DNA of 39,195 nucleotides from Bacteroidota bacterium (lineage in GTDB: Bacteria; Bacteroidota; Bacteroidia; Flavobacteriales_F; PHOS-HE28): positions 1-39,195 of the forward strand of contig JAFDZF010000175.1 of the NCBI GenBank assembly GCA_018267055.1, given 5' to 3'. Below the pieces are notes generated by a model. The model was not told the origin of the DNA. It ran no database searches and worked only from the letters and a program-made list of their open reading frames with translations. The position numbers and the translations under genes were made by a program. Below, piece after piece: positions 1 to 39,195 of this stretch (position 1 is its first letter; each line of letters starts with the position of its first letter).

Positions 1-768
1 GTGAACGTGACGCGCTACATCATGCCGTTGCGCGAAGGCGGCTCGTTGCCCGGCCTGGTCGAGGCCGACGACGGCTTCAAGTACGCGGTGAAGTTCCGCG
101 GCAACGGCCATGGCCCCAAGGCCCTCATCGCCGAGCTGATCGGCGGCGAAGTGGCCCGCGCGCTGGGCCTGCGCGTGCCCGAACTGGTCTTCGCCGAGCT
201 GGACGAAGCCTTCGGGCGCACGGAAGGGGACGAGGAGGTCCAGGACCTGCTGCAGGGGAGCAAAGGCTTGAACATCGGGCTGCATTTCCTCTCGGGCGCC
301 ATCACGTTCGATCCGGTGGTGACCACGGTGGACGCGGACCTGGCCTCGCGGATCGTCTGGCTGGACGCGTTCCTCACCAACATCGACCGCACGGTGAGGA
401 ACACGAACATGCTGATCTGGCGGAAGGACCTCTGGCTGATCGACCACGGCTCGTGCCTCTATTTCCACCATGCGTGGGCGGACCACGAGCGCCACGCCAC
501 GGGCCCGTTCGCGCTCATCCGCGACCACGTGCTCCTGCCGCAGGCCACATTGCTCGAGGAGGCGGACGCGACCTCGCGGCAACGGCTCACCGATGACGTG
601 CTCCGTTCGATCGTCGCGCTCATCCCGGACGCCTGGCTGCAATGGCCCGATGTGCAGGAAGGCCCGGACGCCTTGCGCGCGGCCTATTCCGCTTTCCTGC
701 GGGAGCGCCTGGCGCATTCCACCACGTTCACCAATGCCGCACGCGATGCAAGGCAGGCACGTGTATGA
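1..768 (+). CDS. HipA-like kinase family protein (start possibly outside window)
   Basis: The 255-residue product resembles the compact HipA-like kinases, not full-length HipA toxins (about 440 residues). Near the N-terminus is a short glycine-rich stretch (REGGSLPGLVEADDG) followed by a KFRG segment that probably carries the ATP-binding lysine. The catalytic loop is visible as D129 in NIDRT, with N134 and N136 in RNTN, and the metal-binding D148-H149-G150 replaces the usual DFG. The first codon is GTG at the window edge and the frame is open to base 1, so a few upstream residues may be missing. The 3' end overlaps the DUF3037 gene by 23 bp, so the two are probably translated together. The substrate is unknown, and no HipB-like antitoxin is visible. 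Family assignment is good; the role is not known. Confidence 0.82.
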   Translation: MNVTRYIMPLREGGSLPGLVEADDGFKYAVKFRGNGHGPKALIAELIGGEVARALGLRVPELVFAELDEAFGRTEGDEEVQDLLQGSKGLNIGLHFLSGAITFDPVVTTVDADLASRIVWLDAFLTNIDRTVRNTNMLIWRKDLWLIDHGSCLYFHHAWADHERHATGPFALIRDHVLLPQATLLEEADATSRQRLTDDVLRSIVALIPDAWLQWPDVQEGPDALRAAYSAFLRERLAHSTTFTNAARDARQARV

Positions 769-1129
769 GTATGCGGTCATCCGCGTGCTTCCCGTGCTGG
801 AGCGCGAGGAGTTCGTGAACGTGGGCGTCGTCCTCTTCTGCAAGCGGCCGGGAACGATCCATGTGCGCACGGCGCTGGACGAGGCGAAGCTGCGCGCGTT
901 CGCGGGGGACCTCGACCTGGAGCAGCTCCGCCTGAACCTGGACGCCTTCGAGCGGATCGCCCGTGGTGATCCGGACGGCGGTCCCATCGCGCAGCTGGAC
1001 GTTCCTTCCCGGTTCCGCTGGCTCACGGCGGTGCGCAGCTCGGCCCTGCAGACGTCACGCCCGCATCCCGGCTTGTCCGATGACCTGGAGGGAACGCTGG
1101 ACCGGCTGTTCGTGGAGCTCGTCCTTTAG
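746..1129 (+). CDS. DUF3037 family protein
   Basis: A 127-residue protein whose N-terminus (YEYAVIRVLPVLEREEFVNV followed by GVVLFC) is the signature of DUF3037, a family of unknown function. I start it at the ATG at 746, which lies inside the end of the HipA-like kinase gene and places the conserved YEYAVIRV block seven residues in. An upstream extension in this frame would lie entirely within the kinase gene and has no conserved sequence. DUF3037 genes are often found beside HipA-like kinases of this compact type (recalled family knowledge), which supports a functional pair. No catalytic residues are recognisable, there is no signal peptide and the protein is probably cytoplasmic. Confidence 0.85.
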   Translation: MQGRHVYEYAVIRVLPVLEREEFVNVGVVLFCKRPGTIHVRTALDEAKLRAFAGDLDLEQLRLNLDAFERIARGDPDGGPIAQLDVPSRFRWLTAVRSSALQTSRPHPGLSDDLEGTLDRLFVELVL

Positions 1130-1145
1130 TTCCTTCTCCCCCAAA

Positions 1146-1194
1146 GGCGCCGGCCGGATGGAAGCCCGGGCGAGGGGACCATCCGGCCGGCGCC
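1146..1194. terminator. Bidirectional hairpin between convergent genes
   Basis: A perfect 16-bp inverted repeat (1146-1161 with 1179-1194, arm GGCGCCGGCCGGATGG) encloses a 17-nt loop. It lies between the end of the plus-strand DUF3037 gene and the end of the minus-strand T9SS gene. The position and stability suit a shared terminator, although no long T tract follows on either strand. Confidence 0.65.
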
Positions 1195-1211
1195 GATGGA
1201 AAGGCGGAGGA

Positions 1212-1985
1212 TCACTGCACCACCACGCGGCGGGAGGCCGTGCCCAGCGCGGTCTCCGCGCGCACCACGTACACGCCCTTCGGCCAGGCATGCGTGTCGA
1301 GCACGAGGCGGTCGCCGGTCGCGCGGCGCTGTTCCACCACGCGGCCCTGCATGTCCATTACGGCCACCTGCGTCAGCGGGGCCACTGCCGACAGGGTGAT
1401 CGCCTCGTTCACGGGGTCGGCCACCAGGGCCAACGCGGCTTCGGGGGCCGCTTCAGCTACGCTTGTGGCGCCCGACACGGTGACGGTGAGGTCCATGAAG
1501 TTGCCGTACTGGTAGCTGCCGCACGGCCCATACCCATTGTCGCCCACGGTGACACCGTCGCTGCCCCAGGGCGAGATCACCCGCAGGCGGTGCGGGCCCG
1601 GCAGCGTCCCGAGCGGGATGGTGATGGTGAAGTCGTAGGTGTAGCTGGGGTCGCCGCCGACGTAGGTGGTGTAGAGGTTCTCGCCCGCGTCGAACGTCTG
1701 GTCGTCGTTCAGGTCGATCCACACGGCACAGCCGCACCAGTTGCCGTTCGTCACGGACATGGCCGCGGGTTCGCCGGCGTTCAGGACGGTATTGAGCGTG
1801 GTGTAGTCGCCGACGGAGCAGTCACCGGCGTCCAGGCTCCAATTGATGGTGCCCAGGGACAGGGCCTGGGTCCGCCAATTGAAGCAGCCGCTGAAGAAGG
1901 TGGGGCTGCAGTACTGGGCGCCGGCATGGAGCGTGGAGAACAAGGCGGAACAGATCAGCAAAGCGAACGGGTAATGTTTACGCAT
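1212..1985 (-). CDS. Secreted T9SS-sorted protein with GEVED-like domain
   Basis: A 257-residue secreted protein. Residues 1-23 form a signal peptide (basic MRKHY, hydrophobic core, then HAGA). Residues from about 75 to 175 contain CAVWIDLNDDQTFDAGE followed by a beta-rich stretch ending in FMDLTVTV, which matches the GEVED domain common in Bacteroidota adhesin-like and secreted proteins; the DLNDD segment could bind calcium. The last 75 or so residues look like a type A T9SS sorting domain: ALALVADP, a strand with VMDMQGRVV, then GVYVVRAET and a final VVVQ. The ATG at 1985 directly precedes the signal peptide. The product is probably exported through the Sec system and T9SS to the cell surface or medium. 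It has no catalytic motif I recognise and the ligand is unknown. Confidence 0.85.
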   Translation of the reverse strand: MRKHYPFALLICSALFSTLHAGAQYCSPTFFSGCFNWRTQALSLGTINWSLDAGDCSVGDYTTLNTVLNAGEPAAMSVTNGNWCGCAVWIDLNDDQTFDAGENLYTTYVGGDPSYTYDFTITIPLGTLPGPHRLRVISPWGSDGVTVGDNGYGPCGSYQYGNFMDLTVTVSGATSVAEAAPEAALALVADPVNEAITLSAVAPLTQVAVMDMQGRVVEQRRATGDRLVLDTHAWPKGVYVVRAETALGTASRRVVVQ

Positions 1986-2010
1986 AGGAAAATAGGGTAT
2001 GGATGTCCAT

Positions 2011-2018
2011 CAAAGATG
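2011..2018 (-). promoter_or_regulatory. Putative -7 box CATCTTTG
   Basis: On the minus strand CATCTTTG differs from the Bacteroidota -7 consensus TAnnTTTG at one position. It lies about 25 nt upstream of the T9SS gene start at 1985. No clear -33 TTTG is visible. Confidence 0.4.
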
Positions 2019-2080
2019 ACGGATCGCCCCTGGACCGCCAAGGCGGCCCCACCCGTTCACCCCAGGCCCGGGGCCGCCCT

Positions 2081-2545
2081 TCAGGCGGCGGCCTGATGCT
2101 CCACGCGCTCCTTCAGGCGTACCAGCACTTCCACCCACTTGTTGCCGGCCTCGGTGGCCCGGCGCACCCCGTGCGGCTGTCCGGCGAAATCGCCATGCTG
2201 GACGGTCACCAACGTGCGGCCGTCCTCTTCCTGGCGGAGGGTGATGTCCACCAGGGTATAGTTCTCGGGAACGTCGGGGACGCCCTTGGCGGGGGAGAAG
2301 GCCAGGAAGGCCAGGTGGCGCGGCGGGGCCACCACGATGACCCGCCCTTTGATCCGGGGTTCCGTGCCGGGGTCCTCCAGGTGGTACCAAGCGAGCGCGT
2401 GGCCTTCGGCCAGGCGGCTTTCCTCTCCTTCGCGCAGCAGGTGCAGGTTGCTCAGGCCATCCTTGGTCAGGGCCTTCCACACCGCCTCCAGGGGGGCGGC
2501 GATCCGCACCATGCGTTCGATAGCGGTCGGTCTGATGCTGCTCAT
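2081..2545 (-). CDS. SRPBCC (AHSA1-like) family protein
   Basis: A 154-residue protein with the layout of the SRPBCC/START-like helix-grip fold, closest to the AHSA1 group. The first strand and helix are in ERMVRIAAPLEAVWKAL, the middle holds the strand pair GRVIVVAPPRHLAFLAF, and a strand (TLVTVQHGDF) leads into the long C-terminal helix ending in WVEVLVRLKERVEHQ. This fold encloses a hydrophobic ligand pocket, but the ligand and role of this member cannot be read from sequence. There is no signal peptide, so it is probably cytoplasmic. It starts at the ATG at 2545. A 133-bp gap separates it from the next minus-strand gene upstream, so it may have its own promoter, although I found no convincing -7 box there. 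Confidence 0.8.
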   Translation of the reverse strand: MSSIRPTAIERMVRIAAPLEAVWKALTKDGLSNLHLLREGEESRLAEGHALAWYHLEDPGTEPRIKGRVIVVAPPRHLAFLAFSPAKGVPDVPENYTLVDITLRQEEDGRTLVTVQHGDFAGQPHGVRRATEAGNKWVEVLVRLKERVEHQAAA

Positions 2546-2678
2546 GACACCCCCGGGCCCGCCATTCTGGTGCCGATCGTCCGTTTTGCCCCCGGAGCGC
2601 GTTTTTCTGCTGCTTTTCTGCCCAATTGGCCGTCCTTTTCGGGTCCGGCTGCAGGAATGGCGCTCGCCCAGGAGGCCG

Positions 2679-3224
2679 TCAGCGCCGGGGCGTGGCCGTC
2701 GCCGGCCGGTGCAGCACCTTCAGGGCCTTGGTGGCGCGGGAGCGGATGGCCGGGCCGGGGTCCACGCGGAGCACATCGTCCAGCAGCAGGCGGAGCTCCT
2801 CGCCCAGTTCGGGATAGGCCTTCACCATCCGCATCGCCACGGTGATGGCGAAGGCGCGCTGGGCGATGGCCCGGGCCGGGTCGGCGATGCGGGCGAACAT
2901 CGCTTCGGTGATGCGGCCGTGCAGCGCTTTCGGCAGGGTGCACCGCTGCATCACGCGGATGCTGGTGCGCTGCACCCCCTCGTGCACGGGCTTGTCCAGC
3001 ACGGCCAGCAGGTCCTTCACGTACGGCGTGGCCAGGTCGGGGCAGGGGTCGCAGGCCACGCTCACGCCATGGGCGGCCAGCTGGCGCACGCGCTCCGAGC
3101 CGTCGTGCAGCATCAGGTGGATCAGCGCGGCGAACCGCTCCGGGTCATCGCCCACGTAGGCGGCGATGTGGTCCGCGCCCGCGCGGCTGTGCCCGCCGGT
3201 GAGCAACTGGGAGCGCAGGTCCAT
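2679..3224 (-). CDS. HEAT-repeat-like helical protein
   Basis: A 181-residue, mostly helical protein whose phased helices resemble HEAT repeats: for example RVRQLAAHGVSVAC, HEGVQRTSIRVMQRC and RAIAQRAFAITVAMRMV, each followed by a short helix. The C-terminal half (ITEAMFARI, then PELGEELRLLL and RATKALKVL) recalls a family of small helical proteins in Flavobacteria, some annotated merely by proximity to purB; that comparison is from memory. I chose the internal ATG at 3224 because sequence before it is arginine-rich, unconserved and inside the helicase tail. It lies 43 bp downstream of the helicase stop on the same strand and may be cotranscribed. It probably acts as a protein-interaction scaffold; partners are unknown. 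Confidence 0.65.
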   Translation of the reverse strand: MDLRSQLLTGGHSRAGADHIAAYVGDDPERFAALIHLMLHDGSERVRQLAAHGVSVACDPCPDLATPYVKDLLAVLDKPVHEGVQRTSIRVMQRCTLPKALHGRITEAMFARIADPARAIAQRAFAITVAMRMVKAYPELGEELRLLLDDVLRVDPGPAIRSRATKALKVLHRPATATPRR

Positions 3225-3267
3225 GGGGTGAAGATCGGGGACCGTCGCCAGGCGGCAAGCGGGCCGC

Positions 3268-4974
3268 TCAGTACCGCGCCTTCTGGTAGCGGTGCTTGCC
3301 GGGGTGCGCACCGACGGGCTTGTGCTGCGGCCGGTCGCCGCGGGGACCGCCGGTGCCCTCGTCCACGCGGACCTTGCGGCCCTTGTAGTTGGCGTTGCGG
3401 AAGTGGCCGAGCACCTCGTCGAAATGCTTCGCGTCGATGTCGACGAAGCTGTACATGTCCTTCAGCAGGATCTTGCCGATGTGCTGGTTGGTGAGGCCGG
3501 TGATGCCGCACAGGTAGCCCAGCATGCGGCCCTTGTCGAAGCCGTCGGCCGTGCCCAGGTTGATGAACATGGGCCGCATCTCGCCGGTGGCGCGGGTGAA
3601 CTCGGTCTTCTCCCGGCGTTCGCGCGGGTTGTGGTCCTTGCGGGCCAGGTCCACGTTCAGGTCGCGCGCATCGCGGTACTGCTCCAGGAAACGGTTGAAC
3701 TCCAGCGACACCACGCGCTTGATCAGCTCCTCGCGGGTGAAGCCGGCCAGGTCCAGCTCCACCGCGTCCATGAAGCGGGAGATGCCTTCCTCGTCCACCT
3801 CCACCTCCTTGATCTTGCCGATGAGCGTGAGCAGCTGGCGCTCGCAGATCTCGGCGCCGCCGGGCACGCGGGTGTAGGTGAAGTGCGTCTTCAGCTGCCG
3901 CTCCAGGTTGCGGATCTTGAACACGTCCTTGCTGCCGATGATGCTGAGCGAAACGCCGGTCTTGCCGGCGCGGCCGGTGCGGCCGCTGCGGTGGGTGTAG
4001 CTCTCCACCTCGCCGGGCAGGTCGAAATGGATCACATGGCTCACGTTGCTCACGTCGATGCCGCGGGCGGCCACGTCGGTGGCGATGAGCAGTTGGAGGG
4101 TCTTGCTGCGGTAGCGCTCCATCACGCGGTCGCGCTGCTGCTGGCTCAGGTCGCCGTGGATGGCGTCGGCGTTGTAGCCGTCGCGGGTGAGGTTCTCCGC
4201 CAGTTCCTGGGTGTCCTGCTTGGTGCGGCAGAACACGATGCCGAAGAGGTCGGGCTCCACGTCCACGAAGCGCTTCAGGGCGAGGTAGCGGTCGCGCATC
4301 ATCACCACGGTGTAGCGGTGCTCGATGGCGGTGTTGGCCTTGCCGGTGCCGCCCACGCCGATCTCGTCGGCCTCGCGCATGTAGTTCTTCGCGATGCGGC
4401 GCACCTCCCCGCTCATGGTGGCGCTGAAGAGCCAGGTGCGCTTGTCCTCCGGGGTGCGCTCCAGGATGGTGGTGAGGTCCTCCTGGAAGCCCATGTTCAG
4501 CATCTCGTCGGCCTCGTCGAGCACGGCCGTGCGCACGCGGCCCAGGTCGATGGCCCCGCGGTCGATGAGGTCGATCAGCCGGCCGGGGGTGGCCACCACC
4601 ACGTTGGCCCCGCGCTGGATGGCGCGGATCTGCTCGCGGATGTTGGCACCACCATAGACCGGCACGCAGCGGACGCCCGGAAGGTGGGCGGCGAAGCGCT
4701 CGAGGTCCTTGGTGATCTGCACGCACAGCTCGCGCGTGGGCGCCAGCACCAGGGCCTGCACGGTGCGTTCCTGCGGGTCGAGGCGCTCCAGCAGGGGGAT
4801 CCCGAAGGCGGCGGTCTTGCCGGTGCCGGTCTGCGCCAGGGCCACCACGTCCCGGTCGCTGCCGAGCAGGTGGGGGATGGCTTTTTCCTGCACGGGGGTG
4901 GGCGTTTCGAAGCCCAGTTCCTGCAGTGCAAGCAGGATCTCGGCCCGGATGCCGAGCTGTTCGAAGGAGGACAT
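3268..4974 (-). CDS. DEAD-box ATP-dependent RNA helicase (DeaD/CsdA-like)
   Basis: A 568-residue DEAD-box helicase with the full motif set: Q motif near 24-29 (TPTPVQ), motif I AQTGTGKT at 47-54, PTRELC, GG, TPGR, motif II DEAD at 153-156, SAT, then in the second RecA domain FCRTKQ, ARGID and HRSGRTGRAG. After the core, a helical linker leads to a C-terminal segment (about 455-530, from EMRPMFINLGTADGFDK through GLTNQHIGKI) that looks like the DbpA-type RNA-binding domain found in DeaD/CsdA. The arginine- and lysine-rich tail may aid RNA binding. Such enzymes remodel structured RNA in ribosome assembly and cold adaptation. The ATG at 4974 sits 44 nt below a perfect TACCTTTG box, and the HEAT-like gene follows at 43 bp. 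Confidence 0.95.
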   Translation of the reverse strand: MSSFEQLGIRAEILLALQELGFETPTPVQEKAIPHLLGSDRDVVALAQTGTGKTAAFGIPLLERLDPQERTVQALVLAPTRELCVQITKDLERFAAHLPGVRCVPVYGGANIREQIRAIQRGANVVVATPGRLIDLIDRGAIDLGRVRTAVLDEADEMLNMGFQEDLTTILERTPEDKRTWLFSATMSGEVRRIAKNYMREADEIGVGGTGKANTAIEHRYTVVMMRDRYLALKRFVDVEPDLFGIVFCRTKQDTQELAENLTRDGYNADAIHGDLSQQQRDRVMERYRSKTLQLLIATDVAARGIDVSNVSHVIHFDLPGEVESYTHRSGRTGRAGKTGVSLSIIGSKDVFKIRNLERQLKTHFTYTRVPGGAEICERQLLTLIGKIKEVEVDEEGISRFMDAVELDLAGFTREELIKRVVSLEFNRFLEQYRDARDLNVDLARKDHNPRERREKTEFTRATGEMRPMFINLGTADGFDKGRMLGYLCGITGLTNQHIGKILLKDMYSFVDIDAKHFDEVLGHFRNANYKGRKVRVDEGTGGPRGDRPQHKPVGAHPGKHRYQKARY

Positions 4975-5017
4975 GGTCGGGGGGAAGGAAAGCCGCGCCG
5001 GAAGCGGAACGGGGCCG

Positions 5018-5025
5018 CAAAGGTA
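5018..5025 (-). promoter_or_regulatory. -7 box TACCTTTG for the helicase gene
   Basis: The minus strand reads TACCTTTG, an exact match to the Bacteroidota -7 consensus TAnnTTTG, 44 nt upstream of the helicase ATG. The interval 4975-5141 is the longest gap in the window (167 bp); it separates divergent genes and holds this box, an inverted repeat and the DUF4834 -7 box. No -33 TTTG is evident. Confidence 0.65.
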
Positions 5026-5070
5026 GGCCTTCGGCGCGGCCCGGGCGAGGTCCGGCGCCTGAAGGCCGGT

Positions 5071-5112
5071 GCCCAGGGCCCGGGAATGCGGTGCGGGGCC
5101 CGGGCCTTGGGC
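5071..5112. repeat. 14-bp inverted repeat in divergent promoter region
   Basis: The arms at 5071-5084 and 5099-5112 (GCCCAGGGCCCGGG and CCCGGGCCTTGGGC) pair over 14 bp with one G-U wobble and a 14-nt loop. It lies between the divergent helicase and DUF4834 promoters, just upstream of the latter. It could be an operator or merely a by-product of the high GC content. Confidence 0.4.
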
Positions 5113-5128
5113 CTTCGCCCGGCCCGGC

Positions 5129-5136
5129 TACTTTCG
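5129..5136 (+). promoter_or_regulatory. Putative -7 box TACTTTCG for DUF4834 gene
   Basis: TACTTTCG matches TAnnTTnG and ends five bases before the ATG at 5142. If used with the usual 5-7 nt spacing to the start site, the transcript would be leaderless or nearly so. Confidence 0.45.
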
Positions 5137-5141
5137 CGCCC

Positions 5142-5381
5142 ATGTACCTGCTCGCGGCCAGCGGCACCCTGCGCACCATCCTGCTCCTTGTGATCCTGTG
5201 GCTGCTGCTGCGGATCTGGATGCGGGTGCAGGCGGGCGGCCCTGATCCGCGCCAGCGGACGCGGTGGAGCGAGCCCGACCCGCGCCGCAAGGGCGAGGTG
5301 CGCATCGAGCAGGCGGAGCCGCGGAAACGCGCCGCCGGCCCGCAGGACGTGGAGGACGCCGACTTCGAAGAGATCAAGTGA
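5142..5381 (+). CDS. DUF4834 family small membrane protein
   Basis: A 79-residue protein with one N-terminal membrane helix (about residues 9-24, TLRTILLLVILWLLLRIW) followed by a charged cytoplasmic tail rich in Arg, Asp and Glu. This matches DUF4834, a small Bacteroidota-specific family of unknown function that typically precedes a YfhO-like gene, as here (recalled context). The open frame extends upstream, but the ATG at 5142 is right because it directly precedes the membrane helix and follows a -7-like box. The gene is separated from the YfhO-like gene by only 7 bp, so the two are very probably cotranscribed. Confidence 0.8.
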   Translation: MYLLAASGTLRTILLLVILWLLLRIWMRVQAGGPDPRQRTRWSEPDPRRKGEVRIEQAEPRKRAAGPQDVEDADFEEIK

Positions 5382-5388
5382 CCATCCG

Positions 5389-8190
5389 ATGAGATCGATC
5401 GACTGGAAGAGGATGCTGCCGGTGCTGGCGGCGATCGCCGTGTTCGTGGTGCTGGCCCTGGGCTATTTCAGCCCGGTGCTCGACGGCAAGCGACTGGTGC
5501 AGGGCGACATCCGGCAGTTCAAGGGGATGTCGGAGGAGATCGTGGAGCACCGCGCCGCCTATGGCGAGGAGCCGCTGTGGACCGAGAGCATGTTCGCCGG
5601 CATGCCGGCCTACCAGATCAGCGTGCGTTGGAGCACGGAGGTGCTGTCGTTCCTGGACCGGCTGTTCCATGGCTTCCTGCCCAATCCCGCGGGCTTCCTG
5701 TTCCTCTACCTCGTCGGCATGTTCATCCTGCTGCGCTGCCTGCGGGTGGACGCCTGGCTGTGCGTGGTCGGCGCGATCGCGTTCGCGTTCTCATCGTATT
5801 TCATCGTGATCCTGGAGGCGGGCCACAACACCAAGGCCGAGGCGGTGGGCTACATGCCCATGGTGCTCGGCGGGCTGTACGTGCTGCTGCGCGGGGAGAA
5901 GTGGACGGGCGCCGCGCTGTTCGCGCTCTTCCTCACGCTGATGATCTTCGTGAACCACGTGCAGGTGGCGTACTACCTGGGGATGCTGCTGGTGCTGTTC
6001 GGCCTGGCCGAGGCGTGGCGCGCGGTGCGCGAGAAGCAGGTCGCGGGCTTCCTGGGGCGTGTGGCCCTGGCGGGCGTGGGCGTGGCCTTCGCGGTGCTGT
6101 GCAACCTGGGCTCGCTCTGGAGCACGTACGAGTATGGCAAGTACACCACGCGCGGCCCGAGCGAGCTGACCATCACTCCCGAGGGCGGCAGCGCGTTGGA
6201 CGACCGGACCTCCGGCCTGGACAAGAGCTATGTGACGCGCTGGAGCTACGGCAAACAGGAAAGCTTCTCGCTGCTGGTGCCCAATGTGAAGGGCGGCGCG
6301 AGCGGCTCGCTGATCAACAGCCGGGAGGACCTGGACGCCCTGCCCGATCCGGCCTTCCGGAACGAGGTGATGAAGAAGTACCAGGCCGGTGATTACATCA
6401 ACAGCTATTGGGGCGACCAGGACTTCACCAGCGGCCCCACCTACGTGGGGGCCATCGTGGTGCTCCTCCTGCTGCTGATGCTCGCCCGGGCCGAAGGCGC
6501 GGCGCGGTGGTGGGTGCTGGGGGCGGTCCCGCTGATCGCCGTATTGCTCAACGTAGGCTCCCCGGTGCTGGCGGGCCTATTGACGATCGCCTACCTCGTG
6601 GCGGGCCTCTTCCTCTGGAAGGACACGCTGGCCTATGCGCTCTTCTCGGCATTGCTGCTCACGCTGATGCTGAGCTGGGGTCACAACTACATGCCGCTCA
6701 CGGACTTCTTCCTGGACCACGTGCCGGGCTACGACAAGTTCCGTGCGGTCACCATCATCCTGGTCATCGTGGAGCTGTGCGCCCCGGTACTGGCGGTGCT
6801 CTACCTCGACCGCCTGATGCGGGAAGGGGCGTGGGACGCAGCGATGCGTCGGCGCTTCCTCTGGGTGAGCGGGGGGCTGGCGCTGCTCCTGCTGGTGATG
6901 GCGGTGGCCCCCGCGGGCCTCTTCGACTTCTTCAGCGACGCCGAGAAGGAGCAGCTGGGGGCGGACGGGGCGCAGAGCTACGTGGACGGCCTGAAGGCGG
7001 CCCGTGTGGCGGTGTTCACGGCCGATGCCTGGCGCAGCCTGCTGTTCGTGCTGGCCGCGGCGGGGCTGGTGTTCGCCTTCGGGCGCCGGAGCATCGGCAG
7101 GCCCATGCTGGTGGGCGGCCTGGGCCTGCTGGTGCTCATCGACATGTGGTCGGTGGACAAGCGCTTCATCAACAACGAGCAGGTGAACGGCCGGTACCGC
7201 AACTGGGAGGAGGCCACGGTGAACCGGTTCCCCTTCAAGCCGGGCGCGGCCGACCTGGCCATCCTGCGCGCCGAGCAGAACGCGGCCACCGAGGCCGACC
7301 TGGAAGCATCGCTCCAGCGGCTGAAGGAGGAGAAGGCGCGCAGCGGCGCCGCCAACCGCCTGGTGACGAAGGAGGAGGAGACGATGGAGCGCTTCGCCAG
7401 CCTGCGCCGCACTACGCATTTCCGCGTGCTCGAGTTCGGCGACCCCTTCAACAGCGCCCGGGCCAGCTACTTCCACAAGAGCCTGGGCGGCTACCACGGC
7501 GCCAAGCTGAAGCGCTACCAGGAGCTCATCAGCTTCCACCTGGTGCGGGAGATGCGCGAGCTGGGCGCCGGGCTGCGCAATGTGCGCTCGCAGGCGCAGG
7601 CCGACAGCGTGCTGGCGCAGCAGGGCGTGCTCAACATGCTGAACACGCGCTACCTGATCGTCTCCGGCGAGAACCCGCCCCTGCGCAACAGCGCAGCGTT
7701 CGGCGTGGGCTGGTTCGTGGACGAGGTGCGCCCCGTGAAGGATGCCGATGAGGAGATCACCCTGCTCGGCACCATCGATCCGCGCCGCACGGCCCTGGTG
7801 GACCAGCGCTACGTGCACGACCTCGGTCCCGCGCAGGCGCATGCCGACAGCACGGCCAGCGTCCGCCTGAAGAGCTACAAGGCCAACGACATCAGCTACA
7901 CGGTGAACAGCGCGAACGGCGGCGTGGCGGTGTTCAGCGAGATCTGGTACGGCCCCGACTGGGTGGCGGAGATCGACGGCGCCCCGGCGCCCTATGTATG
8001 CGCCGATTACGTGCTGCGTGCGATGAGCGTGCCCGCGGGCGAGCACGTCGTGCGCTTCCACGTCCGGAGCCGGACGTTCACCGTGGGCGGCCGCATCGCG
8101 CGCATCAGCTCCTGGGTGCTGCTCCTGGGCGTCCTGGCGGTGCTGGGCCTCTCGCTGCGGCCGCGCAAGGAGGCGGCAGCGGCGGAATGA
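5389..8190 (+). CDS. YfhO-like multispanning membrane protein (probable GT-C fold)
   Basis: A 933-residue polytopic protein of the YfhO-like family, probably a GT-C fold glycosyltransferase in the inner membrane. The first membrane helix is at about 10-28. It is followed by the first periplasmic loop with a conserved Gly-Asp (G39-D40 in LVQGDIRQF), the position where GT-C enzymes carry a catalytic acid. About ten further hydrophobic helices follow up to residue 570. A large soluble periplasmic domain then spans about 590-890, and a final helix near 905-925 precedes a basic tail. In Firmicutes YfhO is tied to glycosylation of lipoteichoic acid; the Bacteroidota substrate is unknown. Its stop overlaps the next glycosyltransferase start by 4 bp (ATGA), implying coupled translation. 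Confidence 0.82.
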   Translation: MRSIDWKRMLPVLAAIAVFVVLALGYFSPVLDGKRLVQGDIRQFKGMSEEIVEHRAAYGEEPLWTESMFAGMPAYQISVRWSTEVLSFLDRLFHGFLPNPAGFLFLYLVGMFILLRCLRVDAWLCVVGAIAFAFSSYFIVILEAGHNTKAEAVGYMPMVLGGLYVLLRGEKWTGAALFALFLTLMIFVNHVQVAYYLGMLLVLFGLAEAWRAVREKQVAGFLGRVALAGVGVAFAVLCNLGSLWSTYEYGKYTTRGPSELTITPEGGSALDDRTSGLDKSYVTRWSYGKQESFSLLVPNVKGGASGSLINSREDLDALPDPAFRNEVMKKYQAGDYINSYWGDQDFTSGPTYVGAIVVLLLLLMLARAEGAARWWVLGAVPLIAVLLNVGSPVLAGLLTIAYLVAGLFLWKDTLAYALFSALLLTLMLSWGHNYMPLTDFFLDHVPGYDKFRAVTIILVIVELCAPVLAVLYLDRLMREGAWDAAMRRRFLWVSGGLALLLLVMAVAPAGLFDFFSDAEKEQLGADGAQSYVDGLKAARVAVFTADAWRSLLFVLAAAGLVFAFGRRSIGRPMLVGGLGLLVLIDMWSVDKRFINNEQVNGRYRNWEEATVNRFPFKPGAADLAILRAEQNAATEADLEASLQRLKEEKARSGAANRLVTKEEETMERFASLRRTTHFRVLEFGDPFNSARASYFHKSLGGYHGAKLKRYQELISFHLVREMRELGAGLRNVRSQAQADSVLAQQGVLNMLNTRYLIVSGENPPLRNSAAFGVGWFVDEVRPVKDADEEITLLGTIDPRRTALVDQRYVHDLGPAQAHADSTASVRLKSYKANDISYTVNSANGGVAVFSEIWYGPDWVAEIDGAPAPYVCADYVLRAMSVPAGEHVVRFHVRSRTFTVGGRIARISSWVLLLGVLAVLGLSLRPRKEAAAAE

Positions 8191-9503
8191 AGCGCGTCCT
8201 CTTCATCACCTACTACTGGCCGCCGAGCGGCGGGGCCGGGGTCCAGCGCGGGCTCAAGTTCGTGAAGTACCTGCCGGCCTTCGGGGTGGAGCCCATCGTG
8301 CTCACCGTGGATCCCGGGCAGGCCAGCTACCCGAGCCTGGACGCTTCGCTGAACGCGGAGGTCGGCGCGGATGTCCGCGTCATCCGCACGCGGTCCTTCG
8401 AGCCGTTGCGGATCCTGGCGGCCGTCGCGGGCAAGCAGGCGGTGCCGCATGCCGGCTTCGCCGGAAGCCGGAGGGAGGGCCTGGCGCAACGCGCCATGCG
8501 CTGGGTGCGCGGCAACTGGATGCTCCCCGACGCGCGGCGCGGCTGGGTGAAGCATGCCGTGGAGGCGGCCGACCGGACCATCCGGGAGGAAGGCATCGAC
8601 ACCATCCTCATCTCTTCGCCGCCGCACAGCTCGCAGCTCATCGGCCTCGCCCTGAAGCGGCGCTTCCCGGGGCTGCGCTGGATCGCCGACCTGCGCGATC
8701 CCTGGACCGACATCTACTTCGCCAAGGAGCTGATGAAGGGGCCGCGGGCCGAACGCCGCGATGCCGCCTGGGAGGCCCGGGTGCTGCAGGAAGCCGATGC
8801 GGTGGTGGTGGTGGGACCCTCGATGAAGGCCGCGTTCGCCAAACGCTACGGGGCGGAGGTGGAGCGCAGGATCGCCGTGATCCCCAATGGGTACGACCAG
8901 GCGGACATCGCCCGCATCCCGCCGGCGCCGGCGCGTGTTGGGACGTTCCGCATCACCTACGTGGGCACCATGGCGGGCTCGTACGACCCGCGCGTGCTCT
9001 TCGCGGCGGCGCGCCGGATGCGCGGAGCGGCGACCCGGCCGCTGGAGCTCCGTTTCGTGGGCAGCATCGCGCCGGAGGTGAAGGCCCTGGCGCGCGCGGA
9101 AGGCGTGGACGACCTGTGCAGCTGGCTGCCGCCGGTGCCGCATGACGAAGCGCTGCGCGAGATGACCGCGGCCGATATGCTGCTCCTCGTGATCCCCGGA
9201 GGGCCGGGGGAGGAGCGCATCCTCACGGGCAAGCTGTTCGAATACCTGGCGGTGCGGCGTCCCGTCCTGGGCATCGGCCCGGCGGGCGGTGATGCCGGTG
9301 CCATCCTCGCGGAATGCCGGGCCGGCCGCATGTTCGGCCGCGATGAGGTGGATGCGGTGGCCGCGTGGATCATGGGATACGCGGGGACGGATGCCGTCGC
9401 CATTCGTCCGGGCGGGGGGCATGAACGGTTCGAGCGCAAGGTGCTCACCGGGGAGCTGGCCCGCCTGCTCGTGGGGCCGGACGGCGGGCCCAGCGCGGCC
9501 TGA
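8187..9503 (+). CDS. Glycosyltransferase, GT4-like (GT-B fold)
   Basis: A 438-residue cytoplasmic GT-B glycosyltransferase. The N-terminal domain opens with a strand and glycine loop (FITYYWPPSGGAGVQR), which binds the acceptor in this group, and contains SSPPHSS and the ADLRDPWTD motif. A linker (VIPNGYDQADI) precedes the donor domain, which ends with the classic sugar-nucleotide segment ILTGKLFEYLAVRRPVLGIG; the Glu of KLFEY contacts the donor ribose in GT4 enzymes. I start it at the ATG at 8187, which overlaps the YfhO-like stop, rather than the much longer open frame inside that gene. It is the last gene before the legionaminate locus and may contribute to the same surface glycan. The sugar specificity cannot be read. 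Confidence 0.88.
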   Translation: MKRVLFITYYWPPSGGAGVQRGLKFVKYLPAFGVEPIVLTVDPGQASYPSLDASLNAEVGADVRVIRTRSFEPLRILAAVAGKQAVPHAGFAGSRREGLAQRAMRWVRGNWMLPDARRGWVKHAVEAADRTIREEGIDTILISSPPHSSQLIGLALKRRFPGLRWIADLRDPWTDIYFAKELMKGPRAERRDAAWEARVLQEADAVVVVGPSMKAAFAKRYGAEVERRIAVIPNGYDQADIARIPPAPARVGTFRITYVGTMAGSYDPRVLFAAARRMRGAATRPLELRFVGSIAPEVKALARAEGVDDLCSWLPPVPHDEALREMTAADMLLLVIPGGPGEERILTGKLFEYLAVRRPVLGIGPAGGDAGAILAECRAGRMFGRDEVDAVAAWIMGYAGTDAVAIRPGGGHERFERKVLTGELARLLVGPDGGPSAA

Positions 9504-9511
9504 TACCTTTG
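9504..9511 (+). promoter_or_regulatory. -7 box TACCTTTG for the legionaminate locus
   Basis: TACCTTTG is an exact match to TAnnTTTG and begins one base after the stop of the preceding glycosyltransferase, 22 nt before the TTG start of the LegF-like gene. It is the likely promoter for the first part of the nonulosonate locus. Confidence 0.6.
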
Positions 9512-9533
9512 CGCTGCGCCATCCACCGCACCG

Positions 9534-10253
9534 TTGAGAACGCTCTACCTCATCCCCGCGCGGGGCGGAAGCAAAGGCCTTCCGGGGAAGAACATCCGGC
9601 CCGTGCTGGGCAAGCCGCTCATCGCCTGGACGATCGGATGCGCGCTGGAAGCGGCCCGGCAGCGGCCCGGGGCGGTGGTGGTGAGCACCGATGACCCCGC
9701 CATCGCCGAGGTGGCGCGGGCGCACGGCGCCTTGGTCCCCTTCCTGCGGCCGGCGGAGCTGGCGCAGGACACCTCCGCCTCCATCGATGCGGTGCTGCAT
9801 GCCCTGGATATGCTGGAGGGCCTCGGCGAGCGCTTCGACCTGGTGTGCCTGCTGGAGGCCACTTCGCCCTTGCGCACCCCGGCGGACGTGGTGTCCGCCA
9901 TCGACCGGCTGCTGGCCTCGCCCGGGGCGGAAAGCATCGTGGGCATCGGCCGCTGTGTCTCCGGTCATCCGGCCTTCCTGGTGAAGAAGGATGCCGCGGG
10001 GACGCTCTCCCCGTTCCTCGGCGATGCGGTGCGCGCGCTCCGCCGCCAGGAGCTGGACGACGTGTATTTCCTGGAAGGCAGCCTGTACATCGCCCGGGTG
10101 TCCACCCTGGCGCAGCGGCGCTCCTTCTACCACGACCGCACCCTGGGCTTCGAGGTGGCGGACTGGAAGACCTTCGAAGTGGACGACCTGAAGGACCTGC
10201 TCATCGTGGAGCGGCTCCTGCAAGCCGCCCTGGACGGAACCCTCGCATCATGA
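9534..10253 (+). CDS. legF: CMP-nonulosonate (CMP-legionaminate) synthetase, LegF/NeuA-like
   Basis: A 239-residue cytidylyltransferase that would transfer CMP from CTP to a nonulosonic acid, giving the activated donor CMP-legionaminate. The nucleotide-binding signature IPARGGSKGLPGKN lies at residues 7-20, followed by VSTDD and the EATSPLRTPADV segment typical of CMP-sialate synthetases. The start must be the TTG at 9534: the previous gene stops in this frame at 9501-9503, no ATG or GTG intervenes, and any later start would delete the signature. Length is normal for single-domain NeuA/LegF enzymes. The stop overlaps the next ATG. Sequence alone does not fix which nonulosonate is activated; the neighbouring LegB, LegC, LegH and PtmE genes point to legionaminic acid. 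Confidence 0.88.
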   Translation: MRTLYLIPARGGSKGLPGKNIRPVLGKPLIAWTIGCALEAARQRPGAVVVSTDDPAIAEVARAHGALVPFLRPAELAQDTSASIDAVLHALDMLEGLGERFDLVCLLEATSPLRTPADVVSAIDRLLASPGAESIVGIGRCVSGHPAFLVKKDAAGTLSPFLGDAVRALRRQELDDVYFLEGSLYIARVSTLAQRRSFYHDRTLGFEVADWKTFEVDDLKDLLIVERLLQAALDGTLAS

Positions 10254-11596
10254 ACGACTATGCAGACCGCCTGCACAAGGCCATCCCGGGCGGGGCGCAC
10301 ACCTACAGCCGCGGCGACGACCAGTATCCGAGCAATGCGCCACCGATCCTGGCCCGGGGCGAAGGCGCCTATATCTGGGACGCCGAAGGCCGGCGGTTCC
10401 TCGACTACGGCATGGGCCTGCGCTCCGTCACGCTCGGGTATGCGCATCCGGCGGTGAACGCAGGTGCCATCGCCGAGATCGGGAAGGGGAACAACCTCAC
10501 GCGCGCCTCGCTCACCGAGCTCGAGGCCGCGGAGCGGATGCTGGGCCTCTTCCCCTGGGCGGACATGGTGAAGTTCGCGAAGAACGGGTCCGTGGTGACC
10601 ACCGCCGCGGCCAAGCTGGCCCGCGCTTTCACCGGCCGGAAGCACGTGGCCATCTGCGCCGAGCACCCCTTCTTCACCTTCGACGACTGGTTCATCGGCA
10701 CCACCCCGGTGCAGCGCGGCATCCCCGATGAGCACCGCTCGCTCACGCTCCGGTTCCATTACAACGACATCGCCTCCCTGGAAGCGCTCTTCGCGGCGCA
10801 TCCGGACGGCATCGCCTGCGTGATGATGGAACCGGCGACCACCGTGGCCCCCTGTGCGGACAAGGACTTCGACATGCTGCGGCCGAGCGGCTGCGCCGAG
10901 CCGGACCGGAACTTCCTGCACCAGGTGAAGGCGCTCTGCCGCAAGCATGGGGCCCTGCTCGTGCTGGACGAGATGATCACCGGCTTCCGCTGGGACCTGC
11001 ACGGCGCGATGAACGTCTATGGCGTGGAACCCGACCTGGCCACCTTCGGCAAGGGCATGGCGAACGGCTTCGCCCTGGCGGCCCTGATCGGGCGCCGGGA
11101 GATCATGGACCTGGGGAGCATCCGCAACGCGGGGGCGGAGCGCGTGTTCCTCATCAGCACCACCCATGGGAGCGAGATGAGCGCGTTCGGCGCGTTCAAT
11201 GCGGCCGTCGAGGTGTACCGCAGCGCGCACGTCACCGACCACCTGTGGTCCTATGGGCGCCGGCTGATCGAAGGGTTGAACACGATCGCCCGGGAGGAAG
11301 GCGTGGGCGCGCATTTCCAGGCGCATGGCTTCGGGTGCTCGCCGACCTACACCACGCGCGATGCGCAGGGCGAGGCCTCGCTCGAGCTCCGCACGCTGTG
11401 GGCGCAGGAGATGATCAAGGGCGGTGTGCTGATGCCCTTCATCGCCCTGTCGCTGGCGCATGGGGACGCCGAGCTGGACCTGACGCTGGAGGCGGCCCGC
11501 AAGGCCATGCGCGTCCAGGCCGCGGCCCTGAACGATGGCGTCGGCCGGTACCTTGTGGGGCCGGCGGTGAAGCCGGTGTTCCGCAAATTCAACTGA
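10250..11596 (+). CDS. Class III PLP-dependent aminotransferase (GSA-aminomutase-like)
   Basis: A 448-residue fold-type I, class III aminotransferase closest in style to glutamate-1-semialdehyde 2,1-aminomutase. Near the N-terminus are PGGAHTYSRG and the WDAEGRRFLDYGMGLRS segment. The PLP-phosphate loop reads KNGSVVTTAAAKLARA rather than the SGTEA form of true HemL. The cofactor aspartate lies in LVLDEMITGFR and the Schiff-base lysine is K268 in FGKGMANGF. Its position between legF and a PtmA-like SDR argues against haem synthesis. I infer that it makes an amino-sugar or related precursor for the legionaminate pathway. It overlaps legF by 4 bp. The substrate is uncertain. Confidence 0.83.
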   Translation: MNDYADRLHKAIPGGAHTYSRGDDQYPSNAPPILARGEGAYIWDAEGRRFLDYGMGLRSVTLGYAHPAVNAGAIAEIGKGNNLTRASLTELEAAERMLGLFPWADMVKFAKNGSVVTTAAAKLARAFTGRKHVAICAEHPFFTFDDWFIGTTPVQRGIPDEHRSLTLRFHYNDIASLEALFAAHPDGIACVMMEPATTVAPCADKDFDMLRPSGCAEPDRNFLHQVKALCRKHGALLVLDEMITGFRWDLHGAMNVYGVEPDLATFGKGMANGFALAALIGRREIMDLGSIRNAGAERVFLISTTHGSEMSAFGAFNAAVEVYRSAHVTDHLWSYGRRLIEGLNTIAREEGVGAHFQAHGFGCSPTYTTRDAQGEASLELRTLWAQEMIKGGVLMPFIALSLAHGDAELDLTLEAARKAMRVQAAALNDGVGRYLVGPAVKPVFRKFN

Positions 11597-11619
11597 TCGG
11601 CCCGCCAGGGCAGCGCGAC

Positions 11620-12393
11620 ATGAAGGATGCACTCCAGGGGAAAGTGGTGGTGGTGACCGGGGCCGCCGGGCGGCTCGGACAGGTCTTCTGCGAGGCCGTG
11701 GTGGCGGAGGGCGGACGGGTGGTGGCCGCGGACCTGCCGGCGGCCCAGGAGCGGCCGATGGCGCTCCGTGATCGGCTCGGCATCGACCGCGTGCTGCCGG
11801 TGGCGATCGACATCACGGACCCCGGGTCCATCGACGGATGCGTCGATGCGGCGGTGAAGGCCTTCGGCCGGGTGGACGCCCTGGTGAACAACGCCTACCC
11901 ACGCAACGCCCGGTGGGGCCGGCGCTTCGAGGAGGTCACCTATGCCGACTTCGTGGAGAACGTGGGCATGCACGCCGGCGGCTATTTCCTCGCGAGCCAG
12001 CGCTTCCTGGAGCTGTTCAAGCGCCAGGGCCACGGCAACATCGTGAACATGTCGAGCATCTATGGCGTGGTGGCCCCGCGCTTCGGCATCTACGAAGGCA
12101 CGGCCATGTCCATGCCGGTGGAATACGCGGTGATCAAGAGCGGCATCGTGCAGCTCACGCGGTACATCGCCAGCTACCACCGCGGCATCGGCATCCGGTG
12201 CAACAGCATCAGCCCCGGGGGCATCCTCGCCGGCCAGCCGGCGGATTTCCTCGCGCGGTACAAAGCGCACGGCACCAACAAGGGCATGCTCGACCCGCAG
12301 GACGTGAGCGGCGCCCTGGTGTTCCTGCTTTCCGACGCCTCGGCCTATGTGAACGGCCAGAACTTGGTGGTGGATGACGGCTGGACGCTCTGA
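11620..12393 (+). CDS. ptmA: SDR-family oxidoreductase, PtmA-like
   Basis: A 257-residue classical short-chain dehydrogenase. The NAD(P)-binding loop is TGAAGRLG at 13-20, the NNAYPRN segment follows strand 4, the catalytic serine lies in NMSSIYG, and the Tyr-Lys pair is Y169 and K173 in YAVIK. The C-terminal substrate loop (SPGGILAGQPADFLARY) and the ending YVNGQNLVVDDGW are typical of the group. The Campylobacter legionaminate locus also contains an SDR, PtmA, so I name it by analogy; the exact reaction is not evident. It begins 23 bp after the aminotransferase, and the two may act in sequence, one making a ketone that the other aminates, or the reverse. A 57-bp gap with a possible promoter follows. 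Confidence 0.75.
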   Translation: MKDALQGKVVVVTGAAGRLGQVFCEAVVAEGGRVVAADLPAAQERPMALRDRLGIDRVLPVAIDITDPGSIDGCVDAAVKAFGRVDALVNNAYPRNARWGRRFEEVTYADFVENVGMHAGGYFLASQRFLELFKRQGHGNIVNMSSIYGVVAPRFGIYEGTAMSMPVEYAVIKSGIVQLTRYIASYHRGIGIRCNSISPGGILAGQPADFLARYKAHGTNKGMLDPQDVSGALVFLLSDASAYVNGQNLVVDDGWTL

Positions 12394-12427
12394 GCCCCGC
12401 CGGCACGCGCGTCCGGCGTGGTGCGTT

Positions 12428-12435
12428 TACCTTGC
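12428..12435 (+). promoter_or_regulatory. Possible internal -7 box TACCTTGC before legB
   Basis: TACCTTGC is similar to the -7 consensus and lies 16 nt before the legB ATG. It sits in the only sizeable gap (57 bp) of the legionaminate locus. A short hairpin (arms 12398-12403 and 12413-12418) precedes it, so legB to ptmE may form a separate unit. Confidence 0.4.
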
Positions 12436-12450
12436 ACACCCGAGAACAGC

Positions 12451-13440
12451 ATGGCGAACAACGTACTGATCACCGGGGCCGGGGGCTTCATCGGCAGCCA
12501 CCTCACCGAGGCCCTGGTCCGGAGCGGCCGCAACGTGCGGGCGCTGGTGCACTACAACAGCACGGGCAGCTGGGGCTGGCTGGACACCCTGCCCGAAGAG
12601 GTGAAGAAGGGCATCGAGGTGATGGCCGGCGACGTGCGTGATCCCAACGGCATGCGCGTGGCCATGCAGGGGCGCGACGAGGTGTTCCACCTGGCCGCGC
12701 TCATCGGGATCCCCTACAGCTACCACTCGCCCGACAGCTATGTGGACACGAACGTGCGCGGCACGCTCAACGTGCTGCAGGCGGCACGGGACGCGGGCGT
12801 GCAGCGGGTGCTGGTCACCAGCACCAGCGAAGTGTACGGCACGGCACGGCAGGTGCCCATCACCGAGGAGCATCCCCGCCAGGGGCAGTCGCCCTACAGC
12901 GCCACCAAGATCGGCGCCGACCACCTGGCGCTGTCGTTCCACCTCAGCTTCGGTACACCGGTCACGGTCGTCCGCCCGTTCAATACCTACGGCCCGCGGC
13001 AGAGCGCGCGCGCGGTGATCCCCACCATCATCACGCAGCTCATGGCCGGCGCCACCGAGGTGCGGCTCGGCTCGCTGGCGCCCACGCGCGACCTGGTGTT
13101 CGTGGAGGACACCGCCGCGGCCTTCATCGCCATCGCCGATCGGCCGTCCCTGGTGGGGGCCGAAGTGAACATCGCCACCGAGCAGGAGATCAGCGTGGGC
13201 GACCTGGCCCGGAAGATCATGCGGCTCACGGGGAAGGAGGCGCGCATCGTGACCAGCGATGAGCGGATCCGCCCGGCGGACAGCGAGGTGGAACGGCTGC
13301 TCGGCAGCGCCGCGAAGCTGACCGCCGCCACGGGCTGGCGTCCCGCGCACGACCTGGATGCCGGCCTGCGGAAGACCATCGCGTGGTTCGCGGAGCCGTC
13401 CAACCGGGCCGGCTACAAGTGGCAGCTGTACAATGTTTGA
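12451..13440 (+). CDS. legB: NAD-dependent 4,6-dehydratase LegB
   Basis: A 329-residue extended SDR that should remove water from GDP-GlcNAc to give the 4-keto-6-deoxy sugar, the first committed legionaminate step. The NAD-binding loop is G9-x-x-G12-x-x-G15. The active-site stretch TSTSEVYG covers 123-130 and the Tyr-Lys pair is Y149 and K153 in YSATK. RPFNTYGPRQSARAVIPTII and the later RDLVFVEDTA are hallmarks of the LegB dehydratases. The ATG at 12451 precedes the first Rossmann strand; the upstream open frame is intergenic. The stop lies 8 bp inside legC. UDP-sugar homologues exist, and the GDP preference is inferred from the ptmE gene in the same operon. Confidence 0.88.
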   Translation: MANNVLITGAGGFIGSHLTEALVRSGRNVRALVHYNSTGSWGWLDTLPEEVKKGIEVMAGDVRDPNGMRVAMQGRDEVFHLAALIGIPYSYHSPDSYVDTNVRGTLNVLQAARDAGVQRVLVTSTSEVYGTARQVPITEEHPRQGQSPYSATKIGADHLALSFHLSFGTPVTVVRPFNTYGPRQSARAVIPTIITQLMAGATEVRLGSLAPTRDLVFVEDTAAAFIAIADRPSLVGAEVNIATEQEISVGDLARKIMRLTGKEARIVTSDERIRPADSEVERLLGSAAKLTAATGWRPAHDLDAGLRKTIAWFAEPSNRAGYKWQLYNV

Positions 13441-14578
13441 GGAGGTCGTCACCGGCATCCGGCAGCTCTTCGGCGATCCCGAAGGGCCGATCCCGCTGCA
13501 TGCGCCGTGGTTCGATCGCGCGGACGAAGAGGCCGTGGCCGCCGTGGTGCGTAGCACCTTCGTGTCCTCCATCGGACCCGACATCACGGCGTTCGAGCAG
13601 GAGCTGGCCCAGGTCACCGGCGCGCCGCATGCGGTGGCCGTGGTGAACGGCACGGCGGCCTTGCATACCGCCTTGGTCCTCGCTGGTTGCGGTCCGGGCG
13701 ACCTCGTCCTCACGCAGCCGTTCACGTTCATCGCCACGTGCAACGCCATCACCTACACCGGCGCGCAGCCGGTGTTCCTCGACATCGAGGAGGACACGCT
13801 GGGCCTTTCGCCCGAAGCGGTGCGGACGTGGCTGGAACGCGAATGCGAGCGGCGTGCGGGCCGGTGCGTGCACAAGGCGACGGGAAGGAACGTCCGCGCC
13901 TGCGTGCCCATGCACGCCTTCGGCCTGCCCATGCGGATCGAGGCCTTGATGGCCGAATGCGACGCATGGGGCATCACGGTGGTGGAGGACGCTGCCGAAT
14001 CCCTGGGGTCGTACCACACCGACGGCCGGCACACCGGCACGACGGCCCCGCTGGCCACCGTCAGCTTCAACGGCAACAAGATCATCACGTGCGGCGGCGG
14101 CGGGGCGCTCCTCTTCCAGGACGGTGCGCTCGCACGCCGGGCCAAGCACCTGACGACGCAGGCCAAGCTGCCGCATGCCTGGGCCTTCAGCCACGACGCC
14201 GTCGGCTACAACTACCGCCTGCCCAACCTCAATGCCGCGCTCGTGCGTTCGCAGCTGCGGAAGCTGCCGCACAACGTCGCCGTGAAGCGCGCGCTGCACC
14301 AGCGCTACCTCCGCCTGTTCGCGGATACGCCGTGGACGATGGTGGAGGAGCCGGCGGGCACCCGCAGCAACCACTGGCTGAACGCGCTGCTCCTGCGCGA
14401 CCGCACGGAGCGTGACGCCTTCCTGGCGGCCTGCCATGCCGCCGGCGTGCTGGCGCGCCCGGCCTGGGAGCTCGCGACGGACCAGCCCATGTACGCGGAT
14501 GCGCTGCGTGGGGACCTGTCGGTGAGCCGCGACCGGCAGGACCGCGTGGTGAACCTTCCCAGCAGCGCCCATCCATGA
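13433..14578 (+). CDS. legC: DegT/DnrJ/EryC1-family aminotransferase LegC
   Basis: A 381-residue PLP aminotransferase of the DegT/StrS family. It should add the C4 amino group to the keto sugar made by LegB, using glutamate. The N-terminus (IPLHAPWFDRADEEAVAAVV) and SSIGPDITAFE are typical of the LegC branch. The PLP-binding region includes VNGTAALHTAL, the cofactor aspartate is in VVEDAAESLGS, and the Schiff-base lysine is K216 in FNGNKIITCGGGG. The Asn-Tyr-Arg segment YNYRLPNLNAAL completes the active site. The ATG at 13433 overlaps the legB stop by 8 bp, and the gene ends in an ATGA overlap with legH. Length is normal. Confidence 0.9.
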   Translation: MFEEVVTGIRQLFGDPEGPIPLHAPWFDRADEEAVAAVVRSTFVSSIGPDITAFEQELAQVTGAPHAVAVVNGTAALHTALVLAGCGPGDLVLTQPFTFIATCNAITYTGAQPVFLDIEEDTLGLSPEAVRTWLERECERRAGRCVHKATGRNVRACVPMHAFGLPMRIEALMAECDAWGITVVEDAAESLGSYHTDGRHTGTTAPLATVSFNGNKIITCGGGGALLFQDGALARRAKHLTTQAKLPHAWAFSHDAVGYNYRLPNLNAALVRSQLRKLPHNVAVKRALHQRYLRLFADTPWTMVEEPAGTRSNHWLNALLLRDRTERDAFLAACHAAGVLARPAWELATDQPMYADALRGDLSVSRDRQDRVVNLPSSAHP

Positions 14579-15210
14579 GCGGACGATCCCTCATTCTCGT
14601 GGGCGGCGGCGGCCACTGCCGCTCGGTGATCGACGTCATCGAAGCCGGTGGCGCATGGACCATCGCCGGCATCCTCGACCGTGAGGACCTGGTCGGGACG
14701 GAGGTCCTGGGCCACCGCATCATCGGAGGCGATGGGATGATCGGCGCCCTTGCGGCGCAGGGCCACCACTTCCTGGTGACCGCCGGGCAGATCAAGGACG
14801 CCGGGCTTCGGGTGCGGTTGCATGACCTGGTCCTGCAGGCGGGCGGAACGCTGGCGACCGTGGTGTCGCCGCTGGCCCGTGTGGCGCGCAGCGCGGCCCT
14901 CGGGGCCGGTACGGTGGTGTGCCATGGCGCCGTGGTGAACAGCGCCGCGCGCGTGGGCCTCGCTTGCATCATCAACACCGCCGCGGTCGTGGAGCACGAC
15001 GTGGAGGTGGGCGCGCATGTCCATGTCTCCACCGGGGCCATCCTCAACGGCGGATGCAGCGTGGGAGAGCGCAGTTTCGTCGGCAGCCGAGCGGTCGTGC
15101 TGCCTGCGGTGCGCATCGGTGCCGGCTGCGTCATCGGCGCGGGAGCCGTGGTGCTGAAGGACGTGCGCGACGGAGCGACGGCCGTGGGCCAACCAGCACG
15201 CGAGCGATGA
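14575..15210 (+). CDS. legH: NeuD/PglD-like N-acetyltransferase LegH
   Basis: A 211-residue sugar acyltransferase with an N-terminal Rossmann-like subdomain (LILVGGGGHCRSVIDVIE) and a C-terminal left-handed parallel beta helix made of hexapeptide repeats (for example VGLACIINTAAVVEHD and VGERSFVGSRAVVLPAVRIG). The His of VVEHD is the expected catalytic base by comparison with PglD. In the pathway it should acetylate the C4 amine made by LegC from acetyl-CoA, giving the diacetamido trideoxy sugar. Members of the same family also act as O-acetyltransferases (NeuD), but the position between legC and legI favours the LegH role. ATGA overlaps tie it to both neighbours. Confidence 0.83.
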   Translation: MSGRSLILVGGGGHCRSVIDVIEAGGAWTIAGILDREDLVGTEVLGHRIIGGDGMIGALAAQGHHFLVTAGQIKDAGLRVRLHDLVLQAGGTLATVVSPLARVARSAALGAGTVVCHGAVVNSAARVGLACIINTAAVVEHDVEVGAHVHVSTGAILNGGCSVGERSFVGSRAVVLPAVRIGAGCVIGAGAVVLKDVRDGATAVGQPARER

Positions 15211-16232
15211 AGGCACCGGAGCGCACACTGATCATCGCCGAGGCCGGCGTGAACCACAACGGCGACCTGGACCTGGCCAGGCGGCTGATCGACGTCGCCG
15301 CCAATGCGGGTGCTGACATCGTGAAGTTCCAGACGTTCAAAGCGGAGAAGATCATCTCGGCCGCCGCGCCCAAGGCCGCGTACCAGCAGCAGGCCACCGG
15401 TGCTTCGGAAAGCCAGCTCGAAATGGTGCGCAAGCTGGAGCTGAGCGAGGCCGACCACGACGTGCTGATGGCGCATTGCCAGGAGCGCGGCATCGCCTTC
15501 CTGTCCACGCCCTTCGACCCGGACAGCATCGAGCTGCTCCGACGCAAGGGCATCACCATCGGCAAGGTGCCGAGCGGCGAGATCACGAACAAGCCCTACC
15601 TGACGGCGATGGCCCGGGCTTTCCCGCGGCTGATCGTGAGCACGGGCATGTGCACGCTGGACGAGGTGCGGGCCGCGCTGGACGTGCTCCTTGCGGCCGG
15701 CGCCGACCGATCGGCCATCACGCTGCTGCACTGCAACACGGAATATCCGACGCCCATGGCCGACGTGGACCTGCGCGCCATGCGCACCATGGCGGACGCG
15801 TTCGGCCTGCCGGTGGGCTACAGTGACCATACCCTCGGCATCGAAGTGCCCATCGCCGCGGTGGCGCTCGGCGCCGTCGTCATCGAGAAGCACATCACCC
15901 TGGACCCCGCGATGCCGGGGCCCGACCACCGCGCGTCCCTGCCGCCGGAAGGACTGGAGGCCATGGTCCGCGGCATCCGCAACATCGAGGCGGCGCTGGG
16001 CGACGGCATCAAGCGGCCCAGCCCGAGCGAGGCGAAGAACATCGCCATCGCGCGCAAGAGCATCCACCTGGCGCGGCATGTGGCGCGCGGCACGGCGATC
16101 ACGGCGCAGGACCTCATCATGCTCCGGCCCGGCGACGGCCTTTCCCCGATGCACGTGGATGATGTCATCGGCCGCAGGGCGGCGCGCGACCTGGCCGCCG
16201 GCATCAAGCTCCGATCCGACGACCTGGCATGA
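15207..16232 (+). CDS. legI: Legionaminic acid synthase LegI (NeuB family)
   Basis: A 341-residue nonulosonate synthase. It condenses phosphoenolpyruvate with the six-carbon 2,4-diacetamido mannose derivative to give the nine-carbon acid. The TIM barrel begins with IIAEAGVNHNGDLDLA and contains DIVKFQTFKAE, FLSTPFD, KVPSGEI, IVSTGM, LLHCNTEYPTP, GYSDHTLG and EKHITLD, all hallmarks of NeuB-type synthases. The C-terminal 55 or so residues (from RKSIHLARHVARGTAI) form the antifreeze-like SAF domain that lies over the partner subunit's active site. The ATG at 15207 overlaps the legH stop. NeuB and PseI homologues share this fold; the surrounding genes make legionaminate the best assignment. Confidence 0.92.
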   Translation: MKAPERTLIIAEAGVNHNGDLDLARRLIDVAANAGADIVKFQTFKAEKIISAAAPKAAYQQQATGASESQLEMVRKLELSEADHDVLMAHCQERGIAFLSTPFDPDSIELLRRKGITIGKVPSGEITNKPYLTAMARAFPRLIVSTGMCTLDEVRAALDVLLAAGADRSAITLLHCNTEYPTPMADVDLRAMRTMADAFGLPVGYSDHTLGIEVPIAAVALGAVVIEKHITLDPAMPGPDHRASLPPEGLEAMVRGIRNIEAALGDGIKRPSPSEAKNIAIARKSIHLARHVARGTAITAQDLIMLRPGDGLSPMHVDDVIGRRAARDLAAGIKLRSDDLA

Positions 16233-17335
16233 GGATCACCGTGCTCACCAGCAGCCGTGCCGACCTCGGCATCCAGCTCCCGCTGTTGCGCGCGCTGCAG
16301 GCCGATCCGTTCTTCGACCTGCGCGTGGTCGCGTTCGGCAGCCATGGCGACCGGCGGTTCGGGCATACGCTCGACGAGGTCGTGGCCTCCGGGATCGGCC
16401 CCGTATCCGTGCTGCCGCCGGTGCTGGAGCACGACGACCCCGCGGGAGTGGCCGCGGCCATGGGGGCCACATTGCAGCAGTTCAGCACGTTCTGGCGCGA
16501 CCATCCAACGGACATGATCGTGGCCTTGGGCGACCGGTACGAGATGTTCGCGGCCGTGGCCGCCGCCCTTCCCTTCGGCCTGCCGGTGGCGCACCTGCAC
16601 GGTGGTGAGACCACCTTGGGCGCGATCGACAATGCGCTGCGCCATTCGATCACGCACATGGCGGCCCTGCATTTCACCTGCGCCGAGCCTTACCGGAAGC
16701 GGGTGGTGGAGCTCACCGGCAGCACGGCCCACGTGTATGACACCGGCGCCTTGGGCTATGACAACCTGCGACGCATGGAGCTGCTGTCCGTCCCGGCCAT
16801 CCGGGAGCGGTACGGCGTGGACCTGGCGGATCCCACCGTCCTGATCACCTTCCATCCGGAGACCACCGCCCACCAGGACGAAGCGGTGCAGTGGGAGCGG
16901 TTCTCCGGCGCCTTGCACCGCCTGGCCGGGCGCTACCGGCTGCTCGTGACGCTGCCCAACGCCGATACGCACGGCCTCCGGCTGCGCGAACGCTGGAAGG
17001 CGTTCCTGCGGGATATGCCTTCCGCCACCGGCGTCGATTCGCTCGGGTCGCTGGGCTACCTCTCGTGCATGCGGCATTGCGCGTTCATGCTGGGCAACAG
17101 CAGCAGCGGGTACGTGGAGGCCTCGTTCTTCCCCAAGCACGTCATCGATGTCGGCGAGCGCCAGTCGGGCCGGATCGTCACCCCCAACATCCACCGGTGC
17201 GCGATCGACACGGATGCCATCCTGGCCGCCGTGTCCGCCGTGGAGCGATCGGCCCTTCCCGAAGGCACGCGCATCTATGGGGACGGCCACACAGCGGAAC
17301 GGATGGTGGACCTGTTGAAGCAGTACAAGCGATAG
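16229..17335 (+). CDS. legG: Hydrolysing sugar-nucleotide 2-epimerase LegG (NeuC family)
   Basis: A 368-residue GT-B-fold enzyme of the hydrolysing UDP-GlcNAc 2-epimerase group. It should cleave the nucleotide from the diacetamido sugar while inverting C2, giving the free mannose-configured substrate of LegI. Recognisable parts are the N-terminal TSSRADLGIQLPLL, the VALGDRYEMFAAVAAA segment, AHLHGGETTLGAIDNALRHSITH with its conserved HGGE, and LGNSSSGYVEASFF near the C-terminus. The NeuC/LegG signature is clear, and residues are of the hydrolysing type rather than the reversible WecB type. The ATG overlaps the legI stop, and ptmE begins 3 bp after the stop. Confidence 0.9.
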   Translation: MRITVLTSSRADLGIQLPLLRALQADPFFDLRVVAFGSHGDRRFGHTLDEVVASGIGPVSVLPPVLEHDDPAGVAAAMGATLQQFSTFWRDHPTDMIVALGDRYEMFAAVAAALPFGLPVAHLHGGETTLGAIDNALRHSITHMAALHFTCAEPYRKRVVELTGSTAHVYDTGALGYDNLRRMELLSVPAIRERYGVDLADPTVLITFHPETTAHQDEAVQWERFSGALHRLAGRYRLLVTLPNADTHGLRLRERWKAFLRDMPSATGVDSLGSLGYLSCMRHCAFMLGNSSSGYVEASFFPKHVIDVGERQSGRIVTPNIHRCAIDTDAILAAVSAVERSALPEGTRIYGDGHTAERMVDLLKQYKR

Positions 17336-17338
17336 GAC

Positions 17339-18394
17339 ATGGAGCTGAACGATCGCCAGTTGTTGCATGCGGGCGCCACGCTCAAGGAGGCCCTGGAGAA
17401 GCTGAACTCCGCGGGCCAGCACCTCACGCTGTTCGTGGTGGACGACCGGCGCCGGCTGCTGGGCAGCCTCACCGACGGCGACATCCGGCGCGGCCTGCTG
17501 GCGGGGCACGACCTTTCCTCCGCCGTCACCCGCGTGATGAACGGCAGGCCGCGTTCACTGCGGGAGGACGAGGAGGCGGTGGACCTCCTGCGCGATCTGC
17601 GCGCGGCGGGCATCAAGCTGATGCCGATCGTGGATGCGGACGATGTGGTGCTGCGCGTGGCGGACCTGGAGGGCGTGCAGAGCATCCTGCCGGTGGACGC
17701 GCTGATCATGGCCGGCGGCCGCGGCGAGCGCCTGCGCCCCTATACCGACCACACGCCCAAGCCGCTCATCCCTGTGGGCGGGAAGCCCATCATCGAGCAT
17801 ACGCTGGACCTGCTCAAACGCTTCGGCATCGAGCACGTGGCCGTTTCGGTGAACTACCTGCGGGAGCGCATCATGGACCACCTGGGCGATGGCGCGACGG
17901 CCGGCCTGCGGATCACCTACGTGCACGAGGACGCCCCCCTGGGCACGGCGGGCGCATTGAAGCTCCTGCCCGCGGGCCATCACGCCACCGTGATGATGAT
18001 GAACAGCGACCTCCTCACCGACGTGGCCCTCGACCGCATGTACAAGAGGTTCCGTGAGGCGGATGCGGACCTGGCCGTGGCCACCACCGATCATCACGTG
18101 CGGCTGCCGTACGCGGTGATGGACCTGGACGGCGACCGCGTGCTGGCCTTCCGGGAGAAGCCTTCGATCGCCTATCCGTGCAACGCCGGCATCTATATGA
18201 TGAAGCGCACCGTCATCGACCGGGTGCCCGCCGGAAGGCCCTACAATGCGACGGACCTCATCCAGGACCTGCTGGACCGCGGCGGCAAGGTGATCGCCTT
18301 CCCGATCGGGGGCTATTGGCTCGATATCGGCCGCCCCGACGACCTTCGGCTGGCGCGCCAGCACTACGAAGGCCCGGAGCAGCCGGCTCAGTAG
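17339..18394 (+). CDS. ptmE: CBS-nucleotidyltransferase fusion PtmE (GDP-glucosamine synthesis)
   Basis: A 351-residue two-part protein. Residues 1 to about 115 form a pair of CBS motifs (LFVVDDRRRLLGSLTDGDIRRGL and then LMPIVDADDVVLRV). Residues from about 120 to the end form a sugar-phosphate nucleotidyltransferase with MAGGRGERLRPYTDHTPKPL, the G-x-G-T-x-x-R-like loop and its catalytic lysine, EDAPLGTAGAL and MMNSDLL. The same architecture occurs in Campylobacter PtmE, which makes GDP-glucosamine from GlcN-1-phosphate and commits it to legionaminate. The CBS pair may bind an adenine nucleotide as a regulator. A GlcN-phosphate mutase and an N-acetyltransferase are not present here. It overlaps the convergent transferase gene by 7 bp. 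Confidence 0.85.
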   Translation: MELNDRQLLHAGATLKEALEKLNSAGQHLTLFVVDDRRRLLGSLTDGDIRRGLLAGHDLSSAVTRVMNGRPRSLREDEEAVDLLRDLRAAGIKLMPIVDADDVVLRVADLEGVQSILPVDALIMAGGRGERLRPYTDHTPKPLIPVGGKPIIEHTLDLLKRFGIEHVAVSVNYLRERIMDHLGDGATAGLRITYVHEDAPLGTAGALKLLPAGHHATVMMMNSDLLTDVALDRMYKRFREADADLAVATTDHHVRLPYAVMDLDGDRVLAFREKPSIAYPCNAGIYMMKRTVIDRVPAGRPYNATDLIQDLLDRGGKVIAFPIGGYWLDIGRPDDLRLARQHYEGPEQPAQ

Positions 18395-19548
18395 GGAAGG
18401 CAGCGTTCCGAAAAGACCTCCTTCACGAGCGGCTTCACCGCTTCCAACTGGCGCCGGAACAGCGGCGGTGCGTTCCCGATGAAGGCGTCCATGAAGTCGA
18501 TCGAGCTGTGGTAAGCGATCCCCGGCGCCGTATAGAGCTGCGACAGGTAGAAGCACGCCGAAGAAAAGAGGCAGAAGACGTGCTCGGTCCGGTCGGCCCA
18601 GCGGGCGAACAGGACCTCGATCGCCATGTTCTTTTGCCACGGCTCGTCCAGCAGGGAGAAGGACAGGCCCAGCGCCCGGCAGTGGTCCTCGGTGCAGCGC
18701 AAAGCCTCCGCGGATGCGCGCGGATGGGGCTTCAGGAGGAAGTGGTAGCGGTGCGGGTCGTCCAGCGCGGAGAGCACGTGGTCGATGTATGCCGCCCAGA
18801 ACCGCCGCGGCACCTCGTACACTTCCACCGACTCCAGCAGGACGAGCACGAGCGGCTTGCCGATCGCGGCCGTGGGGTCGGGGGATGCCGCATCCGGATG
18901 CCGCTCCAGCAGCAGCCGGGCCACGTCGGGGAAGGGGATGGGCATCGGCAGCGGTGAGATGCCCTTGTCGTCGATGCCGTGCCTGCGCAGGTAGGCCGAG
19001 AACCGATCGGCGAAGAGCGCGATCATCGGGCCGCGCAGCCGGCCGCCCTCCACGATGAAGATGTAGTCGCCGATGCCGTGCTCGAAGAACACGCAGGGCG
19101 CCTCGGGATGCTGCGCGGCGAGGAGCTGGTTGAGGTGCGTCTGCGTATGGCCGTGGATGACGAGCTGTTCGCCCTGTGCCAGGAACGGGCGCAGCAGGTC
19201 CGCGAGGAGGCGGCCGTAACGCGCGTCCCGGCGGCGTTCGAACGCCCGCAGCGCCACCCGGTAGAAGGCCCGCGCCACGGGCAGTTCCTTCATCCGCCGC
19301 ATGGTGCGCTTCCGGAGCGAGGGCTTGTAGGTGATCCCCGCGGGGGGCTCATCGGAGAAGTTGCGGTACAGGGCCCAGGCATGGAGCGACGCGGCCTCTT
19401 CGATGATGCGGAGCATCGGCCCCTGGCGCTCGCCGGTGTCCACCAGCAGGATGTCCCGGTCGCCGGGCTGCGCCGTGTGCCGCGCATGGATGCACATGAG
19501 CACGCAGCTGATGTGCGAGGTGGTGACGAAGACGCGCGTGCGGGCCAT
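18388..19548 (-). CDS. Putative nonulosonate transferase (polysialyltransferase/GT52-like)
   Basis: A 386-residue protein that I read as a member of the bacterial sialyltransferase superfamily. It has, in order, the three motif positions of that group: an acidic-Gly motif in a degenerate form, E156-H157-G158 within FFEHGIGDY; a His-Pro motif H275-P276 in LKPHPR; and a double-serine motif S329-S330 in LFSSACF. In known enzymes these provide the general base, the CMP contact and phosphate contacts. There is no signal peptide, so it probably works on the cytoplasmic membrane face. It lies directly downstream of the flippase (stop and ATG abut) and converges on ptmE. A legionaminyltransferase using CMP-Leg is therefore likely but not proven; other GT-B transferases remain possible. 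Confidence 0.55.
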   Translation of the reverse strand: MARTRVFVTTSHISCVLMCIHARHTAQPGDRDILLVDTGERQGPMLRIIEEAASLHAWALYRNFSDEPPAGITYKPSLRKRTMRRMKELPVARAFYRVALRAFERRRDARYGRLLADLLRPFLAQGEQLVIHGHTQTHLNQLLAAQHPEAPCVFFEHGIGDYIFIVEGGRLRGPMIALFADRFSAYLRRHGIDDKGISPLPMPIPFPDVARLLLERHPDAASPDPTAAIGKPLVLVLLESVEVYEVPRRFWAAYIDHVLSALDDPHRYHFLLKPHPRASAEALRCTEDHCRALGLSFSLLDEPWQKNMAIEVLFARWADRTEHVFCLFSSACFYLSQLYTAPGIAYHSSIDFMDAFIGNAPPLFRRQLEAVKPLVKEVFSERCLPY

Positions 19549-21042
19549 CTAGGAGGGGACGGAGCGCTTCGTGTACTTGCGCAGGAAGCCGGGAAGCTGG
19601 TCGTACACCTCATCGGCCAGGCCCAGGCGCAGGACGACGGCGACGTACACCGCCAGCGCGATCACCGCGCGGACCGGGATGTTGACCCAGGGCGACCAGG
19701 GCAGCGGCACCAGCGTTCCGGCGACGGTCAGCACGGTGATGAGCACGAGCAGCTGCACCGTCCCGCGGTCGAAGGGCTGCATGTGGAAGCGCCGGCGGAT
19801 GAACTCGAACTTGAGGCCGTTGTACACGATGTTGGCGGAGCAGGAGGTCACCGCGGCGCCCATCATGCCCAGGTGGGGGATCAGCAGCCAGTTGCCGATC
19901 ACGGTGATCGCCAGCAGCACCACCAGGAACGCCGAGCCGTAGATGTACCGATCGGAATTGATGAGGATGGGGTGGTTGACGCCGGTGGCCATGTTGATCA
20001 GCGCCCCGAACGCGATCACGATGGAGACGGTCCAGCCGGGGTAGTATTCCGGGGGAAGGAGCGACAGCAGGTCGCGTACGTTCATCACCACGCCGAGGAA
20101 CATCAGCCCGCCGATCATCAGCAGGAAGCGGGACGAGCGGTGGTAGATGGTGCTCACCTGGGCCATGTCCTTCGCGGCCATGGCATGTGAGACCGCCGGG
20201 TTGGCGATGCGCTCCAGCGCGGTCATCGGCACCTCGATGATGAGGCCGATGAAGGCCGCCACCGAATACACGGCCACCTGCGCCACTTCGATGCGCCCCA
20301 CGAAGAGGGAATCGAGGTACTTGAGGCTCACCGAATTGATGGCGGTGAACGTGATCACGGCGCCATAGCGCAGGATGGAGCGGAGCCCGATGTGCCGGCG
20401 CATGTGCCCGATGTCCGGCACGAACCCCGGCCGGTCCACGATGAGCGCGTAGACCGCCAGGATCAGCGCCTGCGCCGTGTAGCTGAGGCAGAAGCCGAGC
20501 AGGAAGCCATTGAAGGACAGCACGCCCTGGAAGTGGAGCAGGATCAGCGCGATGAAGAACAGGCGGACCAGGATGTCGTTCACGAACGTGGGGAACACAC
20601 TGCGCAGCAGCGCCACGCAATAGGAGTTCAGCCCGAGCACGAAGGAGTACGAGACCGCCAGCAGGATGACGTAACCGTAGTTCGCGCCGAAGAGATCGCC
20701 ATGGGGACCGTAGATCCACTCCAGGGGGGCCTTGAGGAAATACAGGACGCACAGCCCCAGCGCCACCGAGGTGGTGAGGTAGAGCATCATGAACCCGAAG
20801 AAGCCGCTGTGGCGCCGTTCGCGATCGAACAGGCGCGGCAGGTAGCGCACCGTCACCGAGCTGATGCCGAACGACAGCAGGCTGCTCACCACCGTGCCGC
20901 AGGAGAGGATCAGGCGGGTGAGGCCCAGTTCGTCCGTCGTGAGGAAGTGCGGCTGGATGAACAGCAGGCTGACCGCCCCGACCAGTGTACCGATGTACAC
21001 CAGCATCGTGTTCCGGATGCCTTGGCGCTTGACGACTCCCAC
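19549..21042 (-). CDS. Polysaccharide flippase (Wzx/MOP superfamily)
   Basis: A 497-residue inner-membrane protein with about 13-14 hydrophobic helices and the spacing of Wzx/MATE-like flippases. It starts with RQGIRNTMLVYIGTLVGAVSLLF and contains TDELGLTRLILSCGTVVSSLL, the segment typical of Bacteroidota lipopolysaccharide flippases. It should move an undecaprenyl-linked oligosaccharide across the inner membrane. The start is GTG at 21042, 40 nt below a TACCTTCG box; the next ATG is 12 residues in. Its TAG stop is immediately followed by the ATG of the putative transferase. The context suggests that it exports the legionaminate-containing glycan. Confidence 0.88.
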   Translation of the reverse strand: MGVVKRQGIRNTMLVYIGTLVGAVSLLFIQPHFLTTDELGLTRLILSCGTVVSSLLSFGISSVTVRYLPRLFDRERRHSGFFGFMMLYLTTSVALGLCVLYFLKAPLEWIYGPHGDLFGANYGYVILLAVSYSFVLGLNSYCVALLRSVFPTFVNDILVRLFFIALILLHFQGVLSFNGFLLGFCLSYTAQALILAVYALIVDRPGFVPDIGHMRRHIGLRSILRYGAVITFTAINSVSLKYLDSLFVGRIEVAQVAVYSVAAFIGLIIEVPMTALERIANPAVSHAMAAKDMAQVSTIYHRSSRFLLMIGGLMFLGVVMNVRDLLSLLPPEYYPGWTVSIVIAFGALINMATGVNHPILINSDRYIYGSAFLVVLLAITVIGNWLLIPHLGMMGAAVTSCSANIVYNGLKFEFIRRRFHMQPFDRGTVQLLVLITVLTVAGTLVPLPWSPWVNIPVRAVIALAVYVAVVLRLGLADEVYDQLPGFLRKYTKRSVPS

Positions 21043-21081
21043 CGTTCGCTGGCCCTTCCGCCACGTGGGGGCGGGCCGGGC

Positions 21082-21089
21082 CGAAGGTA
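21082..21089 (-). promoter_or_regulatory. Putative -7 box TACCTTCG for the flippase gene
   Basis: The minus strand reads TACCTTCG, matching TAnnTTnG, 40 nt upstream of the flippase GTG in the 73-bp gap behind the PHP gene. It could start a two-gene flippase-transferase transcript. Confidence 0.45.
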
Positions 21090-21115
21090 GGCGGGCCGTT
21101 CCTATCCCCGCCGGC

Positions 21116-21799
21116 TCACGAGCGCCGCACGTGCTTCAGCCACGCGATGGGCGACCGGGCCACCGTGCCCACGAAGAGCCGGGCGTTCCCGGTCTTCACC
21201 GCCTTGGTGAGGATGCTTTGCAGGATGCTCCCATAGCCGGCATAGCGGTAGTGCTGGTCCACGGGACGCCGCATCCGGTCCATCCCGGGGCCGTCGAACA
21301 CGGTGTGGCAGGCGGCCACTTCGCGGTATGTGTGGGCGTCGCTGCCGCTGATGATGGGCTTGCCCGCGCTCCGGGCCAGCTCGATGGCCTGCGCGTTGCG
21401 GTGCTTGTCCGTACGGCCGTTGTAGCCTTCGATCAGGTCGAAGCCGCGAAGGTCGACGCCGGCCAGCCGGTGGTGCACGAACGGGTGGTTCAGGATGGAC
21501 AGGCCGCCCTGCCGCTCGATCTCGGCGAGCACCTCCGGGTAGGCCCGCGCCTGGATCTCCTCCTTCAGGTAGATGCCGGTGACATCGCCGATGTCCGTCT
21601 TGATCTCGGCGCCCACGATCACCTCCAGGTCGGGATAGGGGTTCCTGTCGCGCGCCTCCAGGCCGCCCTTGATGGTGTCGTGGTCGTTGATCACGATGGC
21701 GTTGAGCCCGCGCTCCCGGGCGAGCGTGAGGATGCGCACCGGGTCCATCCGGCAATCGTAGGAATGGTGCGTGTGCGTATGGAAGTCGATCCGGTACAT
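21116..21799 (-). CDS. PHP-domain metal-dependent phosphoesterase/hydrolase
   Basis: A 227-residue PHP-domain protein with all metal-binding motifs: DFHTHTHHSYDC at the N-terminus, INDHDTIKGG, the glutamate in GAEIKTD, the NHPF histidine and ISGSDAHTYRE. Such stand-alone domains usually are trinuclear-metal phosphoesterases; the substrate here is unknown. Two overlapping open frames occur in this stretch. The one ending at 21116 carries the motifs, and I start it at the ATG at 21799, which overlaps the last base of the ATP-grasp stop (TGATG). The longer upstream extension in this frame lies inside the ATP-grasp gene. It completes a four-gene chain with overlaps of 1-4 bp, so a role in modifying a surface glycan is likely. 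Confidence 0.85.
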   Translation of the reverse strand: MYRIDFHTHTHHSYDCRMDPVRILTLARERGLNAIVINDHDTIKGGLEARDRNPYPDLEVIVGAEIKTDIGDVTGIYLKEEIQARAYPEVLAEIERQGGLSILNHPFVHHRLAGVDLRGFDLIEGYNGRTDKHRNAQAIELARSAGKPIISGSDAHTYREVAACHTVFDGPGMDRMRRPVDQHYRYAGYGSILQSILTKAVKTGNARLFVGTVARSPIAWLKHVRRS

Positions 21800-22932
21800 C
21801 ACTTCCCCTGGATGCGGCGCCACAAGTATCGGAACACCAGCAATACCTGCACGGCATGTGGCAGCGGATCGGTGAGCCGGAGGTCCTTCCGCGAGCGGAA
21901 CAGGTCGCGCCCGATGGCCGGCAGGTCGCGCGGCCGCTCCAGGCCATGGAACAGCTCCCCATTGAGGATCCACTGGAAGCGCACGTCCGGCTTCCGGGGC
22001 AGCTCCAGCGCGGGCGGGCCGCCGAGCCGCTCGATCACCAGGCCGGGAAAGTCCACGCCACTGGCCATGGAGAGCTCCAGCGATCCCCAGAACTTCGGGT
22101 TGATCTCCATCAGGTGGAAGCGGCCATCGGACCGGGAGCGCTTGAACTCCACCATGGCCACGCCGTTCCAGCGCAGGCGGTCGAGCAGGGCGCGTCCCGA
22201 CCGTTCCAGTTCGTCATCATGCCAGCCTTCGGCACAGGTGCTCGCGCCGCCGGTCACCGGGTACTCGCGGATGCGGCGGTGCATGAAGGTGGTGCGGCAT
22301 TCCCCGTCGGCATAGAAGGCGAAGAAGCCGAAGCCCTCCCCATCGATGTACTGCTGCACGATCGGGAACGCGTCGGGGCCGAAGCCGTTCTCCGCGCACA
22401 TGCGGTCCCAGGCGGCGAGCATGGATGCGCGGTCCGAGGCATAGGCCACCACGTTGCGGCCCATCTCGAAGGCGGCCTTGATCACCACCGGGTAGCTGAT
22501 CGGCAAGGCGGCCAGCTCCGCGCGCGAGGCGTAGGCGTAGGTGTGGGGGAAGGGCACGCCCGCGGCGGCGGCCAGGGCATAGGTGGCGGCCTTCGATTCC
22601 GCGATGCGGAAGTTCTCCGGGGCGGGCGTGAGCAGGGCGCAATGGCGCGACAGCGCGGCATGGTGGTCCGCGCACACGGCGAAGGAGTGGCTGCCCACGG
22701 GGAACAGCACATCGTAGCCGCCTTTGCCCACCAGTTCCAGCAGGGCCGCGGCATAGGATGCGCGGTCCGAGGAGCGGGGAAGCAGGTGGCGGGCCTTGCA
22801 ATAGCGCGAGCGGAAGGCCGGCGCGAAGCGGTTGGCGGCGGCCACGTGCACGTCGAAGCCGCCGCGCCGGCCGAGCCATCGCGTGATGGCCAGCGTATTG
22901 GCATTGGCGCCGTCCAGCAGCAGGATCCTCAT
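21799..22932 (-). CDS. ATP-grasp domain ligase
   Basis: A 377-residue ATP-grasp enzyme, a fold that joins a carboxylate to an amine or thiol through an acyl-phosphate. The N-terminal pre-ATP-grasp domain has ILLLDGANANTLAITRWLG and the AVCADHHAAL segment. In the ATP-grasp part, K of YPVVIKAAFEMGRNVV is the nucleotide-binding lysine, IVQQYIDGEGFGFFAF forms the hinge, and LMEINPKFWGSLELSMASG supplies the metal-binding Glu and Asn. The last motif is characteristic of the carbamoyl-phosphate-synthase-like group found in capsule and antibiotic loci. I use the ATG at 22932, which overlaps the methyltransferase stop; longer frames lie inside that gene. It might attach an amino acid to an amino sugar, but the substrates are unknown. 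Confidence 0.85.
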   Translation of the reverse strand: MRILLLDGANANTLAITRWLGRRGGFDVHVAAANRFAPAFRSRYCKARHLLPRSSDRASYAAALLELVGKGGYDVLFPVGSHSFAVCADHHAALSRHCALLTPAPENFRIAESKAATYALAAAAGVPFPHTYAYASRAELAALPISYPVVIKAAFEMGRNVVAYASDRASMLAAWDRMCAENGFGPDAFPIVQQYIDGEGFGFFAFYADGECRTTFMHRRIREYPVTGGASTCAEGWHDDELERSGRALLDRLRWNGVAMVEFKRSRSDGRFHLMEINPKFWGSLELSMASGVDFPGLVIERLGGPPALELPRKPDVRFQWILNGELFHGLERPRDLPAIGRDLFRSRKDLRLTDPLPHAVQVLLVFRYLWRRIQGK

Positions 22933-23891
22933 GGGCAGGGACGGGCGAAGATCACGATCTCGCTGCCACGCTCCTGCTCCCAGGAGCGGCGGATCCAGGG
23001 CGAGAGCAGGTGGTAGGGGGCCAGGAGCAGGTGGTCGCCCAGCGTGCGGGGATAGGCGTAGTGGAACGGCTTCGCCTTCAGCCCGGCCGCTTTGCGCAGC
23101 ATGTTCAGGGGCCGCCGCAGCGAGAACAGCTGGGGGATGCTGCGGTGCATGAAGTCGCGGGCCTCGCGCTCGGCCACCGTGAAGCTGTGCCGCTCCAGGA
23201 GCAGGCCGAGGTTGTGCGGCGAATAATGGAAGAGGTGCTCCGGCGGCTGTCCCCACGACCACCAGCGGCCCGTCCAGCGGGAAACAAGGGAACCGAAATT
23301 GGGCACGGCCACCACCAGCACGCCCTGGGGCCGGAGCAGGACGCGCAATTGCGCCAGCAGGTCCGCCGGTGCCGTCGTGTGCTCCAGCACGTGCTCCATC
23401 AGGATGAGGTCGAACGAGGCCGGTGCGAAGGTGCCGGTATAGCGCCCTTCCGGCACGTGGAGGATCCGGCCGTTGAGCCCCTCGGAGCTCATCCGCGCAT
23501 AGGCCTCCGTCACCTCGGTCCCCACGGCGCGGTGGCCGGCCGTGTTGGCGTAGTGCACGAACACGCCGAAGCCGGAGCCGACCTCCAGGATATCGAGCGG
23601 CGATCGCCCGGTCATGCGCGCCGTGGTCGCCAGGACACGGTCGAAGAAGTCGCGCTTGGGGTTGTTGTCCGATGTGAGGAAGCGGCGGAGCAGCTGCAGG
23701 CGCAAGGCACGCTTGTCATCGGTGGTGCGGGTGCGGTCGTAGTGCTCGTCGAGCGCACGCTGCGCGGGGAGCGGGTGGACCTGCACGAAGCCGCAGGCCG
23801 CGCAGCGCCACATCGGGTGGCCGTTCACCGTGCGGAGCAAGGACGCCTCCTGCGCCCCGCAGCAGAGGCATGCGGGTCCGGTGGTGCTCAT
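22929..23891 (-). CDS. Class I SAM-dependent methyltransferase with N-terminal zinc ribbon
   Basis: A 320-residue methyltransferase. Four cysteines near the N-terminus (C8, C11, C30, C33) form a probable zinc ribbon, as in many methyltransferases of deoxysugar and O-antigen loci. The SAM-binding domain starts with LDILEVGSGFGVFVHY, followed by GTEVTEAYA, the acidic strand end FDLILMEHVLEHT and VLVVAVPNFGS. The C-terminal 100 residues are basic and may hold the substrate. The product is probably an O- or N-methylated sugar or amine. It is linked to both neighbours by 4-bp overlaps. No signal peptide is present, so it acts in the cytoplasm before export. The exact substrate is not evident. Confidence 0.87.
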   Translation of the reverse strand: MSTTGPACLCCGAQEASLLRTVNGHPMWRCAACGFVQVHPLPAQRALDEHYDRTRTTDDKRALRLQLLRRFLTSDNNPKRDFFDRVLATTARMTGRSPLDILEVGSGFGVFVHYANTAGHRAVGTEVTEAYARMSSEGLNGRILHVPEGRYTGTFAPASFDLILMEHVLEHTTAPADLLAQLRVLLRPQGVLVVAVPNFGSLVSRWTGRWWSWGQPPEHLFHYSPHNLGLLLERHSFTVAEREARDFMHRSIPQLFSLRRPLNMLRKAAGLKAKPFHYAYPRTLGDHLLLAPYHLLSPWIRRSWEQERGSEIVIFARPCP

Positions 23892-25174
23892 GCCGTCGGC
23901 AGGTAGGTGTCGCGGACCTCTTCCGCCGTGATCGATCGGATGCCCTTCTCGCGGAGGTAGGCGAGCACGAGCCGGATGGCCTTCAGGTAGGCGCCGAACT
24001 TCATGGTGGAGAAGAAGTTGTTGTGCCAGAGCAGGCCGAACACGGTGCCCTGGTCGTTGCGTTCGAAGAAGTCGATGATCAGGCGGGCCACCTCCGCGCC
24101 GTCGTCCTTGCGGTAGCCGAAGAACGTGCGGTCCATCACGTGCAGGGGGGCTTCCACGAACGTGGCCGGCCGCCGCTCCTTCAGGTGGAAGGGCACGAAC
24201 GGCCGTGCGTAGCTGTTGCGGAAGCCGTATTCCTCGGCGAAGCCCAGGGAGGTGTCCACCGCGAGGCCGCCCGCTTCCAGCTCATCGATGGCCGCGGGCC
24301 AGCGGAACTTCAGGTAGTGGTAGCGGTTCGCGATGGCGGGGACGCCCAGCCGCTGCGTTTCCTCTTCCATCGAGGTGGGCGACACGCTCTTGTGCAGGCC
24401 GACGCCGAAATCGCGTTCGCGGATCCGCCGCATGCGTTCCTGCATGGCCCGTGAGCGGATGTCGTAGTCGGCGTTGCGCAGCCCGGCCCCGTTGCCGCCG
24501 CGGTGCACGATGAAGAGGAACAGGCTCTTCAGGCCGTGCTCATCGTGCAGGTCCATGATGCGGTCCAGGTCGGCCCAGGCCGGCCTGCGGAGCACGATGG
24601 ACGCGAGCACGGCCGCCACGGCGCCGGGCCGGAAGTGCTTCAGGGCCCACCACAGGTCCTGCGTCCAGGCGCCGTGGATCTCGTCGATGTCGTGCGTGAT
24701 GAGCACGCGGGAGGGGCGCTTCGGCGCATCCGGCAGGCCCAGCGCACGGGCCAGGGCGTCCAGGTGCCCGCCGGCCAGCGCGGCATGGGGCACCTGGAAG
24801 CGGTGCTGGTAGCTCTGTGCATAGGGGAACCGCCCAAGGCCGTCCAGCGGCACGTCGGCGTATTCCTGTATGCCGTTGATCATGTAGAAGGCCGTGGCCA
24901 GGTGATCGATCGTGTCGGCGCCGTTCTCCAGGAGGATGTGCGGATGATGCCGGAAATGGTGCTGCTGCGCATAGCGGCCGGCGCGCAGGTCCGCGAAGAA
25001 GCGCTGGCTGACGCGCAGGTGGGCATCGGGGCCGGGACCGATGCGGATCATGGCCTCGTCAGCCCGCGGGGTGAAGGACAGCGGCAGCCCACGGTCATGC
25101 GCCAGCAGCCGCAGCGTCCATTCCACTTCCGGCGCGAGGTCCGGGTCGGGCTCGATATGGATCGCGTGGGTCAC
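23888..25174 (-). CDS. Polysaccharide deacetylase-like protein
   Basis: A 428-residue protein. An N-terminal domain of about 140 residues (probably the one that accompanies deacetylases in Bacteroidota capsule loci) is followed by a NodB-like polysaccharide deacetylase fold. The expected metal site is in LITHDIDEIHG; later motifs include VGLHKSVSPTSMEEE and the terminal LLWHNNFFS. These enzymes remove N-acetyl groups from glycans, although some members act differently. The start is GTG at 25174; no in-frame ATG lies close upstream, and a TATCTTGC box is 31 nt above. It leads the minus-strand operon of six genes. No signal peptide is visible, so it would act in the cytoplasm. Confidence 0.8.
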   Translation of the reverse strand: MTHAIHIEPDPDLAPEVEWTLRLLAHDRGLPLSFTPRADEAMIRIGPGPDAHLRVSQRFFADLRAGRYAQQHHFRHHPHILLENGADTIDHLATAFYMINGIQEYADVPLDGLGRFPYAQSYQHRFQVPHAALAGGHLDALARALGLPDAPKRPSRVLITHDIDEIHGAWTQDLWWALKHFRPGAVAAVLASIVLRRPAWADLDRIMDLHDEHGLKSLFLFIVHRGGNGAGLRNADYDIRSRAMQERMRRIRERDFGVGLHKSVSPTSMEEETQRLGVPAIANRYHYLKFRWPAAIDELEAGGLAVDTSLGFAEEYGFRNSYARPFVPFHLKERRPATFVEAPLHVMDRTFFGYRKDDGAEVARLIIDFFERNDQGTVFGLLWHNNFFSTMKFGAYLKAIRLVLAYLREKGIRSITAEEVRDTYLPTA

Positions 25175-25204
25175 TCCGCGTTCGCGCGGTCTGGGGCGGG
25201 CTGC

Positions 25205-25212
25205 GCAAGATA
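25205..25212 (-). promoter_or_regulatory. Putative -7 box TATCTTGC for the deacetylase operon
   Basis: The minus strand reads TATCTTGC, close to TAnnTTTG, 31 nt before the GTG start at 25174. It lies in the 110-bp gap between divergent genes and could drive the deacetylase-methyltransferase-ligase-PHP set. Confidence 0.42.
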
Positions 25213-25271
25213 CTCGGGCGTCCCGAGGGAGGAGGGCGGTCGGTCCGGTGCTAGCGGATCGGAACGGGGGC

Positions 25272-25279
25272 TATCTTGG
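25272..25279 (+). promoter_or_regulatory. Putative -7 box TATCTTGG for the NHL protein gene
   Basis: TATCTTGG matches TAnnTTnG and ends five bases before the ATG at 25285, so the transcript might have almost no leader. Confidence 0.4.
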
Positions 25280-25284
25280 TCGGT

Positions 25285-28200
25285 ATGAAGAAGTACTTGC
25301 TCGTTCTGTCGCTTGCGCTGGTCGCGCACGGGCTTTTTTCCCAGGCCTATCCCACGGTCGAGCTCTATGCGGGAGCGCCGCAGGCCGGATTGGTCGATGG
25401 CCCCGTCGCCAGCAGCCGCTTCCGGATGCCGTACGGCCTTTCGCACGACCCGCTCACCGATGCCATCTACGTGGCGGATGCGTTCAACCATTGCATCCGG
25501 AAGATCCAGAACGGCATGGTCACCACAGTGGCCGGAAGCGGGCAGGCCGGGGATGCCGATGGGCAAGGTGCAGCGGCGCGCTTCAATACGCCGACCGGTG
25601 TTTGCTTCAAGAACGGCTTCCTCTATATCTGCGACGACCTGAACTCGAAGATCAAGCGGATGGATGGTGCCGGCAACGTGGTCACGATCGCCGGTACCGG
25701 GGTGGAGGGCTTTCTGGACGGCCCGGCGACCCAGGCCCGGTTCCGGCAGCCGAAACGGGTGGTGGTCGATGATGCGGGCGTCGTCTACGTCACCGATTAC
25801 GAGAACCACCGCATCCGGAAGATCGTGAACGATGTCGTTTCCACCTATGCAGGCACCGGTGCACAAGGCGACGGCCTCGGCCCGGCCCTGTCGGCGGCGC
25901 TGCACCGCCCGGCCGACATGAGCCTGGCGCCCAATGGCGACCTCTATTTCACCGACCTGATGAACAACAAGGTGAAAGTGGTGCGCACCAACGGCATGGT
26001 CGAGCTCATCGCCGGCTCTGGCGCTCTGGGTGGTGCCGATGGGTCGGCTGCGCAGGCCTCGTTCAGCCATCCGCCCGGCCTGGAGTGGTACGGGACCGAT
26101 ACCCTCCTGGTCGTGGACGCCATACAGCCGCGGCTGCGCATGCTCACCACCGCCGGCCAGGTGACCACCATCGCCGGCAACGGCCAGACCGGTTATGTGA
26201 ACGGCCCAAGCCTTTCGAGCGAGTTCGCCGTGGCCCAGGATGCCTGCATGGACAATGCCGGCAATATCTACCTGACGGATCGCAACAACAACAACATCCG
26301 CATCCTGCGCCGCGCGGTCGTGGTGCAGCCGTGCACCGCCATGGCCGCTCCCGTGCAGGCGGGCAGTCCCGTGGTCTGTTTGTCCAACGGCCAGGCGACG
26401 ATCGCCGGGACGTCGGGCGCGAGCACGGTCCCCGAAGGCTATGGCGTGGCATACCTGCTTGCGCAGGGGACGGGCCACACGGTCGTTCAGGTGGCATCGG
26501 CCCCGGTCTTCACCGTGACGACCGTCGGCACATGGTCCATCCACACGTTGGTGTACGATCCGGCCACGTTCGACCCTTCATCGGTGGAGCTGGGGAGCAC
26601 AAGCATCGCGGACCTGCTGCCCATGTTCGTGGAGGGCGGAGGGGACATCTGCGCCAGCCTCGACGCGGGCGGTGCGGCGATCAGCACCCTGGAGTGCCCC
26701 ACGGGATGCGACCAGGACCAATGGAGCCTCAGCATGGGCGGGGCAGGGCAACAGGTGGCCCACAGTGTCCTCGCCCATTCCTCGGGCGACCTGTTCGTCG
26801 GCGGGTATACGAGCGTCGGGCAGAACATCCTGCTCGTCCGCATGACCGTTCAAGGGGATATCGTCTGGTCGCGGTCGTACGACATGGGGGCGAACGACAA
26901 CGGCACCAGCGTGAACGTGGAGGAGGCGTCGGACGGTGGTGTGTTCATTTCCGGTACCCGCGGCTCGGCCGGCGCGTTCCTGATGAAGACGACCGCCGAC
27001 GGAGCGGTGCAATGGAACAGGGTGCTCTTCCCGCAATGGACGGCCAACCTCCGGGTCATCCGTCCTTCGGCCGATGGTTCCGTCCTGGTGGCCGGTACGG
27101 TGAACGCCGGGGTGTTCGGCAGCTCCGAGGGGTTCATCGGGCGCCTGGACCAGGCCACGGGGGACCTGCAGTGGAGCCGGATGCTCGGCGGTGCCGCCAA
27201 TGACCATTTCACCGACCTCAGCGAGCTGGCGGACGGGACGATCGTGCTCAGCGGAGAGGTGCAATCCTTCGGCGGCATCCGCAATGGATGGTACGTCCAC
27301 TGTGCTGCCGACGGCACCTTGCTCGCATCGCAGCAATACGGCGGCAGCGGCAACAGTGCCTTCATCCGGCACGTGGCGCATCCGGACGGCACGTTCACCC
27401 GGGTCGGCCTGACGGACGGGTCCGGACAGGGCGGCTATGACATCTGGGTGGCCCGGACGAGCGCTTCCGGCCAGTTGCTTTGGTCCTATACGTACGGGAC
27501 CTCGCACAACGAGCGCGGCGCAAGCGTCACGGCGATGCCCGATGGAGGCGTGGTGATCGCCGCGGTCGAACTGGATACGCCGGCCATGTACTGGTTGCGG
27601 CTGGATGCGGCCGGCGCCGTGCAGTGGGCCTTCTCTTCGGATGAGATGGGAAGTGCCTACCCGGCCTTGTACGCTTCGATGATCACGCGGACCGCTGATG
27701 GCTCGTTCGTGGTCATCGGGAGCTCCCCCTCCGCGAGCGGGGACCTGCGGGTGATCAAGACCGGCGGCTGCGGGGCGTTCGCGTGCGGCGCGAACGACGT
27801 GCCGTTGGTCCGGGAAGCGTTCAACGCCGCGGTTTCCGTGATCCCCAACGTCCAGGTGGCTTCGAGCACGAGCTCGACGGCCGTGAACGTGTCCATGCAG
27901 GACGGTACTGCCGCGATGATCGCCTCCAGCACGTTGGAGCATTGCACCAGCGGCGAGTGCAACGCGAAAGCGTCCGGCATGGCCGCCGACATCGGGCCGA
28001 TCTGCCTGGTGAACGGCGAAGCCACCCTGACCGCCTCGCCTTCCGGGACGAACGTGGTGCCGCCCGGCTATCAGGTGGCGTATCTCCTGTCGCGCACCAA
28101 TGCGCTCATCATCGAGCAGGTGGGCCCGGTGCCGGAGTTCACCGTGAACAGCACGGACATCTGGCGCATCCACGGCCTGGTGTACGATCCGGCCACGCTG

Positions 28201-29280
28201 GACCTGTCCACCATCACGCCCGGCACGTATGCCTACGATCTGCAGGCCCTGCTGGTGCAGGGTGGCGGGACGATCTGCGCCAGCCTGGACATCAGTGGGG
28301 CACCGATCAAGACCGGGGAATGCCCGCAGGCCTGCATGGCCAAGGCGGCCGGCATGACGGCGGACATCGGCCCGGTGTGCCTGGAGAACGGGGCGGCCAC
28401 CCTGGTCGCTTCGCCTGCCGGTGCCGACCTGGTGCCGCCGGGCTATGCCGTGGCCTATGTGCTCACCCGCACCAATGCGCTCATCATCGAACAGGTGGGC
28501 ACCACGCCTGCGTTCACGGTCACGAGCGAGGACATCTGGCGCATCCATTCCCTGGTGTACGACCCGTCCACGCTGGACCTGTCGACGCTGGTGCCGGGGA
28601 CCTATGCCTACGACCTGCAGCACCTGCTGGTGCAGGGCGGCGGGGCGATCTGCGCGAGCCTGGACATCAGCGGCGCGCCGATCAAGACGGGCTTCTGTGA
28701 AGGAACGCCGTGCTCCGGCGGCGGGGATACCTCGATCACGGTGTGCTACACCGATCCGCCGTTCTTCCTGTTCGATCTCATCCCCGGTGATCCATGCCCC
28801 CTGGGTGTCTGGTCAGCGGGCGGCGAGGCGCAGGTCCCGGCGAACGGCTGGTTCGATCCCGCGGCACAGACCAGTGCGGCCTTCCACTATACGGCGTTCC
28901 TGCCGGACGGGTCGGAGCATCAGGTGATCGTCAACGTCACGTTGATCGAATGCCCCGGCGGCATCGAGGAGGACCAGCCGGAAAAAGGCCCGATGCAGGG
29001 CATCGCCACCGGCGTGGCGGCCGCTGGTCCGCTGGATGGGCCGGCCGTGTGGCCGAACCCGGCGAGCGGGACCGTCCATGTGCGCCTGCCCTACGGGCTC
29101 ACCACCGGCACGCGCATCGAGCTGATCGATGCGGCCGGTCGCGCGGTCGCGGTGCCGTTCGTCCGCACGGCGCAGGGGCTGTCGTTCGATACCGAGGCCC
29201 TGGCGGCCGGTGCATGGACGCTGCGGGTGATCGACCAGGCCCAGGTGTTCTCCGCGCGCTTCGTGCGCGTGGGCGAGTGA
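25285..29280 (+). CDS. Large secreted NHL beta-propeller protein with T9SS sorting tail
   Basis: A 1331-residue secreted protein. Residues 1-19 are a signal peptide ending near FSQA. Residues about 25-345 contain six NHL repeats (for example IAGTGVEGFLDGPATQARFRQP, then VYVTDYENHRIRKI), enough for a six-bladed propeller. A repeat of about 115-125 residues occurs at 350-470, 892-1016 and 1017-1140, each with a CxAKA-like start, VPPGYxVAYLL, IWRIHxLVYDP and GGGxICASLD. Between the first and second copies, 475-840 forms a second propeller-like region of WS-type blades (GGVFISGTRG, VVIAAVELD). A short beta domain and a type A T9SS tail (VWPNPASGTVHVRLP) finish the protein. It is probably surface-attached; function unknown. 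I chose the ATG at 25285, directly before the signal peptide. Confidence 0.87.
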   Translation: MKKYLLVLSLALVAHGLFSQAYPTVELYAGAPQAGLVDGPVASSRFRMPYGLSHDPLTDAIYVADAFNHCIRKIQNGMVTTVAGSGQAGDADGQGAAARFNTPTGVCFKNGFLYICDDLNSKIKRMDGAGNVVTIAGTGVEGFLDGPATQARFRQPKRVVVDDAGVVYVTDYENHRIRKIVNDVVSTYAGTGAQGDGLGPALSAALHRPADMSLAPNGDLYFTDLMNNKVKVVRTNGMVELIAGSGALGGADGSAAQASFSHPPGLEWYGTDTLLVVDAIQPRLRMLTTAGQVTTIAGNGQTGYVNGPSLSSEFAVAQDACMDNAGNIYLTDRNNNNIRILRRAVVVQPCTAMAAPVQAGSPVVCLSNGQATIAGTSGASTVPEGYGVAYLLAQGTGHTVVQVASAPVFTVTTVGTWSIHTLVYDPATFDPSSVELGSTSIADLLPMFVEGGGDICASLDAGGAAISTLECPTGCDQDQWSLSMGGAGQQVAHSVLAHSSGDLFVGGYTSVGQNILLVRMTVQGDIVWSRSYDMGANDNGTSVNVEEASDGGVFISGTRGSAGAFLMKTTADGAVQWNRVLFPQWTANLRVIRPSADGSVLVAGTVNAGVFGSSEGFIGRLDQATGDLQWSRMLGGAANDHFTDLSELADGTIVLSGEVQSFGGIRNGWYVHCAADGTLLASQQYGGSGNSAFIRHVAHPDGTFTRVGLTDGSGQGGYDIWVARTSASGQLLWSYTYGTSHNERGASVTAMPDGGVVIAAVELDTPAMYWLRLDAAGAVQWAFSSDEMGSAYPALYASMITRTADGSFVVIGSSPSASGDLRVIKTGGCGAFACGANDVPLVREAFNAAVSVIPNVQVASSTSSTAVNVSMQDGTAAMIASSTLEHCTSGECNAKASGMAADIGPICLVNGEATLTASPSGTNVVPPGYQVAYLLSRTNALIIEQVGPVPEFTVNSTDIWRIHGLVYDPATLDLSTITPGTYAYDLQALLVQGGGTICASLDISGAPIKTGECPQACMAKAAGMTADIGPVCLENGAATLVASPAGADLVPPGYAVAYVLTRTNALIIEQVGTTPAFTVTSEDIWRIHSLVYDPSTLDLSTLVPGTYAYDLQHLLVQGGGAICASLDISGAPIKTGFCEGTPCSGGGDTSITVCYTDPPFFLFDLIPGDPCPLGVWSAGGEAQVPANGWFDPAAQTSAAFHYTAFLPDGSEHQVIVNVTLIECPGGIEEDQPEKGPMQGIATGVAAAGPLDGPAVWPNPASGTVHVRLPYGLTTGTRIELIDAAGRAVAVPFVRTAQGLSFDTEALAAGAWTLRVIDQAQVFSARFVRVGE
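27958..28707 (+). repeat. Tandem 375-bp direct repeat within the NHL protein gene
   Basis: Two adjacent 375-bp units (27958-28332 and 28333-28707) encode near-identical 125-residue modules. Runs such as ACCAATGCGCTCATCATCGA and GGCGCATCCA recur with the same phase. A third, more diverged copy lies at 26332-26700. The high identity of the adjacent pair suggests recent duplication or homogenisation. Confidence 0.75.
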
Positions 29281-29293
29281 CGTCGCGCCATCG

Positions 29294-29333
29294 GAACGGA
29301 AGGCCCGCATCCACCGATGCGGGCCTTCCGTTC
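29294..29333. terminator. Perfect 18-bp hairpin, bidirectional terminator
   Basis: The arms 29294-29311 and 29316-29333 are perfectly complementary over 18 bp with a 4-nt CACC loop. The arm sequence is GAACGGAAGGCCCGCATC. TTCTTT follows on the plus strand and GA-rich sequence gives a weaker T tract on the other. It sits 13 bp after the NHL gene and 14 bp after the end of the convergent peptidase gene. Confidence 0.85.
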
Positions 29334-29347
29334 TTTCAGGGGCCGAT

Positions 29348-32300
29348 CTAGAAGCTGCGTCCGATGCCCACCACGTAGCGGAAGGCGAAATGGTCGCTCT
29401 CGGTGGCGGGCAGCTGGCCCAATAGCAGGGGCATGTCGAAGCGGATCGTCAGCGGCTTGATGTCGCTGAGCGGGCCGAACTTCTTGATGGTGAGCGCCGC
29501 GCCTGCGCCGGCATCGGTCCGGGGCGGGGCCAGGCGCAGCTGCGTGGTGCCGGCCTCCGTCACGGCGCGGTAGCCCATGCTGCCCACGTCGCCGAAGAGG
29601 TACACGTCCAGGTGCAGCACGTCGCGGATGGCGCGCGGGCGGAAGCGCACCAGGCCGTCCAGGTCCAGCTCCGCGTTCAGCGCGCCGCCGGTATTGCCCA
29701 TGTAGGAGAGGATGAGGTCGCCGTTCACGTTGCGCTCGGGGGCGAGGTAGCCCGCATAGCCGCGCAGCCCCAGGCCGCCGCCGTACTGGAAGTGGTTCAC
29801 GTCCGCGCCGTAGCCCATCCAGTCGAAGGGCACGAAGCCGATGCTGCGCACGTACTTGTTCTCCATCATCTCCTCGGGCGAGGCACCGGCGAGGTAGAGC
29901 GCGCTCTCGCGCGGGGTGGTGCCGGTGCCGTATTGGAGCAGCACGCGGGTGCGCAGCCCCAGGCGGCCCAGGCGGTTGTCGTTGATCGCCGTCAGGGTGG
30001 CCTGGGCATAAGGGAGGGCCGCGCCGATGCCGCTGTTGCGCACGTTCAGCCGGAGGTCGCCTTCGCCTTTCCGGTATTCATAGTGGTGGCGCACGCCGGC
30101 GTCCCAGGTGCTGTTCAGCCGGTCCAGTTCCCATTGGCCGGGGTAGATCAGGTACGTCAGGTCGGTGCTGTCGCGGCGCAGGAGGAACGCGAGGTCGGTG
30201 TAGAACCGGGTGCGCTCGTTGCGCAGCTGCCAGTCGAAGCCGGCGCCGTAGCGCTCCAGCCCGTCGAGCAGGCGGGCGGTCACGTGCACCGAGGAGCCGC
30301 GCAGGAGCTTCTCCGTGGCGTTCTCATAGCGGAAATTGAAGCTGATGGGGTCGTAGCGCGTGTCCACGCCTTCCTTCGGCAAATTCTGGCCCAGGCCGGT
30401 GTTCAGCCAGCCGGTGAACCAGATCTTGTGTTTGGCGCGCAGGTAGTCGCCGTGGAAGTGCAGGCCCACCTTCACTCCATCGTAACCGTTGTACCAGACG
30501 TCGGGACGGACGAAGCCTTCGTAGATGCGGCGGTCCGGACGGTTGGCGATGTGGCTGTCGAACTCCGTCTCCACGGGCAGGCGGAGGCTGTTGTTCAGCT
30601 GGTAGGCATCGGCCAGGCGGTAGGTGGTGTCGATCCGCACGTCGGCGATGCCGCTGGGGATGTCCACGTCCGCATAGTAATCGCGCTGCAGCTCGTCGAA
30701 GCCGATCCAGCGCGGCAGCACCCGCGCATCCGTCCGCTTCACGAACCAGGTGTTCGGGATGTGGTAGTCATAGCGCTTCCCGTCGCGCGCCAGCACGGTG
30801 AAGTCGATGGGCATCTGCAGGTCGCCGATGCGGCGGAAGTGGATCCGTTGGCCCCGGTCCGCGTTGCGGTGCGACACGCCTTTCACGGCATAATCGATGC
30901 GCTGGTCGGTGTCGATCCACGCATCGAAGAACCAGTTCAGGTCCACGTGCGTGAACGAGATGATGCTCTGCCGGAAGTCCTCCACGTAGGGGTGGCATAT
31001 CTTCCACTGGTCGAAGTAGTGCTGCATCGCGGCGCTGAAGAGCGTATCGCCCAGCACGTACTGCAGGTTGAAGAGCATCGTCGCGGTCTTGAAGTACACG
31101 TGGCGGTAGCCGCCCGGCAGGCGCGAGAACTCGTCGCTGTGGGTGTCGATCGGCGGCAGGCGGTCGCGCACGGCATCGCGTGCATAGCTGGAATACACCT
31201 GCGACTCACGGGCCAGGAGCGGGTGGGTGTAGCGGCGCTCGTAGGCGGTGCGCGGGGTGTCGGTCACCAGGGTGTCGCCGCTGATGCGCTCCAGGCCCCA
31301 GGCGGTGAGGAACTGGGTGAAGCCCTCGTCCAGCATGGCGCGGTAGGTCTCGTTGTTGCCCACCATGCCGAAGAACCAGTTGTGGCCGATCTCGTGCACG
31401 AAGAGGCTGCGGTAGCCCGGGTCCTCATCGCCGTCGAGCGTCAGCATCGGGTACTCCATGCCGTCGCGCGCATCGGCCACCACCATCTTGGGGTAGGCGT
31501 ACATGCCGATCAGCTCGCTGTGCGCCCGCACGGCCTTCGCGCAGTAGTCGGCCGCGTTCTGCCACTTCGCGGCGTGCGGCTCCTCGGCCAGCGCGATGCA
31601 CTTCACGCCGTTCCATTCCGTTTCGCCGATGCGGTAGGTGGGGTCGGCCGTGAATGCGAAGTCGTGCACGTTCTCCGCGTGGTAGCGCCAGGTCTTGCGC
31701 ACGCCCGGCTGGTAGGGCGTCACCACGGAGGGACGCTCGTTCCACGGCTTGTCCTTGAAGTTGGCGATGTCCAGCTTCGCGCGAAGCTCCGGCGGCAGCA
31801 CCTCCTGGGGGTTCTGCAGCCAGCCCGTGGCCTCCACCACCATGTCATTGGGCATGTCCAGCTCCACGTCGTAGCAGCCGAAGTCGCCGTAGAACTCATG
31901 GCCCAGGTGCTGCTGGGTGTCCCAGCCGAACTTCTTGTCGTACACGCTGATCCGCGGGTACCAGTGGGTACCGTCGTAGTGCTTGAAGCCCCAGGCGCTG
32001 AACAGCTTCATCCGGCGCCCTTCACCGCCCCAGTGGGTGCGGAAATGATACTCGAAGGTCATGCTGGTGCCGGGCGGCAGCGGCCTGGCCAGCGTCACCT
32101 TCACGATGGTGTTGTCCTGCTCGCGCGCCAGTTCCTGCCCCTCGCTCGTCATGGTGATGATCTCGGTGCCGCGCTTGGCCGCGGGGTCGAGCTTCTTGCG
32201 GCCGGGACGCTTCCCGTTCAGCATGTCGTTGTAGCTGCCGGCGTTGTAGGCCTCCTGGTAGAGGTGGAAGAACACGTGCCGCAGCGTGTCGGGCGAATTG

Positions 32301-32533
32301 TTCCAGTAGACCAGGGTCGCGGTGGCGTCGGCCACGTCGCTCACCTCGTCCAGGCGCGCGTGGAGCGTATAGTGCACGTCCTGCTGCCAGTAGCCGTCAT
32401 AAGGCTGGCGGTTCTTCCAGTAGTAGGGGTTGTCCGCGTTGCGGAAGGTATTGGGCGGGTGCAGCGGGTCGTAGCGCTGGGCGATGGCGCCCGGCAGCAG
32501 GGCGAGGCCGAGCAGGACGAAGGGGATCCTCAT
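29348..32533 (-). CDS. M1-family zinc metallopeptidase with apparent C-terminal Omp85-like barrel
   Basis: A 1061-residue exported protein. Residues 1-18 are a signal peptide ending in AIAQ. An M1 aminopeptidase region follows to about 570. It has a GAMEN-like G358-M359-E360-Y361, the zinc motif HEIGH at 380-384 and the distal Glu E403, which gives the family spacing HExxH-x18-E. Residues 575-670 are beta-rich. From about 675 to the end the sequence alternates in short amphipathic strands and carries Omp85 hallmarks: LRGY with R924, 137 residues from the end; FGDVGSMG; DAGAGAALTI; a FGP-LTIRFDMPLLL strand; and a final strand ending in Phe (FRYVVGIGRSF). I infer a peptidase tethered to, or secreted by, its own outer-membrane barrel. 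The start is the ATG at 32533. Confidence 0.85.
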   Translation of the reverse strand: MRIPFVLLGLALLPGAIAQRYDPLHPPNTFRNADNPYYWKNRQPYDGYWQQDVHYTLHARLDEVSDVADATATLVYWNNSPDTLRHVFFHLYQEAYNAGSYNDMLNGKRPGRKKLDPAAKRGTEIITMTSEGQELAREQDNTIVKVTLARPLPPGTSMTFEYHFRTHWGGEGRRMKLFSAWGFKHYDGTHWYPRISVYDKKFGWDTQQHLGHEFYGDFGCYDVELDMPNDMVVEATGWLQNPQEVLPPELRAKLDIANFKDKPWNERPSVVTPYQPGVRKTWRYHAENVHDFAFTADPTYRIGETEWNGVKCIALAEEPHAAKWQNAADYCAKAVRAHSELIGMYAYPKMVVADARDGMEYPMLTLDGDEDPGYRSLFVHEIGHNWFFGMVGNNETYRAMLDEGFTQFLTAWGLERISGDTLVTDTPRTAYERRYTHPLLARESQVYSSYARDAVRDRLPPIDTHSDEFSRLPGGYRHVYFKTATMLFNLQYVLGDTLFSAAMQHYFDQWKICHPYVEDFRQSIISFTHVDLNWFFDAWIDTDQRIDYAVKGVSHRNADRGQRIHFRRIGDLQMPIDFTVLARDGKRYDYHIPNTWFVKRTDARVLPRWIGFDELQRDYYADVDIPSGIADVRIDTTYRLADAYQLNNSLRLPVETEFDSHIANRPDRRIYEGFVRPDVWYNGYDGVKVGLHFHGDYLRAKHKIWFTGWLNTGLGQNLPKEGVDTRYDPISFNFRYENATEKLLRGSSVHVTARLLDGLERYGAGFDWQLRNERTRFYTDLAFLLRRDSTDLTYLIYPGQWELDRLNSTWDAGVRHHYEYRKGEGDLRLNVRNSGIGAALPYAQATLTAINDNRLGRLGLRTRVLLQYGTGTTPRESALYLAGASPEEMMENKYVRSIGFVPFDWMGYGADVNHFQYGGGLGLRGYAGYLAPERNVNGDLILSYMGNTGGALNAELDLDGLVRFRPRAIRDVLHLDVYLFGDVGSMGYRAVTEAGTTQLRLAPPRTDAGAGAALTIKKFGPLSDIKPLTIRFDMPLLLGQLPATESDHFAFRYVVGIGRSF

Positions 32534-32576
32534 GCGGTGGGCCGGGCCTCCCGGGGCATCGGGCGGCGGGCAGGGG

Positions 32577-32584
32577 TGAAAGTA
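32577..32584 (-). promoter_or_regulatory. Possible -7 box TACTTTCA for the M1 gene
   Basis: The minus strand reads TACTTTCA, a two-mismatch-level match to the -7 consensus, 43 nt upstream of the M1 ATG in the 75-bp gap behind the YihY gene. Confidence 0.3.
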
Positions 32585-32608
32585 CCGGATCGCGGCCCTC
32601 CGCGCACT

Positions 32609-33568
32609 TCAGGCCAGGTCGGCGTCGGCGGGGCGCAGCCGGGCGTGGCGCTCGCTGCGGGCCTTGGCGATGCTGGTGTTCAGCTCGAAGCCGACCAGCA
32701 GCACGATCATGTTGAAGTAGAGCCAGAGCTGCACGGCCAGGATGGCGCCGATGGACCCGTACAGGGCGTTGTAGTCGGTGATGCGCCCGAAGAAGAAGGC
32801 CAGGGCCTGGGAGAGCCCGAGCACCAGCAGCAGCGCCAGGATGGCCCCGGGGGTGATGAGCCGGAAGCGCCGCTCGCCGGGTGCGCCGGCGTAGTAGAGC
32901 AGCGAGATGGCGCAGAGCATGAGCAGGATGGTGACGCTCCACTTCACCGCGAAGAAGACGACGCGCTCCAGCAGGCTCATGGCGTAGCCGCTGTCCTTGA
33001 TGAGGGAGAGCGCCCAGGAGCCGAGGGTGAGCGCGCCCATGGCCACCACGCAGAGCAGGGTGAGCACGAACATCAGGGCCAGGCTGATCAGCCGCTGGCG
33101 GAGGGGGCTGTGCCAGCGGGTCACGTGGTAGCTGGCGCTGAAGCCGTGCAGGATGGCGTCCACGCTGTTGCTCGCGAAATAGAGGCCCAGCACGAAGCTC
33201 ACGCTGAGCAGGGTGCTGTGCTTGCGCACCAGCAGGTCGTGCAGCAGCCCTTCGATGAAGCGGTACACCTCCACGGGCAGCATCTCCTGGAAGGTGCCCA
33301 GCAGCTTCAGCTGGAAATCGGGGATGGGGATGAAGGGGATCAGCGTGAGCAGCACGATGATCGCCGGGAAGAAGGCCAGGAAGAGGCGGAAGGCGATGGC
33401 CGAGGCGCGGGTGATCAGCTGGCCCTGGTGCAGGGCCAGGAAGAAGAAGCGCGAGATGTGGTAGAGGCTGAAGCCGTCGAAGCCGGGCAGCACCACCTGC
33501 TGCGTCCAGCGGATCAGGCGGCGGTTGGCGCTGGAATAGAGCAGGTGACGCTTCAGCCGCTTCACCAT
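32609..33568 (-). CDS. YihY/BrkB-family inner-membrane protein
   Basis: A 319-residue protein of the YihY/virulence-factor BrkB family, with six main membrane helices. The family signature ITRASAIAFRLFLAFFPAIIVLLTLIPFIP (first part near residues 52-71) is clear, as are YFASNSVDAILHGFSASYHV and the late ALYGSIGAILAVQLWLYFNM segment. Family members are not ribonucleases despite old annotations, and their transport role is unresolved. I start at the ATG at 33568, which is 2 bp after the nadC stop; the longer frame lies within nadC. The C-terminal tail is short and basic. It probably shares a transcript with DUF4783 and nadC. Confidence 0.88.
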   Translation of the reverse strand: MVKRLKRHLLYSSANRRLIRWTQQVVLPGFDGFSLYHISRFFFLALHQGQLITRASAIAFRLFLAFFPAIIVLLTLIPFIPIPDFQLKLLGTFQEMLPVEVYRFIEGLLHDLLVRKHSTLLSVSFVLGLYFASNSVDAILHGFSASYHVTRWHSPLRQRLISLALMFVLTLLCVVAMGALTLGSWALSLIKDSGYAMSLLERVVFFAVKWSVTILLMLCAISLLYYAGAPGERRFRLITPGAILALLLVLGLSQALAFFFGRITDYNALYGSIGAILAVQLWLYFNMIVLLVGFELNTSIAKARSERHARLRPADADLA

Positions 33569-33570
33569 GG

Positions 33571-34416
33571 TCAGATCATGGCCTTCAGGCTCAGGTCGAG
33601 GCTGCCTGCGGAGTGGGTGAGGGCGCCCACGGAGATGAAGTCCACGCCGCGCTCGGCGAAGGCCCGTGCGGTGGCCAGGGTGATGCCGCCGCTGGCCTCG
33701 GTCTCGTAACGGCGGCCGATCATGCGCACCGCCTGCTCCAGCTCGTCCAGGCCGAAGTTGTCCAGCATGATGCGGTCCACGCCGCCGGTGGCCAGCACCA
33801 GGCCCACCTCCGTGAGGTCGCGCGTCTCCACCTCGATGGGCAGGTGCAGCTCGTTCTCGCGCAGGTAGGTGCGGGCGCGCTGGATGGCCGCGGGGATGCC
33901 GCCGGCCATGTCGGCATGGTTGTCCTTGATCATCACCATGTCGTACAGCCCGAAGCGGTGGTTGTGGCCGCCGCCGATGCGCACGGCCCACTTCTCGATG
34001 GCGCGCAGGGTGGGGGTGGTCTTGCGGGTGTCCAGCACGCGGCAGCCGGTGCCCTCGATGGCGTTCACGAAGGCGCGGGTGAGGGTGGCGGTGCCGCTCA
34101 TGCGCTGCATGAAGTTCAGCATCAGCCGCTCCACGATGAGGATGCTGCGGGCGGGTCCGGTGAGGGTGAAGGCCACCTCACCGGCGGTCACCTGCGCGCC
34201 GTCGTGGATCAGCACGCGCAGGTTCAGCTTGGGGTCGTAGTGGCGGCAGATGGCCTGGGCCAGCTCCACGCCGGCGATCACCCCGTCCTGCTTCACCAGC
34301 AGCCGCGCGGAACCTTTCGCATCGGCGGGGATGGTCGAGAGGGACGTGTGGTCACCGGTACCGATATCCTCCAGGAGGGCGCGGTGGATGAGCTCTTCCG
34401 TGTGCGGTGGCAGCAC
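33571..34416 (-). CDS. nadC: Nicotinate-nucleotide diphosphorylase (carboxylating) NadC
   Basis: A 281-residue quinolinate phosphoribosyltransferase, which makes nicotinate mononucleotide, CO2 and diphosphate from quinolinate and PRPP in de novo NAD synthesis. The N-terminus LIHRALLEDIGTGDHTSLST is diagnostic. The core includes the PRPP and quinolinate residues in RMSGTATLTRAFV, TRKTTPTLRAIEKWAVRIGGGHNHRFGLYD, MIKDNH, then VETRDL, IMLDNF and EASGGITLATA, which close the barrel. The start is GTG at 34416, 2 bp after the DUF4783 stop; it places the first motif at the normal distance from the N-terminus. Length matches the family. Confidence 0.96.
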   Translation of the reverse strand: MLPPHTEELIHRALLEDIGTGDHTSLSTIPADAKGSARLLVKQDGVIAGVELAQAICRHYDPKLNLRVLIHDGAQVTAGEVAFTLTGPARSILIVERLMLNFMQRMSGTATLTRAFVNAIEGTGCRVLDTRKTTPTLRAIEKWAVRIGGGHNHRFGLYDMVMIKDNHADMAGGIPAAIQRARTYLRENELHLPIEVETRDLTEVGLVLATGGVDRIMLDNFGLDELEQAVRMIGRRYETEASGGITLATARAFAERGVDFISVGALTHSAGSLDLSLKAMI

Positions 34417-34418
34417 GT

Positions 34419-34817
34419 TCAGCGGTCGCTTTTTCCGGATTCGATGCGCAGCTGCTTCACCTGGAAGACGTCGGTGGTCTTCTTCAGGAAGAACGTCACG
34501 CGGAACTCGCCGTTGGCGGTGCGCAGCTTGCCGATGTAGTAGCGGTCGCCCATCTTGCTGGTGCCCTCATGCTCGATGGAGAGGCCCTGGGGATCGTGCT
34601 CGTCGAAGAACTTGCGGAGGATCTGCTCGGCCTGCGCCTTGCTGTAGTACTCGCTGGCGCTCAGCACCGTCATGTCCACATTGGCCACCAGGTGCTTGCC
34701 CAGCGCCGCGGCATTGCCCGAGCCGATGGCCGCCACCACCTGGTCCTTCACGTCGTTCTGGGCCCGGAGGCCGAACGCCGGGAGGAGCAGGAAGAGGAAA
34801 AGCGCGATGCGTTTCAT
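34419..34817 (-). CDS. DUF4783 family exported protein
   Basis: A 132-residue protein with a signal peptide (residues 1-19, MKRIALFLFLLLPAFG, then LRAQ) and a small alpha-beta domain of the SnoaL/NTF2-like size, matching the Bacteroidota family DUF4783. Helix IGSGNAAALGKHLVANVDMTVL is followed by SKAQAEQILRKFF and three strands (YYIGKLRTANGEFRVTFFLKKT). Its function is unknown; the domain type suggests a small ligand-binding periplasmic or lipoprotein-like protein, although no lipobox cysteine is seen. It leads a three-gene set with nadC and yihY and is separated by 93 bp from the divergent rlmH gene. Confidence 0.85.
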   Translation of the reverse strand: MKRIALFLFLLLPAFGLRAQNDVKDQVVAAIGSGNAAALGKHLVANVDMTVLSASEYYSKAQAEQILRKFFDEHDPQGLSIEHEGTSKMGDRYYIGKLRTANGEFRVTFFLKKTTDVFQVKQLRIESGKSDR

Positions 34818-34846
34818 TGTCGAATGCTGGATACAAGCGAATTTCG

Positions 34847-34854
34847 CAAAGATC
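34847..34854 (-). promoter_or_regulatory. Putative -7 box GATCTTTG for the DUF4783-nadC-yihY set
   Basis: The minus strand reads GATCTTTG, one mismatch from TAnnTTTG, 29 nt upstream of the DUF4783 ATG. Beside it, 34866-34881 is a 7-bp inverted repeat (CGGGACC and GGTCCCG, 2-nt spacer) that could be an operator of this divergent region. Confidence 0.42.
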
Positions 34855-34910
34855 GGGCCATAGCTCGGGACCGGGGTCCCGGTGACTTACGAACAGCCCG
34901 ACGTACGTAC

Positions 34911-35375
34911 ATGCGCATGCGAATGGTGATGGTGGGGCGGACCGAGCGCGGGCACGTGGCCGAAGGGGTGGCCCATTACCTGGACCGGCTGCGGCGCACG
35001 ATGCCGGTGGAGGAGGTGGTGCTGCCCGAGGCCGGCCGCGGCGACGCGGGCCACCAGGCGCGGGTGGAGGAGGAGCGCATCCTGGGCGCGCTGCGCCCGG
35101 GCGAGCGCGTGGTCCTGCTCGACGAGCGGGGCAAGGCCTTCACCAGCAGGGGGTTCGCCGAGCGCCTGGGCACCTGGCGCGACCAGGGCGTGCGCGAAGT
35201 GGCCTTCGTCGTGGGCGGGGCCTTCGGGGTCACCGACGCCGTGCGTGCGCGGGCCGACCTGGTGCTTTCCCTTTCGCCCATGACCTTCCCGCACCAGCTC
35301 GTGCGCGTCCTCTTCGCCGAGCAGCTCTTCCGGGCCTTCTCCATCCTGGCGCGGAGCCCGTACCACCATGACTAG
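34911..35375 (+). CDS. rlmH: 23S rRNA pseudouridine-1915 N3-methyltransferase RlmH
   Basis: A 154-residue SPOUT-class methyltransferase that methylates N3 of pseudouridine 1915 in helix 69 of 23S rRNA after 70S assembly. The SAM-binding knot is seen as VVLLDERGKAFTSRGFA, AFVVGGAFGV and SLSPMTFPHQLVRVLFAEQLFRAFSI, the family hallmark; it normally ends in YHHD, exactly as here. Four in-frame ATG codons lie at 34911, 34917, 34923 and 34929. I use the first because it puts the conserved glycine of VMVGRT at position 9, as in other RlmH. It is divergent from DUF4783. I see no clear -7 box directly upstream. Confidence 0.95.
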   Translation: MRMRMVMVGRTERGHVAEGVAHYLDRLRRTMPVEEVVLPEAGRGDAGHQARVEEERILGALRPGERVVLLDERGKAFTSRGFAERLGTWRDQGVREVAFVVGGAFGVTDAVRARADLVLSLSPMTFPHQLVRVLFAEQLFRAFSILARSPYHHD

Positions 35376-35410
35376 CGCCCGCCGTCCATCACCCTCCTTG
35401 CACCGCGCCG

Positions 35411-36904
35411 ATGTACGTTGAGCATTACGGCATGGTGTACCTCGAGTACTGGGAGTACGTCGTCTCCTTCGTGTACATCGCGGTGCTCTACCTCTATTTC
35501 GCGCGGCAGAAGAACGTCCGGATCAAGACCCGGCCCGAGTACCGCTACTTCCTCTGGGGGCTCTTCGCGAAGATCCTCGGCGGCATCGCCTTCAGCCTGA
35601 TCTACTGGTACTACTACGGCGGCGGCGACACCACGGCGTACTTCTACTCGTCGGTGGCCATGACCAACCTCTTCTTCAAGGCGCCCACGGACATGCTCAA
35701 GGTGCTCTTCGGGTCCGCCACCCCGGAGAACCTGAGCTACTTCAGCCTCGACACCGGCAAGCCGTTCAACTACGTCTACTACGACACGCGGGCCTTCATG
35801 ATCACCCGGCTGATCACGCCGCTGACCATCCTCTGTTTCAAGAGCTACCTGGTCACCACCGTGGTGCTGGCCAGCCTTTCGTTCATCGGCGTCTGGAAGT
35901 GCTTCCAGATGTTCTACGGATACTACCCGCGGTTGCACCGTGAGCTGGCCATCGCCGTGCTCTTCATGCCCTCATCGCTGCTGTGGGGCTCCTGCATCCT
36001 CAAGGACACCTTCACCTTCTCCGCGTTCTGCTGGTTCATCTATGCGGTGGACCGTCTCTTCCTGAAGAAGAAGGACCAGGTGACCTCGGGGATCGCGATC
36101 TGGCTGTGCTCGATGATCATCATCGCCATCAAGCCCTACATCTTCATGGTGATGTTCCCGCTGGCGATCCTGTGGAGCTCCTACGCCCGCATCAGCCGCA
36201 TCCGGAACGCCTTGGTCAAATACCTCTTCCTGCCGCTGGCCATGGTCGTGCTCGCCGTGGGCGTGGTGGTGGTGCTGGACCTGATGGGCGACCGGTTCGG
36301 CAAGTTCTCGCTGGACAATGCGCTGGAATCCATCATCATCGCGCAGAAGGACCTCACCCAGGCCGAGGCCTACGGGTCGAACTACTTCGACGTGGGGCCC
36401 ATGGAGGCCACCTGGTCCAGCGTGCTCTCCAAGTTCCACATCGCCGTCTTCGCCACGCTGTTCCGGCCGTTCATCCTGGAGTGCAAGAACTTCGTGATGA
36501 TGCTGGCCGGCATCGAGAACGCCTTCCTGCTGTTCATCTTCATCCGGATGCTCTGGCGCAGCCGCATCGTCGGTTTCCTCAAGTCGCTGATCAAGAACCC
36601 GCTGGTGCTGGTGTGCTTCGCCTTCGCCGTGTTCTATGGCTTCATCACCGGCATCAGCACGCCGAACTTCGGCGCCCTCGTGCGGTTCCGCATCCCGCTG
36701 CTGCCCCTGTTCGTCTCGGGCATCTACATCGTGGATTACCTGATGCTGCAGCGCCGGAAGGCCCGCGCGCTGGGCCTCACCTTCCGCTATGACGATTACC
36801 GGAGCGGCGATCCGGACCCGCGCCGGCCCATCGTGCTGCGGCGCTGGCAGGAGGCGGTGGAGGCGGTCCAACGCAAGAAGCTTTCCGCACAGGATGCGGC
36901 GTGA
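35411..36904 (+). CDS. Polytopic membrane protein, possible polysaccharide polymerase or GT-C enzyme
   Basis: A 497-residue integral membrane protein with about ten hydrophobic helices. I do not recognise a named family with confidence. Notable are an early GGGDTTAYFYSS loop (D73), which resembles the first acidic periplasmic loop of GT-C glycosyltransferases, then MPSSLLWGSCILKDTF and a late ISTPNFGALVRFRIPLLPLF segment that recurs in uncharacterised Bacteroidota membrane proteins of surface-polysaccharide loci. The C-terminal 60 residues are basic and cytoplasmic. It overlaps the following glycosyltransferase by 11 bp, so the two are probably cotranscribed. A Wzy-like polymerase or a lipid-linked sugar transferase is possible; the window has no other Wzy candidate. 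Confidence 0.6.
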   Translation: MYVEHYGMVYLEYWEYVVSFVYIAVLYLYFARQKNVRIKTRPEYRYFLWGLFAKILGGIAFSLIYWYYYGGGDTTAYFYSSVAMTNLFFKAPTDMLKVLFGSATPENLSYFSLDTGKPFNYVYYDTRAFMITRLITPLTILCFKSYLVTTVVLASLSFIGVWKCFQMFYGYYPRLHRELAIAVLFMPSSLLWGSCILKDTFTFSAFCWFIYAVDRLFLKKKDQVTSGIAIWLCSMIIIAIKPYIFMVMFPLAILWSSYARISRIRNALVKYLFLPLAMVVLAVGVVVVLDLMGDRFGKFSLDNALESIIIAQKDLTQAEAYGSNYFDVGPMEATWSSVLSKFHIAVFATLFRPFILECKNFVMMLAGIENAFLLFIFIRMLWRSRIVGFLKSLIKNPLVLVCFAFAVFYGFITGISTPNFGALVRFRIPLLPLFVSGIYIVDYLMLQRRKARALGLTFRYDDYRSGDPDPRRPIVLRRWQEAVEAVQRKKLSAQDAA

Positions 36905-38141
36905 GGTGCTGTTCATCGGCTTCTGGGGGGTGGACGATCCCCTCACGGTGTCCACCATCGTTCCGGGCGTGCATACCCTGCTGGCCGACCCGCGCGTGGC
37001 CGGGGTGACCCTGGCCACGGTGGAGCGCACGCCCGCGTGGTCCGCACAGGCCTTCCAAGGCCTTCCCCGGTTCCGCCATGTGCCCCTGCGCGCCGCAGGC
37101 TTCGCTCCCGCCGCGGCGGCCCGCGCGGTGGACCTCTGGCGGCATGTCCATGCCTTGCGCGCCCTCCTGCGCGAGCGGCCCATCGGACTCGTCGTGGCGC
37201 GCACCTCCTTCGCAGGCGCACTGGCCCACCGGGCGGTGCGTGGCACCGGCATCCCCTATGTGGTGGAGAGCTTCGAGCCGCACGCGGACTACATGCGCGA
37301 CTGCGGCGTCTGGTCGCCGAACGGCCTCTTCTACCGCATGGGCCGTGCCCTGGACCGCCTGCCCCTGCGCGGCGCTTCGTTCCTGATGCCTGTGTCCGAA
37401 GCCTATGGCCGCGTGATCGCCGCCGCGGGCTTTCCCCCGGACCGCATTCTGCCGATGCCGTGCGCGGTGGACGCCGACCGTTTCGCTTGCGATGCGGCCG
37501 CCCGGGCCGGCATCCGGGCCCGGCTCGGATGGGGGGACGCGGTGGTGATCGCCTATGCGGGCAAGTTCGGGGGGCTGTACCACCGCGAGGCGGCCTTCCG
37601 CGCCTATGGGGCCATGGCCCGCTATTTCGGCGGCCGTGCGCGGTTCCTCGTGCTCACCCCGGAGCCGACGGAAGCCGTCACCGCAGGCTTGGCCGGCGCG
37701 GGCATCGCACCGGCGCATATGCACGTGCTCCGGGCCCTGCCGGAGGAGATGCCGGGCTGGCTCAGCGCGGCGGACCTGGCCACGGCCCTGTACCGGCGCA
37801 CGCCCAGCAGCGCCCACCTGAGCCCGGTGAAGATCGGGGAGTACTGGGCCAGCGGCCTGCCGGTGCTGCTCACACGCGGCGTGGCGGACGACAGCGGGAT
37901 CATCGAGGCGGAGGCATGCGCCGGTGCGGTCTTCGATCCGGAAGGTGACGACATCGGCCCGGCCCTGGACCGCATCCAGGCCATCCTGGCCCTGCCGGAC
38001 CAGCGTGTCCGCACGGCGGAACTGGCGCTGAAGTACCGTTCGCCGGAGCGGACCCGCGCGGTCTATGCCGCGGTGCTGGAAGCGCTCTGGGGCGGTACCC
38101 CCGGCGGCACGGTCAGCAGCGCCCGCAGCGCCAGTCCATAG
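36894..38141 (+). CDS. Glycosyltransferase, GT-B fold
   Basis: A 415-residue cytoplasmic glycosyltransferase of the GT-B type. The N-terminal part starts LFIGFWGVDDPLTVSTIVPGVHTLL and holds ARTSFAGALAHRAV and YVVESFEPHADYM. The donor domain begins with VVIAYAGKFGG, and the final sugar-nucleotide site is SPVKIGEYWASGLPVLLTRGVADD, whose Lys-Ile-Gly-Glu-Tyr replaces the more common KxxEY of GT4 enzymes. I use the ATG at 36894, inside the preceding gene's end. The last 26 codons overlap the opposite-strand GT2 gene by 79 bp. The sugar and acceptor are unknown. Confidence 0.82.
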   Translation: MRREVLFIGFWGVDDPLTVSTIVPGVHTLLADPRVAGVTLATVERTPAWSAQAFQGLPRFRHVPLRAAGFAPAAAARAVDLWRHVHALRALLRERPIGLVVARTSFAGALAHRAVRGTGIPYVVESFEPHADYMRDCGVWSPNGLFYRMGRALDRLPLRGASFLMPVSEAYGRVIAAAGFPPDRILPMPCAVDADRFACDAAARAGIRARLGWGDAVVIAYAGKFGGLYHREAAFRAYGAMARYFGGRARFLVLTPEPTEAVTAGLAGAGIAPAHMHVLRALPEEMPGWLSAADLATALYRRTPSSAHLSPVKIGEYWASGLPVLLTRGVADDSGIIEAEACAGAVFDPEGDDIGPALDRIQAILALPDQRVRTAELALKYRSPERTRAVYAAVLEALWGGTPGGTVSSARSASP

Positions 38142-38920
38142 CGCCCCACCGAGCGGTAGCTGCCGGACATGATGCGCCGGATGCGCCACGCGAACCGCCG
38201 CCGCTCCCACCACGTGGTCCGCGCAGGTTGTGCGAACAGCCAGTCCTTGATGTAGTGGTACGAGCGCTCCAGGCCTTCCAGGTCCGACATGCTCGATCCC
38301 GCCGTGCGGCGGCAGGTGAGCACCACCTCGTCCACGTGGTCGTAACGGCCCGTCGGCGGCATCTCCAGGTAGAAGATCAGGTCCTCGGCGTGCGACACCC
38401 GGGTGTTGAACGCCCGCTGGTTGGCCGGCGTCCAGCGCACCATCCAGGTGATGCCGAAGAAGCAGGAGCCGTTGAGGCGGATGAGCTCGTGGAAGGGGTG
38501 GCCGCGGAACGAAGGCGTATAGTGGCGCAGTTCGCGCTCGAGGCGCTGGTCCATGAGGATCACCCGGCCGTCGCAGAAGTCCACGCCGGGGTACTCCATC
38601 ATCAGGCGGACGCGCGACTCCAGGCTGCGCGGGGGCAGCAGGTCGTCGGCATCGAGGAAGCACACGAACGTGCCCTGCATGGTGGCCATGCCGGTATTGC
38701 GCGCGTGGCCGATGCCGTGGTTGGTCTGGTGCAGCAGGGTGATGCGGGGGTCGCGGAAGCGCTGCACCACCTCCACCGTCAGATCGGTGCTGCCATCGTT
38801 CACGATGATCAGTTCCCAATGCGTCCACGTCTGGTCCATCACGCTCTGGATGGCGGCCGCGATGAAGCGGTCGGCGTTGTACGCCGGCATGATGATGCTC
38901 ACCAGGGGCACGGCGCTCAT
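38063..38920 (-). CDS. Glycosyltransferase family 2
   Basis: A 285-residue GT-A enzyme of family 2. The N-terminal nucleotide-binding region is VSIIMPAYNADRFI, followed by WELIIVNDGSTDLTVE and the acceptor-loop segment NHGIGHARNTGMATMQG. The metal-binding DxD-type motif is FLDADDLL. After residue 200 the sequence turns basic (WWERRRFAWRIRRIM). The ATG at 38920 overlaps the stop of the next upstream minus-strand gene by 4 bp. Its tail reads through 79 bp of the convergent glycosyltransferase. It is probably part of the same surface-glycan gene set, with an unknown acceptor. Confidence 0.9.
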   Translation of the reverse strand: MSAVPLVSIIMPAYNADRFIAAAIQSVMDQTWTHWELIIVNDGSTDLTVEVVQRFRDPRITLLHQTNHGIGHARNTGMATMQGTFVCFLDADDLLPPRSLESRVRLMMEYPGVDFCDGRVILMDQRLERELRHYTPSFRGHPFHELIRLNGSCFFGITWMVRWTPANQRAFNTRVSHAEDLIFYLEMPPTGRYDHVDEVVLTCRRTAGSSMSDLEGLERSYHYIKDWLFAQPARTTWWERRRFAWRIRRIMSGSYRSVGRYGLALRALLTVPPGVPPQSASSTAA

Positions 38921-39195
38921 GGGATCAGGGCTTCGATGCGGTCGAGGAGGTGCGCGGTGGTGCGCTCGCGCGCGAACGCGATGCGGGCGGCGCGTGCTTC
39001 ACGCGCATCCAGCCGGGCATGGTCGGCGATGGTGCAGCGAAGGACATCGATGATGGCTTCCCGCGTGGCGGCCATCTCCACCAGGTCGGTGTGCGCGTCG
39101 AACTCCAGCGTGCGCGAGCACACGAGCGGATTGCCGGTGGACAGGTATTCGAGCATCTTGTGGGGATAGGCCAGCTGCTCGAGCAGCTGGTCCGA
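38917..39195 (-). CDS. Glycosyltransferase, C-terminal fragment (cut by window edge)
   Basis: The frame is open to the last base of the window; 92 codons plus the stop are visible. The segment LAYPHKMLEYLSTGNPLVCS is the classic C-terminal donor site of GT-B glycosyltransferases, here with the KxxEYLSTG core (Glu contacting the sugar nucleotide). The rest is a helix-rich tail (REARAARIAFARERTTAHLLDRI) typical of the domain's last helices. An internal ATG at 39156 exists but would cut the conserved motif, so the real start lies upstream, outside the window. The stop overlaps the GT2 start (ATGA). Substrates cannot be inferred. Confidence 0.78.
   Translation of the reverse strand, partial: SDQLLEQLAYPHKMLEYLSTGNPLVCSRTLEFDAHTDLVEMAATREAIIDVLRCTIADHARLDAREARAARIAFARERTTAHLLDRIEALIP

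Follow-up and report, generated by a model that had tools for sequence, protein, structure and literature searches.

Does one gene of this Bacteroidota genome encode both a zinc peptidase of family M1 and an outer-membrane barrel of the Omp85 type and, if so, on which side of the membrane would the enzyme work? Omp85 proteins are usually taken as assembly or translocation machines with POTRA domains. In the window, that is, the whole analysed stretch of 39,195 nucleotides, the first-pass annotation had read such a fusion from a single open frame, and this frame was found exactly there. The gene and the features of its M1 half are as follows.

29348-32533, minus strand: M1 metallopeptidase-Omp85 barrel fusion gene, 1061 residues plus stop, ATG start, with orthologues.
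32480-32533, minus strand: predicted Sec signal peptide, residues 1-18, MRIPFVLLGLALLPGAIA followed by Q, without a lipobox (sequence read by eye; helix 3-16 in the model).
30899-32401, minus strand: M1 N-terminal saddle and thermolysin-like catalytic domain, residues 45-545 (PF01433; fold matches).
31448-31465, minus strand: DGMEYP, residues 357-362, counterpart of the M1 exopeptidase motif GXMEN (G358, M359, E360 and Y361 invariant, 61/61).
31325-31396, minus strand: zinc site HEIGH-18-E, residues 380-403 (H380, E381, H384 and E403 invariant, 61/61).
31094-31108, minus strand: residues 476-480 with Y476 and Y480, candidates for the M1 transition-state Tyr (both invariant, 61/61).
30554-30898, minus strand: M1-type beta-sandwich (domain III), residues 546-660, no POTRA (all-beta secondary structure in the model).

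Pfam recognised Peptidase_M1 (PF01433, residues 376-539; E 3.3e-14, 53.5 bits versus a curated cut-off of 27.7) as the sole domain of the full protein. The full-length model (pLDDT 87.6, pTM 0.84) has an M1 fold according to Foldseek (E 3e-20) and to VIA-align, with Z of about 26-28 against tricorn F3, IRAP, ERAP1 and LTA4 hydrolase. These ordinary M1 enzymes, like the two-domain M1 peptidase of D. radiodurans, share the catalytic fold and the zinc site; the zinc residues claimed from the sequence, H380-E381, H384 and E403, were found, spaced as HEXXH-18-E. However, ordinary M1 peptidases end in helical domains or just stop, whereas in the fusion a membrane barrel comes after the beta-sandwich. 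In the model, the all-beta region 546-660 directly follows the catalytic domain and no long helix is found beyond residue 540. Hence, the fusion lacks the helical domain IV of larger M1 enzymes, and the barrel stands where that domain would be. Because the beta-sandwich comes after the catalytic domain, the M1 unit extends to about residue 660, a refinement of the first 570 residues named at first. The barrel proper begins at about residues 668-671 and thus makes up the last 391 residues or so. M1 enzymes mostly release single N-terminal residues. In the fusion, the exopeptidase motif GXMEN reads DGMEY, with an invariant Glu (E360) and replaced flanking G and N; we therefore call the protein an M1 metallopeptidase and not a proven aminopeptidase, an activity that is not certain.

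The M1-Omp85 fusion is no artefact; it is real and old. Orthologues were found in 44 of 45 genomes of the same order, all of one genus, some of them clipped by contig ends; the single genome of the order without one (1/45) is 69%-complete and contains paralogues only. As for the frequency of the fusion in Bacteroidota, which the first-pass annotation had left for a check, at least 80 other loci of the genome collection carry it, including records of Flavobacteriales, Saprospirales, Bacteroidales and Taibaiella (with an orthologue in Taibaiella chishuiensis, L102), and the match reaches the same C-terminal Phe where the contig permits, with few exceptions. In an alignment of 61 members, mean column identity is 51%. 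G358, M359, E360, Y361, H380, E381, H384, E403, Y476, Y480, R924 and D982 are invariant (61/61), E955 and F1061 are each conserved in 60/61, and all nine catalytic-site residues checked show no variation. HEXXH-18-E is also retained in every broader M1-barrel fusion examined. Third codon positions hold most of the differences in both halves of the gene, as would be expected from purifying selection on both. On the plus strand, a 1365-aa open frame (29612-33709) lies antisense to the fusion gene, and orthologous loci show similar antisense frames; we judged it to be an antisense shadow and not a gene, since coding DNA rich in GC most likely gives rise to such frames.

The fold search with the full-length model was flooded by M1 enzymes and uninformative on the barrel, which was therefore folded alone (residues 640-1061, 57 sequences). 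The resulting model has a pLDDT of 90.0 and 16 long strands. The features of the C-terminal half are as follows.

29351-30532, minus strand: 16-strand Omp85-type barrel, residues 668-1061 (models; PDB matches; hhalign).
29690-29920, minus strand: L6-like loop between strands 11 and 12, residues 872-948, highly conserved (alignment and models).
29756-29767, minus strand: LRGY, the Omp85 L6 signature, residues 923-926 (R924 in 91/91 fused and stand-alone barrels).
29669-29671, minus strand: E955 (strand 12), acidic residue predicted to pair with R924 (60/61 orthologues; 88/91 fused and stand-alone barrels).
29588-29590, minus strand: D982 (strand 13, in FGDVG), acidic residue predicted to pair with R924 (61/61; 91/91).
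29351-29383, minus strand: FRYVVGIGRSF, residues 1051-1061, last strand, BAM beta-signal-like with terminal Phe (F1061 60/61).

In full-length numbering, strands 1 to 8 span residues 671-682, 686-697, 701-711, 730-739, 747-756, 759-769, 775-785 and 807-820, and strands 9 to 16 residues 823-834, 842-855, 858-871, 949-957, 973-991, 1005-1016, 1028-1037 and 1054-1057. The sole very long loop, 872-948, connects strands 11 and 12 and contains GGGLGLRGY. The motifs read from the sequence at the outset are all present: LRGY (923-926), 137 residues from the C-terminus, whose R924 is invariant in the 61 orthologues, FGDVG (980-984), DAGAG (1007-1011), the FGP...LTIRFDMP strand and the terminal Phe. Two conserved acidic residues, E955 and D982, lie on strands 12 and 13 of the models, respectively; presumably, they correspond to those that pair with the loop-6 arginine in BamA. 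The loop consensus reads ES.LYLAGANPEEMMENKY.RS.GF, then GGGLNLRGY. The segment preceding RGY (29783-29920, residues 872-917) is very conserved and modelled with high predicted confidence. Both features are unusual for a surface loop and suggest a plug held within the barrel lumen.

When the barrel alone was compared with the PDB, the best 50 Foldseek matches were all BamA or TamA (E 4.9e-9 to 5.9e-7), and the best 50 of VIA-align 2 were all Omp85 proteins (BamA, TamA, Sam50; Z 18.1-20.5 over about 280-325 residues), the best being D. radiodurans BamA (Z 20.5, 297 residues, 4.2 A). Foldseek TM-scores lie mostly at 0.4-0.5 by query length and the rmsd is large; the barrel is therefore a distant relative. 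Overall, structure prediction bears out what had been proposed, a 16-strand barrel with the L6 motif in place, LRGY being part of the long loop that joins strands 11 and 12. The best 50 matches are Omp85 proteins by two methods, and the soluble beta-sandwich named as the contrary outcome for the C-terminal region is absent from the model.

The link to Omp85 is harder to see by sequence profiles. PF01103, a detection tool and not a defining trait of Omp85, gave zero HMMER matches in any member tested; a search of the C-terminal region of 61 members against Pfam returned nothing convincing, and a sequence-only search of the PDB nothing useful. With hhalign, a narrow orthologue alignment matched Omp85 moderately (81%). 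An alignment of 91 sequences, made of the orthologues, relatives from other families and stand-alone barrels, reached 94.4% (E 9.3e-8) against ordinary Omp85 barrels of Bacteroidota, and LRGY, NAE and FGDVG aligned on or beside their equivalents there; R924, F980, D982, G1009, P677 and P1035 are fully conserved in it. Five fusions of other families with an exact V/LRGY reached 97.1% (E 6.3e-11). In a control with shuffled columns, the maximum of 30 shuffles was 0.4%; this control carries the argument, as the TonB-receptor control alignment is weak, with two sequences only, one of them doubtful. The profile search proposed for the C-terminus thus had a divided outcome: negative for Pfam-type profiles in every member tried, positive for profile-profile comparison (94-97%). 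It could be argued from the missing Pfam match in 61 members and from the merely moderate 81% of the first, narrower alignment that the C-terminus is another barrel family or a soluble domain whose likeness to Omp85 arose by chance. This is very improbable, given that the best 50 fold matches are all Omp85 in both searches, that the RGY position, E955 and D982 agree, and that profile-profile comparison gives 94-97% versus at most 0.4% for shuffles. The fusion also has no Pfam match to POTRA, and its region 546-660 is all-beta. With no POTRA and a Pfam Omp85 model that misses the family, the fusion was probably overlooked for these reasons.

The barrel profile matches 62 of 296 genomes sampled across the phylum. 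Many of these matches are stand-alone barrels of about 400-465 aa, mostly of family f28; others are M1-barrel fusions of 990-1150 aa, some of which lack RGY yet keep the barrel (hhalign 99.7-99.8%). A full-length orthologue is missing from many Bacteroidota in the genome sample, and at the loci examined no adjacent M1 gene was found beside stand-alone barrels, as a split would leave. In the barrel tree, the stand-alone barrels form one clade (SH-aLRT 100), which needs one change between fused and alone. In the M1 tree, barrel-less M1 proteins of about 630 aa are nested among fused ones; gain or loss of the barrel must therefore have happened repeatedly. The same lineages retain M1 paralogues that have no barrel.

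Several observations concern these relatives. The stand-alone barrels at loci L148-L176 (except L151) and L177-L196 have about 400-465 aa and no Pfam recognition. Several of them adjoin a NUDIX-like gene, an acetate-kinase-like gene and a lipoprotein of about 590 aa; the lipoprotein of L177 carries a caspase-like domain (PF00656, E 9e-7). L192 (6769-9466, minus strand) holds a tandem pair of stand-alone barrels of the same family. The host itself has a second long M1 protein (L007, 127-3387, minus strand; genome G000, contig C16; 1087-aa frame), which most genomes of the genus share. At its C-terminus, similarity to the fusion barrel is confined to the last strands (95.5%), and both the RGY arginine and the strand-13 aspartate have been lost.

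The occurrence of stand-alone barrels and barrel-less M1 paralogues in the same lineages means that the two parts can work apart. It is thus possible that the barrel is a passive anchor or a narrow peptide pore and that the enzyme mainly finishes the digestion of imported peptides. However, a passive anchor has no obvious need for invariant R924 and D982 and for a strongly conserved loop of 77 residues, and Omp85 barrels are largely closed.

Among enzyme domains found on Omp85 barrels is PF00149, which we take to be the calcineurin-like phosphoesterase family. For Heinz and Lithgow 2014, the defining feature of the Omp85 superfamily is the 16-strand membrane barrel of Omp85 type, and N-terminal patatin, WD40 and PF00149 'Metallo' domains occur among ten Omp85/TpsB subfamilies; in the section that describes them, M1 is not among them (PMC4104836). 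Their 'Metallo' subfamily also joins a metal-dependent enzyme domain to an Omp85 barrel without POTRA, and its authors weighed periplasmic quality control against release at the surface; there, however, the domain is PF00149 and conserved at genus level only, whereas the M1 fusion has PF01433 and is phylum-wide. The 'noNterm' subfamily of the same authors has no enzyme domain, and may be compared with the related stand-alone barrels of about 400-465 aa in the phylum (PMC4104836). The literature searched, with most subscription journals outside it, gave no description of M1 and Omp85 in one protein.

Two further Omp85 fusions were seen in the same genus. In one frame of genome G042 (L145, 1492-3777, minus strand), an amidohydrolase and an Omp85 barrel are combined (PF07969, E 7e-30, and PF01103, E 1.6e-12), a fusion of which we know no description. 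Another (L142, 1492-3888, minus strand) joins a PD40/WD40-like propeller to Omp85, apparently of the known WD40-Omp85 class.

The nearest analogue that has been studied is PlpD of P. aeruginosa, whose patatin domain precedes an Omp85 barrel and was located experimentally in the periplasm (PMC11116518). Like the fusion, PlpD and patatin-like Omp85 proteins begin with a hydrolase and end in a 16-strand Omp85 barrel within one chain; PlpD has a patatin lipase and POTRA, whereas the fusion has an M1 zinc peptidase without POTRA. Since the M1 unit is N-terminal to strand 1, at the POTRA position, and given the PlpD experiment, the periplasm is the most likely location. The alternative offered at first, an autotransporter-like peptidase whose barrel delivers the M1 domain to the cell surface in the manner of type V secretion, where external peptides would be digested, formally resembles the first claim made for PlpD (type Vd, as recounted in PMC4104836) and would suit polymer-feeding organisms. 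It is nevertheless unlikely: the patatin domain of PlpD was later found only in the periplasm, and its secretion was judged unfavourable for a folded domain (PMC11116518). In addition, the M1 unit is a compact alpha/beta fold of about 600 residues and not a beta-helix, 16-strand Omp85 barrels have both ends in the periplasm, and no type IX sorting tail is seen, the protein terminating on a barrel strand. Of the two readings, the barrel-anchored peptidase is thus favoured, and we consider it probable that the product is a zinc peptidase that its Omp85-type barrel keeps attached to the outer membrane, on the periplasmic side; location, orientation, activity and substrate are inferred.

In this arrangement, the signal peptide would direct Sec export, and BAM would insert the barrel via its C-terminal Phe strand. 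The M1 unit would stay in the periplasm just below the barrel, at the place of POTRA domains in other Omp85 proteins. The barrel would stand where ordinary M1 enzymes have their helical lid (domain IV), and the active-site cleft may therefore face the membrane or the barrel mouth. Most likely, the enzyme would cleave peptides or unfolded polypeptide where the outer membrane borders the periplasm, either newly entered peptides or non-native outer-membrane proteins. The neighbours of the gene are housekeeping (nadC, YihY/BrkB, RlmH, DUF4783) and give no hint of a partner or substrate. The convergent neighbour (25255-29277, plus strand) is an NHL-repeat protein whose match to a type IX secretion tail stays below threshold (PF18962, 24.7 bits versus a cut-off of 27).

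Quality control of outer-membrane proteins and peptide digestion are narrower sub-cases of an anchored periplasmic peptidase and do not exclude it. For the former, in which the barrel would contact BAM or its clients and M1 would trim or degrade stalled proteins, the precedent is M48 BepA of E. coli, likewise a periplasmic zinc peptidase acting at outer-membrane assembly sites, where it works on LptD at BAM (PMC8423444). The fused barrel, with its RGY signature retained, also belongs to the type found in assembly factors. BepA, however, is of another peptidase family and a separate periplasmic protein, whereas the M1 unit is fused to its barrel; the removal of mostly single N-terminal residues is unlike BepA. 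The absence of POTRA and of a genomic link to bam genes, together with the lack of a full-length orthologue in many sampled Bacteroidota, further weighs against this role, which is possible but less likely than not. More speculatively, the barrel may replace both the POTRA domains and the M1 lid and itself gate or feed the active site of the anchored peptidase. If true, this would define a phylum-wide, unrecognised Omp85 class, in which an outer-membrane protease carries its own conduit or a barrel that binds clients.

PlpD showed that the Omp85 scaffold can bear a periplasmic enzyme, and the M1 family adds a further enzyme class. Its orthologues across Bacteroidota go undetected by the standard Omp85 profile, which suggests that annotation understates how common Omp85 barrels with enzyme domains are. 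The M1-Omp85 fusion offers a clean system for the role of an Omp85 barrel that does not build other barrels.
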